Source: Gemmatimonadetes bacterium bin94 (GTDB taxonomy: Bacteria; Gemmatimonadota; Gemmatimonadetes; Longimicrobiales; Gaopeijiaceae). Taken from it: a DNA stretch of 64,000 nucleotides. Shown piece by piece: positions 1 to 64,000 of this stretch. A program made the translations under genes and the position numbers. Position 1 is the first letter of the stretch. Every line of letters starts with the position of its first letter. The stretch spans positions 62,001 to 126,000 of the forward strand of contig MPNE01000003.1 of NCBI GenBank assembly GCA_002238865.1, written 5' to 3'. Below the pieces are notes generated by a model, which worked only from the letters and a program-made list of their open reading frames with translations, ran no database searches and was not told the DNA's origin.

Positions 1-828
1 CGCGCGGCCATCCGGGGACCATGCCAGCTGCGACTCCGGCGCGTCGTTGTCGGTGATCTGAACTTCCTCGCCACTCGCGATCGTCAACAGCGCGATTTCG
101 GCCAGGTGTCCGGCGTTCCGGCGATTCTCTCCCCGGTGCGAATAGGCCAGGAAGTTGCCATCGGGTGACGGCGCGAAGTTCCCGATGCGGCGGGGCTCCG
201 GAGTCAGCCGGGTCGCGTCGTGGGGAGCGTCGGCAAGTTCCACCATCACCTGCCAGACCCCGTTCCAGGATCCGCGGGTCTGGCCGTTGGGCCCTTCGTC
301 GATGAAGACGGCGTCGTCGCCATTCTTCCGTTCCTTCTCCACGTCATCCGGGAGCGAGTCGCTTGCCAGAAAGAAGATCGACCCGCTGTCCACCGACCAG
401 CGGTAGGAGCCCACCGCCGTCACATGCCGGGTGAGCTTCACGGCCTCGCCGCCGTCGACAGGGAGGACGAACAGCTGCCGCACCTTGTCGCTGTCGCCGA
501 CCGGGCGCGTAAACGACACCCACCTCCCGTCGGGAGACCATTCCGGGTTGCTGTCGTCGGCAGAGCCCGTGAAGGGCCGGGCATTCTGCCCGTCGGCCCC
601 GACGACCCAAATCCGGCTCACCCTCTTGTTCTCGTCCCAGTCCAACTCGTTTCTGACGAAGAGTACGCGCGACCCATCCGGCGCAAGTCGGGGTCCCGAG
701 ACCCGCGCCATGTCGATCGCGTCGTCGAACGAGAAGGTCGGCCCGCTGCTGGCCTGGGCCGTCAGCTGATCGGCTCCGAACGCGGCAAGAAGGGCTGTGA
801 TCGAAACGAGCGGGACGTACGTGCGCAT
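1..828 (-). CDS. S9 family peptidase, N-terminal part (runs off window start)
   Basis: The reading frame is open from an ATG at 828 to the window edge, giving 276 codons with no stop. It starts with a signal peptide (MRTYVPLVSITALLAAFGAD), then PD40/TolB-like beta-propeller repeats such as APDGSRVLF and WSPDGRWVSF near residues 51 and 95 and again near 230 and 270. This is the propeller half of a secreted prolyl-oligopeptidase-type (S9) enzyme; the alpha/beta-hydrolase catalytic domain should lie outside the window. A GGAG Shine-Dalgarno precedes the start by 8 nt. A complete S9 enzyme lies divergently at 1551. A TolB-like protein without a protease domain is possible because the C-terminus is not visible. 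Confidence 0.88.
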   Translation of the reverse strand, partial: MRTYVPLVSITALLAAFGADQLTAQASSGPTFSFDDAIDMARVSGPRLAPDGSRVLFVRNELDWDENKRVSRIWVVGADGQNARPFTGSADDSNPEWSPDGRWVSFTRPVGDSDKVRQLFVLPVDGGEAVKLTRHVTAVGSYRWSVDSGSIFFLASDSLPDDVEKERKNGDDAVFIDEGPNGQTRGSWNGVWQVMVELADAPHDATRLTPEPRRIGNFAPSPDGNFLAYSHRGENRRNAGHLAEIALLTIASGEEVQITDNDAPESQLAWSPDGRA

Positions 829-868
829 TGTTCGTGCTCCATCGAGAAATCGAGTGTGACGGATTCCC

Positions 869-874
869 ATAATA
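869..874 (-). promoter_or_regulatory. candidate -10 box of the S9 peptidase gene
   Basis: TATTAT on the minus strand lies about 40 nt before the ATG at 828 and matches the sigma-70 -10 consensus at five of six positions. No convincing -35 hexamer is seen at 16-18 nt spacing. Confidence 0.35.
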
Positions 875-990
875 GACGTGAAGCACGCCGGCGGCATCCC
901 GGGCGGGCAACCGGCAGCGCAAGCGCAGACGGTCCCACACGCCTGGGACGGGGGCCGGGGCCCCGTTTCGGGGACTGTCGGCCGGTCGCG

Positions 991-1380
991 CTACCGCGAC
1001 GGGAGGGTGAGTTCCAGCAACTCCCCGGGGCCCACCGGTAGCGTCTCGGTGAGGAAGTCGGGCCCGGCCAGGAATTTCACCCGCAGTTGAATGTCCGGAA
1101 GATACCAGGACGTCTTGAAGGTCGCCTCGCCCTTTCCGGGAACGATTCCGAGCCTCCGCACCGACGCGCCGCGGGCCGTGTAGACGGTAGCCTGGCTGAA
1201 ATGAAGGTTGCGGACGAGGATCTCGATCTGCTCCGCCTGGCGCTGGGCATCCCCGTCGAGCGGGTTGTCTCTCGATCCGCGCGTGGCCGTGCAGGCGGCG
1301 AGGGCGGGAACGAGGAACGCGGTCAATACCACCGCTTGCCGCCAGGGACGAAACAGGGTGTGCGGCTTCCATCCATACAT
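991..1380 (-). CDS. small lipoprotein, unknown function
   Basis: This is a 129-aa protein. Its N-terminus has basic residues, a hydrophobic stretch and a lipobox (PALAAC, Cys30), so it is predicted to be lipidated and held in the envelope. An AAGGAG ribosome site 6 nt upstream fixes the ATG at 1380. The mature part (about 100 aa) has an alternating hydrophobic pattern typical of a small beta-sandwich and ends in ELTLPSR. I do not recognise a family. It lies between two divergently read S9 peptidase genes with its own orientation, so a functional link to them is only suggested. Confidence 0.75.
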   Translation of the reverse strand: MYGWKPHTLFRPWRQAVVLTAFLVPALAACTATRGSRDNPLDGDAQRQAEQIEILVRNLHFSQATVYTARGASVRRLGIVPGKGEATFKTSWYLPDIQLRVKFLAGPDFLTETLPVGPGELLELTLPSR

Positions 1381-1550
1381 GTTCGTCTCCTTGATCGAAA
1401 GAGGTCTCGCTCCCCTTGTACACGGCACAGCGCGCGAAGCTCCCCGGATGGAGACAACGACCCACCTCGCGAATCGCTTGCCCCCCGACACCAGGCATCG
1501 TATTCCATACACTGTCGTCGTTGTCAGTGCCCTTGTCCAGGAGGCTCACG

Positions 1551-3617
1551 GTGAGACACCCCGCCCTGTTCTGCATGCTGCTCCTGCTCGCTGCTCCCCC
1601 TCTGGCGGCCCAGTCCGACCGCCTGACCGAGATGGACGTCTTCGAACTGGAGTACGCCAGCGACCCCAGGATCTCTCCCGACGGGGACTGGGTGGTCTAC
1701 GTCCGCCAATTCGCCGATGTCATGACCGACATGAACTACTCGAACCTCTGGCTGGTGCGCGCCGACGGGAGCGGGCACCGTCCCCTCACGACGGGCAGGT
1801 TTGCCGACAACAGCCCGCGATGGTCCCCGGACGGATCCCGGATCGCTTACATGTCGAACCGGGATGGCATGCCCCAGATCTACATGCACTGGGTGCAATC
1901 GGGGCAGACCGCCGCCATCACGAACCTCACCGACCCGGCCACGAGCCTGTCCTGGTCACCCGACGGGTCGCGGCTGGCGTTCTACAAACTCGTGCCGGAA
2001 GCTCCGCTGACCGTCGGTGAGTTGCCCGCGCCCCCGGCCGGGGCGCAGTGGGCCGCACCGGCCAAGTACACCGACAAGCTGGTGTTCCGCTTCGACGGCA
2101 TCGGCGACATGCCGGCCGGGTACTGGCACCTCTTCACCGTCCCCGCGGAAGGCGGAACTCCGCGCCAGCTGACGAGCGGGGAGAGGAGCTACTCGACCGG
2201 GTTCTTCTCGGCGGCGGGCGACGGGCCGGCATGGACTCCGTCCTCGGATGCGGTCCTGCTTTCGGCCAACCTGAGGGACGACTGGGAACTGGATCTGCTG
2301 GACTCGGAGATCTACGAGGTCTCGGTGGACGATGGGTCGGTGAGGACCCTTACGGATCGGCGCGGACCGGACGCCTCTCCGACGGCTTCACCCGACGGCC
2401 GCCGGATCGCCTACCTGGGCTACGACGACCGCTATCAGGGCTACCAGTTGACTCGGCTGTACGTGATGGACCGCGATGGATCGGGGTCACGGGTGGTCAG
2501 TGCTTCGCTGGACCGATCCGTCTATCAGATCAAGTGGGCCCCCGGCGGCGAAGGCATCTACGGACTCTACGACGACGAGGGGAACACGAAGCTCGCGCTG
2601 TTCAACCTGGATGGAACCCACACCGTCCTCGCCGAAAACGGGGGCAGCGGTTTCATGGCGTACGGGGGCTTCGGGGTCTCCTATACGGTGGCCGCCGACG
2701 GCACCTTCGCCTACACGGTCAGCCTGCCGGACCGTCCCGGCGACGTCGTGGTTGGCCTCGCCGGGAACGAGCCGACGCTCGTCACCGGGGTCAACGACGA
2801 CCTCTTTGCGGGCAAGACCCTGGGGGCGGTGGAAGAGATCTGGTGGGAGTCATCGAAGGATGGGCGCCGGGTCCAGGGCTGGATCATGAAGCCTCCCGAC
2901 TTCGACCCCGAGCACAGGTATCCCCTTGTCCTGGAGATCCACGGGGGTCCGTTCGCCAACTACGGGGACCGCTTCGACGTCGAGAAGCAGCTCCTGGCCT
3001 CCAACGGCTTCGTGGTCCTCTATGCGAATCCGCGGGGGAGCACCAGTTACGGCGAGGAGTTCGGCAACCTCATCCACCACGCCTACCCGGGAGACGACTT
3101 CCACGACCTCGATTCGGGAGTGGACGCCGTCATCGACCAGGGATTCATCGACGAGGACAACCTCTTCGTTACCGGCGGCAGCGGCGGCGGCGTCCTTACC
3201 GCGTGGATGATCGGGAACACGGACCGCTTCAAGGCGGCCGTGTCCTTCTATCCCGTGATCAACTGGTACAGCTTCTCCCTGACCGCCGACATGTCTCCCG
3301 TGGCCGTCAAGTACTGGTTCCCGGGTTTGCCGTGGGACAACGTCGAACACTACGAGGAGCGGTCGCTGCTCTCCGTGGTGAAGAACGTGAAGACCCCCAC
3401 CCTGATCATGACGGGCGAAGAGGATTGGCGGACCCCGATGTCCGAGTCCGAGCAGTACTACAAGGCGCTCAAGCTCCTGGGCGTCGACGCAGTGCTCGTG
3501 AGGGTGCCGGGCGAAGCACACGGCATCTGGGGACGGCCCTCGCACGGAATGGCCAAGATCACCACCGTGAAGGGATGGTTCGACAAGTACTCGACCCGGA
3601 GGCGACCGGTGTCCTGA
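1551..3617 (+). CDS. secreted S9 family (prolyl oligopeptidase/acylaminoacyl-type) peptidase
   Basis: This 688-aa serine peptidase is predicted to act on peptides outside the cytoplasm. The GTG start at 1551 is chosen because AGGAGG ends 6 nt upstream and a signal peptide (hydrophobic to about residue 20, cut near AAQS) follows directly. Residues about 25-420 carry PD40 propeller repeats (WSPDGSRIAYMS, SWSPDGSRLAFY). The C-terminal alpha/beta-hydrolase domain holds the nucleophile in GGSGGG (Ser544), the acid in EEDWRTP (Asp625) and the base in EAHG (His657), so the triad is intact. HGGPFANYG near residue 465 is the oxyanion-region motif of S9. It converges on citrate synthase. Confidence 0.95.
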   Translation: MRHPALFCMLLLLAAPPLAAQSDRLTEMDVFELEYASDPRISPDGDWVVYVRQFADVMTDMNYSNLWLVRADGSGHRPLTTGRFADNSPRWSPDGSRIAYMSNRDGMPQIYMHWVQSGQTAAITNLTDPATSLSWSPDGSRLAFYKLVPEAPLTVGELPAPPAGAQWAAPAKYTDKLVFRFDGIGDMPAGYWHLFTVPAEGGTPRQLTSGERSYSTGFFSAAGDGPAWTPSSDAVLLSANLRDDWELDLLDSEIYEVSVDDGSVRTLTDRRGPDASPTASPDGRRIAYLGYDDRYQGYQLTRLYVMDRDGSGSRVVSASLDRSVYQIKWAPGGEGIYGLYDDEGNTKLALFNLDGTHTVLAENGGSGFMAYGGFGVSYTVAADGTFAYTVSLPDRPGDVVVGLAGNEPTLVTGVNDDLFAGKTLGAVEEIWWESSKDGRRVQGWIMKPPDFDPEHRYPLVLEIHGGPFANYGDRFDVEKQLLASNGFVVLYANPRGSTSYGEEFGNLIHHAYPGDDFHDLDSGVDAVIDQGFIDEDNLFVTGGSGGGVLTAWMIGNTDRFKAAVSFYPVINWYSFSLTADMSPVAVKYWFPGLPWDNVEHYEERSLLSVVKNVKTPTLIMTGEEDWRTPMSESEQYYKALKLLGVDAVLVRVPGEAHGIWGRPSHGMAKITTVKGWFDKYSTRRRPVS

Positions 3618-3697
3618 GGGGACCCCGCCGCAACGTCAGGGTTGCCCCCGCGCGGGCCACGGACCGCCTCTCGGTGGCTCCGTCCTCCCGGGGCCCG

Positions 3698-4999
3698 TCA
3701 GCGCAACTCGATCGGCACGAAGTCCCGGCGAGGGTGGCCCCGGAAGACCTGGCGCGGCCGGGCGATCTTCTGTTCGCGGTCGACGACCATTTCTTCCCAC
3801 TGGGCCAGCCACCCCACCGTGCGCGGAATGGCGAAAAGCACGGGGAAGAGTTCAACCGGGAAGCCCATCGCCTGGTAGATCAGCCCCGAGTAGAAGTCCA
3901 CGTTGGGGTAGAGGTTGCGCTTGACGAAGTACTCCTCCTGGAGCGCGATCTTCTCCAGCTCCAGCGCGATGTCCAGCAGTGGACTGCGTCCGGTGACCTC
4001 GAAGACCTCGTCGGCCGCCCGCTTGATGATTGTTGCCCGGGGATCATATGCCTTGTAGACCCTGTGGCCGAACCCCATCAGGCGCCGTTCGCCGCGCCGC
4101 ACGCTGTCCATGAACGCGGGAATGTTGTCGGTCGTGCCGATTTCGGTGAGCATCCGCAGAACCGCCTCATTGGCCCCGCCGTGCAGCGGACCGTAAAGCG
4201 CACCCATCGCGCCGGCCATCGCCGAGTAGGGATCCACCCGCGAGCTGCCGATCACCCGCATCGCCGTCGTCGAGCAATTCTGCTCATGGTCGGCGTGGAG
4301 GACGAAAAGGACGTCCAGGGCGCGGACGAGAGCGGGGTGCGGTTCGTACTCCCGCCCCCCGATGCGGAAGAGCATATTCAGGAAGTTCGCGGTGTAGGAA
4401 AGTCCGTTTTCCGGATAGACGTAGGGCAGCCCCTTGTGATGCCTGAAGGCGAACGCCGCCAGCGTTGGCATCTTGGCCAGCAGTCGGACGATCTGAATCC
4501 GTCGGTTCTCCGGGTCGTCGACCTGCTTGGCCTCGGGGTAGAAGGTGGACAGCGCCGCTACGGTCGAGATCATCATCCCCATGGCGTGAGCGTCGTACCT
4601 GAAGCCCTGCAGGATGGTGAGTACGTTCTCGTGCACGTATGTGTGGAACGTCACGTCGTCAACGAAGTCGTCGAGTTCTTTCCCGTTGGGAAGTTCTCCG
4701 TTGAGGATCAGGTGAGCCACCTCGAGGTACGTGGCCTGCCCCGCGAGCTGTTCGATGGGGTATCCCCGGTACTCCAGGATGCCCTTGCCCCCCTTTACCT
4801 CGGTGATCCGGCTGGTTGTGAACGCCGTGTTGGTGAAGCCGGGGTCGTACGCCATCATCCCGAAGTCGGTGTCATGCACCTTGATCTTGCGCAGGTCCAT
4901 GGCGCGGATCACGTCGCCATCCAGGACATCGACTTCGTAGTCCCGCCCCGTGCGGTTGTCCCTGATGGTAAGGGTGTTTTTCCGTTCGCTGTCAGACAT
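3698..4999 (-). CDS. gltA: citrate synthase
   Basis: This is a cytosolic TCA-cycle enzyme condensing acetyl-CoA and oxaloacetate to citrate. It has 433 aa, the usual length of the hexameric Gram-negative type II enzyme, with the extra N-terminal beta domain (residues 1-50). Key residues are present: His238 (ADHEQN), catalytic His273 (PLHGGANE), His312 (GFGHRVYK) and Asp368 (NVDFYSG), matching E. coli His229, His264, His305 and Asp362. The ATG at 4999 follows GGAGAAG. It is transcribed alone and converges with the S9 peptidase gene. Confidence 0.98.
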   Translation of the reverse strand: MSDSERKNTLTIRDNRTGRDYEVDVLDGDVIRAMDLRKIKVHDTDFGMMAYDPGFTNTAFTTSRITEVKGGKGILEYRGYPIEQLAGQATYLEVAHLILNGELPNGKELDDFVDDVTFHTYVHENVLTILQGFRYDAHAMGMMISTVAALSTFYPEAKQVDDPENRRIQIVRLLAKMPTLAAFAFRHHKGLPYVYPENGLSYTANFLNMLFRIGGREYEPHPALVRALDVLFVLHADHEQNCSTTAMRVIGSSRVDPYSAMAGAMGALYGPLHGGANEAVLRMLTEIGTTDNIPAFMDSVRRGERRLMGFGHRVYKAYDPRATIIKRAADEVFEVTGRSPLLDIALELEKIALQEEYFVKRNLYPNVDFYSGLIYQAMGFPVELFPVLFAIPRTVGWLAQWEEMVVDREQKIARPRQVFRGHPRRDFVPIELR

Positions 5000-5170
5000 C
5001 TCTTCTCCGGGCCGGCCGAGGCCGGGTTGGGGGGGGTCGGTCGCGACTGTCCAGCCAGGCAACCCGTGGCAAGAACCCCCGAAGCTACACAGGGTTTGAA
5101 CACGGGCCGCCAACAGCCCACGGGGAAAATCTCCGCGGCATTCGAGCGGATTTACCCACGGGCCGCTTGT

Positions 5171-5198
5171 AGTTTAGCACCGGAAACAAGCTCCCCAA
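5171..5198 (-). promoter_or_regulatory. candidate promoter of gltA
   Basis: On the minus strand TTGGGG (5198-5193) and TAAACT (5176-5171) are separated by 16 nt. They lie about 170 nt before the gltA ATG and overlap the terminator-like hairpin of the upstream gene. The match is moderate. Confidence 0.35.
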
Positions 5199-5207
5199 CA
5201 GGGGGAG
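5184..5207 (-). terminator. candidate rho-independent terminator
   Basis: CTCCCC and GGGGAG form a perfect 6-bp stem around a 5-nt loop. On the minus strand the stem is followed by CTTGTTT. It sits 37 nt after the stop of the CarboxypepD_reg gene (stop at 5244). Confidence 0.5.
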
Positions 5208-5243
5208 TTCGACGAAGGGTCATGCGATCCGGACTGCAGCACC

Positions 5244-6005
5244 CTATGAACTCGACATGATCGGCAGGACCGAGATCCGGGTTCTGTCCAGCACGTCGAC
5301 AAAATGCTTCGTGTAGACCCGAAGCTGGGCCAGCTTCGGGATCCAGTCCATCGAGTGGATCGAATCGAGAGGATACATCTGAAACTCCAGCATGCCCCCC
5401 AGCAGCCGGCCCTCGTCCACATAGACCGTCACAGGGCAATCGAAGGAAACCCAGTCCACGCCAATCAGACACGTCGAGACCGGAAAGTGCGCATGGCGCC
5501 GGAAGACGGCCGTCGGATCCGGATTGATCGCTTCGGCGATGTCCGTCGGGGAAATGTGCTCGACAACGTAGTGGGTTCTCATCCTCCGCCGGGCAAGCAC
5601 CTGGTAGGAACGCGGCCGCACGGTCAATCCTTCGAGTGTCACGGGATCCGGCTGGAGCTGGATCTCAAGGCCGTTGCCCCGGGAGACGGTGACAGTCCCC
5701 TGGCTGGTTCTGTATCCCAACTGTTCGATCACGATCTGCCATGTTCCAGGGGGGAAGGCCGCGAAGTCGAACCGCCCATCCAGGTTGGATTGGGTGAAGC
5801 GTTCAAGCTCGGGCACCTTGATCACGGCAGCGACGATGGGCTGCCCGGTCAGCGCATCCACAACTCGCCCGGTCAACGCGAACGGCGGACCCAGGGAGTC
5901 GGCGGATGGCGCAGCAACGCGTTCCTGGGCAGTCGCCGGGGTGTTGACGGCCTCCCGGCAGATCAGACCCAGACACACGACAAGGGTCGCGCCGAGGACG
6001 CGCAT
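5244..6005 (-). CDS. CarboxypepD_reg-like domain protein (exported)
   Basis: This 253-aa protein starts with a signal peptide (MRVLGATLVVCLGLI, cut near TAQ). Residues about 48-125 form a carboxypeptidase-regulatory-like beta-sandwich: ALTGRVVDALTGQPI, then DGRFDFAAFPPGTW and IEQLGYRT, as in the N-terminal domain of many TonB-dependent receptors. No TonB plug or barrel follows. Instead there is a roughly 120-aa tail with VTLEGLTVRPRS and two cysteines (STCLIG, SFDCPV). Such stand-alone proteins are common in Gemmatimonadota-like genomes; their role is unknown. A hairpin after the stop looks like a terminator. Confidence 0.8.
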   Translation of the reverse strand: MRVLGATLVVCLGLICREAVNTPATAQERVAAPSADSLGPPFALTGRVVDALTGQPIVAAVIKVPELERFTQSNLDGRFDFAAFPPGTWQIVIEQLGYRTSQGTVTVSRGNGLEIQLQPDPVTLEGLTVRPRSYQVLARRRMRTHYVVEHISPTDIAEAINPDPTAVFRRHAHFPVSTCLIGVDWVSFDCPVTVYVDEGRLLGGMLEFQMYPLDSIHSMDWIPKLAQLRVYTKHFVDVLDRTRISVLPIMSSS

Positions 6006-6085
6006 CGACCCGGAGAAACCCACGCCCCCCGCCGCCGATTCCCTTCGGACTCCACCGTCAGAGGTCCACCGGGGGCGGCCAGGAG

Positions 6086-6547
6086 CTATGGCTCGATGCG
6101 CTCGAAGACCCCACGGTTTCCGTCCTTGTCGAATGCGACCACGTCGTAGGCCTGCGGGTACGGTCCCTCCATCCCGGGCGAGCCGATCGGCATTCCGGGC
6201 ACCGCGATGCCCGCAAGCTCGGGCGCCTCGTCCAGGAAGGCGCGCACAACGCGGGCGGGCACGTGTCCCTCGATGACGTAGTCGCCGACAATGGCCGTGT
6301 GACAGGACGACAGGTCGAACGGCACTCCCGTTCGCTCCTTCACCGCGGTCATGTCCGCCACATTCTCCACACTCACCTTGAAGCCCGCGGCCTGCATGTG
6401 GTCTACCCATTTGGCGCAGCACCCGCAGGTGGGCGACTTGTAGACGTGGATGTCGGCTTCCCCCGGTGACTCCCCGGGGCGAAACGACATGACCAGAGCG
6501 ACGCCTCCGAGCAGCAGAATCCCGGCGGCCAGTTTCTTCATGTTCAT
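6086..6547 (-). CDS. DUF411 family periplasmic metal-binding protein
   Basis: This 153-aa protein has an N-terminal hydrophobic export signal (residues 4-20) and then a thioredoxin-like fold typical of DUF411. The family signature is complete: KSPTCGCCAKW (Cys41, Cys43, Cys44), WVDHM, VPFDLSSCHTA, and GHVPARVVRAFL with a GMPIGSPGME tail. DUF411 proteins are often encoded near copper-handling genes and are thought to bind metal in the periplasm. No copper genes are visible here. The ATG at 6547 follows GGAAGGGA. A TATCTTGT element 70 nt upstream may be its promoter. Confidence 0.93.
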   Translation of the reverse strand: MNMKKLAAGILLLGGVALVMSFRPGESPGEADIHVYKSPTCGCCAKWVDHMQAAGFKVSVENVADMTAVKERTGVPFDLSSCHTAIVGDYVIEGHVPARVVRAFLDEAPELAGIAVPGMPIGSPGMEGPYPQAYDVVAFDKDGNRGVFERIEP

Positions 6548-6871
6548 CGCATTCCCTTCCAGTTCGGACCCGGGGGTGCAAGGACGCACGCCCCGCACCC
6601 CGGCTTTGCACCATGTACAAGATAGCCCGCTCTCGCGTCCGGCTGAAAGTGGGCGGGACCACGCTCCGGCACACCGGTCCCATCGCTGCATGTGCCTGTC
6701 CCGTACCGCAGTCCCCCGGAGACGCCGAAGCAGGGGGACACCCCCGTTTCGGGTTCCAGCCGACACGTACCGCACCACCACCCTTGCCATCCGGCTACTC
6801 CCGGATCGACAATCAGACTCTCGGCACAACGTGCTGCCACATCCACGCGACCCACGAAATGAGGCTCGACG
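6548..6871. other. 324-nt divergent intergenic region
   Basis: This is the non-coding gap between the divergent DUF411 and beta-lactamase-fold genes. On the minus strand TATCTTG at 6624-6618 is a candidate -10/-7 element for the DUF411 gene. On the plus strand I found no clear promoter; GAGG at 6861-6864 is the ribosome site of the next gene. No repeats or hairpins stand out. Confidence 0.5.
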
Positions 6872-8320
6872 TTGCACAGGAAACTCCGCTACGCTCCGGC
6901 ACTGGCCCTGACGTTGCTCTTCCCTGCCGGCGCGATTGCCCAGCAGGAGGGCGGCTACGACTACTGGCAGTTCAACCGCGAGGTCATCAGCCGTGGCATG
7001 CAGGCGGTCTTTCTGTGCAACGGCCTCTTCACCTCCAACCGGACGCTGGAGCAGGTCTTCGCCCAGGAGATCGCGTACATCCGTGAGCCGGCGGGCTCGG
7101 CGGCGGGCGGCGACTACGAGGTCGACCGGGAACGCAGGGCGGTGGCGATCGGGACCCCCGGCGCGGTCCCTGCCATGCGGGCAGCCTTCCGCGAAGGCAT
7201 CGGCTGCGTGATCATGGCGCCCGACCAGGACTTCGACGACATCGAGAGCCTCCCCGTGCTGGACATGCCCCCGCCCCCCGGCGACCCAGCCACGATCGCC
7301 TGGCCCGACGGCGATCTCGTCGAGGATTCCACCTTGCCCCCGGACGTCGACGCGGCGGCTCTTGAGGCCGCCTCGGACTGGGCCTTCGACCGGGAGTCCC
7401 CGGAGCAGGTCACCCTGAGCCTCATGGTCGTCCATGGCGGAAGAATCGTCCACGAGCGCTACGCCCCCGGCGTCGACGTCTCCACGCGTACCCGCACCTG
7501 GTCCACCGCCAAGAGCATCGCCGTGACCCTCATCGGAATCCTGGCCGACCAGGGACGCATGGAGCTTGATGCCCCTCTCGGCTTCGACTGGCTGCCGCGG
7601 GCGGGGTCTCCACAGAGCGACCCGCGGGCACGGATCACCCTCCGCCATGTCCTCAACATGTCGAGCGGGCTCTACCCCATCGACAATCGCGGGCTCGAGT
7701 ACGCAACGGGTTCCGGGCTTTCCTACTGGGCCGGCGCAAGCTCGGTGTTAGGGGCACGGCACCGGGCGCTGATCCGGGAGCCGGGGTCCAGCTGGGACTA
7801 CGAGAACTACGACACTCTGCTCGGCATCTACGCCATGAAGCTCGTTCTGGGCGACGAATACGCGACATTCCCGCGAAGGGCTCTCCTCGACCGCATCGGA
7901 ATGAGGAACACACTGCTCAGCGTGGACCGTTTCGGCGACTTCATCCTGAGCAGCCAGGTCTACACCAACGCGCGCGACCTGGCCCGCTTCGGCCTCCTCT
8001 ACCTCAACGCCGGCGTCTGGAACGGGGAACGGATCATTTCCGAGGAGTGGATCGACTTCGTGCGCACCCCCGCTCCCGCCACCGCCACCAGCGGCAACTT
8101 CTACGGGGGCCAGTGGTGGCTGGTCCCGGACAGCCGGACGGACGTGCCCGGCGACGCCTACTCCACGGCCGGAAACCGAGGACAGTTCGTGGTGGTCGTC
8201 CCGACGCACGACCTGGTAATCGTCCGCCGCGGGCTGGACTACGGCCGCCAGGGATTCGACCGCTGGGACCTGACCCGAGAAGTACTGAAGGCGGTGCGCC
8301 CGGTCACCGACAGGGACTGA
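6872..8320 (+). CDS. serine hydrolase, class C beta-lactamase / penicillin-binding-like fold
   Basis: This is a 482-aa exported protein. The TTG start at 6872 is preferred: GAGG lies 7 nt upstream and a signal peptide (to about AIAQQ) follows. Residues 25-165 are an extra N-terminal domain of unknown role. From residue 180 it has the beta-lactamase/DD-peptidase fold: nucleophile Ser211 in STAK (SxxK), Tyr310-Glu-Asn312 (YxN), and a C-terminal GNRGQFVVVV strand in place of KTG. The arrangement resembles 6-aminohexanoate-dimer hydrolase and EstB-type esterases more than true lactamases. Substrate is unknown. It is monocistronic. Confidence 0.9.
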   Translation: MHRKLRYAPALALTLLFPAGAIAQQEGGYDYWQFNREVISRGMQAVFLCNGLFTSNRTLEQVFAQEIAYIREPAGSAAGGDYEVDRERRAVAIGTPGAVPAMRAAFREGIGCVIMAPDQDFDDIESLPVLDMPPPPGDPATIAWPDGDLVEDSTLPPDVDAAALEAASDWAFDRESPEQVTLSLMVVHGGRIVHERYAPGVDVSTRTRTWSTAKSIAVTLIGILADQGRMELDAPLGFDWLPRAGSPQSDPRARITLRHVLNMSSGLYPIDNRGLEYATGSGLSYWAGASSVLGARHRALIREPGSSWDYENYDTLLGIYAMKLVLGDEYATFPRRALLDRIGMRNTLLSVDRFGDFILSSQVYTNARDLARFGLLYLNAGVWNGERIISEEWIDFVRTPAPATATSGNFYGGQWWLVPDSRTDVPGDAYSTAGNRGQFVVVVPTHDLVIVRRGLDYGRQGFDRWDLTREVLKAVRPVTDRD

Positions 8321-8405
8321 CCCGGTCGGCAGTCCACTGTGACGTCCCGGCCCGGCGCCCAGGTGGCGGGGCAAGTTCCCGGGGGGCGCCGACAGGTTGG
8401 CAGAG

Positions 8406-8489
8406 TGCCGAGGGAGGGACTCGAACCCTCACGCCCGCAAGGGCAAAGGTTTTTGAGACCTTCGCGTCTACCGGTTCCGCCACCTCGGC
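8406..8489 (-). tRNA. tRNA-Leu (CAA)
   Basis: An 84-nt class II tRNA. The acceptor stem GCCGAGG pairs with CCTCGGC, with discriminator A. The anticodon stem AAGGT/ACCTT encloses loop CTCAAAA with anticodon CAA. A long variable arm (TGCCCTTGCGGGCGT) and a T arm GAGGG-TTCGAGT-CCCTC follow. The 3' CCA is not encoded. Confidence 0.96.
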
Positions 8490-8524
8490 TGACTGCAACC
8501 GGACGGGTCCGATCACAACCCACA

Positions 8525-8553
8525 ATTGTAGTCTCATCACCCCCGGTGTTGAA
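8525..8553 (-). promoter_or_regulatory. candidate promoter of tRNA-Leu (CAA)
   Basis: On the minus strand TTCAAC (8553-8548) and TACAAT (8530-8525) are 17 nt apart. The -10 box ends 35 nt before the mature tRNA 5' end. TACAATTG also resembles the TAnnTTTG box. Confidence 0.6.
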
Positions 8554-8689
8554 GCACGCCCGCTCTCCGGCACCCCTGGGGGCCGGTGCGAAAAATGCGC
8601 AGTGCACGCCGCCGGGGATTGAGTTAGCGCCTCCCGCTCGCCATCCTTGAGGGCCCGGACCAGATTCCCCCAGGAGGAGGCGACCCCGC

Positions 8690-11440
8690 GTGCCAACCCG
8701 TCCGACCGATCCCTTTGGAGCTCTCGCGACCGTCGAGCTCGCCGAGGGCCCGACCTCGTTCTACCGCCTCGGACGCCTGGAGGAGACCGGCGTCGCGTCA
8801 CTGGACCGACTTCCTTTCTCCATCCGCGTACTCCTCGAGAACGTGCTCCGCAACGCCGGTGACGGCTACGTCTCGCCGGAGCACGTCGAAGCCGTAGCCG
8901 CCTGGAGCCCTGCCAACGCAGGCGCGGACTTTCCCTTCATGCCCACCCGGGTGGTGCTCCAGGACTTCACGGGGGTGCCCGCGATCGTGGACCTGGCGTC
9001 CATGCGGGACGGCATCCGCGAGATGGGCGGCGATCCTGGGCGCATCAACCCGCTCGTGCGCGCCGACCTCGTCATCGACCACTCCGTGCAGGTCGACTTC
9101 TTCGGCACCGGGTTCGCGTTCGAGAAGAACGTGGCACGCGAGTATGAACGCAACCGGGAACGGTACGCCCTGCTGCGCTGGGCCCAGGAGGCCTTCGAGA
9201 ACTACAGCGTCGTGCCCCCGGGCACCGGCATCGTGCACCAGGTCAACCTGGAGTACCTCGCATCGGTCATCCACCGCCGCAAGCACGACGGCGCCTTCCT
9301 GGCCTACCCGGATACGGTCGTCGGGACCGACTCCCACACCACGATGGTCAACGGACTGGGCGTGGTGGGCTGGGGGGTCGGGGGGATCGAGGCCGAGGCC
9401 GTGCTCCTGGGTCAGCCCTACTACATGCTGCTGCCCGAGGTGGTGGGGGTGAAGCTCACCGGCGCACTCCCCGAGGGGGCGACGGCGACCGACCTCGTGC
9501 TGCGCGTGACGGAACTGCTGCGGGCGCACGGGGTTGTCGGCCGGTTCGTGGAGTACTACGGCGCCGGGCTGTCCGGGCTCACCCTTCCCGACAAGGCGAC
9601 GCTGGCCAACATGTCACCCGAATACGGAGCGACCGTGGGATTCTTCCCGGTCGACGCCGAGACGCTCACCTACCTCCGAGGCACGGGGCGGAGTCCCGAG
9701 TTGGTCGAACGGGTCGAACGCGTCGCCCGCGAACAGGGACTGTTTCGCACGGATGAGACCCCCGACCCCGAGTACACCTCCACGCTGGAACTGGACCTCG
9801 CCTCCATCGAGCCCAGCGTTGCGGGACCCAGGCGCCCGCAGGACCGGATCGACCTCACGGGTATCCGCCCATCCTTCGCACGCGACCTCCCGGGGCTGGT
9901 CCCGGCGGGCTTCTCCCTGACGGGCAGCGCGCACGACGACGACGGGGGCGGCACGGCGGTGGCAACGAGTCGACGCCGCACCGTCGAGATCGAGATGGAC
10001 GGCCGCACGATGGAGATCGGCGACGGAACCATCGTCGTGGCCGCGATCACGAGCTGCACGAACACGTCCAACCCTTCGGTGATGGTCGGCGCCGGCCTCA
10101 TGGCGAAGAAGGCGCGCGCGCTCGGCATGGAGGTCATGCCCTGGGTGAAGACGAGCATGGCGCCCGGCTCGCAGGTGGTCACCGACTACCTCGAGGCCGC
10201 GGGTCTGATGACGTACCTGGAGGAGTTGCGCTTCAACCTGGTGGGGTATGGCTGCACGACGTGCATCGGCAACAGCGGTCCCCTTCCCGGCGCGGTGGCC
10301 GAAGCGGTGTCGGAGCACGGCCTGGTTGTGGCATCGATCCTCTCCGGCAACCGCAACTACGAGGCCCGCATCCACGCGCTCGTGCGCGCCAACTACCTGG
10401 CATCACCCATGCTGGTCGTTGCCTTCGCCCTGGCCGGACGCATCGATATCGACCTGTACAACGAACCGCTGGGTCGGGCCGCCGATGGCCGCTCGGTCTT
10501 CCTGGCCGACCTTTGGCCCACTCCCCGGGAGATCCGCGACACGGTCGCCGCGTCACTCAAGCCCGAGATGTACCGGCAGCGCTACGCCCGGGTCTTCGAC
10601 GGTGACGAGCACTGGCAGGCCCTCCCACTTCCGGAAGAGGGGAACCTCTACGATTGGGATCCGGATTCCACCTACATACGTAATCCACCCTTCTTCCAGG
10701 GCATGAGCGCCGACCCGCCTCCGCCCGAGGATGTGCATGGAGCCCACGCTCTGGCGGTGCTGGGACAAACCGTCACTACCGATCACATCTCCCCGGCCGG
10801 CGCGATCCCGAGGGACGAGCCCGCAGGGCGCTACCTGCAGGAGCGCGGCGTGGATCCGATCCGTTTCAACACCTTCGGATCGCGCCGCGGCAATCACGAG
10901 GTCATGATGCGCGGGACCTTCGGCAACGTGCGGCTCAGGAACCTGATGCTCGACGAGAAGGAGGGCGGCTATACGGTCCACGTGCCGAGTGGCGAGACGA
11001 CGACGATCTTCGAGGCCTCAGAGAGATACCGCGCCGCCGGAACGCCCCTGGTCGTGATCGCGGGGCGGGAGTACGGCACGGGGAGTTCCCGGGACTGGGC
11101 CGCCAAGGGAACCATGCTGCTCGGCGTCAAGGCGGTGATCGCGGAGAGCTACGAGCGCATCCACCGATCCAACCTGGTGGGGATGGGGGTGCTACCGCTC
11201 CAGTTCGGGGACGGTGAGGGTGCCCGGTCGCTGGAGCTGAACGGGACCGAAGTCTACGACATCACCGGGATCGCCAGTGGACTGGAGCCGGGCGGACAGG
11301 TGGAGGTGACGGCAACGCGCGCCGACGGCTCGTTGGCTTCGTTCCAGGCGACGGTCCGGCTCGACTCCGATGTGGAGGTCGACTACTATCGCAACGGCGG
11401 TATTCTGCACACGGTCCTGAGGAGGCTCGCGGCCGAGTAG
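8690..11440 (+). CDS. acnA: aconitate hydratase A
   Basis: This 916-aa enzyme isomerises citrate to isocitrate in the TCA cycle. The three cysteines binding the 4Fe-4S cluster are present: Cys456 (SCTNTSN), Cys522 and Cys525 (GCTTCIGNSGP), with the same 66-residue spacing as E. coli AcnA. Other AcnA motifs include TDSHTTMVNGLGVVGWGVGG and the C-terminal swivel-domain segments GREYGTGSSRDWAAKGT and ESYERIHRSNLVGMGVLPL. The GTG start at 8690 follows AGGAGGAGG. It has no operon partner and converges on the 11454 gene with a 13-nt gap. Confidence 0.98.
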   Translation: MPTRPTDPFGALATVELAEGPTSFYRLGRLEETGVASLDRLPFSIRVLLENVLRNAGDGYVSPEHVEAVAAWSPANAGADFPFMPTRVVLQDFTGVPAIVDLASMRDGIREMGGDPGRINPLVRADLVIDHSVQVDFFGTGFAFEKNVAREYERNRERYALLRWAQEAFENYSVVPPGTGIVHQVNLEYLASVIHRRKHDGAFLAYPDTVVGTDSHTTMVNGLGVVGWGVGGIEAEAVLLGQPYYMLLPEVVGVKLTGALPEGATATDLVLRVTELLRAHGVVGRFVEYYGAGLSGLTLPDKATLANMSPEYGATVGFFPVDAETLTYLRGTGRSPELVERVERVAREQGLFRTDETPDPEYTSTLELDLASIEPSVAGPRRPQDRIDLTGIRPSFARDLPGLVPAGFSLTGSAHDDDGGGTAVATSRRRTVEIEMDGRTMEIGDGTIVVAAITSCTNTSNPSVMVGAGLMAKKARALGMEVMPWVKTSMAPGSQVVTDYLEAAGLMTYLEELRFNLVGYGCTTCIGNSGPLPGAVAEAVSEHGLVVASILSGNRNYEARIHALVRANYLASPMLVVAFALAGRIDIDLYNEPLGRAADGRSVFLADLWPTPREIRDTVAASLKPEMYRQRYARVFDGDEHWQALPLPEEGNLYDWDPDSTYIRNPPFFQGMSADPPPPEDVHGAHALAVLGQTVTTDHISPAGAIPRDEPAGRYLQERGVDPIRFNTFGSRRGNHEVMMRGTFGNVRLRNLMLDEKEGGYTVHVPSGETTTIFEASERYRAAGTPLVVIAGREYGTGSSRDWAAKGTMLLGVKAVIAESYERIHRSNLVGMGVLPLQFGDGEGARSLELNGTEVYDITGIASGLEPGGQVEVTATRADGSLASFQATVRLDSDVEVDYYRNGGILHTVLRRLAAE

Positions 11441-11453
11441 CGCCGGCGCCTCC

Positions 11454-12149
11454 CTACCTGTCGCGCAGCGCCAGCGGTGGCCCGAGTACCTCGCGCGCCA
11501 CAACCACGCGCCGGAGGTCGGCGGGACTGTCCAGGCCCAGTCGCTTGCCCAGGTCGATCGACCCCGACCTCCGACGCGTTGCCGGGGCGGCCTGCTCCGG
11601 CTCCGTCGCCGGCGAAGCCGCCTCGGCTCTGGCTTCCTCCGGCACGGGCACCCGTGGGGACGGCCGTGGTTCGATAGGGCGCCGATCCCGCGACCGGACC
11701 TTGATCTCGCGCGGGGCCCTGTCGCGCAGCTCCAGTACCCGCGCCTCCCGGCCCGGAGGCAATGCCGGTTCAACCGTCCGGCGCGACGGCGGAACCGGCT
11801 CCACCGTCCGTGACGACGGCCGCACCGCCGGCTCGACCTCACGGGGAGGCGGAGGGGGCCACACCGGCGGCTCGGCCTCAGGGGTCGGCGGCCACACTGG
11901 CGGCTCGATTTCCGCAACCGGCGCGCTCCGCTGGGCGACCGGAGCGGGACGCACCGGGGTTGGCCCGGCCGCCTCGTCGTCGTCCATCGGCAGCCACTCG
12001 AGCTCCTCCATCGCGCTCGCGAAGGGATCCACGCGCGCCGGCCGGGTACCGTCCTCCGCCTCCCTCGCGGCCCGCTTCCTCGCGAGCTTCCCCAGCATCT
12101 CCATCAGCGCGGCGATGAGCGCGATAACGGCGAGGAGCCTGAGGTCCAC
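11454..12149 (-). CDS. proline-rich single-pass membrane protein in nfeD-floA operon
   Basis: This 231-aa protein begins with one transmembrane helix (residues 3-20, LRLLAVIALIAALMEMLG) followed by basic KLARKRAAR. It then has a long low-complexity region rich in Pro, Glu, Val and Arg with repeats such as EPPVWPP and TVEPxxPxSR (residues about 70-190). The last 30 residues look folded (LGKRLGLDSPADLRRVVVAREVLGPP). No family is recognised. It starts 17 nt after the floA stop, so co-expression with nfeD and floA is likely and a role in the same membrane microdomain is plausible. Confidence 0.75.
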   Translation of the reverse strand: MDLRLLAVIALIAALMEMLGKLARKRAAREAEDGTRPARVDPFASAMEELEWLPMDDDEAAGPTPVRPAPVAQRSAPVAEIEPPVWPPTPEAEPPVWPPPPPREVEPAVRPSSRTVEPVPPSRRTVEPALPPGREARVLELRDRAPREIKVRSRDRRPIEPRPSPRVPVPEEARAEAASPATEPEQAAPATRRRSGSIDLGKRLGLDSPADLRRVVVAREVLGPPLALRDR

Positions 12150-12166
12150 GATTCGGTCTCCTGCTC

Positions 12167-13150
12167 CTAGGACTGCTGCTGGTCGTCCGGGTCACCCTCC
12201 GCTATAGCCCGCCGCATGTGGGTGTCCGATTCGATGTTGCGGTACTTGGCGTAGTCCATGATCCCCATGTTGCCGCTCCGGAAAGCGTCGGCCATGGCCA
12301 ACGGGATCTTGGCCTCGGCCGCAATCACTTCGGCGCGCATCTCCTCGACCCGTGCCCTCATCTCCTGCTCGCGAGCCATCGCCATGGCGCGGCGCTCTTC
12401 GGCCCGGGCCTGCGCAACGCGCTTGTCGGCCTCGGCCTGGTCGGTCTGCAGCTCGGCCCCGATGTTCTTGCCGACATCCACATCGGCGATGTCGATCGAG
12501 AGGATCTCGAAGGCCGTCCCCGAATCGAGTCCCTTCTGCAGGACCGTCTTCGAGATGGCGTCCGGATTCTCCAGCACGGCCTTGTGCGAGTCGGCCGAGC
12601 CGATCGTCGAGACGATGCCCTCGCCCACACGCGCCAGGATCGTCTCCTCCCCGGCACCGCCAACGAGGCGATTGATGTTCGCCCGGACAGTGACCCGCGC
12701 AATGGCGATCAGCTGGATTCCGTCCCGGGCCATCGCCGCGACCCGCGGAGTCTGGACCACCTTCGGGTTCACCGAGACCTGCACCGCCTCGAAGACGTCA
12801 CGGCCGGCGAGATCGATGGCCGCCGCCTGCTGAAAGGGAAGCTCGATGGTGGCCTTGTCGGCGCTGATCAGAGCACGCACGACGCGGTCCACGTCGCCCC
12901 CCGCGAGGTAGTGGGCTTCCAGATGTTCGACGTCCAGCGGCAATCCGGCCTTGGTGGCTGCGATCAGCGGGCGCACGACCGCCGGAGGACTGACCTTGCG
13001 GAGACGCATCCCCACCAGGTTGCCCAGGCCCAGCCTGACGTTCGAGAAGAACGCCTCCATCCAGAGTCGAACCGGTACGGCCCATAGCAGGGTCAGAAGG
13101 GCGATGAGCCCCACGAACAGCAGCACCACGGTAGTGATCAACGGATCCAT
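12167..13150 (-). CDS. floA: flotillin-like protein FloA
   Basis: This 327-aa membrane-scaffold protein is of the FloA/YqfA family and organises lipid microdomains on the cytoplasmic face. An N-terminal hydrophobic hairpin segment (residues 5-35) is followed by the SPFH/PHB-like domain ([39 protein letters not shown]) and a C-terminal Ala/Glu/Arg-rich coiled coil (about 235-290) ending with DYAKYRN. It matches Bacillus FloA in length and order. It lies 15 nt downstream of nfeD, the usual operon partner. Confidence 0.97.
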
Positions 13151-13165
13151 GTGAGTGTTCTTCCT

Positions 13166-14518
13166 TTAGTTTGAATTGACCGCACGTACGATGTGCCGGT
13201 ACCCCTCGGCACTTGTGATGCGGATCTTCGTGCCCTCCTCGATCCATTCGCTCTCGGACACTACATCCATTCGCTCGTCGGCAAACAGACCGACCCCGGC
13301 CGGACGCAGGGCGGTGATCGCCACGCCTACGGCCCCCTCAAGGTCCACGCGGATGTCCGCCGAGGTGTAGCCCTCGTCGCGGTCGGTGGACTCGGGGAGG
13401 AGTACCCCGCTACGCTTGAGCCGCCGGCTCCTGGGCAGAAAGCGCAGTAGCCCCCACGCGGCGATGGCCACCAGAAGCATGGTGGCCGTCAGCACCGTCG
13501 CCGCCTGAGCGAAGTCCGCCCTCGTCGGCAGCTGTCCGACCTGAGCCATGAAGAGACCGCCGAGCAACGCCGCGATTCCGGCGATCCCGAAGATGCCGAA
13601 CCCCGGGATAACCAGTATTTCGACTCCCACCAGCACGGCACCGATTGCGACCAGGATGACGTCCTCGGCGCCTGCGAGCCCCACCAGCAGGTGCGCCCCG
13701 AAGAAGAGGGCCAGCGACAGTAGGCCGGCGATGCCCGCCCACCCGAACCCCGCCGTCTTGATTTCGATGATCAGTCCGAGAAAGCCGAGTGACAGGAGGA
13801 AGGGCGCGATCACGGGATTCGTGAAGAAGCGAACGATCCGTTCCGCCCAGTTGACCGTCGCCTCGGTGATCTGCGGCGCCGAGAGCCCCAGCGCGGCCAC
13901 GACGCCGTCCCAGTCGTCGACGGCCTCGGCATACTCCAGCATGACCGCCTCCTGCGTCGTCAGGGTCAGGAGCTTCCCCTCCTCCACGACGTCCGGAATC
14001 GACAGCTGTTCGTCCACCATCGCCTCGGCGACCGCTGGATCACGGCCGCGCAGTTCGGCCAGCGACCGCATCTGGGCCCGCATCGCCGACACGATCTTCT
14101 CGGACCCCTTGGTACCGCTGCCGTCCACGGGCGTGGCGGCACCCATCACGGCGCCGTTCCTCATGAAGACCTGCTCGGTCGCAAGCGCGATCATCGCCCC
14201 TGCGGAGTACGCGTGCATGTTCACGTACGCGTAGACGGGAACGGAGGAGCGGGCGATGGCGTTCGTGATCCGTTCCGCGGCATCCACCCTGCCTCCGGGC
14301 GTCTCGATTTCGAGGACCACGGCGCCGGCGCCAGACGCCTCGGCTTCTTCGATCACCCGTTCGACAAACGGTGCGAGGCCCATCTCGACGACGCCCGTCA
14401 CAGGGACGCGAACCACGCGTTCCTGCCCCGCGGCCGGCGCTGCCAGGACGGAGAGGGGCAACGTCACCACGGCGCAAGCGCGCACGTATTTCCGAGACCG
14501 TGAACTATTCCTGACCAT
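13166..14518 (-). CDS. nfeD: NfeD family membrane-bound ClpP-class serine protease
   Basis: This 450-aa protein is the full-length NfeD1b type. A signal peptide runs to about residue 31. A ClpP/SppA-like protease domain (35-225) contains ETPGGRVDAAERI and nucleophile Ser105 in AYSAGAMIAL, with a nearby lysine (137 or 141) as the likely base. About five transmembrane helices follow (230-370). A C-terminal OB-fold NfeD domain (residues 385-450) includes GAVGVAITALRPAGVG and DVVSESEWIEEGTKIRI. The ATG at 14518 is chosen because GGAGGA is 9 nt upstream; an ATG 9 nt earlier abuts it. It is likely to partner FloA. Confidence 0.96.
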   Translation of the reverse strand: MVRNSSRSRKYVRACAVVTLPLSVLAAPAAGQERVVRVPVTGVVEMGLAPFVERVIEEAEASGAGAVVLEIETPGGRVDAAERITNAIARSSVPVYAYVNMHAYSAGAMIALATEQVFMRNGAVMGAATPVDGSGTKGSEKIVSAMRAQMRSLAELRGRDPAVAEAMVDEQLSIPDVVEEGKLLTLTTQEAVMLEYAEAVDDWDGVVAALGLSAPQITEATVNWAERIVRFFTNPVIAPFLLSLGFLGLIIEIKTAGFGWAGIAGLLSLALFFGAHLLVGLAGAEDVILVAIGAVLVGVEILVIPGFGIFGIAGIAALLGGLFMAQVGQLPTRADFAQAATVLTATMLLVAIAAWGLLRFLPRSRRLKRSGVLLPESTDRDEGYTSADIRVDLEGAVGVAITALRPAGVGLFADERMDVVSESEWIEEGTKIRITSAEGYRHIVRAVNSN

Positions 14519-14657
14519 TGTGCTCATTCCTCCGCAGCCGGTTTCGCCGGTCTTCCCGGCAACGCTCGGTTCCAATACGTGACGCGGATACGGATCAATC
14601 TACGCGGGTGAGACACGGGCCGCCCCTCTACGGATCCACCTGCGCGGTGCCCCATTC

Positions 14658-15455
14658 TCATGGAATGCTCACGCCCAGCAGACGGCACGCGTAGTAGCCT
14701 CGTTGAATGGCGCGCGCATGGTCACCGGTCTCGATCGCGGTCCTCGCCCAGGCGGTGAGCCGGCGCGCACGAGTGCGGGTACGGGAGTCCGCGGCCGCTC
14801 CGCCGGTCGAGTCGGCAGCCAGAGCCGCTTCCGCGGATTCGACAACCGTGAGGGCCACGGCTCTCGGTGAGATCTCGCGAAGGGCGTCGGCCGCGCGCAA
14901 GGCCTCCAGTGCCGATCCCTTCGAGAGTGGCCCGTCGCCGGGCCGTTCGGCACTGTCGACAAGGCGCCGGGCCTCACTCAGCGCACCGGTCAGGCGAGGA
15001 GGGAGAGGGCCCGAGATCAGCTGGATCCCGGCGAGTGCGGAGTGCATCGACTCCACGGCGGACCGAACCGCCGCCGGGTCGAATTCAAGCGCCCGGAAGT
15101 CGCCCGACCGATAGATCTCCTCCCGGATGCGTCTGCCCCGGGCCGTCCCGTGACTCCACGACGCCTCCCACCGCGCCAGTACCGCGTCGCGGGCCTCTTG
15201 CGAAGCCGGAGCTCCCGCATCGATGATGCCCGGGACCCCGGCGCCCTCGCTCTCGCTCTCGCTCTCGCCACCACGGGGAGCTACGACATCCGCAAGCCGG
15301 GGCAAGGAGCCCGAGAGGTCCAGCGCGGGGCGCGTAGCGGGCGCAATCACGCGGGAATCGACCTGGGTGAGGGTCTCCTGGCAGCCCGGCAGGGACAGGA
15401 GGGTGATTGCAGCCCCGGTGAGCACAGGGCCGAAGCGACGTTTGCGTGTATCCAT
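14658..15455 (-). CDS. lipoprotein, unknown function
   Basis: This 265-aa protein starts MDTRKRRFGPV and has a lipobox (LSLPGC), so it is predicted to be lipid-anchored. A short Ser-Glu run (ESESESEG, about residue 65) is encoded by a hexanucleotide repeat. The rest is Ala/Arg-rich and predicted helical, reminiscent of tetratricopeptide-like helices (SALEALRAADALREISPRAVAL). No family is recognised. There is no Shine-Dalgarno; TACATTTC ends only 4 nt before the ATG, which could mean a leaderless transcript. Confidence 0.72.
   Translation of the reverse strand: MDTRKRRFGPVLTGAAITLLSLPGCQETLTQVDSRVIAPATRPALDLSGSLPRLADVVAPRGGESESESEGAGVPGIIDAGAPASQEARDAVLARWEASWSHGTARGRRIREEIYRSGDFRALEFDPAAVRSAVESMHSALAGIQLISGPLPPRLTGALSEARRLVDSAERPGDGPLSKGSALEALRAADALREISPRAVALTVVESAEAALAADSTGGAAADSRTRTRARRLTAWARTAIETGDHARAIQRGYYACRLLGVSIP
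15245..15268. repeat. hexanucleotide microsatellite inside the lipoprotein gene
   Basis: Four copies of a 6-bp unit (TCTCGC, first copy CCTCGC) encode alternating Glu-Ser on the minus strand. Changes in copy number would keep the frame. Confidence 0.8.
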
Positions 15456-15538
15456 GCGTGAAATGTAACGTGACCGGGCACCGCCACCCGGCCCCGACAT
15501 CCTCCGGCAGGGGCCGGGCGACGGGATGAACGCCGTGT

Positions 15539-15546
15539 TATCTTTG
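15539..15546 (+). promoter_or_regulatory. TAnnTTTG-type promoter element before the beta-oxidation operon
   Basis: TATCTTTG lies 35 nt before the ATG at 15581, at the head of the acyl-CoA operon. No TTG is seen at the usual distance upstream. Confidence 0.35.
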
Positions 15547-15580
15547 CTCCGTCACCCACATTCCCCACAGGATGAATCCC

Positions 15581-16384
15581 ATGTCCGAGAAGGTTCTCGT
15601 ACGCTACTCCGATGCGGGCGGCGGGGTCGCCATGATCACGCTGGACGACCCGCCCGCAAATACATACACCCACGAGATGATGCGTCAGCTGGACGACGCA
15701 ATCCTGAAGGCGCGCTTTGCGGACGATATTCACGTCATCGTCGTCACCGGAAACGGTGAGAAGTTCTTCTCCGCCGGAGCCAACATCGGCATGCTCGCCA
15801 CGGTCACCACCGGCTTCAAGTACAGCTTCTGCCTCCACGCCAACGAGACGCTGAACCGTCTGGAACACACGCCCAAGCTCACCATCGCGGCCCTGAACGG
15901 ACACACCGTTGGCGGGGGCCTGGAAATCGCCATGGCCGCCGACATGCGGATCGCCCGCGCGGGGCGCAGCATGGTCGGTCTCCCCGAGGTCAACCTGGGC
16001 GTGCTGCCCGGAACCGGCGGGACCCAGCGGCTGACCCGTCTCGTCGGCAAAGCGGCCGCGATCGAACTCATGACGACCGGGGAGACCTTCGGCTTCGAGC
16101 GCGCCCGCGATCTCGGCATCGTCAACCAGGTGTGGGAAGCCGACACCGGCGTCGAGTTCCTGGACCGGGTCGTCGAGTACGCCCGTGGCTTCTGTCCTCC
16201 GAACCGGGCCTCGAAGGCGGTGGGATTGATCAAGCGTTCAGTCCAGACCGGCGGCGAGATTCCCTTCGAGACGGCGCTCGCCCTGGAGCGCGAACTGCAG
16301 CAGCAGCTCTTCGCCAGCGACGATGCGCGCGAGGGTCTGGACGCCTACGTCGAGAAGCGGAAGCCCGCCTTCAGGGGCAGCTGA
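15581..16384 (+). CDS. enoyl-CoA hydratase/isomerase family protein
   Basis: This 267-aa crotonase-fold protein hydrates enoyl-CoA thioesters. Both catalytic glutamates of the hydratase subclass are present, in GGGLEIAMAADM and LPEVNLGVLPGTGGTQRL, along with the oxyanion-hole segment FFSAGANIGML. The start at 15581 is preferred over an ATG 9 nt earlier because AGGA then sits 8 nt upstream. It is first in an operon with aldehyde dehydrogenase (6-nt gap), thiolase, 3-hydroxyacyl-CoA dehydrogenase and a second hydratase, so it serves acyl-CoA beta-oxidation or a related CoA catabolic route. Substrate cannot be read from sequence. Confidence 0.93.
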   Translation: MSEKVLVRYSDAGGGVAMITLDDPPANTYTHEMMRQLDDAILKARFADDIHVIVVTGNGEKFFSAGANIGMLATVTTGFKYSFCLHANETLNRLEHTPKLTIAALNGHTVGGGLEIAMAADMRIARAGRSMVGLPEVNLGVLPGTGGTQRLTRLVGKAAAIELMTTGETFGFERARDLGIVNQVWEADTGVEFLDRVVEYARGFCPPNRASKAVGLIKRSVQTGGEIPFETALALERELQQQLFASDDAREGLDAYVEKRKPAFRGS

Positions 16385-16390
16385 CGACCC

Positions 16391-17863
16391 ATGGCGTCAG
16401 GTCAGGCGGCCGAGATGCCGCACACCCGGCTCTGGATCGGGAACGACTGGGCCGAGGCACGCGCCGGCAACACCTTCGAGACGCTCAATCCGGCGACCGG
16501 AGAGGTCATCGCCGACGTGGCCGAGGCACGTGCGGAAGACATCGATGTCGCTGTATCCGCGGCGCGTAGCGCCTTCGCCGACTCCCGCTGGCGCCGCATG
16601 AATCCCCACAAGCGCTCTCGTCTGCTATGGCGGCTTGCCGACCTGGTCGAGCGGAACGCCGACGAACTGGGCCTCCTGGAGACTCGCGACAACGGCAAGC
16701 CGTACTTCGAGGCTCGCAGGATCGACGTGCCGAGCGTGGCCCAGACGCTCCGCTACTACGCGGGGATGGCGGACAAGGTGCAGGGCGATACGGTGCCGGT
16801 GCCCGGGCCCTTCCTCAACTACACCCTGCGCGAACCCGTCGGCGTGGTGGGGGCGATCATCCCGTGGAACTTCCCCCTCTCGATGGCGGCGTGGAAGGTC
16901 GCACCCGCGCTCGCCTGCGGGAATACGGTCGTGCTCAAGCCCGCCGAGGAGACGCCCCTGACCGCCTTGCGCTTCGGGGAGCTGGCCGCAGAAGCCGGCT
17001 TCCCGCCGGGCGTCCTCAACGTGGTCCCGGGCTTCGGGGAGACCGCCGGGGCGGCTCTCGTGCGGCACCCGGGCGTGAACGCGATCTCCTTCACCGGGTC
17101 GACGGAAGTCGGCAGGACCATCATGCGGGAGTCGGCGGAGACCCTGAAGAAGGTCTCGCTGGAACTGGGCGGCAAGTCCCCGAACATCGTTTTCGCCGAC
17201 GCTGACCTCGGCCAGGCCGTGAAGGGCGCGTCGACGGGCATCTTCTACGGCAAGGGCGAGGTGTGCGCGGCGGGGAGCCGCATTCTGGTGGAGGCCGCGG
17301 TGCACGACCGGTTCGTGGACGCGCTGTCGGCGCGTGCGGCCAAGGCCACCGTGGGCGACCCCATGGCCCCCACTACCCGCCTGGGCGCGATCGTGAGCGA
17401 AGCCCAGCTGGACCGTGTGACGGGATACATTGAGGCCGGAAAGCGCGAAGGCGCCACCCTGGTGGCCGGCGGCGACCGGGTGTCGGTGAACGGCCGCGGG
17501 AACTTCGTGAACGCGACCGTCTTCCGCGATGTGGACCCGTCCATGGCCATTGCCCGGGAAGAGATCTTCGGGCCGGTGGCGGCCGTGATCCCCTTCGACG
17601 GTGTGGACGATGCGATCGCCAAGGCCAACGATTCGCTGTATGGCCTTGCGGCGGGAGTGTGGACTCGGGACATCGGCAAGGCCCACCGCATGGCCGCCGA
17701 GATCGACGCGGGAACGGTCTGGGTCAACACCTACAACCAGTATTCGCCTGCGTCACCCTTCGGAGGGTACAAGGAGAGCGGCTTTGGCAGGGATCTGGGC
17801 TTTCAGTCCGCACTCGAAAAGTACACGCACCTCAAGAGCGTCTGGGTAGCCCTGGACGGATGA
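16391..17863 (+). CDS. NAD(P)-dependent aldehyde dehydrogenase
   Basis: This 490-aa enzyme of the classical ALDH superfamily (betaine/phenylacetaldehyde/retinal-type) oxidises an aldehyde to the acid. Motifs are PWNFPLSMAAWKVAPALACGN (cofactor binding), FTGSTEVGR, catalytic base Glu258 in LELGGKSP and catalytic Cys292 in GEVCAAGSR. The sequence before the cysteine is GKGEVC rather than the common GQxC. It ends with GGYKESGFGRDLG and a typical oligomerisation tail. It sits 6 nt after the hydratase gene and 12 nt before the thiolase, which suggests it makes the acid that enters the acyl-CoA pathway; no CoA ligase is present in the operon. Confidence 0.95.
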   Translation: MASGQAAEMPHTRLWIGNDWAEARAGNTFETLNPATGEVIADVAEARAEDIDVAVSAARSAFADSRWRRMNPHKRSRLLWRLADLVERNADELGLLETRDNGKPYFEARRIDVPSVAQTLRYYAGMADKVQGDTVPVPGPFLNYTLREPVGVVGAIIPWNFPLSMAAWKVAPALACGNTVVLKPAEETPLTALRFGELAAEAGFPPGVLNVVPGFGETAGAALVRHPGVNAISFTGSTEVGRTIMRESAETLKKVSLELGGKSPNIVFADADLGQAVKGASTGIFYGKGEVCAAGSRILVEAAVHDRFVDALSARAAKATVGDPMAPTTRLGAIVSEAQLDRVTGYIEAGKREGATLVAGGDRVSVNGRGNFVNATVFRDVDPSMAIAREEIFGPVAAVIPFDGVDDAIAKANDSLYGLAAGVWTRDIGKAHRMAAEIDAGTVWVNTYNQYSPASPFGGYKESGFGRDLGFQSALEKYTHLKSVWVALDG

Positions 17864-17875
17864 GGAGCCAATGCC

Positions 17876-19072
17876 ATGCGTGAAGCGTGGATCATCGACG
17901 CGGTTCGCACACCGATCGGACGGCACGCTGGCGCGCTGGCCCCGGTTCGCCCCGACGACCTGGCGGCGGTAACGATCCGATCCCTGCTGAAGCGCACCTC
18001 CTTCTCCGCCGAGTGTCTCGACGACGTGATCTTCGGGTGCACCAACCAGGCGGGCGAGGACAACCGCAACGTGGCCCGAATGGCCCTGCTCCGCGCCGGG
18101 GTACCCGTCGAAGTGCCCGGCCAGACCGTGAATCGCCTTTGCGGCTCGGGCCTGCAGGCCGTGGCCGGTGCCCTCCACGCCATTCGCGCGGGCGAGGGGG
18201 ACGCGTTCATCGCCGGCGGCGTCGAGTCGATGAGCCGCGCTCCCTTCGTCATGCTGAAGCCCGAGCGCGGTTACGGCCGGGGGACCCCCGACGTCGCGGA
18301 CACGGTGCTTGGCTGGCGGTTCGCGAACCCCCGGCTTCCGGATGAATGGACGATCGGCCTGGGACAGACCGCCGAGGTGGTCGCGCGGGAATTCGGGGTG
18401 TCGCGCGAAGAGCAGGATGTCTTCGCGGCTGCAAGCCAGGCCAAGGCCGCGGCCGCTGTCGAAGCCGGGCGATTCGACGCGGAGATCGCGCCCGTAAGCG
18501 TGCCCAGGCGCCGTGGCGGCCCCGTGGCGGTCGCGCATGACGAGCACCCCCGCCCGGGCACGACGGCTGAAGCCCTGGCCCGGCTCCGTCCCGTGTTCGA
18601 CCGGGATGGCACCGTGACCGCGGGGAACTCGTCCGGGATCAACGACGGCGCTGCCGCCCTGCTCGTGGTGGAGGCCGCGACCGCACGAAGCCACGGTCTC
18701 GAGCCGATGGCGGTGATCCGCAGCACGGCGGTCGCGGGAGTGGAGCCTCACCGCATGGGAATCGGGCCCGTGCCGGCCACCGGGCGCTGCCTGAGGCGGG
18801 CGGGATCCACGGCGGCGGACCTGGACCTGATCGAGTTGAACGAAGCCTTCGCGGCCCAGGCGATCCCCTGCATCCGCGAACTGGATCTGGACCCGGACGC
18901 GGTCAACGTGAATGGCGGCGCGATCGCCCTGGGCCACCCGGTGGGGTGCTCGGGCGCGCGCATCCTGACGACGCTGGTGCACGAGATGGTCCGCCGGGAA
19001 GCCGCACGGGGGCTCGCCACGATGTGCATCGGTGTCGGCCAGGGGATCGCGGCCCTGGTCGAGAGAGGCTGA
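17876..19072 (+). CDS. acetyl-CoA acyltransferase (thiolase, PcaF/FadA-like)
   Basis: This 398-aa thiolase performs thiolytic cleavage of a 3-ketoacyl-CoA to acetyl-CoA. Active-site residues are all present: nucleophile Cys in NRLCGSGLQ (about residue 89), NEAFA, His in GGAIALGHPVGCSGAR and the second Cys in CIGVGQGIA. The N-terminal IIDAVRTPIGRHAGAL resembles beta-ketoadipyl-CoA thiolases (PcaF/PaaJ), so an aromatic-acid lower pathway is an alternative to fatty-acid oxidation. It is co-directional and tightly spaced with the flanking CoA genes. Confidence 0.96.
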   Translation: MREAWIIDAVRTPIGRHAGALAPVRPDDLAAVTIRSLLKRTSFSAECLDDVIFGCTNQAGEDNRNVARMALLRAGVPVEVPGQTVNRLCGSGLQAVAGALHAIRAGEGDAFIAGGVESMSRAPFVMLKPERGYGRGTPDVADTVLGWRFANPRLPDEWTIGLGQTAEVVAREFGVSREEQDVFAAASQAKAAAAVEAGRFDAEIAPVSVPRRRGGPVAVAHDEHPRPGTTAEALARLRPVFDRDGTVTAGNSSGINDGAAALLVVEAATARSHGLEPMAVIRSTAVAGVEPHRMGIGPVPATGRCLRRAGSTAADLDLIELNEAFAAQAIPCIRELDLDPDAVNVNGGAIALGHPVGCSGARILTTLVHEMVRREAARGLATMCIGVGQGIAALVERG

Positions 19073-19095
19073 AGAGGGTGGGTGGCAGCCTGGAG

Positions 19096-19968
19096 ATGAC
19101 GGACCACGGGATTCGGAAGGTGGCGGTCATCGGCGCCGGAACCATGGGCCATGGAATCGCGCAGGTAGCGGCGCTGGCGGGCCACGACGCCGTGCTCTGT
19201 GATGTGGACGCCGGGCAGCTCGAACGGGGCCTCGCGCAGATTGAAGCCAACCTGGACAAGGGCGTGCGGCTGGGCAAGGTGGACGCCGGCCACCGCGACC
19301 AGGCGGCCCGGCGCCTCAGGGGCAGCGCCAGGCTGGATGAGGCGATCGCGGGCGCGGGGATGGTGATCGAGGCCGTGCCCGAGGTGATGGCGCTCAAGAA
19401 GAGGGTTTTCCGCGAGGTGGCGGATGCCGTGCCCGCAGACGTGGTCCTCGCCACGAACACCTCGTCGCTATCCGTGAACGAAATGGGGGCCGGGCTGCGC
19501 GCGCCCGAGCGCTTCATCGGCCTCCACTTCTTCAATCCGGTGCACATCATGGCTTTGGTGGAAGTGGTGAAGGGCGCGCGCACCTCTCCCGCGGTCATCG
19601 ACCGCTGCCTCGCCTTCGTGCGCGGCCTGGGCAAGGACCCCATCGTTGTGACGGACTCCCCCGGATTTGCTTCGTCCCGGCTGGGCATCGTTCTCGGCCT
19701 CGAAGCCATGCGCATGTTGGAGGCCGGCGTGGCTTCGCCCGGCGACATCGACAAGGCGATGGTGCTCGGGTACCGGCACCCCATGGGGCCCCTTCGCCTG
19801 ACCGACCTGGTGGGGCTGGACGTGCGGCTGGGGATCGCGCGTTACCTGCACGAGACGCTCGAGTCGGAGGCATTCCGCCCGCCCGCCATTCTGGAGCGGA
19901 TGGTGGCCGAGGGGCGGCTGGGCAGGAAATCGGGCCGAGGCTTCTACGACTGGAGCAACGAACCGTGA
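19096..19968 (+). CDS. 3-hydroxyacyl-CoA dehydrogenase
   Basis: This 290-aa NAD-dependent enzyme (PaaH/HbdA-like, single-function) oxidises 3-hydroxyacyl-CoA. The Rossmann motif is GAGTMGHGIAQ at the N-terminus. The catalytic region HFFNPVHIMALVEVV with TNTSSLSV and TDSPGFASSR is typical. The C-terminal helical domain contains GYRHPMGPLRLTDLVGLD. The ATG at 19096 is used; an in-frame GTG at 19078 preceded by GAGAGG would add six residues. Its last bases overlap the GTG of the next hydratase gene (GTGA), indicating translational coupling. Confidence 0.95.
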   Translation: MTDHGIRKVAVIGAGTMGHGIAQVAALAGHDAVLCDVDAGQLERGLAQIEANLDKGVRLGKVDAGHRDQAARRLRGSARLDEAIAGAGMVIEAVPEVMALKKRVFREVADAVPADVVLATNTSSLSVNEMGAGLRAPERFIGLHFFNPVHIMALVEVVKGARTSPAVIDRCLAFVRGLGKDPIVVTDSPGFASSRLGIVLGLEAMRMLEAGVASPGDIDKAMVLGYRHPMGPLRLTDLVGLDVRLGIARYLHETLESEAFRPPAILERMVAEGRLGRKSGRGFYDWSNEP

Positions 19969-20744
19969 ACCGCAAGACGGTAGTGGTCTCCATCCGGGAC
20001 GGGATCGCCGAGGTCGCGATCGACCGGCCGGAGAAGCTGAACGCGCTCAACGCCACGGTGCGGAGCGAACTCACCGATGCGTTCGACCACCTCGCCGACC
20101 TCGAGGAGGTGAAGGTCGTGATCCTCCACGGGACGGGAGACAAGGCGTTCGTGGCCGGCGCCGACGTAGGCGAATTCGCCGCCCGCTCGCCCGAGGAACA
20201 GCGCGCCGTATACCGGGAGCGCCGCGTGTACGACGCACTGGCCGCCTTTCCGAAGCCGGTGATCTGCGCGATCCACGGCTTCTGTATCGGTGGCGGTAAC
20301 GAGCTCGCCCTCGCGTGCGACATCCGGGTTGCCGATTCGACCGCCCGCTTCGGGCAGTTCGAGATCCGTCTGGGACTGATTCCTGGCGCCGGCGGAACCC
20401 AGCGGCTGGCTCGCCTCGTCGGCCCGGGGCAGGCGCTCAGGATCGGTTTGGGCGGTGACCTGATCGACGCCGCCGAGGCCCACCGGATCGGGCTGGTGGA
20501 GGTCCTCGCAGACGAGGGTCAGCAGCTGGTCAGGGCCAGGGAGCTGGCTGAGCGCATGACGCGCTGGAGCGGCCTCGCCCTCCAGCTCGTCAAGAAGGCG
20601 GTGCGGGCAGCGGCCGAAAACCACCTGTCCGGCGGTCTCGCGGTGGAGAAGGAACTGTTCCTGGAAGCGTTCGCCTCGGAGGACGGGCGCGAGGGGGTCA
20701 AGGCATTCGTGGAAAAGAGGCGGCCGCGTTTTCGCGGGAGGTGA
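19965..20744 (+). CDS. enoyl-CoA hydratase
   Basis: This 259-aa crotonase-family enzyme has both catalytic glutamates, in GGGNELALACD and QFEIRLGLIPGAGGTQRL, and the oxyanion-hole segment FVAGADVGEF. The N-terminus includes DRPEKLNALN. The GTG start overlaps the dehydrogenase stop by 4 nt. Together with the upstream thiolase and dehydrogenase it completes hydration, oxidation and cleavage of an enoyl-CoA. The two hydratases of this operon may differ in chain length or double-bond position. Confidence 0.95.
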   Translation: MNRKTVVVSIRDGIAEVAIDRPEKLNALNATVRSELTDAFDHLADLEEVKVVILHGTGDKAFVAGADVGEFAARSPEEQRAVYRERRVYDALAAFPKPVICAIHGFCIGGGNELALACDIRVADSTARFGQFEIRLGLIPGAGGTQRLARLVGPGQALRIGLGGDLIDAAEAHRIGLVEVLADEGQQLVRARELAERMTRWSGLALQLVKKAVRAAAENHLSGGLAVEKELFLEAFASEDGREGVKAFVEKRRPRFRGR

Positions 20745-20779
20745 AGAAGGGCTCTCTCGCTCCCCCGCCCCTGCCGCCG

Positions 20780-20785
20780 TACAAT
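20780..20785 (+). promoter_or_regulatory. candidate -10 box of the symporter operon
   Basis: TACAAT lies 50 nt before the ATG of the DUF3311 gene. The -35 region is weak. Confidence 0.3.
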
Positions 20786-20834
20786 CGAAGCCTTACGGTC
20801 GCGTAGCCACCCCAACCCAGGACAACCACCACCC

Positions 20835-21068
20835 ATGCCTCTTCGAAGCTGGCGCCGAACCGTGTGGATCTACCACCTCGTCTTTGCCGCCGCCGTCACC
20901 TGGCCAGGCCAGACTCTGGTCAACAGCCCCGATCCCTTCATACTTGGCCTGCCCCGGCAGATGGTGTGGTGCGCGGCATGGGTTGTGGGCAGCCTGGTCG
21001 TCCTTTGGCGCCTGGAGGCGGCTCGCCTGCGCCACGCGGGGTCCGTCAAGACCCGGGGTGACGCATGA
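20835..21068 (+). CDS. DUF3311-like small membrane subunit of an SSS symporter
   Basis: This 77-aa protein has two predicted transmembrane helices (residues 10-27 and 43-60) and the DUF3311-like pattern with ILGLP between them. Such small proteins are commonly encoded immediately before a sodium:solute symporter. Its TGA overlaps the ATG of the symporter (ATGA), so the two are translationally coupled. Function is inferred from context: a small companion of the transporter in the cytoplasmic membrane. Confidence 0.8.
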   Translation: MPLRSWRRTVWIYHLVFAAAVTWPGQTLVNSPDPFILGLPRQMVWCAAWVVGSLVVLWRLEAARLRHAGSVKTRGDA

Positions 21069-22528
21069 TGGACAAGTCCACGCTGATCACCACCATCATC
21101 TTCACCTACCTGGCGGTTACTCTCGGTGTCGGACTGGCAGCCGGCAGGCGCGCGTCCCGAAGCGTCCAGGGCTACGTCGCCGGCGACCGGGACTTCGGGT
21201 TGCTGGTCATGTACTTCATCACCGGCGCCACGGTCTTTTCCGCTTTCGCCTTCCTCGGCGGGCCCGGTTGGGCCTATTCGCGGGGAGCCGCCGCCTTTTA
21301 CATCCTGACGTACGGGGTGCTGGGCATGGCCCCTTGGTACGCAATGGGCCCGAAGGCGGCCGCACTCGGGCGCCGCTTCGGATTCGTGACCCAGGCGCAG
21401 CTTCTGGTCGGGCGTTTCCCGTCCCGGGGACTGTCCGCGCTCATGGCCGTACTCACACTGGCAGCCTTCGTCCCGTACGTGACCATCCAGATGCGAGGGG
21501 CCGGGATCGTGATCGAAGCCGTTACCGACGGCCGAATCCCACTGGCCGTGGGGGCTGCGGTGGCCTACGGGATCGTCCTCGTGTACGTGCTGGCGAGCGG
21601 CGTGTCCGCGGTGGGCTGGACGAACACCTTCCAGGGCGTCTTCATGGTCTCGATCGCGTGGGTGCTCGGCCTCTACCTGCCCATGCGCCTCTACGGGGGC
21701 GTGGGGCCGATGTTCGAGGAGATTCTGGCGAACCGCCCGGAACTCCTCTCGTTTCCCGGTCTGGACGGTAGCGGAGCCCCTTGGGGCTGGGGCCCGTATT
21801 CGACCGCGATTCTGGCAAGCGCCATCGGACTGACGATGTGGCCGCACCTCTTCATGAAGGCGTACACGGCCCGCAACGACACCACCATTCGGCGTACCGT
21901 GATCCTCTTCCCCACTTTCCAGCTTTTCCTGATCCCCATCTTTCTGATCGGTTTCGCCGGGGTGCTCTTCCCCGAGTCGCCGGACCAGCCGGACTTCATT
22001 CTTCCCTTTCTGATCCTCCGTTCGGAATTGCCCGCCCTGGTCGTAGGCCTTTTCTGCGCAGGGGCGCTTTCCGCGTCGATGTCCACCGGGGATGCGCTGC
22101 TCCATGGCGCCGCCTCGGTCGCAGTGCAGGACGGTGTGCAACCGTTCAAGCCACTGTCAGACCGCGGCCAGAGGGTTCTGATGCGCGTTCTGGTCGTAGT
22201 GGTGGGAGCGCTCGCCTACCTCTTCGCTCTCAACGAGGAGTTCTCGCTGGTCGATCTGCTGCTGGCGTCCTACGGGATCATCTGCCAGTTCATGCCCGCA
22301 CTGCTCTCCGCCATGTACTGGAGGCGCGCAACAACAGCGGGGGTCGTCTCCGGTTTGCTGGCGGGTTCCGCGGTCTCGGTCTTCTTTTTCCTGTCCCCGG
22401 AACTCAAGCCCTTCGGTCTGCACGAAGGGATTCTGGGGCTGATCGTGCATCTGCCGTTGCTGATCGGCGTGAGTCTCCGCGGCAAGCCCCAGGCCGAAGA
22501 ACACGTTGCCGGATACGTCGATGTCTGA
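21065..22528 (+). CDS. sodium:solute symporter (SSS family)
   Basis: This 487-aa cytoplasmic-membrane protein has about 13 transmembrane helices of the SSS/LeuT fold. Family marks include YVAGDRDFGLLVMYFITGATVFSAFAFLG near the N-terminus, the conserved segment FCAGALSASMSTGDALLHGAAS (about residue 340), and a final STG-type loop. It resembles the pantothenate/monocarboxylate permease branch. With the preceding beta-oxidation operon the substrate may be an organic acid, but this is inference. It ends overlapping the next start by 8 nt. Confidence 0.92.
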   Translation: MMDKSTLITTIIFTYLAVTLGVGLAAGRRASRSVQGYVAGDRDFGLLVMYFITGATVFSAFAFLGGPGWAYSRGAAAFYILTYGVLGMAPWYAMGPKAAALGRRFGFVTQAQLLVGRFPSRGLSALMAVLTLAAFVPYVTIQMRGAGIVIEAVTDGRIPLAVGAAVAYGIVLVYVLASGVSAVGWTNTFQGVFMVSIAWVLGLYLPMRLYGGVGPMFEEILANRPELLSFPGLDGSGAPWGWGPYSTAILASAIGLTMWPHLFMKAYTARNDTTIRRTVILFPTFQLFLIPIFLIGFAGVLFPESPDQPDFILPFLILRSELPALVVGLFCAGALSASMSTGDALLHGAASVAVQDGVQPFKPLSDRGQRVLMRVLVVVVGALAYLFALNEEFSLVDLLLASYGIICQFMPALLSAMYWRRATTAGVVSGLLAGSAVSVFFFLSPELKPFGLHEGILGLIVHLPLLIGVSLRGKPQAEEHVAGYVDV

Positions 22529-22850
22529 CGCGGTCACGGACCCGGAGGCTCGACGGCTGGAGCGGCTCCGCAACGAGATTCTGGATTGCGACCGGGAACT
22601 CGTCCGGATCCTCGGCCGACGTCGGGATCTGGTGCACGAGGTCGGGCGCCTGAAGGCGGCCCTGGGTGCTCCCGTGACCGATCCGAGGCGTGAGGCTGTG
22701 GTGGTCCGGAGGGCCGCCGTGCTGGCAAGGGAATCGCGTCTGGACGAGGAACTGGTGCGTGACCTGATCTGGAAGATCATGGCGTCGTCGCGGGACCAGC
22801 AGTACTCGCCACCGGCGGAGCCGGACGGGAACCCCGAGGAGGAGGAGTAG
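22521..22850 (+). CDS. aroQ: chorismate mutase (AroQ type II)
   Basis: This 109-aa all-helical protein rearranges chorismate to prephenate for Phe/Tyr synthesis. The AroQ pattern is visible: LRNEILDCDRELVRILGRR (helix 1 with Asp and Arg), RRDLVHEVGRLKAALG (Lys/Arg active-site region), DPRREAVVVRRAA and a C-terminal helix DEELVRDLIWKIMASSRDQQ. The tail is acidic (NPEEEE). The ATG at 22521 overlaps the symporter stop. A link to the transporter is not obvious and may be only co-transcription. Confidence 0.88.
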   Translation: MSDAVTDPEARRLERLRNEILDCDRELVRILGRRRDLVHEVGRLKAALGAPVTDPRREAVVVRRAAVLARESRLDEELVRDLIWKIMASSRDQQYSPPAEPDGNPEEEE

Positions 22851-22894
22851 AAGAGCTCGGGCCGAGCCCGGCGCCGCCGGACATGGGTAGCATA

Positions 22895-23262
22895 GAGAAA
22901 GCCCCCGGCGGGCAGCACACCACCCGCTCGGGGGCTTCGTCTCGCTGGCGAGTCGGAAAGCTCCGTTTCGGTGCCGCCATGTGCTGCGGCCGGTTTTCCG
23001 TCTCTTCGCCCTTTCAGCGTCTCCGCCTTCCAGGCCGTCCCCCGTTCCCAGGGACTTCGGCTGCTTCCAGCGACCCCGCAGCCGTCACGGTCTTCTCCGA
23101 ACTCGAACACCGTGCTCGCCTCGAACTCCGTCTCCGGCGCCCTCGGCGCATCGAATCTCGACCGGTTTTCCTTCTGGGGTTTCCCCCTTCAAGAGCCTCT
23201 CCGAGACCCGCCCCGCTGCTTCGGTTCCGTTCCCTTTCGGTAGCGTCTCGTCCGCCACGGGG
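22895..23262 (-). ncRNA. candidate structured non-coding RNA, about 370 nt, unidentified
   Basis: The gap between aroQ and rpmA has no convincing reading frame but looks like a stable RNA on the minus strand. The sense strand is purine-rich with A-rich loops and many short stems: GGGG-GAAA-CCCC with a GNRA loop near 23177, GCGCC-GAG-GGCGC near 23135, CACGGT/ACCGTG, GGCTGC/GCAGCC near 23080-23058, GTCCC/GGGAC, GCCGC/GCGGC and CTCG-CCAG-CGAG. It is preceded by an A8 tract and a promoter-like sequence and ends in a GC-rich hairpin with TTTCTCT. I saw no RNase P (GAGGAAAGTC, ACAGAA), tmRNA or SRP signature. Boundaries are estimates. Confidence 0.55.
22897..22938 (-). terminator. terminator of the candidate RNA
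   Basis: AAGCCCCCGAGCGGG pairs with CCCGCCGGGGGCTT (one mismatch) around a 10-nt loop. On the minus strand the stem is followed by TCTCTAT. On the plus strand no T-run follows, so the minus direction is favoured. Confidence 0.65.
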
Positions 23263-23267
23263 TAACC

Positions 23268-23306
23268 ACCTTAACACACCGTGCGGGAAACCGCAAGCTT
23301 TTTTTT
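23268..23306 (-). promoter_or_regulatory. candidate promoter of the structured RNA with upstream A-tract
   Basis: On the minus strand an A8 tract (23306-23299, UP-element-like) is followed by TTGCGG (23296-23291), a 17-nt spacer and TAAGGT (23273-23268). The -10 match is moderate. Transcription would begin near 23262. Confidence 0.45.
23282..23306 (+). terminator. rho-independent terminator on the plus strand
   Basis: TGCGG-GAAA-CCGCA forms a perfect 5-bp stem with a GNRA loop and is followed by AGC and eight T. It would end plus-strand transcription coming from the symporter-aroQ operon. The same bases include the A-tract and -35 region of the minus-strand candidate promoter. Confidence 0.6.
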
Positions 23307-23342
23307 CGGGACACCGGGCCGAAGGGTGTTCGACCCCCCTGA

Positions 23343-23609
23343 TCAGGCCAGACTGATCTGGTCCGGGTAGACGGAAACGACCCTGCGCCGACGGAGGTTT
23401 TCGAACTTCACAACACCGTCGCTCGTGGCGAACAGGGTGTCGTCCCGGCCCCGGCCAACGTTGTTTCCGGGGTGGAACCTGGTGCCTCGCTGACGGACAA
23501 GGATGTTCCCGGCGAGAACTCTTTCGCCAGCGTAACGCTTTACGCCCAAACGTTTTGCGTTGCTGTCTCGTCCGTTTCTGGACGATCCTACACCTTTCTT
23601 GTGAGCCAT
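23343..23609 (-). CDS. rpmA: 50S ribosomal protein bL27
   Basis: This 88-aa large-subunit ribosomal protein begins [20 protein letters not shown] without the cleavable N-terminal extension found in Firmicutes, and contains the conserved [28 protein letters not shown]. Its N-terminus reaches the peptidyl-transferase centre. It lies 9 nt after rplU in the universal rplU-rpmA operon. Confidence 0.99.
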
Positions 23610-23618
23610 CGGATCCTC

Positions 23619-23930
23619 CTAGACGATGATGTCGGCGACACGTACAACCGTGAAACCCTGGCGATGCCCCTGCTTGCGCCGGTACCCCTTTCGGCGCTTG
23701 CGCTTGAAGACCGTGATCTTGGCTGTGCGGTCGTGGGCCACCACCTCCGCCGTGACCTTCGCCCCCTCCACCAACGGCTCCCCCACGGAAACCTCGTCCC
23801 CCTCGGAAGCCAACAACACGTCGTCGAAGGTCACCGTCGTTCCCGGCTCGGCATCCAGCGTGGGAATGAGCAAGGTCGTTCCCGGTTCGGCTCGAAACTG
23901 CTTGCCGCCGGTCCTGAACACAGCGAACAT
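23619..23930 (-). CDS. rplU: 50S ribosomal protein bL21
   Basis: This 103-aa large-subunit protein binds 23S rRNA. Conserved segments are MFAVFRTGGKQFRAEPG, TFDDVLL and the basic C-terminus FKRKRRKGYRRKQGHRQGFT. It is first of the rplU-rpmA pair. A leader of about 60 nt with a strong hairpin lies upstream. Confidence 0.99.
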   Translation of the reverse strand: MFAVFRTGGKQFRAEPGTTLLIPTLDAEPGTTVTFDDVLLASEGDEVSVGEPLVEGAKVTAEVVAHDRTAKITVFKRKRRKGYRRKQGHRQGFTVVRVADIIV

Positions 23931-23968
23931 GAGATCCCCGTCGCCAATGGTTGATTCTGCGTGAGTCG

Positions 23969-23985
23969 GCTCAGCGTCGCTGAGC
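23969..23985 (-). promoter_or_regulatory. hairpin in the rplU leader
   Basis: GCTCAGC and GCTGAGC form a perfect 7-bp inverted repeat with a 3-nt spacer, 38 nt before the rplU ATG and just after the candidate promoter. It could be a regulatory leader hairpin; there is no T-run for termination. Confidence 0.4.
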
Positions 23986-23991
23986 AGCCAT

Positions 23992-24021
23992 TAAAGCTAG
24001 AAAAAGCTCACGGGAGGTCAA
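23992..24021 (-). promoter_or_regulatory. candidate promoter of rplU-rpmA
   Basis: On the minus strand TTGACC begins at 24021, and TAGCTTTA lies at 23999-23992, with 19 nt between TTG and TA (16 nt between the hexamers). The -35 part lies inside the 3' end of the cytochrome gene. Confidence 0.5.
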
Positions 24022-25663
24022 CCTCCGTGGAGGCGCGGGCCAGGAGGATGGCCGACGCCCGGGCCATTTCCCTGTAGTACCTGACGAAGCGCCGGGTTTC
24101 AGGTGTGTCGTAGGCGGCGAGGTTCTCCGCCCAGCGATAGCCGATGGGCTGGAACCAGAGTTCCGCCTCCACCACAAAGGGGCCGCCCGAGGCATCCACC
24201 GCCACGGAGTACCGTACCCGGTCGCTTCCCGCGCCGAAGTCCGGATCCGAGGTAGCCGCACCGAGGGGGAGCACGCGGCCGTCCGCGCGACCCGCATCGA
24301 AGCCGTCCGGAAGGAGGCGGTTGTCCTTCACCCACGCTTCTGCCGACATGAGTCCGGTCGTGACCGTCCCGTCGCCGTCGACCATGACCGCCTGGTAGAC
24401 CTGAACCTGCTCCGGCGAGTCGATCGTTGTGTGATGGGCTTCGTAGCCGGTGCCATCGGCGTCGTGGTCGTCCCCCACGACCCGTCCGTCGGGAGCGAAA
24501 GCCCCCGACTCGAAGACCACACGACCGGTTCCGTCAGTCACCGCGACCCTCAGCCATGCCCGCCGCGAGGGATAGGCGGTGGGGAACTTGTGTCCCGCGC
24601 GGTTCAGCACCGTGACGTCGGCCTCCAACCGGCCCGAACGGACGACGGCGCCGGCGACCTCGATCGATGCGGTGGCGGTGCGAAGGTGGTCGGCGGTTCG
24701 GTCGGCGGCCAGTTCCAGTTCCTGGGGCAGCGCCACCACGCCCAGCTCTTCCCGGTAGCGGTTGAGCATCCGCAGCATGAAGAAGTTGCCGCCACGAAAA
24801 ACGTGGCGGGAGACATCGGGGCGATCGCGTCCCAGAACCCGGGTGACCGGCACCTCGTCTCCAACCTCCGGCATGTGACAGTCCTGGCAGCTCGAACCCT
24901 CCGCGCCGCCGGTCGAGTAGGCGCTCGCCTGCCACTCGAGGAAGGGAGCCTGTTCGGCGAACTCGGGGCCGCGCTCTCCGCTCGGCCGAACCGCATGCGT
25001 GAAGACCGTGTGGCACGAGGCACAAAGGGCGGAGGAGGTGACGTGTTCCCCCTGCGTGGGGAGGAAGCCCGTCGCCGAGTGCATGATCCCGGCGCCGCCC
25101 TCGTCGGGCTCGAAGGGGCCGAAAACGGGGCGTCCGTCGGGCGGGGTGGCGGGGTCGACGGCGAAGTGGCCGGCAAATGTCTGCTCGGACCCCAACCCGT
25201 CCGGCTGGATCTGGTGGCACAACGCACATGAGACGCCGTCGGCGGCGAGGTCGGCGTACGGCCCGTCAGCGGTGCCGATGGGGAGGTTCGCGAAGACCGA
25301 GGGGGGAAGCCCTTCGGTCGTGGCCGCAACGGTAGCCATCGGCATGTGGCAGCGGGCGCACTCGGCCTCGATCTCGGCGGCGGCGGTGGGGTGGTCGATG
25401 ATCTCACGCCGCACGGCCGCGTGGAAGTAGGGATCGCGGGCGCTGTTGGCCATCATGGAGGCACGCCAGTCGAAGCCGATCGAGACGTCGGTGCCATCCG
25501 GCGTGGAGACGCCCTTGTGGCAGGCGATGCATCGGTCCGAGGTCGTGAACGCGTCGCCGTTGTCGCTCGCTGGTGCGCTGCGCTGTGGCAGGGCGTGCCC
25601 CGCAACCGCAAGGCCGCACAGAGCGACGACCGCGAACGCCAGGACGAATCCACCATGTCTCAT
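24008..25663 (-). CDS. pentaheme c-type cytochrome, exported
   Basis: This 551-aa protein has a signal sequence (residues 5-24) and five CxxCH haem sites: CIACH (45), CARCH (101), CALCH (145), CASCH (213) and CQDCH (258), all in the N-terminal half. The C-terminal 280 residues lack haem motifs and look like beta-sandwich domains (AVVRSGRLEADVTVLNRAGHKFPTAYPSRR). It is predicted to carry electrons in the periplasm or at the cell surface. The ATG at 25663 comes 2 nt after the upstream stop with AGGGG 8 nt before it, so it is coupled to the cytochrome-barrel gene. The exact redox partner is unknown. Confidence 0.9.
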   Translation of the reverse strand: MRHGGFVLAFAVVALCGLAVAGHALPQRSAPASDNGDAFTTSDRCIACHKGVSTPDGTDVSIGFDWRASMMANSARDPYFHAAVRREIIDHPTAAAEIEAECARCHMPMATVAATTEGLPPSVFANLPIGTADGPYADLAADGVSCALCHQIQPDGLGSEQTFAGHFAVDPATPPDGRPVFGPFEPDEGGAGIMHSATGFLPTQGEHVTSSALCASCHTVFTHAVRPSGERGPEFAEQAPFLEWQASAYSTGGAEGSSCQDCHMPEVGDEVPVTRVLGRDRPDVSRHVFRGGNFFMLRMLNRYREELGVVALPQELELAADRTADHLRTATASIEVAGAVVRSGRLEADVTVLNRAGHKFPTAYPSRRAWLRVAVTDGTGRVVFESGAFAPDGRVVGDDHDADGTGYEAHHTTIDSPEQVQVYQAVMVDGDGTVTTGLMSAEAWVKDNRLLPDGFDAGRADGRVLPLGAATSDPDFGAGSDRVRYSVAVDASGGPFVVEAELWFQPIGYRWAENLAAYDTPETRRFVRYYREMARASAILLARASTEVDLP

Positions 25664-25665
25664 GG

Positions 25666-26838
25666 TCACCACCCCTCGAAGAAGCCGCCGTCGAACCAGT
25701 CCAGGAGAACGTACGCGAGGAGGCGCACCCCGCGCCCGTCTCCCGCCGTGTCGTCCCGGGCCGGGATCAACATCCCGAAGTTTGCGAGAACGTGCTGGCG
25801 CGTGTTGAGGGAGAATTGGACCTGGGGCACGATGTCAAGGTTGACATCCGCCCCCGACTCCAGGTCGCGCTTCGCCTGGATTTCCACCATGGGGGACCAG
25901 GTGCGACCCGTCATTCCCCTCGCGAAACTGGCTCCCAGAACAAGTCGGCCGAACGCTTCGCTGGACGCACCGGCGTGGAAGGGGAGTTCGACCCCTGCCT
26001 GGCCCTGCAGGAACGCGTCCGCGGGAAGGATCTGGCCAATCGACGCGAACACCTCCGCAGCGCTTCCACCACCCCCGAGTCCGGAAGCACCGTCGCCGGT
26101 GGGAAGGATGAGTTCACCGCCCAACGACACGATGGTACCGGCGCCAGCATCGTGAAACACCGCGTGCTTGACCCCCAGGATTACATCGCCCAGTCCGTGA
26201 CTGACCCCGTCGGTGTTCGCCCGTTCCGCCTCGTCGTCGCCCGCCGCCCCCCACCCCCAACCATAAGGGATGACGACCTCGAGCTGGCTCTGCGGCCCAA
26301 AGCGCTGTTCATAGACGAAGGCTCCCGACAGGGCGGCGTCGTCGCCGGTGTGCACGCCGACCTCCACCACCCACTCGTCCTCCGGATACGCCTTCTCGGT
26401 CAGCAGTGGCCGGGGCAGATTCAGCTCTCCGCGAGGCCAACGGGGGTCGGTGCAGAGGGTACGGATGTACCCCATGACCCGCGCGAGCTGCTCTTCGGTC
26501 AGGGCTCCGCGAAAGGCGGGCATCATTTCACTGAAGCCCCGTACCGCCCCCCCCTCGTGAGCCACCGCGATCCAATCCCCGTCGGGCTCGCGAGCGGCGA
26601 AGTCACAGTCGGTGAAGTCGGGCAGTTCTTCCTCGAAGGCAACCAGGGACCGGTCGAGGCCACGCCCGTCGAGCCCGTGGCAATTCGCGCACGAAGCGGC
26701 GTAGATCGCCTCGCCGGTCGCATCGGCGAGGTCGACCCCCATGCCGGGCGCGGGAAGCTGGGCCGCTCCCTCCGTCGCCCCGAGACAAAGGCAGGCAACG
26801 ATCGAGACCGCCCACAACTGTCCCGAAAGTCCCGGCAT
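25666..26838 (-). CDS. monohaem cytochrome c fused to an outer-membrane beta-barrel
   Basis: This is a 390-aa protein. After a signal peptide (to about GAAQL, residue 28) comes a small cytochrome c domain with CANCH (Cys50-His54) and FSEMMPAFRGALTEEQLARVMGYIRTLC (likely distal Met). From about residue 150 the sequence alternates hydrophobic and polar residues with many Gly/aromatic turns (EVVIPYGWGWG, LGGELILPTG, LVLGASFARG) and ends in LLDWFDGGFFEGW, a pattern of outer-membrane barrels of the transporter/MetA type. AGGAGG 5 nt upstream fixes the ATG. It is coupled to the pentaheme gene. Confidence 0.82.
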   Translation of the reverse strand: MPGLSGQLWAVSIVACLCLGATEGAAQLPAPGMGVDLADATGEAIYAASCANCHGLDGRGLDRSLVAFEEELPDFTDCDFAAREPDGDWIAVAHEGGAVRGFSEMMPAFRGALTEEQLARVMGYIRTLCTDPRWPRGELNLPRPLLTEKAYPEDEWVVEVGVHTGDDAALSGAFVYEQRFGPQSQLEVVIPYGWGWGAAGDDEAERANTDGVSHGLGDVILGVKHAVFHDAGAGTIVSLGGELILPTGDGASGLGGGGSAAEVFASIGQILPADAFLQGQAGVELPFHAGASSEAFGRLVLGASFARGMTGRTWSPMVEIQAKRDLESGADVNLDIVPQVQFSLNTRQHVLANFGMLIPARDDTAGDGRGVRLLAYVLLDWFDGGFFEGW

Positions 26839-26878
26839 CCTGTCCTCCTGGGTTGGAAGAGCGCTGTGCAACCGTCCA

Positions 26879-26885
26879 CAAGATA
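26879..26885 (-). promoter_or_regulatory. candidate promoter element of the cytochrome operon
   Basis: TATCTTG on the minus strand lies 40 nt before the ATG at 26838. It is identical to the element before the DUF411 gene. No clear -35 is seen. Confidence 0.3.
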
Positions 26886-26943
26886 GGGGGCGGCAATGCC
26901 TGGCGCACGACCGCCACCGCCCGGCCGCATCTGTCGACCTGAA

Positions 26944-26966
26944 CACACCGCCGTCGGCGGCGTGTG
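26944..26966 (-). terminator. hairpin after the RNase G gene
   Basis: CACAC-GCCG pairs with CGGC-GTGTG with one bulged base, 22 nt after the rng stop. Only TT follows, so termination is uncertain. Confidence 0.35.
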
Positions 26967-26988
26967 CCGGCGCTTCACCGCAAGGGTG

Positions 26989-28533
26989 CTACGCGACCTT
27001 GTACTTGGCGGTCACGTCCGATCCCGCACGACCCGAGAGCAGCCGAAACTCGTCGAGTCGCATCAGCGGATCGTCGCGGATATCCACTTGCAACCGGGTG
27101 CGATTCGCCAGGTCCCGGACGAAGCGCGGCTCGGACTCCATGATCTGCAGCACCACCTGGGGGTGCACACGAACCAGGAGCTTCTGCTCGCCTCCGTCGG
27201 CGGCCGCTCGCCACACGCACCGTTCGACCTCCCTCAGAACCGTCGGAGCCGTCCAGACATGACCACTGCCCCCGCACTGGCCACACGGATCGGTCAGTGA
27301 CTGGAGAAGGGACGGCCTCACGCGTTGCCGCGTCATCTCGATAAGCCCGAGGTCCGAGACCTCCCAGGTGCGGGTCCGGGCGCGGTCACGACCGAGGTGA
27401 CTCCTCAGTTCGTGCAGCACGCGGTTACGATTTTCCCGGGACTCCATGTCGATGAAGTCGATGACGATGATGCCGCCGATGTCTCGCAGCCGTAGCTGCG
27501 TTGCAATCTCGCGGGCGGCGTCCAGGTTGGTCTTGAGAATCGTTTCTTCCGGGTCTTTCTTCTTCTTGCCCGTGAACCGCCCGGTGTTCACGTCCACCGA
27601 TACGAGCGCTTCGGTCGGCTCAATGATCACATGGCCACCCGACGGAAGGTCGACCTTGCGACGGAATGAACGCTGGATCTCCTTCTCGATCCCGGCATGA
27701 TCAAACAGGTGTTTGCGTGCGTCGTGGTAGTGGATCCTGTCGAGAAGATCCGGATCGAACGCGCGCACGTAGTCGATGATCTGCTTGTGGACGTTGCGGT
27801 TGTCGATAGTCACCGCGTCGAATCTGTTGGTGAACAGGTCGCGGATCACTCCGGAAATCAGCTTCGCTTCCGCGTGGATCAGGGCCGGTGCCTGCGATTT
27901 CGCCGCCTTCCTGCCGATTGACGTCCACTGTCGACGGAGTTGCCGGTACTCCTTCTTCAGCTTCTCCTCGGTCAGTTCCTCTCCGGCGGTCCGGACGATC
28001 ACTCCGCCGGAGCCTCCGTCGACCACCGCCTTCGCCATGGCGCGCAAGCGACCGCGCTCTCCCCGCTGGTCGATCTTGCGGCTCACGCCGACGTGGTCCG
28101 AGTCGGGCATGTACACCAGGAAGCGGCCCGGGAGAGACATCTCTGTGGTGACTCTGGGTCCCTTCGTTGAAATGGCATCCTTGGTCACCTTCACCAGGAT
28201 TTTCTGACCCCTGGTGATCGCGTCCTGGATCGGAGGCGATTGCCGATCCCGGCGACGGCCCCGCACCGCCTCGCCTCCCTTCCCGTCACCGTTGCCGTTC
28301 TGCGCGACACGACCGACGTCGGAGGCGTGCAGGAACGCCGCTTTCGCTTCTCCGATGTCTACGAACGCGGCCTGAATGCCGGGGAGGACAGCCTCCACAC
28401 GGCCGAGGAAGATGTCACCTACCAGGCGGCCCTGGTCGGGCCGGTCGAACATGAGCTCGGTGAGCCTTCCGTCTTCCTTGAGTGCGACCCAGGACTCTTC
28501 GCCTGAGACGCTGATAAGAATTTCTCTCTTCAA
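26989..28533 (-). CDS. rng: ribonuclease E/G
   Basis: This 514-aa endoribonuclease processes rRNA and decays mRNA. The TTG start at 28533 gives the family N-terminus MKREILISVSG, with GGAGAAA 7 nt upstream. The S1-like RNA-binding domain covers about 35-130 and is interrupted by a charged insert (NGNGDGKGGEAVRGRRRD). The DNase I-like catalytic domain has the metal-binding aspartates in VDVNTGRF and VIDFIDM. The Zn-link motif DPCGQCGGSG follows. It lacks the long degradosome tail of RNase E, so it is the RNase G form. Confidence 0.96.
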   Translation of the reverse strand: MKREILISVSGEESWVALKEDGRLTELMFDRPDQGRLVGDIFLGRVEAVLPGIQAAFVDIGEAKAAFLHASDVGRVAQNGNGDGKGGEAVRGRRRDRQSPPIQDAITRGQKILVKVTKDAISTKGPRVTTEMSLPGRFLVYMPDSDHVGVSRKIDQRGERGRLRAMAKAVVDGGSGGVIVRTAGEELTEEKLKKEYRQLRRQWTSIGRKAAKSQAPALIHAEAKLISGVIRDLFTNRFDAVTIDNRNVHKQIIDYVRAFDPDLLDRIHYHDARKHLFDHAGIEKEIQRSFRRKVDLPSGGHVIIEPTEALVSVDVNTGRFTGKKKKDPEETILKTNLDAAREIATQLRLRDIGGIIVIDFIDMESRENRNRVLHELRSHLGRDRARTRTWEVSDLGLIEMTRQRVRPSLLQSLTDPCGQCGGSGHVWTAPTVLREVERCVWRAAADGGEQKLLVRVHPQVVLQIMESEPRFVRDLANRTRLQVDIRDDPLMRLDEFRLLSGRAGSDVTAKYKVA

Positions 28534-28722
28534 TGGGTTTCTCCGATTGTCGATCCCCGCCGGCAAGTCTGCCCCCCGGCCCGTCCCGGCTGCGTCCCCG
28601 CCCCAATTGGGCGCGGTACGTCAACCAGCCATCGGGCTCGGGGGCAGCACCTCCGAACGCCGGATCATGAAACAGTCCCGCACCTGCCGGGAGTCCCCGC
28701 CGGCCCGCTTCTTCGAGCCGGA

Positions 28723-29934
28723 TCACGGGTTCAACTCCCTGTGCAGTTGACGGGCGATAACAGTTTTCTGGATTTCGCTCGTTCCTTCGCCGATCTCGCA
28801 CGCTTTTGCGTCACGCATCATGCGCTCGACCGGATGGTCGGATGTGTATCCCGCGCCTCCGAGGAACTGAACCGCGGTCCGGGCCGCTTTTGCAGCCAGG
28901 GTTGCCGCGGTGAGCTTTGCCATGGCCGCTTCCTTCGTGACGGGGCGGCCGTGGTCGTTGAGCCAGGCAGCGTGATAGACCAGGTGCCTGGCGGCCTGGA
29001 TTTCGGTGGCCAGCTCCGCCAGCCCGAAGTGAATGTCCTGGAAATCCCACACGGGTCGGTTGAATTGGCGTCTGCGCGTCGTATAGCGAACCGCTTCGTC
29101 GAATGCGCCCTGCGCGATGCCCAGCGACAGGGCTGCGATCCCGATCCGCCCCGCATCCAGAGTCTTCATGAAGTTGACGAAGCCGAGTCCCTCTTCGCCG
29201 AGGCGCTGGTCTTCGCCCACCCACGCCTCCTGGAAGTGGAGTTCCCGGGTGTCGGAAGCTCGCCAGCCGAGCTTGTCCTCCTTCGCACCGGCCGACACGC
29301 CCGCCGAATAGGGGAGCTCGGGACGATGCCCAACTCCGACTCGCCGGGCCTCGGCCCGATCGACGGTCGGCTTGCACACCACGAAGCTGGTGATTCCGTG
29401 GTGCCCGCCGTCCGGATCCGTGACGGCCGTGACGACGTAGATCTCCCCGACTCCCCCGTGCGTAATGAAAATCTTGCTGCCGGTGATGGTGTAGCCGCCC
29501 TTCACCGGGACCGCCCGCGTAGTGGTGCCCGACGCGTCCGACCCGGCTCCCGGCTCCGTGAGACCGAATCCGCCCAGCACCTGCCCCGACGCCAGCAACG
29601 GTACGAACCGGGCCTTCTGCTCGTCGGTGCCAAAGGCCAGAATCGGCGAGGTGGCAAGGGTGGTGTGCGCGGAGACCGTGATCGAATGACTGGCGTCGTG
29701 CTTTGCGAGCTCTTCTAGCACGAGGGCGTAGCTCAGGTAGTCGCGTCCCATTCCGGAAAGCTCCCGGGGGACGGGAACGCCGAACCAGCCCCGCTCGGCC
29801 ATTGCCCTGACGTTTTCCCACGGGAAGCGCGCCGTCTCGTCCAGCTCGCGGGCGACGGGGGCGATGGATTCGATCGCGAACCGACGGACATCGGCTTGCA
29901 ATTCGTGGTGATTCCGGTCCAGGTAGGGGTACAT
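28723..29934 (-). CDS. acyl-CoA dehydrogenase
   Basis: This 403-aa FAD enzyme has the ACAD signature segments GGFGLTEPGAGSDASG (FAD contact), ITGSKIFITHGGVGEIYVV and the C-terminal QFLGGAGYTSDHPVERMMRDAKACEIGEGTSEIQK, which contains the catalytic-base glutamate position (EIGEGTSEI) typical of short-chain types. It introduces an alpha-beta double bond into acyl-CoA. The ATG at 29934 is chosen over an adjacent TTG; there is no strong Shine-Dalgarno. Downstream of the Liu/Atu-like genes but separated by recQ, it could act on isovaleryl- or citronellyl-CoA; this is inference. Confidence 0.95.
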   Translation of the reverse strand: MYPYLDRNHHELQADVRRFAIESIAPVARELDETARFPWENVRAMAERGWFGVPVPRELSGMGRDYLSYALVLEELAKHDASHSITVSAHTTLATSPILAFGTDEQKARFVPLLASGQVLGGFGLTEPGAGSDASGTTTRAVPVKGGYTITGSKIFITHGGVGEIYVVTAVTDPDGGHHGITSFVVCKPTVDRAEARRVGVGHRPELPYSAGVSAGAKEDKLGWRASDTRELHFQEAWVGEDQRLGEEGLGFVNFMKTLDAGRIGIAALSLGIAQGAFDEAVRYTTRRRQFNRPVWDFQDIHFGLAELATEIQAARHLVYHAAWLNDHGRPVTKEAAMAKLTAATLAAKAARTAVQFLGGAGYTSDHPVERMMRDAKACEIGEGTSEIQKTVIARQLHRELNP

Positions 29935-29974
29935 CAAGTGGAAGAAAGGGCTGGTCGATTTCGGTCGGATGTGG

Positions 29975-31495
29975 TCATGTCAGCAACCCCCGACCGCGTT
30001 CGCACCTGTCGCACGAGCCGCATGACCTTCGGCCAGGGACTTCACCAAGGTAACGCAACAAGGCCATTCTCCGGCATCCCCTCCGCCCTGAGTACCTCTG
30101 CATGGCGCGGAGACGGTCGCCGGCCTGCTGTCGCGCGGCAACAAGCGGACCAAGGTTCGGAGGTCGTCCGGTCAGGGTGAACACGGGACCATCGACGGCT
30201 GGCGGACCCTCGGCTTCACCGTCCGGCCAGCTGTCGATCCACTCCCCCAGAGCGGGATGGAGACGCAAGGCACCCGAACGCATGAGCCATTTCAAGTGCG
30301 GTACGTTCGCGGACCCGAGGCCGATCAACGCACCGGAAGACGGGAAGCGAGCCGCGCCGCCACGTGCCTGGATCTTCCCGAGCAGCGCACGGATGTCCCG
30401 CGGTGCGGGGTATGATCTCTGAAGGAACGCCTCGGGCACCTTCCAGTCGTCCCGGTGAACGAATCCGAGCGCGAGCGATTCGGCACCGTCGCGGCCGGCC
30501 CGCCCGGCTTCCTGATAGTAGCTCTCCAGCGACCCTGGAAAAGCGTAGTGGAACACGGCCCACACATCCCCGCGATCGATGCCCATTCCGAAGGCGCACG
30601 TCGCGATCACGACGTTGGACTGCCCGGACATGAAGCGTTGCTGCACGGTCTGGCGCTCCTCGCTCGGCAGGGCCGCATGATAGGCCTCACCGATCACGCC
30701 CTGGCTCGCCAGCGCCCGTCGCACGCTGACCACCAGCCTGCGGGTGGGCGCATACACGATGAGCGCCCTTTGCGCACACTCCAGGGGAGCGCGCCGGATC
30801 AGCTTCACCATTGCGCGAATGCGCTCCCGGCCGGTGCGCTGACGGGCCACCAGCCAGCGGATGTTCGGGCGGTCGAAGGAGGTGACCACGCGGAGTGGGT
30901 CGGTCATGCCGAGCACCCGGGTGATGTCGTCCCTGACCGCGGGAGTCGCGGTGGCGGTCACCGCCAGCACCGGGGCCGGAACGATCTCGCGCAGGCCCAT
31001 GATGCGCCGGAAGGCGGGACGGAATTCATGACCCCATTCGGAGATGCAGTGAGCTTCGTCGATCGTGATGAGCGAAACGGGTGACGATGCGAGAAGCCCT
31101 CTTAGCCTGCGTGCCTCGAGCCGCTCTGGTGAGCAGAAGAGGAGATCCAGCGCCCCGTCGGCAATCGCGCGCTCGCTCCGCTTCTGTGCGTCCTTCGCAT
31201 CCTGCGAGGTGAGCGAGGCGGCCCTGAGGCCCAGGCGACGAGCGCGGTCGACCTGGTCCTGCATCAGGGAGATCAGGGGGCTGACGACCACGACCAGTCC
31301 ACTCATCATGAAGGCGGGGAGCTGGTAGCACAGCGTCTTGCCGCCTCCCGTCGGCAGTACGCCGAGTGTGTCGCGGCCCGCCAGGACGCTGCTGACGAGT
31401 CGTTCCTGCCCGGGTCTGAAGCCGTCGAAGCCGAACTTCTCCTTGAGGACTGCTCGGGCCGCCGGATTGGGGGTGTCTACCTGTTTCTCTTTCAC
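29975..31495 (-). CDS. recQ: RecQ family ATP-dependent DNA helicase
   Basis: This 506-aa superfamily 2 helicase unwinds DNA in repair. Motifs: GFDGFRPGQE (Q region), Walker A GVLPTGGGKT, DEAH box ITIDEAHC, VTATATP (motif III), ATCAFGMGIDRGDV (motif V) and YYQEAGRAGRDG (motif VI). A C-terminal zinc-binding domain has CRR...SCGSCDRC. No HRDC domain follows, so it is a short RecQ. The start is unclear: GTG at 31495 or TTG at 31504, neither with a good Shine-Dalgarno. Confidence 0.95.
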   Translation of the reverse strand: MKEKQVDTPNPAARAVLKEKFGFDGFRPGQERLVSSVLAGRDTLGVLPTGGGKTLCYQLPAFMMSGLVVVVSPLISLMQDQVDRARRLGLRAASLTSQDAKDAQKRSERAIADGALDLLFCSPERLEARRLRGLLASSPVSLITIDEAHCISEWGHEFRPAFRRIMGLREIVPAPVLAVTATATPAVRDDITRVLGMTDPLRVVTSFDRPNIRWLVARQRTGRERIRAMVKLIRRAPLECAQRALIVYAPTRRLVVSVRRALASQGVIGEAYHAALPSEERQTVQQRFMSGQSNVVIATCAFGMGIDRGDVWAVFHYAFPGSLESYYQEAGRAGRDGAESLALGFVHRDDWKVPEAFLQRSYPAPRDIRALLGKIQARGGAARFPSSGALIGLGSANVPHLKWLMRSGALRLHPALGEWIDSWPDGEAEGPPAVDGPVFTLTGRPPNLGPLVAARQQAGDRLRAMQRYSGRRGCRRMALLRYLGEVPGRRSCGSCDRCERGRGLLT

Positions 31496-31532
31496 ACCCG
31501 ACAAGAAGGGGTACGGACGGGGGCGTGGGAAT

Positions 31533-31594
31533 GGCGGATCGGGACGGACGGCTGCGCATCCCCCCGGCGGATCGGGATGGGCGACCGCGCATCC
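31533..31594. repeat. imperfect direct repeat upstream of recQ
   Basis: Two 29-bp copies (31533-31561 and 31566-31594) begin GGCGGATCGGGA and end GCGCATCC, differing at four positions, with a 33-bp period. They lie between the small membrane protein gene and recQ. Confidence 0.75.
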
Positions 31595-31603
31595 ATCGGG
31601 GGA

Positions 31604-31792
31604 CTACTCGCGCGTGGGGAGGAATCGCAGCAGCAGAGCCACCACCAGGACGCCGACTCCTGCCCAGACGAGCCATCGCATGACCAACGCCATACCCCCC
31701 AGCGCAAGAACGGCCCCGATCACAAAGAGGCGGACCTTCCAGGGCAGGTACGGGTCGTCCCGGCCGGAACGTTCGCGTGAAGGACGGAACAT
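31604..31792 (-). CDS. small two-helix membrane protein
   Basis: This 62-aa protein has a charged N-terminus (MFRPSRERSGRDDPYLPWK) followed by two hydrophobic helices (residues about 20-37 and 40-57) and ends LLRFLPTRE. GGAGG lies 8 nt before the ATG, 13 nt after the hydratase stop. No family is recognised; it resembles DUF-type small inner-membrane proteins common near recQ-like genes only by size. Confidence 0.65.
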   Translation of the reverse strand: MFRPSRERSGRDDPYLPWKVRLFVIGAVLALGGMALVMRWLVWAGVGVLVVALLLRFLPTRE

Positions 31793-31805
31793 GGCTTGCC
31801 CTCCT

Positions 31806-32582
31806 CTATTCTTCGTGCAGGAACCGACGCACGCCGTCCCTGCACTCGCCGGTGAGCCGGGCGACAGCGTTGACCTCCGCGCCACGGGCGAGGGCCTCCT
31901 CGAAAGCGGCGCCGTCGAGACCATGAAACAGCTGCTTCGTCAGCCTGATCGCCAGCGGCGGCCGGGTCGCAAGTTCCCCCAGGTACGCCAGCACCTCGGC
32001 CCTGAACGATCCTGCGGAAACGACCCGGGTGATCAAGCCGGATCCGGCTGCCTCGGCGGCCCCGATTCGATGTCCCCTGACCACGAGATCGAAGGCTGCG
32101 GCTTCACCCACCTTTCGCTTCAGGACCGCCATTACGAGAGCGGGCACGAAGCCGAGGCGAACCTCCGGGAATCCGAAGGTGGCCGCCTCGTGCGCGAGCA
32201 CGATGTCACAGGCCGCGGCGAGTCCGCAGCCACCGCCCAGCGCCCTTCCCCGCACCACGGCCACCACCGGCTGGGGAAGGCGGCGGATCCTGGCGAAGAC
32301 GTTGCCGAGCTCTCGTGCCTCGGAAAGTCCCACCTCCGGACCCTGGTGCTGGGAGGCCGCAACTTCAGCCAGATCCGCGCCCGCGCAAAAGTCCGGGCCC
32401 GTGCCCTCAAGTGCGACCACGCGCACTTCCCTGTCGTTCGCGATCCGGGCCAGGACCACGGAAAGCTCCGTCACCAGGGCGATGCTCAGGGCATTGCGCT
32501 TTTGTGGCCGGTTCAACGTTACATGAGCAACACCGGAATCAATGGACAGGGTGACTCGGCGGTCCGCTTCCGGGGCGCTCAT
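31806..32582 (-). CDS. enoyl-CoA hydratase family, LiuC/AtuE-like
   Basis: This 258-aa crotonase-fold protein has GGGCGLAAACDIVLA, in which the first catalytic Glu of classical hydratases is replaced by Gly, while the second is kept (FPEVRLGFVPALV). This pattern is seen in methylglutaconyl- and isohexenylglutaconyl-CoA hydratases. It follows AtuA and the carboxyltransferase, which supports a role in leucine or acyclic-terpene breakdown. The ATG overlaps the stop of the AtuA-related gene by 4 nt. Confidence 0.9.
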   Translation of the reverse strand: MSAPEADRRVTLSIDSGVAHVTLNRPQKRNALSIALVTELSVVLARIANDREVRVVALEGTGPDFCAGADLAEVAASQHQGPEVGLSEARELGNVFARIRRLPQPVVAVVRGRALGGGCGLAAACDIVLAHEAATFGFPEVRLGFVPALVMAVLKRKVGEAAAFDLVVRGHRIGAAEAAGSGLITRVVSAGSFRAEVLAYLGELATRPPLAIRLTKQLFHGLDGAAFEEALARGAEVNAVARLTGECRDGVRRFLHEE

Positions 32583-32962
32583 CGGTCGCTCCTCGCCTCG
32601 GGCCGGGGCACGCGCCCCTGGCCGCGAACCCGTGCCGCCACCTCTTCCGGCACCTCGATCTCCATCCGCAACAGGGCCGTGCTGAAGACCTTGCCCTGGG
32701 CATCGGTCATCAGGGATACGGTCCCCCCACCGTCAAGGGCCTCGTGAAGCAGGAAATTCAACGCGTGGAGGTTGTCGAGTTCAAATCGCTCCACAGGTCC
32801 CTTCACCAGGCATCTAAAGTGTTTCTTCACACGATCTGCCGTAACTTCTTGCAAAAGAATCTGATAGTGCTCCTCATCGTACGGGATCAAGCCCACGTTG
32901 GCCGTGTTTCCCTTGTCCCCGGAACGGGCGTGGGCCAGTTCAAGCAGTCTTACTCTGGGCAT
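32579..32962 (-). CDS. AtuA C-terminal-domain-like protein
   Basis: This 127-aa protein matches the C-terminal domain of AtuA-type proteins: VRLLELAHARSGDKGNTANVGLIPYD, VERFELDNLHALNFLLHEALDGGGT, then ALLRMEIEVP. In Pseudomonas AtuA the two domains are fused; here they are separate genes 14 nt apart. The ATG at 32962 has GGAG 8 nt upstream; an earlier in-frame start would overlap atuA. Function is presumably as partner of the larger AtuA protein. Confidence 0.88.
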   Translation of the reverse strand: MPRVRLLELAHARSGDKGNTANVGLIPYDEEHYQILLQEVTADRVKKHFRCLVKGPVERFELDNLHALNFLLHEALDGGGTVSLMTDAQGKVFSTALLRMEIEVPEEVAARVRGQGRVPRPEARSDR

Positions 32963-32976
32963 CGTACTCGCTCCTC

Positions 32977-34407
32977 TCACACCTGCACAAAGTCGACCGC
33001 GAGGCGTGGTTCGACTACGGTTCGGTCGATCAGGGCGGGCCAGTAGGCGACGATCTCCTGCACACGGGGGCGGCCCCCGGCGAAGCCCGTCACACCTGGC
33101 GGCCCGGTGAGCACGAGGGGTGCGATTTCGCGCGTGAAGCGCTCCACGGCGCCCCGGTCACCGCTTCTGACCCCCACACGGAGCTGGACTTCCGGTAGGT
33201 CCGGCGGCGGATCGCCCGCCAGATGTCCGTGCGTCGAGTCCCAGCCCACGAGTTCTACCAGGATCCGGTCGAAGGCAAGCCCCAGCCGGTCCAGCCGCTC
33301 CCGCAGGATCCGGGCTGCCGCACGTGCCTTCTCCGCCGCGTCGGGCCAGGCATAGACCAGCGTGCCCACTGCCTTGTAGCCCGCCGAATACGCGACCGAC
33401 ACCTTGAGGAAGGGGGTGGGCGCACGACCACGGATGCCGTGGACCCGAACCCGGTCGCGGCCGCTGCCGGACAGTCGGATCGTCGTGAAGTCGGCGGTCA
33501 CGTCCGGGGTAATGTACGTGGAGGGATCGCCCATCTCATACAGCAGTTGCTCTTTCACGGTGCGCAGCGTAACGGCACCACCGGTATCGTCGTGCTTGGT
33601 CACGACGAATGTCCCATCGGGGCTGGCCTCGATGATCGGGAAACCAACCCGGGCGAGTTCCGGAATCGCCCACCACTCCGCCGAGCAGTTGCCTCCCGTC
33701 GCCTGGGCACCGCATTCGTTGATGTGCCCGGCAACGACCCCGCTGGCCAGGAGGTCGTACGCGTCCCAGCGCCACCCGAACTCCCTGACCATGGCCGCGT
33801 AGGTGAGCGCTGTATCGGTCGACCGACCGGTTACGACGACCTGGGCGCCACCCTCGAGAGCCGTCACGATGGGCCGTGCCCCGAGGTAGACGTTGGCGCT
33901 TCGGACCCGATCCCGAACGGTTGCCAGTGGATCACCCGTCTCCATGTGCTCCAGGGCATGCCCGGAGGCGATCAGCTCGTCGAGGGAGTCCATGAGGTCG
34001 TCACCCACCACCACCCCGATCCGGGCCCGTCCCCCCGCCCCCGCCCGCCGACCGGCCTCGGCAACCGCCCTCGCGCATTCGGCCGGGTTCACGCCCCCGG
34101 CGTTGGTGACCACCTTGATGTCGCGTTCGACGCACGCCGCGAAGATGCGTTCCATGAGCGGCGCGAAGTCGCGGGCGTACCCGGCAGCCGGGTTGCGCGA
34201 GCGCTGTTTCTGCATGATGGACATCGTCACCTCGGCCAGGTAGTCCAGCATCAGATAGTCGATTCGGCCTCCCCGGACCTGCCGCACGGGGGCCTCCAGG
34301 TCATCCCCCCAGAATCCCTGGCCACTCGCGATGCGCACCACGTCGGGAACCCCGCGAGTCCGTGAACCCGCAGACCCCGGGCAGGCACGCCCGCTCGTTC
34401 CCGTCAC
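32977..34407 (-). CDS. acyclic terpene utilization AtuA family protein (DUF1446)
   Basis: This 476-aa protein has the DUF1446 fold signatures VRIASGQGFWGDDLEAP, YLMLDYLAEVTM, VTNAGGVNPAECA, VVTGRSTDTALTYAAMVREFGW and GHINECGAQATGGN. AtuA is required for growth on citronellol/geraniol in Pseudomonas, but its reaction is unknown. The GTG at 34407 (GGAAG 6 nt upstream, 2 nt after the carboxyltransferase stop) is used; a GTG at 34341 would start just before the conserved core. Confidence 0.92.
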   Translation of the reverse strand: MTGTSGRACPGSAGSRTRGVPDVVRIASGQGFWGDDLEAPVRQVRGGRIDYLMLDYLAEVTMSIMQKQRSRNPAAGYARDFAPLMERIFAACVERDIKVVTNAGGVNPAECARAVAEAGRRAGAGGRARIGVVVGDDLMDSLDELIASGHALEHMETGDPLATVRDRVRSANVYLGARPIVTALEGGAQVVVTGRSTDTALTYAAMVREFGWRWDAYDLLASGVVAGHINECGAQATGGNCSAEWWAIPELARVGFPIIEASPDGTFVVTKHDDTGGAVTLRTVKEQLLYEMGDPSTYITPDVTADFTTIRLSGSGRDRVRVHGIRGRAPTPFLKVSVAYSAGYKAVGTLVYAWPDAAEKARAAARILRERLDRLGLAFDRILVELVGWDSTHGHLAGDPPPDLPEVQLRVGVRSGDRGAVERFTREIAPLVLTGPPGVTGFAGGRPRVQEIVAYWPALIDRTVVEPRLAVDFVQV

Positions 34408-34409
34408 GT

Positions 34410-36026
34410 TCAACTTCCGTCCAGCCCCGATGGCAGCACGAAGGGTCCCAGGTGAGGCCCGGGATTGGTGACGGCCGCGCGCAGGAGGAGTGTGAGCCAG
34501 TCGCGCAGCTCCTCGGGCAGCACCACCGCGTCCACGAACCCCCGGGCCGCCGCGTGGGTGGCGTCGAGCTGGCGGTCGTAGTCTGCGCGCACTTCGTCCA
34601 TCTGCCCGAGAAGCTCCGAATCCGGCGTCTTTCCTTCGGCCCTCAACCGCTCCAACCGGCTGCCGAAGAGGGCGACGACCGCGCTCTCGCCCTCCATGAC
34701 TCCCATGCGCCCGGTCGGCAGCGTAAGGATGAAGTCGGGATCGAAGCCCTGCCCCGCCATGGCATAGTACCCGGCGCCCGATGCGTGATTCAGCGTCAGG
34801 ACGATCTTCGGCACGACCGCGGTCGCCATCGCCTCGACGAAGCGGGCACCGGCGCGAATGATCCCGCCGTGCTCGGCCCGGGGACCCACCATGAACCCGG
34901 ACACGTCCTGAACGAACAGGATGGGGTGCCCCAGGCGGTTCATGGTATCGATGAAGTATGCGGCCTTTTCCGCCGATTCGGTGTACACGATCCCCCCGAA
35001 CCGCGCCGGTCCGTCCCGGTTGTCCCTGACCAGGCCGCGATGGTTCGCGATCACCCCGACGGTGATTCCGGAGATCGAGGCCGTGCCGCAAATCAGTTCG
35101 GAGGCATGCTCGGGCTGGAACTCGCTGAGACCCACACCGTCCAGAATCACGTCGAGCACCGCGCTCATGTCGTATGGCTGGCGATGATCGTCCGGCAGCA
35201 GATCGTAGAGATCGGCGGCGGCTCGCACGGGGGCCGAACCCTCGGTCTCCGCCGGTGTGCCATGCCGTCCCCGCGGCCCCCTTCCGGGCAGCTCCGCAAC
35301 GAGTTCCCTCAGCTTCGCGATGCACGCCTCGTCGTCCACGACCCGGTAGTGGGCGACCCCGCTGACTTCCGTATGAACCGCGGCGCCCCCCAGGGCCTCC
35401 CGTTCGACCGTCTGGCCTGTGGCGCCCTTGACCAGGTTGGGGCCACCCAGGCCCATGAAACTGGTTCCTTCCACCATGAGGATCACGTCCGAAAGGGCGG
35501 GCAGATACGCGCCCCCGGCAATACACGGCCCCATGACCGCCGCGAACTGCGGGATCTTCAGGTACCGGCGCATGATGGAGTTGTAGTAGAAGATCCGTGC
35601 TGCGCCGTACTGTCCGGGGAATACGCCATCCTGATACGGGAGATTCACCCCTGCCGAGTCCACCAGATAGATGATCGGGACTCGGCAGCGCATCGCGATT
35701 TCCTGAGCACGCAGCATCTTACTGATCGTCTCCGGCCACCAGGACCCGGCCTTCACCGTCGCGTCGTTGGCAACCACCACCACCTCCCGTCCCGCCACAA
35801 CGCCCACACCCGTGACCACACCGGCGCCCGGCGCCTTCCCCTCGTACCGATCATGGGCGACGAGAAGCCCCACCTCGACCCACGTCGTGTCGCGGTCCAA
35901 CAGGACGTGCAGGCGGTCGCGCGCCGTGAGTTTGCCCCGCTCCCGCTGCCGCCGGATCTTCTCGGTCCCGCCGCCCAACCTCAGCTGGCGGCGCAACTCC
36001 TGAAGCTCGTGGGCGAGCCGGCCCAT
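34410..36026 (-). CDS. acyl-CoA carboxylase carboxyltransferase (beta) subunit, MCC/GCC-like
   Basis: This 538-aa biotin-dependent carboxyltransferase transfers CO2 from biotin to an acyl-CoA. Both crotonase-like halves are present: N-terminal GGGTEKIRRQRERGKLTARDRL and SAGVNLPYQDGVFPGQYGAARIFYY; then GGPNLVKGATGQTVEREALGG; C-terminal ITVGVIANHRGLVR, FVQDVSGFMVG and HASGAGYYAMAGQGFDPDF. Size and motifs fit methylcrotonyl- or geranyl-CoA carboxylase beta subunits. No biotin carboxylase/alpha-subunit gene is in this window, so the partner must be encoded elsewhere. The operon order is B12-binding protein, this gene, AtuA. Confidence 0.95.
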   Translation of the reverse strand: MGRLAHELQELRRQLRLGGGTEKIRRQRERGKLTARDRLHVLLDRDTTWVEVGLLVAHDRYEGKAPGAGVVTGVGVVAGREVVVVANDATVKAGSWWPETISKMLRAQEIAMRCRVPIIYLVDSAGVNLPYQDGVFPGQYGAARIFYYNSIMRRYLKIPQFAAVMGPCIAGGAYLPALSDVILMVEGTSFMGLGGPNLVKGATGQTVEREALGGAAVHTEVSGVAHYRVVDDEACIAKLRELVAELPGRGPRGRHGTPAETEGSAPVRAAADLYDLLPDDHRQPYDMSAVLDVILDGVGLSEFQPEHASELICGTASISGITVGVIANHRGLVRDNRDGPARFGGIVYTESAEKAAYFIDTMNRLGHPILFVQDVSGFMVGPRAEHGGIIRAGARFVEAMATAVVPKIVLTLNHASGAGYYAMAGQGFDPDFILTLPTGRMGVMEGESAVVALFGSRLERLRAEGKTPDSELLGQMDEVRADYDRQLDATHAAARGFVDAVVLPEELRDWLTLLLRAAVTNPGPHLGPFVLPSGLDGS

Positions 36027-36039
36027 GCGTCGCGGGGTG

Positions 36040-36459
36040 CTAATACGGATCCTCCCGACGGGAGAACCAATCCCGTATGTATTCGATGGCGTCGGTGGTC
36101 GCCGTGCCCGGACCGAAGACCCGTCCCACACCAAGTGCGCCGAGGTCGGCCGCATCGTCTTTCGGGATGATGCCGCCACCGGTCAGCAGCACGTGGTCCA
36201 GACCGTCCTGGTCGAGAAGTTCCCGCACCCGGGGGAAAAGGGTCATATGGGCGCCCGAGAGAACCGACATCGCAACGACGTCGACATCTTCCTGGACCGC
36301 CGCCGCCACCACCATCTCGGGAGTCTGGTGCAGGCCCGTGTAGATGACCTCGAAGCCCGCGTCGCGAAACGATGCCGCGATCACCTTGGCCCCGCGGTCG
36401 TGCCCGTCAAGGCCGGGCTTCGCCACCAACACCCTGATCTTCCTGTCCGGAAACGACAT
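36040..36459 (-). CDS. cobalamin-binding (methylmalonyl-CoA mutase C-terminal-like) protein
   Basis: This 139-aa protein is a stand-alone B12-binding domain: [16 protein letters not shown] with the DxHxxG cobalamin-ligand motif, [20 protein letters not shown] and GGGIIPKDD. Proteins of this size are the small subunits of acyl-CoA mutases. A mutase large subunit is not visible here. It is first in the operon with the carboxyltransferase and AtuA, with AGGAGGC before the ATG, which ties it to branched-acyl-CoA metabolism. Confidence 0.95.
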
Positions 36460-36576
36460 ACTGCCTCCTGGGGAACGGTCGGACAGCCACGCAGATAAGG
36501 TAAGCGCGCGACCAAGGCCGGTCAGGTCCCGGGATGCGGCGGCGGTCGAAAGCAGCGGGGGTTCGGCCGCGTGCCG

Positions 36577-37395
36577 CTACATCCCTCCGAATGCGAGAAA
36601 GCTCGAGACTTCCTCTCCGGTCACGAAGAAATCACCAAGGGCGGATCCCGATTCCGGGCCGTGCCAGTCCGATCCTCCGGTGACGACGAGGTCGTGGGCG
36701 CGCGCCGCGCTCTCCAGTCGACTCACCGGCACCGACCCGCGGGAGGCGCGGTAGACCTCCAGCCCTCCCAGTCCGGCTTCGACCAGGCGGGGCAACAGTT
36801 TCTGAAGGTAACGGGCGGGAGGATGAGCCCACACCGGGATCCCGCCGGCGTTCCGTACAGTCTCGGTCACTTCCTCGGGGGTTGCGACCTGCGTAAGGAC
36901 GTGGGCCGGGGAGTTGTTTCCAATCAGCCTCGCAAACGCGTCCGGAACCCCGCGCGCGTAGCCGGCTTTCACCAGGGCACGGGCCAGGTGGGGTCGCGAA
37001 AACGCCACTTCGGCCGAACCGCGCTGCTCGTCGAGCTGTTCGCGCGTAATGGTGATCCCCTGTCGGGCCAGCCGCTCGACCATCTCGCTCATGCGGGCGT
37101 CGCGCCGTTCCAGGTTGTGCCGCGTGTGCCAGTGGAACGCGGCCGACTCGATGTCCACGAAGTAGCCCAGTATGTGGATGTCCATGCCCTCGAAGGTGCT
37201 GCTCATCTCGATGGCCGGGATGATGTGCAACCGCCGTCCCCGGGCGTGTCGGATAGCCCGCCTGACGCCGGCGATCGTGTCATGGTCGGCGAGCGCGAGG
37301 ACATCGAGGCCACCGGCTATGGCCCGGTCAACGACCTCTTCCGGTGGCACGGTGCCGTCCGAAGCAGTCGAGTGAACGTGGAGGTCGAGCTTCAT
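36577..37395 (-). CDS. PHP domain phosphoesterase
   Basis: This 272-aa protein has the PHP metal-binding motifs: DLHVHSTASDG at the N-terminus, ALADHDTIAG, PAIEMSS, a histidine in RPHLA, WAHPP and GGSDWHGP near the C-terminus. It is related to YciV/RNase AM and nucleoside 3',5'-bisphosphatases, which act on RNA 5' ends or pAp. The specific substrate is uncertain. It lies just after atpC (26 nt before its stop on the same strand direction) but with its own frame and no overlap. Confidence 0.9.
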   Translation of the reverse strand: MKLDLHVHSTASDGTVPPEEVVDRAIAGGLDVLALADHDTIAGVRRAIRHARGRRLHIIPAIEMSSTFEGMDIHILGYFVDIESAAFHWHTRHNLERRDARMSEMVERLARQGITITREQLDEQRGSAEVAFSRPHLARALVKAGYARGVPDAFARLIGNNSPAHVLTQVATPEEVTETVRNAGGIPVWAHPPARYLQKLLPRLVEAGLGGLEVYRASRGSVPVSRLESAARAHDLVVTGGSDWHGPESGSALGDFFVTGEEVSSFLAFGGM

Positions 37396-37420
37396 GGCAC
37401 CGCGTGATCCCGGTCCGGCG

Positions 37421-37684
37421 CTAACCGGTGGCGACGTGGTCCGCCAGCACCGTCACAGTGTTGGACTCCACCTTCATGACGCCTCCGCCGATCTCGAAAC
37501 TCTGCCTGTCTCCGGACTCGGTCTCCACCGTCATCGGTCCTTCTCCCATGAGGGTCAGGAACGGGGCGTGGCCCGGCAGAACACCGACCCAGCCATCCCA
37601 CGCAGGTGCGACGAGCGATCGCGCCGTTCCCTCGAAGACGATCTGGGCGGGCGTGACCACCCGCAGTTGCATCGGGGCGGCCAC
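37421..37684 (-). CDS. atpC: ATP synthase F1 epsilon subunit, short form
   Basis: This 87-aa protein contains only the N-terminal beta-sandwich of epsilon (MQLRVVTPAQIVFEG, GWVGVLPGHAPFLTLMGEGPM, FEIGGGVMKVESNTVTVLAD). The C-terminal two-helix domain that inhibits ATP hydrolysis in most bacteria (total about 135 aa) is absent and the stop is clean. GTG at 37684 has GGAGG 7 nt upstream and lies 2 nt after the atpD stop. It links F1 to the c-ring. Confidence 0.96.
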   Translation of the reverse strand: MAAPMQLRVVTPAQIVFEGTARSLVAPAWDGWVGVLPGHAPFLTLMGEGPMTVETESGDRQSFEIGGGVMKVESNTVTVLADHVATG

Positions 37685-37686
37685 CT

Positions 37687-39174
<1,488 letters not shown>

Positions 39175-40035
39175 TCATTCCAGCGCCGCGGCCCCGCCCA
39201 CGATCTCGGCGATCTCCTGGGTGATCTGGGCCTGGCGTGCTCGGTTGTAACTGCGGGTGAGGTTCTCGAGGATGTCCCCGGCATTGTCGGTCGCGCTCTT
39301 CATCGCGGCCCGGCGGGCGCCCTGCTCGCCGGCCGCGTTCTCGACGAGGCCACGGTATACCGCGTTGCGCAGGTAGCGGGGCAGTATCCGGCCAACGAGC
39401 TCCGGCGGCGGCGGCGACACGATGAACGCGTCCACCGAACGGGCGCCCGGAGACGGTTCCACGGGAAGGATCCGGGTGGTCACGGCCGGTGTGGACATGG
39501 CCGACCGGAACTCGGAGCTCACCAGGTAGACAGCGTCAAGGTCACCCGCTTCGAAGCCCGCCCTGAGGGGATCGACCAGTCCATCGGCGTCCGCCGGAGT
39601 GGGGTTGTCGCCGATCCCGGTCGTTGACGAGGCCACCGGCGTACCCCTGAATCGGAAGAAGCCAAGCCCCTTCTTGCCCGAGATGTGAAGCTCCGTCTCG
39701 ACCCCCGCCGCCTCCAGTTCCTCGAGCCGCAGGCGCGCCTCCTTGATGAGGTTGGCGTTGAAGGCGCCACAGAATCCCCGATTCGCCGTCAAGAGCAGCA
39801 CCGCAGCCCGCTTCGTCTCTGCCGGACGGCGGAGGAGGGGGTGGTCCCGGGCCAGGCCGGGAGCGTGCAGACCCCTCAGCAACTCGTTCAGCGCGTCGCT
39901 ATACGGGCGCGCCGCCAGCATCCGGTCCATGGCACGCTTGAGCTTGGAGGTGGCCACAAGCTCCATTGTACGCGTGATCTTGCGCGTGTTCCGGACGGAC
40001 TTGATCCGCCGTTTGACCTCGCTGGCTCCGGCCAC
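39175..40035 (-). CDS. atpG: ATP synthase F1 gamma subunit
   Basis: This 286-aa central stalk subunit has the N-terminal helix EVKRRIKSVRNTRKITRTMELVATSKLKRA and C-terminal helix ARRAAMKSATDNAGDILENLTRSYNRARQAQITQEIAEIVGGA, the rotating coiled coil, flanking the Rossmann-like TANRGFCGAFN region. The GTG start is 1 nt from the atpA stop. Confidence 0.98.
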   Translation of the reverse strand: MAGASEVKRRIKSVRNTRKITRTMELVATSKLKRAMDRMLAARPYSDALNELLRGLHAPGLARDHPLLRRPAETKRAAVLLLTANRGFCGAFNANLIKEARLRLEELEAAGVETELHISGKKGLGFFRFRGTPVASSTTGIGDNPTPADADGLVDPLRAGFEAGDLDAVYLVSSEFRSAMSTPAVTTRILPVEPSPGARSVDAFIVSPPPPELVGRILPRYLRNAVYRGLVENAAGEQGARRAAMKSATDNAGDILENLTRSYNRARQAQITQEIAEIVGGAAALE

Positions 40036-40036
40036 C

Positions 40037-41599
40037 CTACGCCGCCCCCGCCCTCGCCCGGCCCGCCTCGGCCTCGAAGACCTCGTTGTACTCCTCGACG
40101 CAGTGGCGCAGGCGGCCCTCGATGTCTTCGGTCAGCTTCCCCTCCTGGCGGAGACCGATCAGGATATCGTCGAAGCGGCTCTCGACAAAGCTCACGAAGC
40201 CCCGCTCCCAACTCTTGACCTCCGCGATGTCGAGATCGTCGAGGTAGCCGTTGGTGACCGCATAGATCGAAATGATCTGCCGCTCCACCGGCACCGGCTG
40301 GTACTGCGGCTGCTTGAGGATCTCGACCGTTCGCTGCCCCCGGGCCAGCTGCTGCTGGGTTGCGGCGTCCAGATCGGACGCGAACTGGGCGAAGGTCTCC
40401 ATGGCCCGGTATTGGGCCAGGTCGAGACGCAGGCGCCCGGCCACCGACTTCATCGCCTTGACCTGGGCCGAGCCCCCGACGCGGGACACCGAGATGCCCA
40501 CGTTCACGGCCGGCCGCACGCCGGAGTTGAAGAGATCGGGCTCCAGGTAGATCTGTCCGTCGGTGATGGAGATGACGTTCGTCGGAATGTAGGCCGACAC
40601 GTCCCCCGCCTGGGTCTCGATGATCGGGAGCGCCGTGAGTGAACCGCCTCCCAATTCGTCGGACAGCTTGGCCGCCCGCTCCAGCAGCCTGGAGTGCAGG
40701 TAGAAGACATCGCCGGGGTACGCCTCGCGGCCCGGCGGGCGCCGGAGCACCAGAGACAGCTGCCGGTACGCCTGGGCCTGCTTGGACAGGTCGTCGTAGA
40801 TGACGAGGGTGTGTTTGCCCTGCCACATGAAGTGCTCGGCCAGGGCGGTCGCCGAATACGGAGCGATGTACTGCATGGGCGCCGGGTCCGAGGCGTTGGC
40901 CGCGACCACGATGCTGTACTCCATGGCGCCGTGATGTCTGAGCGTCTCGACCACCGCGGCGACCTTGCCCGCGCGCTGGCCGATCGCACAGTAGATGCAG
41001 ATGACGTCGGTGTCCTTCTGGTTGAGGATCGCGTCGACTGCGATGGCGGTCTTGCCGGTCTGCCTGTCGCCGATGATCAGCTCGCGCTGCCCCCGGCCGA
41101 TGGGAATCATCGCGTCGATGGCCTTGATGCCCGTCTGCAGGGGCTCCCTCACCGGCTGGCGCTTCACGATCCCGGGCGCGACGACGTCGATCTGCCGCCT
41201 TTGGGCAGTCTCGATCGCGGGGCCCCCGTCCACGGGCTCACCCAGCGGGTCGACGACGCGGCCCAGGTAGGCATCGCCCACGGGCACGTCCAGAACGCGG
41301 CCGGTGCGACGCACTTCGTCCCCCTGGTGAAGCCCCGCCCATTCGCCCATGATGACCGCGCCGATGTTGTCCTCTTCCAGGTTGAGCGCCAGGGCGGTCA
41401 CCGTCTCGCCGCCGTCGCCGGCGGTCACCTCCAGCATCTCGCTGGCCATGGCATTGGTGAGGCCGTAGATGCGCGCCACCCCGTCCTTCACTTCGAGCAC
41501 TTCGCCGACGTCTTCCGCGTGGAGCGACTCTTCGAAGCTCTCGATCTCGGCCAGGAGGACGCTCTTGATCTCGCCCGCCCGGAGATGGGATTCCGACAT
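40037..41599 (-). CDS. atpA: ATP synthase F1 alpha subunit
   Basis: This 520-aa regulatory nucleotide-binding subunit has Walker [46 protein letters not shown] and the signature [22 protein letters not shown]. The arginine finger region [15 protein letters not shown] is intact. It is 6 nt from the atpH stop. Confidence 0.99.
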
Positions 41600-41605
41600 A
41601 TCTCT

Positions 41606-42163
41606 CTATCTTTCCTGTCGTTGAAGCTCAACGCTCATGAGCCTGCGCCGCAGGGCGTCAAGCTGCCGTTTCAGGGATCCGTCGTAGACCGTGTCGCCTT
41701 CGCGGATCACGATGCCGCCTATGATGTCCGGTCTGACCCTCAGGTGCGGGATCACCGTCGCACCGGTCGCCGAGGACAGCTGGGCCCCCAGATTCTCCAG
41801 CTGAACCGCATCGAGGGGCCTGGCCACCGTGACCTCCATGTGGCGAAGCCCCAGGTGCCGCTCGAGGAGCGCCCGGTACTGGCGAGCGCATTCGGGAATC
41901 AGTCGTTGGCGACCCCTGTCGATGACGACCTTCAGGAAGCGGAGAAGCATGGTCGGGACAGAACCGCCAAGCGCCCGCTCCAGCGCGGATTTCTTCCGGG
42001 CCGCCGAGACCCGCGGCGTTCCGAAGAACTCGCGCACCGTGGGGTCCTCCATGAGATCCCCCACCATCTCGATCCCGCTTCCGAAGCTCTCGGCGCCCTC
42101 GTGCCGCTCCGCGAGCTCGAAAAGAGTCTCGGCATAGTTCCGCGCGATGGAGTCTTCCCTCAC
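41606..42163 (-). CDS. atpH: ATP synthase F1 delta subunit
   Basis: This 185-aa peripheral-stalk subunit (OSCP) has an N-terminal helical bundle (RNYAETLFELAERHE) and C-terminal DIIGGIVIREGDTVYDGSLKRQLDALRRRL. The GTG overlaps the atpF stop by 4 nt. Confidence 0.97.
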   Translation of the reverse strand: MREDSIARNYAETLFELAERHEGAESFGSGIEMVGDLMEDPTVREFFGTPRVSAARKKSALERALGGSVPTMLLRFLKVVIDRGRQRLIPECARQYRALLERHLGLRHMEVTVARPLDAVQLENLGAQLSSATGATVIPHLRVRPDIIGGIVIREGDTVYDGSLKRQLDALRRRLMSVELQRQER

Positions 42164-42719
42164 GCCCGGATTCCTCCGGATTCGGACAATTCGTCGATGT
42201 AGTCCGTTACCCGCTGCCGGTCGCGCTCCTCGTCCATGCGCTCCGACAGCAACCTGGAGGCCGCCGCCATGGCCACCTCCACCGAGGCCCGCCGCACGGC
42301 TTCGACCGCCGCGTTCCGTTCGCGCTCGATTTCGCGGCGCGCGTTGGCGAGGATCACCTGGCTCTCGTCCCGCGCCTTCTCCTCCAGTTCCCTGCGGAGC
42401 TGATCGGCCGCCGCGCGGCTCTCGGCGAGCATTGCCTGAGCCTGGCGACGGCCCTCCGCCAACTGCTCACGGTGCCGGGCCAGGAGCTTTTCGGCTTCTT
42501 CGCGCTGTCCCCTGGCCTCGTCAATGGCGTCCTGGATACCCGTCTCGCGGGCGTCCAGCGCCGCCATCAACGGCTTCCATGCGTACCGGGCCAGAACGGC
42601 CAGCAACGTCAGGAACGTCAGGACGGTCCATACGGCCAGCCCCGAGTCGACCGCGAAGAGGGTGTTCCAGAGAGGACCCTCCTCCTGCAGCATCAAGGGG
42701 TGAAGCCCCGCGGACATCA

Positions 42720-42720
<1 letters not shown>
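42160..42720 (-). CDS. atpF: ATP synthase F0 b subunit
   Basis: This 186-aa peripheral-stalk subunit has one N-terminal transmembrane helix (about residues 28-45, VWTVLTFLTLLAVLARYAW) and a long charged Ala/Glu/Arg coiled coil. Its start overlaps the atpE stop (ATGATGA). Confidence 0.97.
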
Positions 42721-43031
<311 letters not shown>

Positions 43032-43037
43032 TCAGGG

Positions 43038-43952
43038 TCAGTGTTCATGCCGCATGAGGCCGATGAAGACGGCCGACAGCATGGCGAAGATGTAGGCCTG
43101 GATGAAGGCGATCAGCAGTTCCAGAAGCAAGATCGCCGACACGAAGGCATAGGATCCGGCGGCGACGACCCACCGGCCGAAGGCGATGTGGCCGAAGATG
43201 AAGATGAAGCCGACCAACGTGAAGATCATCATGTGACCCGCCGTCATGTTGGCGAAGAGCCGGATCGCGAGCGCGAACGGCTTGGTGAGCTTCCCCAACA
43301 GCTCGACCGGGGTCATGATGGCCAGCATGAGGTACTTCACGGCGCCGGTGGTGCCCGGCGGAGAGAAGAAGATCGTCCTCATGTAGCCGGCCGGACCGAG
43401 CGTGCGAAAGCCCGAGACCTCGACCACCACGAAGGTGATCAGGGCCAGCATCGCCGTGACCGCCAGATTGCCGCTGGCGGCGCCGCCCCACGGAACCAGA
43501 CCCAGCAGGTTCATCGTGAGGATGAAGAAGAACTGCGTGAGAATGAGGGGGACGAAGCGCTCGTAGCCCTTGCCGATGAATTCCTTGCAGAGGTCGTCCC
43601 GGAGGAAGACCACGACGGCCTCGACCGCGTTGGCCAGCCCCCTCGGCGCCCGGCGTGTTCCCTGGCGCGCCACCGTCCGGGCGGCGAACAGCGTCATGGC
43701 CGCCGTAATCACCGCGGCGAGCAACAGCAGGACCACGTGCTTGGAGGGGGACATGTCGACCGCCAGTCCCCCGATCCGGACCGGATCCCAATGCGGGAGG
43801 TGGACCTCTCCGATGAACGGCAGCTCGTACTCGGATGAGTTGAGGATGTGGTGGGCCAGCATCTCACCCAGGTCGAAGGGGCCGGAGTGACCGTCCGCGG
43901 CCGGCGCCTGGGGTGCGCCGTGCTCCTGAAGCATCGCCGGGGATGCGCTCAT
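43038..43952 (-). CDS. atpB: ATP synthase F0 a subunit
   Basis: This 304-aa membrane subunit forms the proton half-channels. The essential Arg is in PFALAIRLFANMTAGH, and the C-terminal helix is LLELLIAFIQAYIFAMLSAVFIG. About six transmembrane helices are predicted, preceded by a long periplasmic N-terminus (MSASPAMLQEHGAPQ...). It overlaps the atpI-like gene by 4 nt. Confidence 0.97.
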   Translation of the reverse strand: MSASPAMLQEHGAPQAPAADGHSGPFDLGEMLAHHILNSSEYELPFIGEVHLPHWDPVRIGGLAVDMSPSKHVVLLLLAAVITAAMTLFAARTVARQGTRRAPRGLANAVEAVVVFLRDDLCKEFIGKGYERFVPLILTQFFFILTMNLLGLVPWGGAASGNLAVTAMLALITFVVVEVSGFRTLGPAGYMRTIFFSPPGTTGAVKYLMLAIMTPVELLGKLTKPFALAIRLFANMTAGHMMIFTLVGFIFIFGHIAFGRWVVAAGSYAFVSAILLLELLIAFIQAYIFAMLSAVFIGLMRHEH

Positions 43953-44332
43953 GGCCGGACCACGGCGACGCCACTTCGGATGCGGCGGCTCTCCAGGATG
44001 GACTCGGCGAAGAGGATCGCGACCAGGAATCCTCCCAGGGCCAACAGGAAGGGCGCTGCGGGAACACGGCCCGGCACGACGAAAATGAAGATCGCGGCGG
44101 CCAGCACCGCGACCCGACCCGCGAAGGCCAGACCGATCGCCGCGAGGAATCTGTCGTTCCGGCTCCGCCAGCCCTTCAGGAGAAAGTACATGGGTATCTG
44201 CGTGCCAAGCGCCAGCAGGGCCGACGCCAGGACAGCCCCGCGGGCGTCACCGGCGAGGAAAGGCCAGGACACGGTCGATCCGGCAAACACGACGCCGGTG
44301 GTAGTGGTGACGAACCTCGTCGACGGTTTCAC
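43949..44332 (-). CDS. AtpI-like ATP synthase assembly protein
   Basis: This 127-aa protein has four predicted transmembrane helices (TTTTGVVFAGSTV, LASALLALGTQIPMYFLL, AIGLAFAGRVAVLAAAIFIFVV, FLLALGGFLVAILF). By position between the AtpZ-like gene and atpB it corresponds to AtpI/Atp synthase I, thought to help c-ring assembly. Sequence similarity to AtpI is weak. Its GTG start overlaps the previous stop (GTGA) and its own stop overlaps the atpB start. Confidence 0.75.
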   Translation of the reverse strand: MKPSTRFVTTTTGVVFAGSTVSWPFLAGDARGAVLASALLALGTQIPMYFLLKGWRSRNDRFLAAIGLAFAGRVAVLAAAIFIFVVPGRVPAAPFLLALGGFLVAILFAESILESRRIRSGVAVVRP

Positions 44333-44601
44333 TGATGCCCTCCCCCTTTGCGGGGTTCCATCCTTTCCCTGTCGGCCGGTTGCACGACCGTTCTGGTGTA
44401 AAGCGATACGAAGCCACCCACCAGCCCCAGTACGCCTCCCGAGATTACCAGCAGGGGGCTCGTGCCGAACCGTTCGTCCAGCATCAGCCCGCCCCATCCC
44501 AGCAGCAGCGTAGTCAGCACCCAGGAAATCCCGTATCCGGAGTAGCGAGCCAGGTCGCCGGAGCCCGAGGAACGTCGCGGCGATTCACGGCGGTCCTTCA
44601 C
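44329..44601 (-). CDS. atpZ: AtpZ/AtpI-type small membrane protein
   Basis: This 90-aa protein has a charged N-terminus then two transmembrane helices with the family pattern LARYSGYGISWVLTTLLLGWGGLMLDERFGTSPLL and GGVLGLVGGFVSLYTRTV. AtpZ/AtpI proteins are encoded at the head of atp operons and may handle Mg2+/Ca2+ or c-ring assembly. The GTG at 44601 has GGGAG 8 nt upstream. It is the first gene of the operon. Confidence 0.88.
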   Translation of the reverse strand: MKDRRESPRRSSGSGDLARYSGYGISWVLTTLLLGWGGLMLDERFGTSPLLVISGGVLGLVGGFVSLYTRTVVQPADRERMEPRKGGGHQ

Positions 44602-44685
44602 GAAACATTCTCCCTGCTGGCCACTGGCAAGAACTCTGGATCGACCTCCTCGAGCACCGTAGGCCCCGCAGGTGCGGCGCCCGGC

Positions 44686-44715
44686 GAAACGTAACGCTTG
44701 TGAAAATTTTCGCAA
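44686..44715 (-). promoter_or_regulatory. candidate promoter of the atp operon
   Basis: On the minus strand TTG (44715-44713) and TACGTTTC (44693-44686) are separated by 19 nt, about 85 nt before the atpZ GTG. The spacer lies inside a 24-bp palindrome. Confidence 0.45.
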
Positions 44716-44718
44716 GCG
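44695..44718. promoter_or_regulatory. 24-bp palindrome, candidate operator between atp operon and peroxiredoxin
   Basis: Half-sites CGCTTGTGAAAA and TTTTCGCAAGCG form an inverted repeat with one mismatched pair, with an AT-rich centre in GC-rich DNA. It overlaps the candidate atp promoter and lies 55 nt upstream of the candidate peroxiredoxin -35 box. Confidence 0.65.
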
Positions 44719-44772
44719 CTCCGGAAGCCGTGTCCGACGGGTCCGCGCAACCGTCCCGACACGCTGCGGCGA

Positions 44773-44801
44773 TTGAAGTCGGTGGCCAATTCGACCATTA
44801 T
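44773..44801 (+). promoter_or_regulatory. promoter of the peroxiredoxin gene
   Basis: TTGAAG (44773-44778) and CATTAT (44796-44801) are 17 nt apart, close to sigma-70 consensus, 49 nt before the ATG at 44850. Confidence 0.6.
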
Positions 44802-44849
44802 CGAAAGCAGGAGGTTGCGAGTGCATCAGAATCCATGGAGGAGGACCCC

Positions 44850-45512
44850 ATGTCGCTCACGGTTGGAGACGCCGCGCCCGACTTCAGCGCCGACACAAGC
44901 GAAGGCCGTATCGATTTCCACGAGTGGATCGGAGACAGCTGGGCCGTCCTCTTCTCGCACCCAAAGAACTTCACTCCGGTCTGCACGACCGAGCTGGGGT
45001 ACATGGCGGGGCTCAAGCCGGAGTTCGACAGACGGAACTGCAAGATCATCGGGCTGAGCGTGGACCCCCCCGACAGCCACCGCGCATGGTCGGAGGATAT
45101 TCGCGACGCCACCGGCCACGCTCCCAACTACCCCATCATCGCCGACACCGAGCTGAAAGTCGCCAAGCTCTTCGGGATGCTGCCCGCGGACGCCGGCGAG
45201 AGCTGGGAAGGCCGCACGCCGATGGACAACGCCACGGTCCGCTCGGTCTTCATCATCGGACCCGACAAGCAGATCAAGCTCACCATCACCTATCCAATGA
45301 GCACGGGACGCAACTTCGACGAAGTCCTGCGCGTGCTCGACTCGGTGCAGCTGACCGCCAGACACAAGGTGGCCACTCCCGTGAACTGGAACCGGGGAGA
45401 CCGGGTCATCATCCTGCCCGCTGTTTCGGACGAAGCCGCCAGGGAGGTCTTTCCGGAGGGCTGGGATTCACCCAAACCCTACATCCGCTTTGTCGACCAG
45501 CCCGCAGACTAG
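44850..45512 (+). CDS. peroxiredoxin, 1-Cys (Prx6/AhpC-TSA) type
   Basis: This 220-aa enzyme reduces peroxides. It begins MSLTVGDAAPDFSADTSEG and has the peroxidatic cysteine in FTPVCTTELG (about Cys47), with PDSHRAWSEDI and the C-terminal Prx6 domain (VATPVNWNRGDRVIILPAVSDEAA). No resolving cysteine of the AhpC type is seen. AGGAGG is 5 nt before the ATG. It is a single gene divergent from the atp operon. Confidence 0.97.
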   Translation: MSLTVGDAAPDFSADTSEGRIDFHEWIGDSWAVLFSHPKNFTPVCTTELGYMAGLKPEFDRRNCKIIGLSVDPPDSHRAWSEDIRDATGHAPNYPIIADTELKVAKLFGMLPADAGESWEGRTPMDNATVRSVFIIGPDKQIKLTITYPMSTGRNFDEVLRVLDSVQLTARHKVATPVNWNRGDRVIILPAVSDEAAREVFPEGWDSPKPYIRFVDQPAD

Positions 45513-45581
45513 CCGCCGCCCCCTGAACCTGCGGGCGTCCGACTTCGACCACCCCCAAGCCAAGCATCCCGCGGAGCGTTC

Positions 45582-46622
<1,041 letters not shown>

Positions 46623-46719
46623 AGGCCGCGTCACCCGACGACCAACCTCCGAGTTGTAAAGGGCCGCCGGGCACCCGCGGCAAGAGCCCGCGGCGCCATG
46701 CCGCGCGCGGGACGGCGTA

Positions 46720-47970
46720 ATGGCGCTGACCGCCGTCCTCGCAACCGCCTCCCTGCTCCTCCTGCTGGTTACGGCCGCGCTCACCGTGGCTCTGACCGCC
46801 GTGCTCAGGATCAGCGATTCGGAGGCCCGTATCCTGGCTGGAGAAGGCTTCGCCGGTGCGGACGCCCTTGCGGCGCTTCGGTCGGACGAGGTCGCGACGT
46901 CGCCCGTCGGGATCCTCCGTGCCATCTGCTTCCTGGGGGCGACAGCGTCAGGCGTGGTCGCCGCGGCCACCGCGTGGGGATCGCAGGGGATGTGGATCGG
47001 TGGCCCGGCCGTGGTCCTGCTGGTGCTCCTCGCGGGCGACCTGGCTCCGCGTGCGATCGCGAGCCGCGGTCCGGTTCGCATGGCGCTGGTCGCCGCGCCC
47101 TTCCTCCGCAGGGCTTCCCGCATCCTGGGCCGGTTGCTGTTTCCACTGCTCGCTGTGGGACGCCTGCTCTCGCGGGTATCCGGCCGCGGCGAGGCGTCGC
47201 CGGATGAGCTGCAGGTCCGGGAAGCGCTGGAGATCGGGGCCGACGAGGGTGTCGTGGGTGCGGACGAGCATCGTCTGGTGGAGAGGGCGTTCAAGCTGGA
47301 CGAATTGAACGCCTGGGACGCCATGACGCCGCGGGTGGACATCGTCGCACTGGACGATTCGCGTCCCCTCGGCGAGATCCTTCCCGAACTGGAGGACATG
47401 CCGCACTCGCGCGTCCCGGTGTACCGCGAGACGATCGACGACGTAACGGGAATCGTGCACGTGCGCGACGCCTACCGCGCCTACGTCGCGGGACGCCTGA
47501 GCGTGCCGCTCTCGGACCTCGCCCGGGAACCCATGTTCGTGCCGGGTTCGCTGTCTCTGTCGAAGCTCCTCGCCGACTTCCGGGCGCGGCGCACCCACAT
47601 GGGGATCGTGGCCGACGAGTTCGGTGGCACCGACGGCCTGATCACGCTGGAGGATGTGCTCGAGGAGCTGGTGGGCGAAATCGTGGACGAGACCGATGTG
47701 GACGAGGATCCGCTGACCCGGCTCTCCGCGGACGAGATCATCGCCTCCGGCGGGGCGGACCTCCGCGAAATCAACGAACGCTTCGACCTTGCATTGCCGG
47801 CGAGCGAAAACCGCTCGCTGAACGGCTTCATTCTGGAAGAGCTCGGCCGGGTGCCGGAACCCGGGACCTTCCTGAAGGCAGGGGGCGCAGAGATCGAGGT
47901 CCTGAAGGCGTCGGACACACAGGTTCTGCGCGCCCGGCTTCGCCGCTCGCCCGGGGAGCCGCGCACCTGA
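46720..47970 (+). CDS. CNNM/CorC (HlyC/CorC) transport-associated membrane protein
   Basis: This 416-aa protein has a DUF21/CNNM membrane domain with about four helices (residues 1-150), two CBS domains (about 205-325; MTPRVDIVALDDSRP, HSRVPVYRETIDDVTGIVH, MGIVADEFGGTDGLITLEDVLEELVGEI) and a C-terminal CorC_HlyC domain. The family is linked to Mg2+/Co2+ efflux or resistance. The stop overlaps the next start (TGATG). Confidence 0.93.
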   Translation: MALTAVLATASLLLLLVTAALTVALTAVLRISDSEARILAGEGFAGADALAALRSDEVATSPVGILRAICFLGATASGVVAAATAWGSQGMWIGGPAVVLLVLLAGDLAPRAIASRGPVRMALVAAPFLRRASRILGRLLFPLLAVGRLLSRVSGRGEASPDELQVREALEIGADEGVVGADEHRLVERAFKLDELNAWDAMTPRVDIVALDDSRPLGEILPELEDMPHSRVPVYRETIDDVTGIVHVRDAYRAYVAGRLSVPLSDLAREPMFVPGSLSLSKLLADFRARRTHMGIVADEFGGTDGLITLEDVLEELVGEIVDETDVDEDPLTRLSADEIIASGGADLREINERFDLALPASENRSLNGFILEELGRVPEPGTFLKAGGAEIEVLKASDTQVLRARLRRSPGEPRT

Positions 47971-48578
47971 TGGCGCGCATCATGCCCTTTGGCGGCCACC
48001 GGCCCCGCATCGCGGAGTCCGCCTTCGTGGCGCCGACCGCAGTTGTCATCGGCGACGTCGTGGTCGGGGAGCGAGCCAGCATCTGGTTCGGGACCATCCT
48101 GCGCGGAGACCACCCTGAACATGGCATCCGCGTCGGTGCCCGTGCCAACGTGCAGGACAACGCCGTGATCCACACCAGCGAGCAGGGTCCGACCGTGCTC
48201 GAGGACGATGTCACGGTGGGGCACGGCGCCATCATGGAGAGCTGCCGGATCGGGAAGCGCGCGGTGGTGGGGATGGGAGCGGTGGTGCTGCAGCGCGCCG
48301 AAGTGGGCGAGGGGTGCGTGATCGCCGCCGGGGCCGTCGTGAAGGAAGGTGCGACGATCGCGCCGGGCAGTCTGGTGGCAGGGGTGCCGGGCCGGGTGCG
48401 GCCGCTGAGCGCGTCGGCGGCCGGATGGACCGAACGCAGCGCCGGGCACTACGTCGAGCTGAGCCGGCAGTACATGGCGGACTCCGCATGCGAGCTGTGC
48501 GGCGGCCCGACGCTGGAGCGGCACTGCAAGATCATCTGTCTGAACTGCGGGTTTCAGCGGGACTGCAGCGACCCCTAG
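47970..48578 (+). CDS. gamma-carbonic-anhydrase-like protein with C-terminal zinc ribbon
   Basis: This 202-aa protein has left-handed beta-helix hexapeptide repeats (residues 15-140) of the gamma-carbonic-anhydrase/PaaY family. Two of the three zinc-ligand histidines are in place, His68 (VIHTS) and His85 (VGHG). At the third position the usual His is Glu90 (IMESC instead of ILHGC). Residues 174-199 add a cysteine cluster, CELCGG then HCKIICLNCGF and DC, typical of a zinc ribbon. Function as an active anhydrase is therefore doubtful. It is coupled to the CNNM gene. Confidence 0.92.
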   Translation: MARIMPFGGHRPRIAESAFVAPTAVVIGDVVVGERASIWFGTILRGDHPEHGIRVGARANVQDNAVIHTSEQGPTVLEDDVTVGHGAIMESCRIGKRAVVGMGAVVLQRAEVGEGCVIAAGAVVKEGATIAPGSLVAGVPGRVRPLSASAAGWTERSAGHYVELSRQYMADSACELCGGPTLERHCKIICLNCGFQRDCSDP

Positions 48579-50176
48579 CCGAATTCGATGCCCTGCGCGA
48601 GCGGCAGATCGTTACTCCAGTTCACCGTGTTGGTCTGGCGGCGCATGTACGATTTCCAGGCGTCCGAGCCCGATTCGCGGCCACCGCCTGTTTCCTTTTC
48701 GCCACCGAAGGCACCGCCGATCTCGGCTCCGGAGGTCCCGATGTTCACGTTGGCGATGCCGCAGTCGCTTCCCCGGTGGGAGAGGAAGTGCTCCGCCTCG
48801 CGGACGTTGTCGGTGAAAATCGCGGAGGAGAGCCCCTGCGGGACGGAGTTGTGCAGGTCGATGGCCTCGTCCAGCTCGGCTGCCGCTTCCGATGGACTCG
48901 CCCCCGCAGTCCCGTAGTCGATGACGTACAGAATCGGTGCGAAGGTCTCGTGCTGCACGATGTCGAAGCGATTTTCCGCGGCAGCGATGCACGGCGTGAC
49001 GTAGAGGCCTCCCGGGTAGCGGTCTCCGGTGAGGCGCTCGCCGCCGCACAGGATCTCGCCCCCCTCTTCCTTGACCCGCCGCCGCGCGTCGAGGAGATCG
49101 TCTACCGCCTGTGCGTTGACGACGGGGCCCATGAGGGTACCGCCCTCCAGAGGGTTGCCGATGCGCACGTCCCGGTAGGCTCGAACCAGACGGGAAACCA
49201 GATCGTCGCGCACTGAGCGGTGCACGATGACGCGGCGGGTGCTCGTGCAGCGCTGGCCCGCGGTGCCCACCGAGCCGAAGAGGATGGCCGGAACCGCCAG
49301 GTCCAGATTGGCCTCGGCAGTGACGATGATGGCGTTGTTGCCGCCCAGCTCCAGAATGGTACGGCCCAACCGCTTGCCCACCACTTCGGCGACGCGCCTG
49401 CCGACCGGGCACGAACCCGTCGCCGAGACGAGGGGGATGCGCCGGTCGTGGAGGAGCCTGTCGCCCACGGTGGCGCCCTTGCCCACGACCAGGCTGAACA
49501 CTGCGGGATCGACGCCCTGCTCGCGGCAAACCCGGGACGCGATCCGCGTGACGGCGATGGCCGTCAGCGGCGTTCCCGAAGCCGGCTTCCATACGGTCGC
49601 GTCGCCGCACACGGCTGCGATCGCGGCGTTCCACGACCAAACCGCCACCGGAAAATTGAAGGCGCTGATGACGCCGACAACGCCCAGCGGGTGCCACTGC
49701 TCCCGCATGTGGTGGTCGGGACGTTCGCTGGCCATGGTCAGGCCGTAGAGCTGCCTTGACAGCCCCACCGCGAAATCGCAGATGTCGATCATCTCCTGGA
49801 CCTCGCCCTCCCCCTCGGCCCTGATCTTGCCCATCTCGAGGGTAACGAGCGCACCGAGGGCTTCCTTGTGCGCACGGAGCCGGTTGCCGAGCTGGCGGAC
49901 CACCTCGCCACGGTGCGGCGCCGGCACCTTCCGCCATTCGAGAAACGCGCGCCCCGCCCTGTCGACGATCGCGTCGTACTCGTCCTCGGTCACCTGTTCG
50001 ACGGTCGCGATGCGGGATCCGTCGATGGGCGTGAAGACATCGAGGCGGGGGCCGGAACCGACCCATTCGCCATTGAATCCGCCCGGGTTGACATCTTCGA
50101 TCCCCAGCGAGCGAAGAATCCCGCGCGCGACGTGGTTCACCTCAGGGGCGCGGCGTTCCTGCGTGACTACCGTCAT
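48575..50176 (-). CDS. aldehyde dehydrogenase, ALDH7 (aminoadipate-semialdehyde) type
   Basis: This 533-aa enzyme belongs to the ALDH7/antiquitin group, which oxidises alpha-aminoadipic semialdehyde in lysine breakdown. Motifs: AFNFPVAVWSWNAAIAAVCGD, LELGGNNAIIV (catalytic Glu), catalytic Cys in GTAGQRCTSTRR, and the C-terminal IGGAFGGEKETGGGRESGSD. The ATG at 50176 is used. Its stop codon shares the CTAG with the stop of the convergent gamma-CA gene. No other lysine genes are adjacent. Confidence 0.95.
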   Translation of the reverse strand: MTVVTQERRAPEVNHVARGILRSLGIEDVNPGGFNGEWVGSGPRLDVFTPIDGSRIATVEQVTEDEYDAIVDRAGRAFLEWRKVPAPHRGEVVRQLGNRLRAHKEALGALVTLEMGKIRAEGEGEVQEMIDICDFAVGLSRQLYGLTMASERPDHHMREQWHPLGVVGVISAFNFPVAVWSWNAAIAAVCGDATVWKPASGTPLTAIAVTRIASRVCREQGVDPAVFSLVVGKGATVGDRLLHDRRIPLVSATGSCPVGRRVAEVVGKRLGRTILELGGNNAIIVTAEANLDLAVPAILFGSVGTAGQRCTSTRRVIVHRSVRDDLVSRLVRAYRDVRIGNPLEGGTLMGPVVNAQAVDDLLDARRRVKEEGGEILCGGERLTGDRYPGGLYVTPCIAAAENRFDIVQHETFAPILYVIDYGTAGASPSEAAAELDEAIDLHNSVPQGLSSAIFTDNVREAEHFLSHRGSDCGIANVNIGTSGAEIGGAFGGEKETGGGRESGSDAWKSYMRRQTNTVNWSNDLPLAQGIEFG

Positions 50177-50195
50177 TGGAGCTGATCCTTGCCTG

Positions 50196-50972
50196 TCAAA
50201 TTCCATTGATCCCGAGAATTGCCCCGGTATACCAGCCGATCATCGTATCTCCCCACCCGTAGGCGATCCCCGCCGCGAACGCCAGAAAGATACCGAAGGG
50301 CACCAGCCTGCCGGTGCGAAACGCGATCGGTCCAAAGATAATCGAACCGAGTAGCGCTCCGGCGAAGAGGGTCAAGAGGACGCCGGCGGGGCCCAGGAAC
50401 GCCCCGATCATGCCCATCATCTTCAAGTCCCCTCCTCCCATCGCGTCCTTGCCGAAGACGATCCTGCCCAGCGCGGCAATCACCCAGAGAGTGCCGAAAC
50501 CCACGGCCGCCCCGAGCAGTGCATCCGTAAGCGACGGCCCGCCGGCGAGCGGTGCCATGGCCAGTCCAACCATGGCGCCGCCCAGGGAAAGCTGATCGGG
50601 GATGATATATTTCCGGGCGTCGGTCAGAGCGATGCCGAGCAGCACCGTGAAGAAGATGCCTCCCCGCACCGCCTCCGGCTGGACGCCCCACCGGCTGGCC
50701 ATTCCCGCCCAGATCAGGGCTACGGCGACCTCGACCAGAGGGTACGCCGCGCTCAGACGGTCGCCGCAGTGCGCGCACCGGCCCCTCAACACCAGGTAAC
50801 TGAGCACGGGAACGACCTCGAACCAGCGCAGACCCGCGTCGCACCCAGGGCACCGGGATCGTGGCTTCACGACGGACTCCCCGTCCGGCCACCTGGCCAC
50901 GCCGACGTTGAGAAACGAGCCCACCGAGAGCCCCAGCACGGCGGCGATTCCGGTCAGAAGAAGGTTGTCCAC
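50196..50972 (-). CDS. pilD: prepilin peptidase / N-methyltransferase
   Basis: This 258-aa inner-membrane protein cleaves and methylates type IV prepilins and related pseudopilins. The N-terminal zinc-binding domain has CPGC and CAHC; GSFLNV is near the N-terminus. Catalytic aspartates are in LTDARKYIIPD and GGGDLKMMGMIGAFLG. About eight transmembrane helices are predicted. The GTG start is 3 nt after the upstream methyltransferase stop. No pilus genes are in the window. Confidence 0.96.
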   Translation of the reverse strand: MDNLLLTGIAAVLGLSVGSFLNVGVARWPDGESVVKPRSRCPGCDAGLRWFEVVPVLSYLVLRGRCAHCGDRLSAAYPLVEVAVALIWAGMASRWGVQPEAVRGGIFFTVLLGIALTDARKYIIPDQLSLGGAMVGLAMAPLAGGPSLTDALLGAAVGFGTLWVIAALGRIVFGKDAMGGGDLKMMGMIGAFLGPAGVLLTLFAGALLGSIIFGPIAFRTGRLVPFGIFLAFAAGIAYGWGDTMIGWYTGAILGINGI

Positions 50973-50975
50973 CCG

Positions 50976-51734
50976 TCAGGCCCCTCGTCCCGGGCGCGTC
51001 AGGACGTACATCAGGATCGATCCGGCCACGGCGACATTCAGCGAATCCACCCCCTCGGCCTGGGGGACCGAGATCGCCCTGCCGGGGTTCTCCTCCGACA
51101 GCGGGATGCCCCTCACCTCGTTGCCGACGACGAGCACCCAGTTGCGGGCAGACGCTTCCTCGACCGTGTCCACGGGAGCCCCCTCCGTATCCGCGTGGAG
51201 AACGGTGGCGCTCCCAACCCCGCCCGGCGCGATGAGGGGCACATGGAACACCGCTCCCGCCGAAGCGCGAACCACCTTCGCGTTCCAGGGGTCGACCGTT
51301 CCCCGCCCGATCACCACTCCGTCGAGGCCGAACCCCCACGCGGACCGAATGAGCGTGCCCAGATTGCCGGGGATCTGCACGCCAATGGCCATCAGGTAGC
51401 GGCCACGCTCGAGCGGACGCTTCTCGAGTGGGGGCGGCCTCACGCAGGCCAGCACCGGCACGGGCGCGTCGGACGTACACAGGTCCCTGACGTCTTCGTC
51501 GCGAACGAACCCGGTTTCGACCCCGCGCCCGGCGCACCCGGAGACGATCGCCCGACCCGGCTGCCCGGCGCTGTAGTCCTCCCCGACAAGCACCCAGCGC
51601 ACGTCCACGGCGGACCACAGAGCCTCCAGGATGACCCTGGGACCCTCCACCATGGCCAGCCCCTCGCGTTCGCGCGCGCGGCGGGAATCAAGCCGGCGGA
51701 CCAGTCGCTGCCTAGATTTGCTGATCCGGTTCAA
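50976..51734 (-). CDS. SpoU/TrmH family RNA 2'-O-methyltransferase
   Basis: This 252-aa SPOUT enzyme methylates a ribose 2'-OH in rRNA or tRNA using SAM. An N-terminal substrate-binding region (EGLAMVEGPRVILEAL) precedes the knot domain: motif 1 QIPGNLGTLIRSAWGFG, motif 2 LVVGNEVRGIP and motif 3 ISVPQAEGVDSLNVAVAGSILMY. The TTG at 51734 is chosen: AAGGAGG lies 6 nt upstream. Target site is unknown (RlmB-, TrmH- or TsnR-like). Confidence 0.93.
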   Translation of the reverse strand: MNRISKSRQRLVRRLDSRRAREREGLAMVEGPRVILEALWSAVDVRWVLVGEDYSAGQPGRAIVSGCAGRGVETGFVRDEDVRDLCTSDAPVPVLACVRPPPLEKRPLERGRYLMAIGVQIPGNLGTLIRSAWGFGLDGVVIGRGTVDPWNAKVVRASAGAVFHVPLIAPGGVGSATVLHADTEGAPVDTVEEASARNWVLVVGNEVRGIPLSEENPGRAISVPQAEGVDSLNVAVAGSILMYVLTRPGRGA

Positions 51735-51783
51735 CCAGCCCCTCCTTCGTCGCCCCGAAGCCCTCATGGACAGTGATGCCCTC

Positions 51784-52605
51784 ATGGACAACCACGATAC
51801 CCTTCCCGTTGCCCTTACCATCGCCGGCAGCGACAGCGGCGGCGGCGCGGGTATCCAGGCCGACCTCAAGACATTCCACCAGTGGCGCGTCTACGGTACC
51901 TCGGCGGTGACCGCGGTGACCGCACAGAACACCCTGGGCGTGCAGAAGGTCCACCCGGTTCCCGCCGACGTGGTCGCCGCCCAGATCCGGAGCGTCGCTG
52001 TGGACATCCCACCGCGCGCGGTCAAGTCCGGAATGTTGGCCTCCTCCGCCATCGTCCACGCCGTGGCCGGCGCGATCCGGGACGTGCACCCGGGCGGCTA
52101 CGTGCTCGACCCGGTCATGGTCGCTTCCAGCGGCGACGCCCTCCTCGAGCCGGATGCGGTCTCGGCGCTGCGGGACGAGCTCATTCCGCTGGCGACCGTC
52201 GTGACCCCGAACTGGCCCGAGGCGGCGCTCCTTGCGGGAGTAGTTGAACCCAGCGTCCGGGGCATGGACATGGCTGCAAGGGCCATCGTCGACATGGGGG
52301 CCGGAGCGGTCCTCGTGAAGGGCGGTCACGTGGGCGGCGGCGACGTGGTCGACGTGTTCCGCTCCGGCACCTCCCGGCACGTCTTCCGCGGCACCAGGGT
52401 CGAGACTCGCCATACCCATGGGACCGGGTGCACCCTGAGCGCGGCCATCGCCGCCGCGCTCGCTCGCGGCACGCCCCTGGAGGCGGCCGTCGAGACGGCG
52501 ATCGGGTGGGTGAGGGAGGCGATCGCCCGCGCGCCGGGGTTGGGGGCGGGGCACGGGCCCGTAAATCATTTCACCCGGGTGAGCCGGGCCGCCCACGGAC
52601 GCTGA
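51784..52605 (+). CDS. thiD: hydroxymethylpyrimidine / phosphomethylpyrimidine kinase
   Basis: This 273-aa ribokinase-fold enzyme phosphorylates HMP to HMP-PP for thiamine synthesis. Motifs: VALTIAGSDSGGGAGIQADLKTF, TAVTAQNTLGV, KSGMLAS, VLDPVMVASSGDALL, TPNWPEAALL and the anion-hole/catalytic THGTGCTLSAAIAAALA. Two in-frame ATGs in a 12-bp direct repeat (51766 and 51784) are possible starts; 51784 gives the usual N-terminus. It is divergent from the methyltransferase with only about 50 nt between starts. Confidence 0.94.
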   Translation: MDNHDTLPVALTIAGSDSGGGAGIQADLKTFHQWRVYGTSAVTAVTAQNTLGVQKVHPVPADVVAAQIRSVAVDIPPRAVKSGMLASSAIVHAVAGAIRDVHPGGYVLDPVMVASSGDALLEPDAVSALRDELIPLATVVTPNWPEAALLAGVVEPSVRGMDMAARAIVDMGAGAVLVKGGHVGGGDVVDVFRSGTSRHVFRGTRVETRHTHGTGCTLSAAIAAALARGTPLEAAVETAIGWVREAIARAPGLGAGHGPVNHFTRVSRAAHGR

Positions 52606-52654
52606 CACTCCCCGCGGGATAACGCGGCTGCCCCCTCGCGGCCTCCCCGTCCCG

Positions 52655-53476
52655 TCACCGGGGCAGCGCCGGGACCAGAGCCTCCAGCAGCGCCCCCAGG
52701 GTGGCCCCGGCCTCGTCGCCGTACCGCATCACCTCCTCGTGATCGAGGGATCCGAGGCCGAGGCCCGAGGCCCGGTTCGTGATGAGCGAAAACGCCAGGA
52801 CGCGCTGCCCTCCGGCCCGGGCGACGGTCACCTCGGGCACGGTGGACATCCCCACCGCATCGGCGCCGGCCGCGCGCAGCGCACGGATCTCCGCCGGCGA
52901 CTCGAAGTGTGGCCCCCCCACCGCGGCGTAGATGCCTCGGGGAAGCAGCGTCCCTGCTTCCAGGGCCGCCGCCTCGGCGAGGGCCATCAGTGCCGGATCG
53001 CAGGGGCGGCTCATGTCGGGGAAGCGCGACTCGTCTCCGGTCACCGGGCCTGCCAGCACCGAGCGGAACATCAGATTGAGGCAGTCGTCGACGAGCATCA
53101 CGGACCCGGGAACCAGATCGGAGCGGATCCCTCCGGCGGCGTTCGTCAGGACGAGCGTGCGGGCTCCCAGCGCCCGGCCGACCCTGACGGGCGCGGCGAC
53201 GGTGTCGGCGCCGACGCCTTCGTAGAGGTGGAAGCGTCCGGACTGGACCAGCACCGCCGTGTCCGCGATGCGCCCGATCAGAAAACGGCCCGCGTGTCCT
53301 TCCACCGAGGTCGCGGGGAAGCCCGGCAGGTCGCCGAACGCCACCTCGACGGGGTCCCGCACCCGCGCGGACAGCCCGCCGAGCCCCGAGCCGAGCACCA
53401 GGTGGACGCGGGGACGGAGGCCGCCGCGCTCAAGGAGGATCCGGGCGCACTCCCTGACGCGAGGCGCCGTCGTCAA
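52655..53476 (-). CDS. punA: purine-nucleoside phosphorylase
   Basis: This 273-aa trimeric-type phosphorylase (PNP class with GSGLGGL, HAGRFLIG, SGRFHLYEG, TNAAGGI, GGPHFESPAEIRALRAAGADAVGMSTVPE and SLITNRASGL) splits purine nucleosides with phosphate for salvage. The TTG start overlaps the stop of the nucleoside transporter gene by 3 nt, so uptake and cleavage are coupled. Confidence 0.95.
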   Translation of the reverse strand: MTTAPRVRECARILLERGGLRPRVHLVLGSGLGGLSARVRDPVEVAFGDLPGFPATSVEGHAGRFLIGRIADTAVLVQSGRFHLYEGVGADTVAAPVRVGRALGARTLVLTNAAGGIRSDLVPGSVMLVDDCLNLMFRSVLAGPVTGDESRFPDMSRPCDPALMALAEAAALEAGTLLPRGIYAAVGGPHFESPAEIRALRAAGADAVGMSTVPEVTVARAGGQRVLAFSLITNRASGLGLGSLDHEEVMRYGDEAGATLGALLEALVPALPR

Positions 53477-54999
53477 ATCAGGACGCCCGCGATCGCCGCC
53501 GTCATGAATGCCGCGATTGATCCGCCGATCATCGCTCGCAGCCCCAGCCGGGCGAGATCCTGCCGCCGCCGGGGGGCGATCCCTCCGATGCCCCCGATCT
53601 GAATGGCGATCGACGAGAAGTTGGCGAAGCCCGAGAGCGCGTAGGTCGCGATCGTCGCCGAGCGCGGGGACAGCTCACCCGCAGCCATGGAATCGGCGAG
53701 GCCCAGGTACGCCACGAACTCGGTCGCAACCGTCTTGAGTCCCATCAGCGATCCGACGGAGGCCGCATCCTCCCACGTGACGCCTATCACCCAGGCAACC
53801 GGCGCGAGCAGCCACCCGAGAATACCCTCGAGGGAGAGTTGCTCGAATCCCACGAGACCGCCGGCCCACCCCAGGATTCCGTTCAGAAGCGCGATCAGGG
53901 CCAGAAAGGCCAGCAGCATCGCCCCCACGTTGAGTGCCAGCTGCAACCCCTCCCCCGCCCCGCGCGCCGCAGCCTCGATCACGTTCACGTCCGGGCGTTC
54001 CAGCTTCGCCTTCAGCTTCCCGGCGGTCTCCGATTCCTCCGTTTCGGGCACCATCAGCTTGGCGACGACCAGAGCTGCCGGCGCTGACATCAGAGAAGCC
54101 GCCATCAGGTGTCCCGCAATGTCGGGAAAGAACCCCACGAGCATCCCCGCGTACGCGGCCATGACTCCGCCTGCCACGGTCGCGAAGCCCCCGGTCATCA
54201 CGGCCATCAGCTCGGAGCGCGTCATGCCGTCGACGAACGGCTTGATCAGCAACGGCGCCTCGGTCTGCCCAACGAAGATGTTGCCGGCCGCCGACAGGGT
54301 CTCGGCGCCGCTCGTCCGCATGGTGCGCTGCATGACCCAGGCAATCCCGCCCACGACGCGCTGCATGATCCCCAGGTGGTACAGCACGGTCATCACCGAC
54401 GCGAAGAAAATGATCGTCGGCAGCACGTTGAACGCGACGAAGGCGCCGGTGCGCGCCACGTATTGCCCCTCTTCCGCAAAGCCCGCGTTGCCGGGATCGC
54501 CCGTCCCGACGGGCACGTTGTTCCAGACCAGGTCGCCGAACAGGAACGTGGCGCCCTCCAGTGTGAAACCCACCGCCGCCAGGATCACATGGTTGGCGGT
54601 GTCGAAGACTCCGGCCCCGAAGGGCGTCCGCAGGATCAGCACGGCGAAGATGAACTGGAGGGCCAGCCCCCATAGCACAACCCGCCACGGGATGCGCCTT
54701 CGGTTCGCACTCAGGGCCCAGGCGGCGAGCGCGAGGAGACCGAGGCCGAGAAGTCCCCTCAGACGGGAGGCGAGGTCGGTGACGCTCTCGGCGGTCTGGA
54801 CGACCGCGCCGGTCGGCCCGAAGAATCCGGCTCCTGCCGCGGTGACGGGGCCGGTGTGGGCATGCACCTCCCCGGCACCGGTTGCCAGAAACGCGAGGAT
54901 CGCCAGCGGCGGGAGCACCCATGTCCACGTCCGCGTCGGGCGTGGCGGCGCGGCAGTGGCTCGCCGGAGCCACGGAAAGGGGAACGGGAGATCGGGCAT
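53473..54999 (-). CDS. concentrative nucleoside transporter (CNT family, NupC-like)
   Basis: This 508-aa membrane protein imports nucleosides with a cation. After a longer N-terminal part with two helices (about 28-95), the CNT core has [65 protein letters not shown] and [23 protein letters not shown]. It overlaps the downstream phosphorylase gene, forming a nucleoside salvage pair. Confidence 0.95.
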
Positions 55000-55116
55000 G
55001 CTGGAATCTTACCGGCGCGCGCTCGGCACCGCCAACTGCCCACAACCCCGCATCCCCCCCGCGGAATGCCCGAACCGGTCAAAACGGCGGGATTCAACCG
55101 GTCCATGCGGCGAAAA

Positions 55117-55133
55117 CCTGCCAAAATGGCAGG
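55117..55133. promoter_or_regulatory. palindrome 1 upstream of dnaK
   Basis: CCTGCCA and TGGCAGG form a perfect inverted repeat around AAA, 134 nt before the dnaK ATG. It is one of two related sites (GCCA-N3-TGGC core). Confidence 0.6.
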
Positions 55134-55149
55134 CAACCCGGGGTGGAGT

Positions 55150-55164
55150 CGGCCATTTTGGCCG
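55150..55164. promoter_or_regulatory. palindrome 2 upstream of dnaK
   Basis: CGGCCA and TGGCCG form a perfect inverted repeat around TTT, 32 bp centre-to-centre from palindrome 1 (about three helical turns). The two also pair with each other. Confidence 0.6.
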
Positions 55165-55181
55165 GAATCGCGGCACGCACC

Positions 55182-55208
55182 TTGCTACCTGTGAGTCGGT
55201 TACCTTTG
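55182..55208 (+). promoter_or_regulatory. candidate promoter of dnaK
   Basis: TTG (55182-55184) and TACCTTTG (55201-55208) lie 60-86 nt before the dnaK ATG. The second fits TAnnTTTG; the 16-nt gap is short for that type. No CIRCE element is present. Confidence 0.4.
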
Positions 55209-55267
55209 GTTCGACTACGGTCGCAACACATCCGCCGGCATCGAGCCGGCAACGAGGAGGAAATACA

Positions 55268-57190
<1,923 letters not shown>

Positions 57191-57286
57191 CCCGGCCACG
57201 GCGCCGGGGGGGGCGGTGCCGGGCCGCTCCCCCGGCGGGGCAACGGACACCGCCCGGCCGGGCGTCCAACTCCCGAACTTCCGTAC

Positions 57287-57296
57287 ATGTGCACAT
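57287..57296. promoter_or_regulatory. perfect 10-bp palindrome before the HtrA gene
   Basis: ATGTGCACAT lies 19 nt before the ATG at 57316, in the dnaK-htrA gap. It may be an operator or chance. Confidence 0.3.
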
Positions 57297-57315
57297 AGGC
57301 AGGAGGAGTAAGGCA

Positions 57316-58851
57316 ATGACGTATGATCCACTCAAGGCGAAGGCGAGGGTCGCCCTCTCCGTCGCGGTTTCGTTTCTCTTCGGTCTGGGGCTGGCGTCCC
57401 AGTTCGGCTTCACCGACGCCGGTTTTTCACCGCCGGCCGTGCAGACCGAGCCCAGGGTCAGCACCGCCGCCGTTCAACCCGCCCTCGACCTGAGCGAGGC
57501 GTTCGTCAACATCGCCGACGCGGTGACCCCCGCGGTGGTCTCGATCGAAGCCACCCGCGTTCAGGCTCGTCCGACCGGCGGGTTCGAGCGTTTCTTCCGC
57601 GAGCAGCCCGGAATGCCGGAAATCGTGCCGGTCAGCGGCAGCGGATTCATCATCTCCGACGATGGCTACGTGATGACGAACAACCACGTCATCGAAGACG
57701 CCGAACGCATCACCGTGTCCCTGAAGGACGGACGCACCTTCGGCGCCGAGGTCGTGGGGACCGACCCGACCACCGACATCGCGCTGATCAGGATCGACGG
57801 TACCGGTCTGCCGACCGCTTCGCTGGGATCCTCGGAGGAAGTCCGGGTCGGCGAGTGGGTACTGGCCATCGGCAATCCGGGCTTCGCACGGGGCAGATCG
57901 CCGGACCTCGACTACACCGTCACGGCGGGGATCGTCTCCGCGGTGGGCCGATCGCTCCAACTCATCGACGAGTCTCTCCGCAGGGATCCCGAGTTCCCCG
58001 CGAGAGCCGGCTTCGCCATCGAGGACTTCATTCAGACGGACGCCGTGATCAACTCGGGCAATTCCGGCGGACCCATGGTGAACCTCCGCGGCCAGGTGAT
58101 CGGGATCAACTCCGCGATCGTCAGCCGCACCGGAGTCTACGAGGGGTACGGCTTCGCCATACCGATCGACCTGGCGCACCGCGTCGTGGAGGACCTGGTG
58201 GAGCACGGGCGGGTCCGGCGGGCCTATCTGGGCGTGGAGATCCAGGCCGTGTCGGCGGAAGACGCGGAGTCGCTCGGGTTGCCGGAGATCTCCGGTGCCT
58301 TCATCCAGGCGGTGACCGTCGGCGCGCCTGCCGAGAGCGCGGGGCTGGAGAAGTACGACGTGATCACGGAGGTCGATGGCGAAAGGGTCGTGTCCGCCAA
58401 CGATCTTCAGCACAAGATCGCTCTGAAGTCGCCGGGCGACCGGGTCCGCATCACGCTGTACCGGGACGGCAGCCCCCGGACCATCACGGCAGCGCTCGAC
58501 GAGGCGCCGTTCTCGGGCGAGATGGCCGTGGTCTCGGCGCCGGAGCCTCGCACCGCCGACAAGATCGGGATCCAGGTTACCGGGATCACCCGCGACATCG
58601 CGGAGGCCCTCCAGCTTGAGAGCACCGATGGCGTGGTGATCATCGACACCCAGGCGCAAGGCCCCGCCGCACGGCGCGGCCTCCTGCGCGACTGCGTAAT
58701 CCGGGAGATCGACAGACGGTCGATCCGCGACACGGAGGATGTGGAAGAGGCGTTCAGCGGGGTGGACGCCGGTGACGTTGTCTCCGTAATCGCCGCCTGC
58801 CCGAACCGGAACATGGAAGAGGCCATGTACAACATCCGCGTTCCGCGGTAG
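57316..58851 (+). CDS. DegP/HtrA-type periplasmic serine protease-chaperone
   Basis: This 511-aa envelope protease has a membrane signal/anchor (residues 8-28), a trypsin-like domain with triad His124 (NNHVIED), Asp154 (TTDIALIRI) and Ser250 (SGNSGGP), and two PDZ domains (about 295-385 and 420-505). The PDZ 1 region has YLGVEIQAVSAEDAESLG. AGGAGGAG lies 7 nt before the ATG. It follows dnaK by 125 nt and is likely stress-induced with it. Confidence 0.97.
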   Translation: MTYDPLKAKARVALSVAVSFLFGLGLASQFGFTDAGFSPPAVQTEPRVSTAAVQPALDLSEAFVNIADAVTPAVVSIEATRVQARPTGGFERFFREQPGMPEIVPVSGSGFIISDDGYVMTNNHVIEDAERITVSLKDGRTFGAEVVGTDPTTDIALIRIDGTGLPTASLGSSEEVRVGEWVLAIGNPGFARGRSPDLDYTVTAGIVSAVGRSLQLIDESLRRDPEFPARAGFAIEDFIQTDAVINSGNSGGPMVNLRGQVIGINSAIVSRTGVYEGYGFAIPIDLAHRVVEDLVEHGRVRRAYLGVEIQAVSAEDAESLGLPEISGAFIQAVTVGAPAESAGLEKYDVITEVDGERVVSANDLQHKIALKSPGDRVRITLYRDGSPRTITAALDEAPFSGEMAVVSAPEPRTADKIGIQVTGITRDIAEALQLESTDGVVIIDTQAQGPAARRGLLRDCVIREIDRRSIRDTEDVEEAFSGVDAGDVVSVIAACPNRNMEEAMYNIRVPR

Positions 58852-58878
58852 GCAAGCGCACGCCCGGGGCAGGGTTCC

Positions 58879-58899
58879 GGAAGCCGGAAGCCGGAAGCC
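58879..58899. repeat. three tandem GGAAGCC heptamers
   Basis: Three perfect copies lie just after the HtrA stop and before its terminator. A short slippage-type repeat of no obvious function. Confidence 0.8.
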
Positions 58900-58904
58900 G
58901 TAGC

Positions 58905-58940
58905 AGGGCCGGTCCCCGCGGGGGGGCCGGCCCTCTTTCC
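58905..58940 (+). terminator. terminator after the HtrA gene
   Basis: AGGGCCGG and CCGGCCCT form an 8-bp stem, with inner CCCC/GGGG pairs, followed by CTTTCC. It separates the protease gene from the tRNA-tig transcript. Confidence 0.6.
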
Positions 58941-58953
58941 TGATCCGGGCCCC

Positions 58954-58983
58954 TTGGTGGCGGCCCGTCCCTGATTACCTTTG
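58954..58983 (+). promoter_or_regulatory. candidate promoter of tRNA-Leu (UAG) and tig
   Basis: TTG (58954-58956) and TACCTTTG (58976-58983) are 19 nt apart, fitting the TTG-N19-TAnnTTTG form, 82 nt before the tRNA. Confidence 0.55.
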
Positions 58984-59064
58984 TACCTGGTGGTGGCGGC
59001 GCGATTCGTAGCCGCGCTGCCCCTGGACGAGCCGAAGAGCACCGGGGCCGGTGCACCGCGAGGA

Positions 59065-59147
59065 GCGAAAGTGGCGGAACTGGTAGACGCGCAAGACTTA
59101 GGATCTTGTGGCCCCTGGCCGTGGGGGTTCGAGTCCCCCCTTTCGCA
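59065..59147 (+). tRNA. tRNA-Leu (UAG)
   Basis: An 83-nt class II tRNA. The acceptor GCGAAAG pairs with CTTTCGC, discriminator A. Anticodon stem CAAGA/TCTTG encloses CTTAGGA with anticodon TAG. A long variable arm and T arm with GTTCGAG follow. CCA is not encoded. It lies 20 nt before tig and may be on the same transcript. Confidence 0.97.
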
Positions 59148-59167
59148 CGCCTTCGCCCGCTGAGGCC

Positions 59168-60454
59168 ATGAGTCCGCTCGACGCCTCCCGCCTCGATGTG
59201 AAGGTCACCGAGGAAGAACGCTGCCGCCGCACGCTCGATGTGATCGTTCCCGGGGACATCATCGAGGAAGTGAAGCGCTCGGTGACTCGCGAGTACGCGT
59301 CCCGGCTGAAGCTCAAGGGTTTCCGGAAGGGCAAGGTTCCGGCGCGTGTCGTCGTCCAGCGGTACGGCCCCGTCATCGAGGAGGAGGCCGTGGAACGGTC
59401 GATCCGCCAGGCGTGCGACGGTGCCATCAGCGCACAGGGGCTGCACCCCGTCAGCGATGTCGACGTGACCGATGTGCGCCTGGACTCCGGCACCTCCCTT
59501 GCCTTCAAGGCGTCCTTCGAGGTGCGGCCGACGATCGTCCTGGACCGCCTTGGCGGGTTTCGCGTGGAAAGGCCTCGCGCGGACGTGCCCGACGAGGCCG
59601 TCGACCGGATCATCGAGCGGCTCCGCGGCGAAAACGCGGCGTGGAGGACCGTGGAGAATGGCAGGCCCGAGCCGGGAGATTCGGTGACCGTGGTGGTCAC
59701 TCGGCTGGACGTCGATGAAGGGGAGCCGGACGACGCGGACGCCGGTGGCCGGCAGTACGATCTCGTGCTGGGACAGGGACAGGCCCTGCCGGACATCGAG
59801 ACGGCGATCCTGGGCCTGACGGCCGGCGAGGGGGACGACTTCGACGTCAGCTTCCCGGACGATTTTCCGGACCCGGACCGGCAGGGAGCCAGCCACCGGC
59901 TGCGGATTGAACTGCTGGCGCGGCGTGTGCCGGAATTGCCCGCGCTGGATGACGGTTTTGCCAGGTCGCTCGGGGACTTCGAGGACGTGACTTCGTTGAA
60001 GACCCGCATCGGCGAGGACCTTCGGAAGGAGGCTCGGACCCGGGCCGAAGCCGAGTTGAACGACCGTCTCATGCGGCTGATCGTGGAGGCAAACCCCTTC
60101 GATGTCCCTGATTCCATCGTGGAAGCGTACACGGACGCGGTGGTCAAGGACGCGGAGGGCGTGGACCCCGAGCAGCTTCAGGGAATCCGGGACGAGATCC
60201 GACCCGCGTCCGAGTTCGCCGTGAGGCGTGAACTCGTCGCGGACCGGATCGTCGCCGACCACGACCTGCGGCCCTCCGAGGACGAGGTGGGCGCGCGCGT
60301 GGAGGCGCTGGCCCGGGACATGGGCGAGCCGCGCGGCAAGGTGCTTGCCCGCCTTCGCAAGTCGGGCGGCCTGCGGACCATCGAACGACAGTTGACGGAA
60401 GCCAGGCTTTTCGACTTCCTCCGCGGTCGGTCGGACATCACCGACGCCCCCTGA
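59168..60454 (+). CDS. tig: trigger factor (ribosome-associated chaperone)
   Basis: This 428-aa protein binds at the ribosome exit tunnel and folds new chains. The ribosome-binding N-domain contains [20 protein letters not shown] (signature GFRxGKxP). A middle PPIase (FKBP-type) domain spans about 150-245 but is reduced ([34 protein letters not shown]). The C-terminal helical arms follow. The ATG has GAGG upstream. It heads the tig-clpP-clpX-lon block common in bacteria. Confidence 0.97.
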
Positions 60455-60521
60455 CGACCCGAAGAATGAGGCACGGAGACACCAGGTCAGAAAGCACCAA
60501 GTCAACCAGGAGCACGTGAGC

Positions 60522-61133
60522 ATGTCGACATACCCACCCTATGTGATCGAGCGAACGAGCCGGGGGGAGCGCAGTTACGACATCTTCAGCCGGCTCCTCA
60601 TGGACCGGATCGTGTTTCTCGGAAGCTCCATCAACGACCAGATCGCCAACATCATCGTCGCACAGATGCTCTTCCTGGACGCCGACGACCCCGAACGGGA
60701 CATCTTCCTCTACATCAACTCTCCGGGGGGCAGCGTCTACGCCGGGCTAGCGATCTACGACACCATGAACCACCTGCGGGCTCCCGTGTCCACGTACTGC
60801 GTGGGGATGGCGGCGTCCATGGGCGCGCTGCTGCTGGCAGCTGGCGCGAAGGGCAAGAGGAGCGCGCTGCCGAATTCCCGGATCATGCTCCACCAGCCGT
60901 CTTCGGGGTATCAGGGGACGGCGGCAGACATCGAAATCGCCGCGAAGGAGATCCTTGGAACTCGCGAACGGCTCAACCGAATCCTGGCGGAGGTATCAGG
61001 GAAGCCGCTGAAGAAGATCAACGCCGACGTGGACCGGGACCGCTGGATGAGCGCCGACGAGGCGGTCAAGTACGGCCTGGTAGATCAGGTCCTGTGGAAG
61101 AAGGACGGCGCCAACGCCGCCTCGGAATCGTGA
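60522..61133 (+). CDS. clpP: ATP-dependent Clp protease proteolytic subunit
   Basis: This 203-aa serine peptidase forms the barrel that works with ClpX. Triad: Ser99 (MAASMGA), His124 (MLHQPSSG) and Asp169 ([10 protein letters not shown]). [16 protein letters not shown] is conserved. The N-terminus [21 protein letters not shown] is near mature form with almost no propeptide. AGGAG lies 9 nt before the ATG; a GTG 6 nt earlier is too close. Confidence 0.98.
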
Positions 61134-61145
61134 GAGGAGCCAGCC

Positions 61146-62396
61146 ATGTCCAGTGACAAGCACCTCCGCTGCAGCTTCTGCGGAAAATCGAAGGAATCGG
61201 TGAAGAAGTTCATTTCAGGCCCCTCGGTCTACATCTGCAACGAGTGCATCTCGCTCTGCAACGAGATCCTCGCCGAAGAGGAGGAGAGGGAGAACCAGGA
61301 CGTTGCCGTCACGACGCTGACGCCCGAAGAGATCAAGAGCTTCCTCGACGAGTACGTCATCGGACAGGAACAGGCCAAGCGCTCTTTGTCGGTAGCGGTC
61401 TACAACCACTACAAGCGGGTTCACAAGCAGGGCAAGCTGGACGATGTCGAGATCGACAAGGCCAACGTGCTGCTGGTGGGGTCCACGGGCGTCGGCAAGA
61501 CGCTGCTCGCTCAGACGCTGGCGCGCGTCCTGCAGGTCCCCTTCACCATTGCCGATGCGACCACGCTCACCGAAGCCGGGTATGTGGGCGAGGACGTGGA
61601 GAACATCCTTGTCCGGCTGCTGCAGGCAAGCGACTTCAACCTTGGCGATTGCGAGCGGGGCATCGTCTACATCGACGAACTGGACAAGATCGCGCGAAAG
61701 TCGGAGAACCCGTCGATCACCCGCGACGTGTCGGGCGAGGGGGTTCAGCAAGCGCTTCTGAAGATCCTCGAGGGGACGGTCGCCAGCGTGCCGCCCCAGG
61801 GGGGCCGCAAGCATCCGCAGCAGGAGTACATCCAGATCGACACCCGCAGCATCCTGTTCATTTGCGGCGGTGCTTTCGAGGGCCTCGACAAGATCGTCGA
61901 GCAGCGGATGGGAAGGCGGCAGATCGGTTTCGGCGAAGACGAGCAGGGCGTCACGGACGACGACAGCCGCGCGGACGAGGATCCCATGGACTACCTCGAG
62001 CCGGAAGACCTGCAGCGCTTCGGCCTGATCCCCGAACTGGTGGGGCGCCTGCCTGTCACGGTCGCGCTCGAGGACCTCGACGAGGAGGCGCTGATGCGCA
62101 TCCTGCAGGAGCCGAAGAACGCGCTGGTCAAGCAGTACCAGAAGATGTTCGAGATCGAGGGCGTCGGGCTGACCTTCGATCCGGGAGCACTCCGCGAGAT
62201 CGCTCGGCAGACGTTCCGGCGCGGCACCGGTGCGCGGGGTCTGCGCGCCGTTCTGGAGCGGACCATGCGGGACGTGATGTTCGAGATCCCGTCGCGCAAC
62301 GATGTGAGAGAGGTCGTCGTGACCCCCGAATGCGCGATGGGCAAGGTTCCTCCGCTTCTTGTGCTGAGGCCGGAGGCGCAGAGGAAGGAAGCGTAG
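61146..62396 (+). CDS. clpX: ATP-dependent Clp protease ATP-binding subunit ClpX
   Basis: This 416-aa AAA+ unfoldase has the zinc-binding domain (Cys9, Cys12, Cys34, Cys37), Walker A GSTGVGKT, pore loop GYVGEDVEN, Walker [10 protein letters not shown], and the IGF-type ClpP-binding loop (QIGFGED). It feeds substrates to ClpP. The gene starts 12 nt after clpP with GAGGAG upstream. Confidence 0.99.
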
Positions 62397-62410
62397 CGGC
62401 CGCCGTGCCA

Positions 62411-64000
62411 TGGCAACCCTGAACCGGGTCGACGGGTCGTTCGAGGTCCCGGATACGCTCCCGGTCATCGCGCTGCGCGACCTGGTCTACTTCCCGTACA
62501 TGGCCTTGCCGCTCCTGATCGGGCGGGAGCCGTCGGTCGCGGCGCTGGACGATAGCCAGACGGACAGCAGCTTCATGCTGCTCGTTGCACAGAGGGACGC
62601 CGCGGTGGACGAGCCGGGACGGGGCGACCTCTATCGGGTGGGCACCGTGATCCGGGTATTGCAGGTGTCCCGCCTTGCGGATGGGACCGTGCGGGCGGTG
62701 ATGGAGGGTCTCGGCCGCGCCCGGATCACACGGTTCCTGCCCTCCGGCATGGGGTTCAGGGCGTCGGTGGACCTCCTGACCGAGTGGGAGTTCGAGCCTG
62801 ATCCGAGCCCCGATCCAGGCCTGGAAGCGCTGGTGCGGACCGTGGACGCCAGCTTCGGCGAGTACGTGCGTCTGTCGGACAGGATTCCGAATGAAGTGGT
62901 CGCAAGCGCCGGGGAGATCTCCGACCGCGTGCGGCTCGGCCACCTGATCGCGAGTCACCTGCTGATCGGAGCCGCGGAGAAGCAGGAGCTGCTCGAGGTC
63001 ACGGACACCGCACCCCGCTTCGAAATCCTGCGGGAGCTGCTGGTGCGCGAAATCGAGATCCTGCGCATCCAGGAGAAGCTCGACGAGCAGATCCGCTTCC
63101 AGATGGACGCCGGGGGGCGTCAGGTCCCGCTGGAAGAGCAATTGGCCAAGCGCGGTCAGGAGCCCGGCGACGCAGATCCGGAATGGGCCGAACTGGAGAC
63201 GGCCATCACGGACACTCCCCTGCCCGGCGAGGCCAGGGAACGGGTCGAACGCGAGTTCGAGCGGCTCCGCAAGCTCAACCCCGTTACCCCCGAGGCGTCC
63301 GTGATCCGAACCTACCTGGACTGGATCCTGGCCCTCCCCTGGGAGCGGGAGACGCCGGACAGTCTGGACATCGGTCGTGCCGCCACGGTGCTGGAGGCCG
63401 AGCACTACGGGCTCGAAGAGGTCAAGGAGCGCATCCTGGACCACATTGCGGTGCTTTCGCTGGTGGGGCGGCTGCGCGGGCCGATCCTTTGCCTGGTGGG
63501 CCCGCCGGGGGTGGGAAAGACATCACTGGGCCGGAGCATTGCACGCTGCCTTCAGCGCGAGTTCGTGCGGGTCAGCCTCGGCGGCGTGCGCGATGAAGCC
63601 GAGATCCGCGGGCATCGCCGGACGTACGTCGGCGCGCTTCCCGGCCGGGTGATCCAGGGGATCCGCAAAAGCGGTTCGCGCAATCCCGTCTTTCTGCTCG
63701 ACGAAGTCGACAAGCTGGCCCGGGACTTCCACGGGGATCCGGGTGCCGCGCTGCTCGAGGTGCTCGACCCGGAGCAGAACCGGAGCTTCACCGATCATTA
63801 CCTCGAAATCGAGTTCGACCTCTCCAACGTCCTCTTCATCGCGACGGCGAACACCCTGGGAGAGATCCCCGGACCCATGCGCGACAGAATGGAGGTCATT
63901 CGCCTCCCCGGATACCTCGACACCGAGAAGAAGGCCATCGCGCGGCAGTTCCTCTGGCCGAAACAGGTGGCTCGCCATGGGATCGAACCGTTCCAGCCCG
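62411..64000 (+). CDS. lon: Lon protease, 5' part (runs off window end)
   Basis: The first 530 codons of an ATP-dependent LonA protease. The N-terminal LON substrate-binding domain begins LPVIALRDLVYFPYMALPLLIGREPSV. The helical linker is divergent: where most LonA have REYYLNEQMKAIQKELG, this one has RQVPLEEQLAKRGQEPG. Walker A GPPGVGKTSLG, Walker B FLLDEVDKL and GGVRDEAEIRGHRRTYVGA are intact. The Ser-Lys protease domain lies beyond the window. It begins 14 nt after clpX. Confidence 0.97.

Follow-up and report, generated by a model that had tools for sequence, protein, structure and literature searches.

A candidate family of large, pseudoknotted non-coding RNAs in Gemmatimonadota

Introduction

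What does the gap between aroQ and rpmA in Gemmatimonadetes bacterium bin94 encode? The gap spans positions 22851-23342 of the window (the whole analyzed stretch of 64,000 nucleotides) and measures 492 nt in the window sequence, close to the roughly 490 nt given in an earlier note on this DNA. The note proposed a stable structured RNA gene on the minus strand of the gap, a claim that the fold, the conservation and the covariation described here bear out. Gemmatimonadota are a widespread phylum with soil, groundwater and sponge-associated bacteria. To our knowledge, the RNA biology of the phylum is almost unstudied.

The locus and its predicted transcript

The RNA gene lies downstream of rpmA on the same strand and is convergent with aroQ, and Pfam identifies L21 and RNase E/G as further neighbors. 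The predicted transcript is about 368 nt long, with a 5' end placed from the promoter to within a few nucleotides. The elements listed in the earlier note (A8 tract, promoter, GNRA hairpin, and GC-rich hairpin with TTTCTCT) all lie where it had put them. The promoter and the A-tract, which the note had included, fall outside the probable transcript, which runs from about 23261 to 22894. The features of the locus are as follows.

22506-22850, plus strand: aroQ, chorismate mutase, convergent with the RNA (Pfam CM_2, E 6e-21)
23343-23609, minus strand: rpmA, ribosomal protein L27, upstream of the RNA on the same strand (Pfam Ribosomal_L27, E 7.5e-39)
23297-23304, minus strand: A8 tract adjoining the -35 box upstream, kept in some relatives only
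23291-23296, minus strand: -35 box TTGCGG (TTGCG in 20/20 aligned genus members)
23268-23273, minus strand: -10 box TAAGGT after a 17-nt spacer (TANNNT in 20/20 aligned genus members)
22894-23261, minus strand: predicted non-coding RNA gene (promoter and terminator conserved, covariation, frame not conserved)
23176-23187, minus strand: GNRA hairpin GGGG-GAAA-CCCC, part of the 5' extension specific to the genus (loop changes stay within GNRA)
23086-23114, minus strand: helix PA with UUCGG / UUCGA loop (covariation)
23058-23084, minus strand: helix PB, a hairpin whose loop contains the PK1 5' strand (94.7% of cells paired; compensatory changes at 6 of 7 pairs)
23067-23073, minus strand: PK1 5' strand UCGCUGG (covariation)
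23037-23055, minus strand: helix PC, a hairpin at the weaker end of the structure (75.9% paired)
23008-23036, minus strand: helix PD, a hairpin (covariation)
22950-23004, minus strand: helix PE, a long stem whose end hairpin carries PK2 GCACA in its loop (covariation)
22980-22984, minus strand: 5' strand GCACA of the kissing loop PK2 (covariation)
22942-22948, minus strand: PK1 3' strand CCAGCGA (95.2% of cells paired; compensatory changes at 4 pairs)
22894-22938, minus strand: helix PF, a terminal GC-rich hairpin followed by TTTCTCT, a putative intrinsic terminator (conserved sequence, covariation)
22915-22919, minus strand: PK2 3' strand UGUGC in the loop of the terminator hairpin (covariation)

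The minus strand of the gap folds better than its dinucleotide shuffles (z = -3.93; none of 100 shuffles equals it). On the plus strand, the fold is no better than that of the shuffles (z = -1.07).

Conservation within the genus

When 59 relatives were searched at the DNA level, 21 of the 23 genomes sampled from the genus had the RNA sequence downstream of rpmA, with an RNA body of 367-377 nt and a U content of only 7-11%. In one of these relatives (G005) the RNA runs off the end of the contig. Identity within the genus is 38% upstream of the promoter, rises to 67% in the promoter, reaches 72% in the 5' half and 87% in the 3' half of the RNA, and returns to 38% downstream. The GNRA loop appears as GAAA, GCGA, GCAA or GAGA, all of which still fit the GNRA consensus. 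Nearly all indels in the genus alignment are not multiples of three and there is thus no conserved reading frame. This agrees with the earlier remark that no convincing frame covers the region, as the indels break every frame. A protein gene on either strand was ruled out, given the broken frames and the lack of Pfam matches for the long frames of the gap.

The layout of the promoter does not vary: each of the 20 aligned genomes has TTGCG(G/C) and TANNNT separated by exactly 17 nt. The terminal hairpin and its U-rich tail are likewise strongly conserved in the genus alignment. Because promoter and terminator are both conserved, a minus-strand transcript is likely. The sequence evidence strongly suggests that the RNA gene has a sigma-70-type promoter of its own to start transcription and a terminator of its own to stop it. 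The A8 tract might possibly serve as a UP-like element. Two genus members (G009 and G011) show a clean loss after rpmA and have no match to the family model R2 described below. The clean loss in two relatives indicates that the RNA gene is dispensable rather than essential.

A pseudoknotted fold supported by covariation

Two alignments carry the structural evidence, one of 27 sequences (A4) and one of 51 sequences aligned to R2 (A5). In A4, 81.7% of cells pair compared to 72.1% in shuffled alignments and 40-45% with the partners slid, and both sides have changed at 57 of 73 pairs. A5 was fitted to a model of the nested structure, which biases it in that direction, although the model contains neither PK1 nor PK2; here, 87.3% of cells are paired compared to 68.0% after shuffling, with changes on both sides at 69 of 73 pairs. 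None of 500 shuffles reached the A5 values on any measure. In an unsupervised covariation ranking of all 23,436 A5 column pairs, the 23 highest-ranked pairs are all part of the proposed structure, and so are 39 of the first 60. Relatives show very strong conservation and covariation, a check that the earlier note had named.

The comparison shows that the RNA forms a chain of helices, PA to PF, held in place by the pseudoknot PK1, to which most members add a second lock, PK2. PK1 connects a loop to a junction, with the PB loop UCGCUGG pairing with a CCAGCGA junction strand just before the terminator. In A5, 95.2% of PK1 cells are paired and four pairs show double changes, with alternative pairings including UCGUCGG:CCGACGC, UCGCCGG:CCGGCGA and UCGUUGG:CCAACGA. 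PK2 is a kissing loop of the PE loop with the loop of the terminator hairpin (GCACA:UGUGC), which is replaced in other members by GCACG:CGUGC, GCAUC:GAUGC, ACACG:CGUGU or UUACG:CGUAA. PK2 is absent or unresolved in several members. As PK2 pairs the PE loop with the terminator-hairpin loop, the terminator itself belongs to the fold.

Several unpaired loop segments are conserved as well, namely GAGGU, GUUCGR and CCGAA. The T-loop-like GUUCGA in PA, lying beside the GG-containing PB loop, gives a lead towards a contact that may resemble the tRNA elbow. In most members, the unpaired GAGGU of the PB loop precedes PK1 and has its complement in ACCUC, the core of the usual anti-Shine-Dalgarno sequence. 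The PB loop of the window (23078-23073) has GGGGU in place of GAGGU.

Distribution across the phylum

Covariance models were used to follow the RNA beyond the genus in overlapping samples of the order, the class and the phylum. Of the 154 genomes sampled from the order, 39 match the model R1, which covers the 3' 196 nt of the RNA; they represent 18 genera and three families. The model R2 combines 27 diverse sequences with a structure drawn up by hand. It matches 127 of 394 genomes of the class in 59 genera, with up to four places per genome, and 112 of 395 genomes of the phylum sample. The E-values of the models are rough owing to a short calibration and, because the pre-filter also scores few candidates, the family counts are lower bounds and absences are uncertain. 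With the same pre-filter, R2 matches are found in only part of the phylum. The window copy scores 173 bits (E about 1e-48) with R2, which was trained partly on this copy, and it carries the PB hairpin with PK1, the PE hairpin and the terminal hairpin PF with covariation, as in the family.

A pattern scan of named genomes retrieved 18 loci confirmed at E < 1e-23, all of them in Gemmatimonadota. Six further pattern matches outside the phylum, in Mycobacterium, Streptomyces, Nesterenkonia, Dyella, a Chloroflexi MAG and an archaeal MAG, were rejected as chance (E > 0.03), and those six genomes contain no family match. No family match was found in 198 control genomes of another phylum either. Viral contigs do not contain the core pattern and a phage RNA was ruled out on these grounds.

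Most family members have sigma-70-like sites at a near-constant distance from the RNA. At a strict score, near-perfect sigma-54-like sites (of the TGGCACG-N4-TTGCA type) lie upstream of 6 of 49 members, compared to 0 of 373 background windows. The members with sigma-54-type sites are L067, L073, L074, L076, L080 and L083, with sigma-70-type sites in others. The two types of site agree on a predicted 5' end that lies about 65 nt upstream of helix PA. With the 5' end set by this promoter position, the RNA would be about 290 nt long in most relatives, and the genus of the window differs from the rest of the family by an 80-nt 5' extension. In three divergent members (L135, L136 and L090), the terminal hairpin lacks a clear U-tract and the 3' end may form differently.

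Gene order and copy number

The neighbors of the RNA differ between lineages. In 12 fetched loci from two families, the RNA lies by carA with a convergent RNase H-like gene in between. lipB and odhB are usually upstream, with one or the other signature unseen in a few of these loci. We consider the order lipB-RNA-(convergent RNase H-like gene)-carA to be ancestral. In the genus of the window, the RNA is instead located between rpmA and aroQ. The short RNase H-like protein carries the signature ADESCLGNQ in L069, L068, L084, L087, L088, L137 and others, and a 60-aa fragment of it had no Pfam match.

Most genomes have one copy. R2 matches occur at three or four places in some genomes, and in one genome (G037) two copies on the same strand are about 1.5 kb apart (L085:3010-3233 and 4483-4713). 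Gemmatirosa kalamazoonensis has two copies about 24 kb apart (L122 and L123) on the 1.04 Mb plasmid NZ_CP007130.1, and its assembly contains a third match on a different contig. The Gemmatirosa copies are the only plasmid copies found, and no plasmid copies of the window sequence were found.

Comparison with known RNAs

A search of the region against the 4227 families of Rfam 15, a check suggested in the earlier note, found no match at gathering scores and, up to E 10, a single hit to an unrelated family at chance level. A known Rfam family was therefore ruled out. Short Rfam searches with two distant members likewise gave chance matches only. We found no description of such an RNA in the open-licence literature.

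The earlier note had found no signatures of RNase P RNA, tmRNA or SRP RNA, and the region indeed matches none of these models, with the corresponding RNAs located elsewhere in the genome. RNase P RNA (RF00010) is at G000:C14:69162-69548, tmRNA (RF00023) is on contig C22 and an SRP RNA (RF00169) candidate is on contig C68, with 39.1 bits against a cut-off of 40. Class A RNase P RNA is similar in length, has GNRA loops and is pseudoknotted, yet the new RNA fails its model and the true copy lies elsewhere. 6S RNA (RF00013) had no match in the genome. 6S RNA is a stand-alone regulatory RNA with its own promoter, as proposed for the new RNA, but it is a single long hairpin of about 180-190 nt with an open bubble, whereas the new RNA is multi-helical, has two pseudoknots and is about twice as long.

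CsrB and RsmZ are sponge RNAs with repeated ANGGA motifs in hairpin loops. The new RNA resembles them in length (about 370 nt) and in its many GGA trinucleotides (16-22 per member). The conserved features appear, however, to be pseudoknots rather than repeated GGA loops, and the high GGA count probably stems from the high G content, with GGAs that seem often to lie in stems or GNRA loops. OLE, ROOL, GOLLD and raiA are orphan large structured bacterial RNAs recognized by comparative genomics, with functions that are unknown or partly known. They share with the new RNA the long and intricately folded non-coding form with pseudoknots or loop-loop contacts. They differ in phylum, size and fold, the new RNA has no Rfam match, and its core pattern has no match in viral contigs.

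Alternative explanations

A cis-acting leader or attenuator of a riboswitch-like kind would use the pseudoknotted fold to set terminator formation and control a downstream gene. The participation of the terminator hairpin in PK2 is reminiscent of attenuators. However, the RNA is not upstream of and in line with a controlled gene as a riboswitch or attenuator is: aroQ is convergent in the window and an opposite-strand gene is directly downstream at the ancestral locus, which argues that the RNA is not a leader. The variable neighbors and the RNA's own promoter also speak against this reading. Leader and riboswitch were thus ruled out by gene order, which largely refutes a cis-acting role and makes it very unlikely. 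A housekeeping RNA (RNase P, tmRNA, SRP or 6S RNA) present as a diverged copy would fit the size range, and 6S RNA was not found in the genome. Yet the RNase P RNA, the tmRNA and the SRP RNA candidate are encoded elsewhere, and two pseudoknots with a terminal hairpin are unlike the 6S hairpin with its central bubble. Two relatives do without the RNA and Rfam has no match, which renders a housekeeping origin most improbable.

The RNA could also belong to a mobile or selfish element that spreads as extra copies, given two or more places in some genomes, the closely spaced pair in G037 and the pair on the Gemmatirosa plasmid. We regard such an origin as highly doubtful, since the RNA is mostly single-copy, gene order is conserved across two families, the best flanking frames share no recombination gene and viral contigs have no match. 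A base-pairing small RNA deserves more weight while still being rather unlikely. GAGGU in the PB loop and GUUCGR in the PA loop would then base-pair with mRNAs or the 16S rRNA 3' end, in line with the conservation of unpaired loop sequences and with a stand-alone promoter and terminator. The most conserved loop sequence is taken up by PK1 though, and the fold is far larger and more rigid than in most such RNAs.

Proposed function

We suggest that the locus almost certainly represents a stand-alone structured RNA family across Gemmatimonadota that was previously uncatalogued. The fuller reading, in which a stand-alone gene of this family with the PA-PF fold and its own promoter and terminator yields a trans-acting RNA, likely in a ribonucleoprotein, is reasonably probable. 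The RNA would act in trans as a folded molecule, most likely within a regulatory ribonucleoprotein. The rigid scaffold might present the conserved unpaired loops GAGGU, GUUCGR and CCGAA as docking sites, either for a protein or for the machinery of translation or transcription. A mechanism based on a protein partner is plausible, if somewhat short of probable. The RNA may be made under conditions that differ between lineages. Its dispensability and the change of promoter type between lineages point to a regulatory role. Of the two functions guessed from size in the earlier note, a large regulatory RNA is the better half, while a ribozyme has no specific support here. Tentatively, the RNA could represent a class of large knotted RNAs that is new and has its own function throughout the phylum, for example as a ribonucleoprotein regulating transcription or translation, or as an RNA catalyst.

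Conclusions

The novelty claimed here is at the level of the RNA family and not of its mechanism. Dozens of genera retain the RNA together with its two internal knots, and it therefore very probably has a role that nobody has described. A structural model and named genomes such as Gemmatirosa kalamazoonensis are ready for testing expression and role. With a length of about 290-375 nt and two pseudoknots that covary, an RNA predicted in dozens of genera and not in Rfam 15 would add a new orphan RNA class to the biology of Gemmatimonadota.
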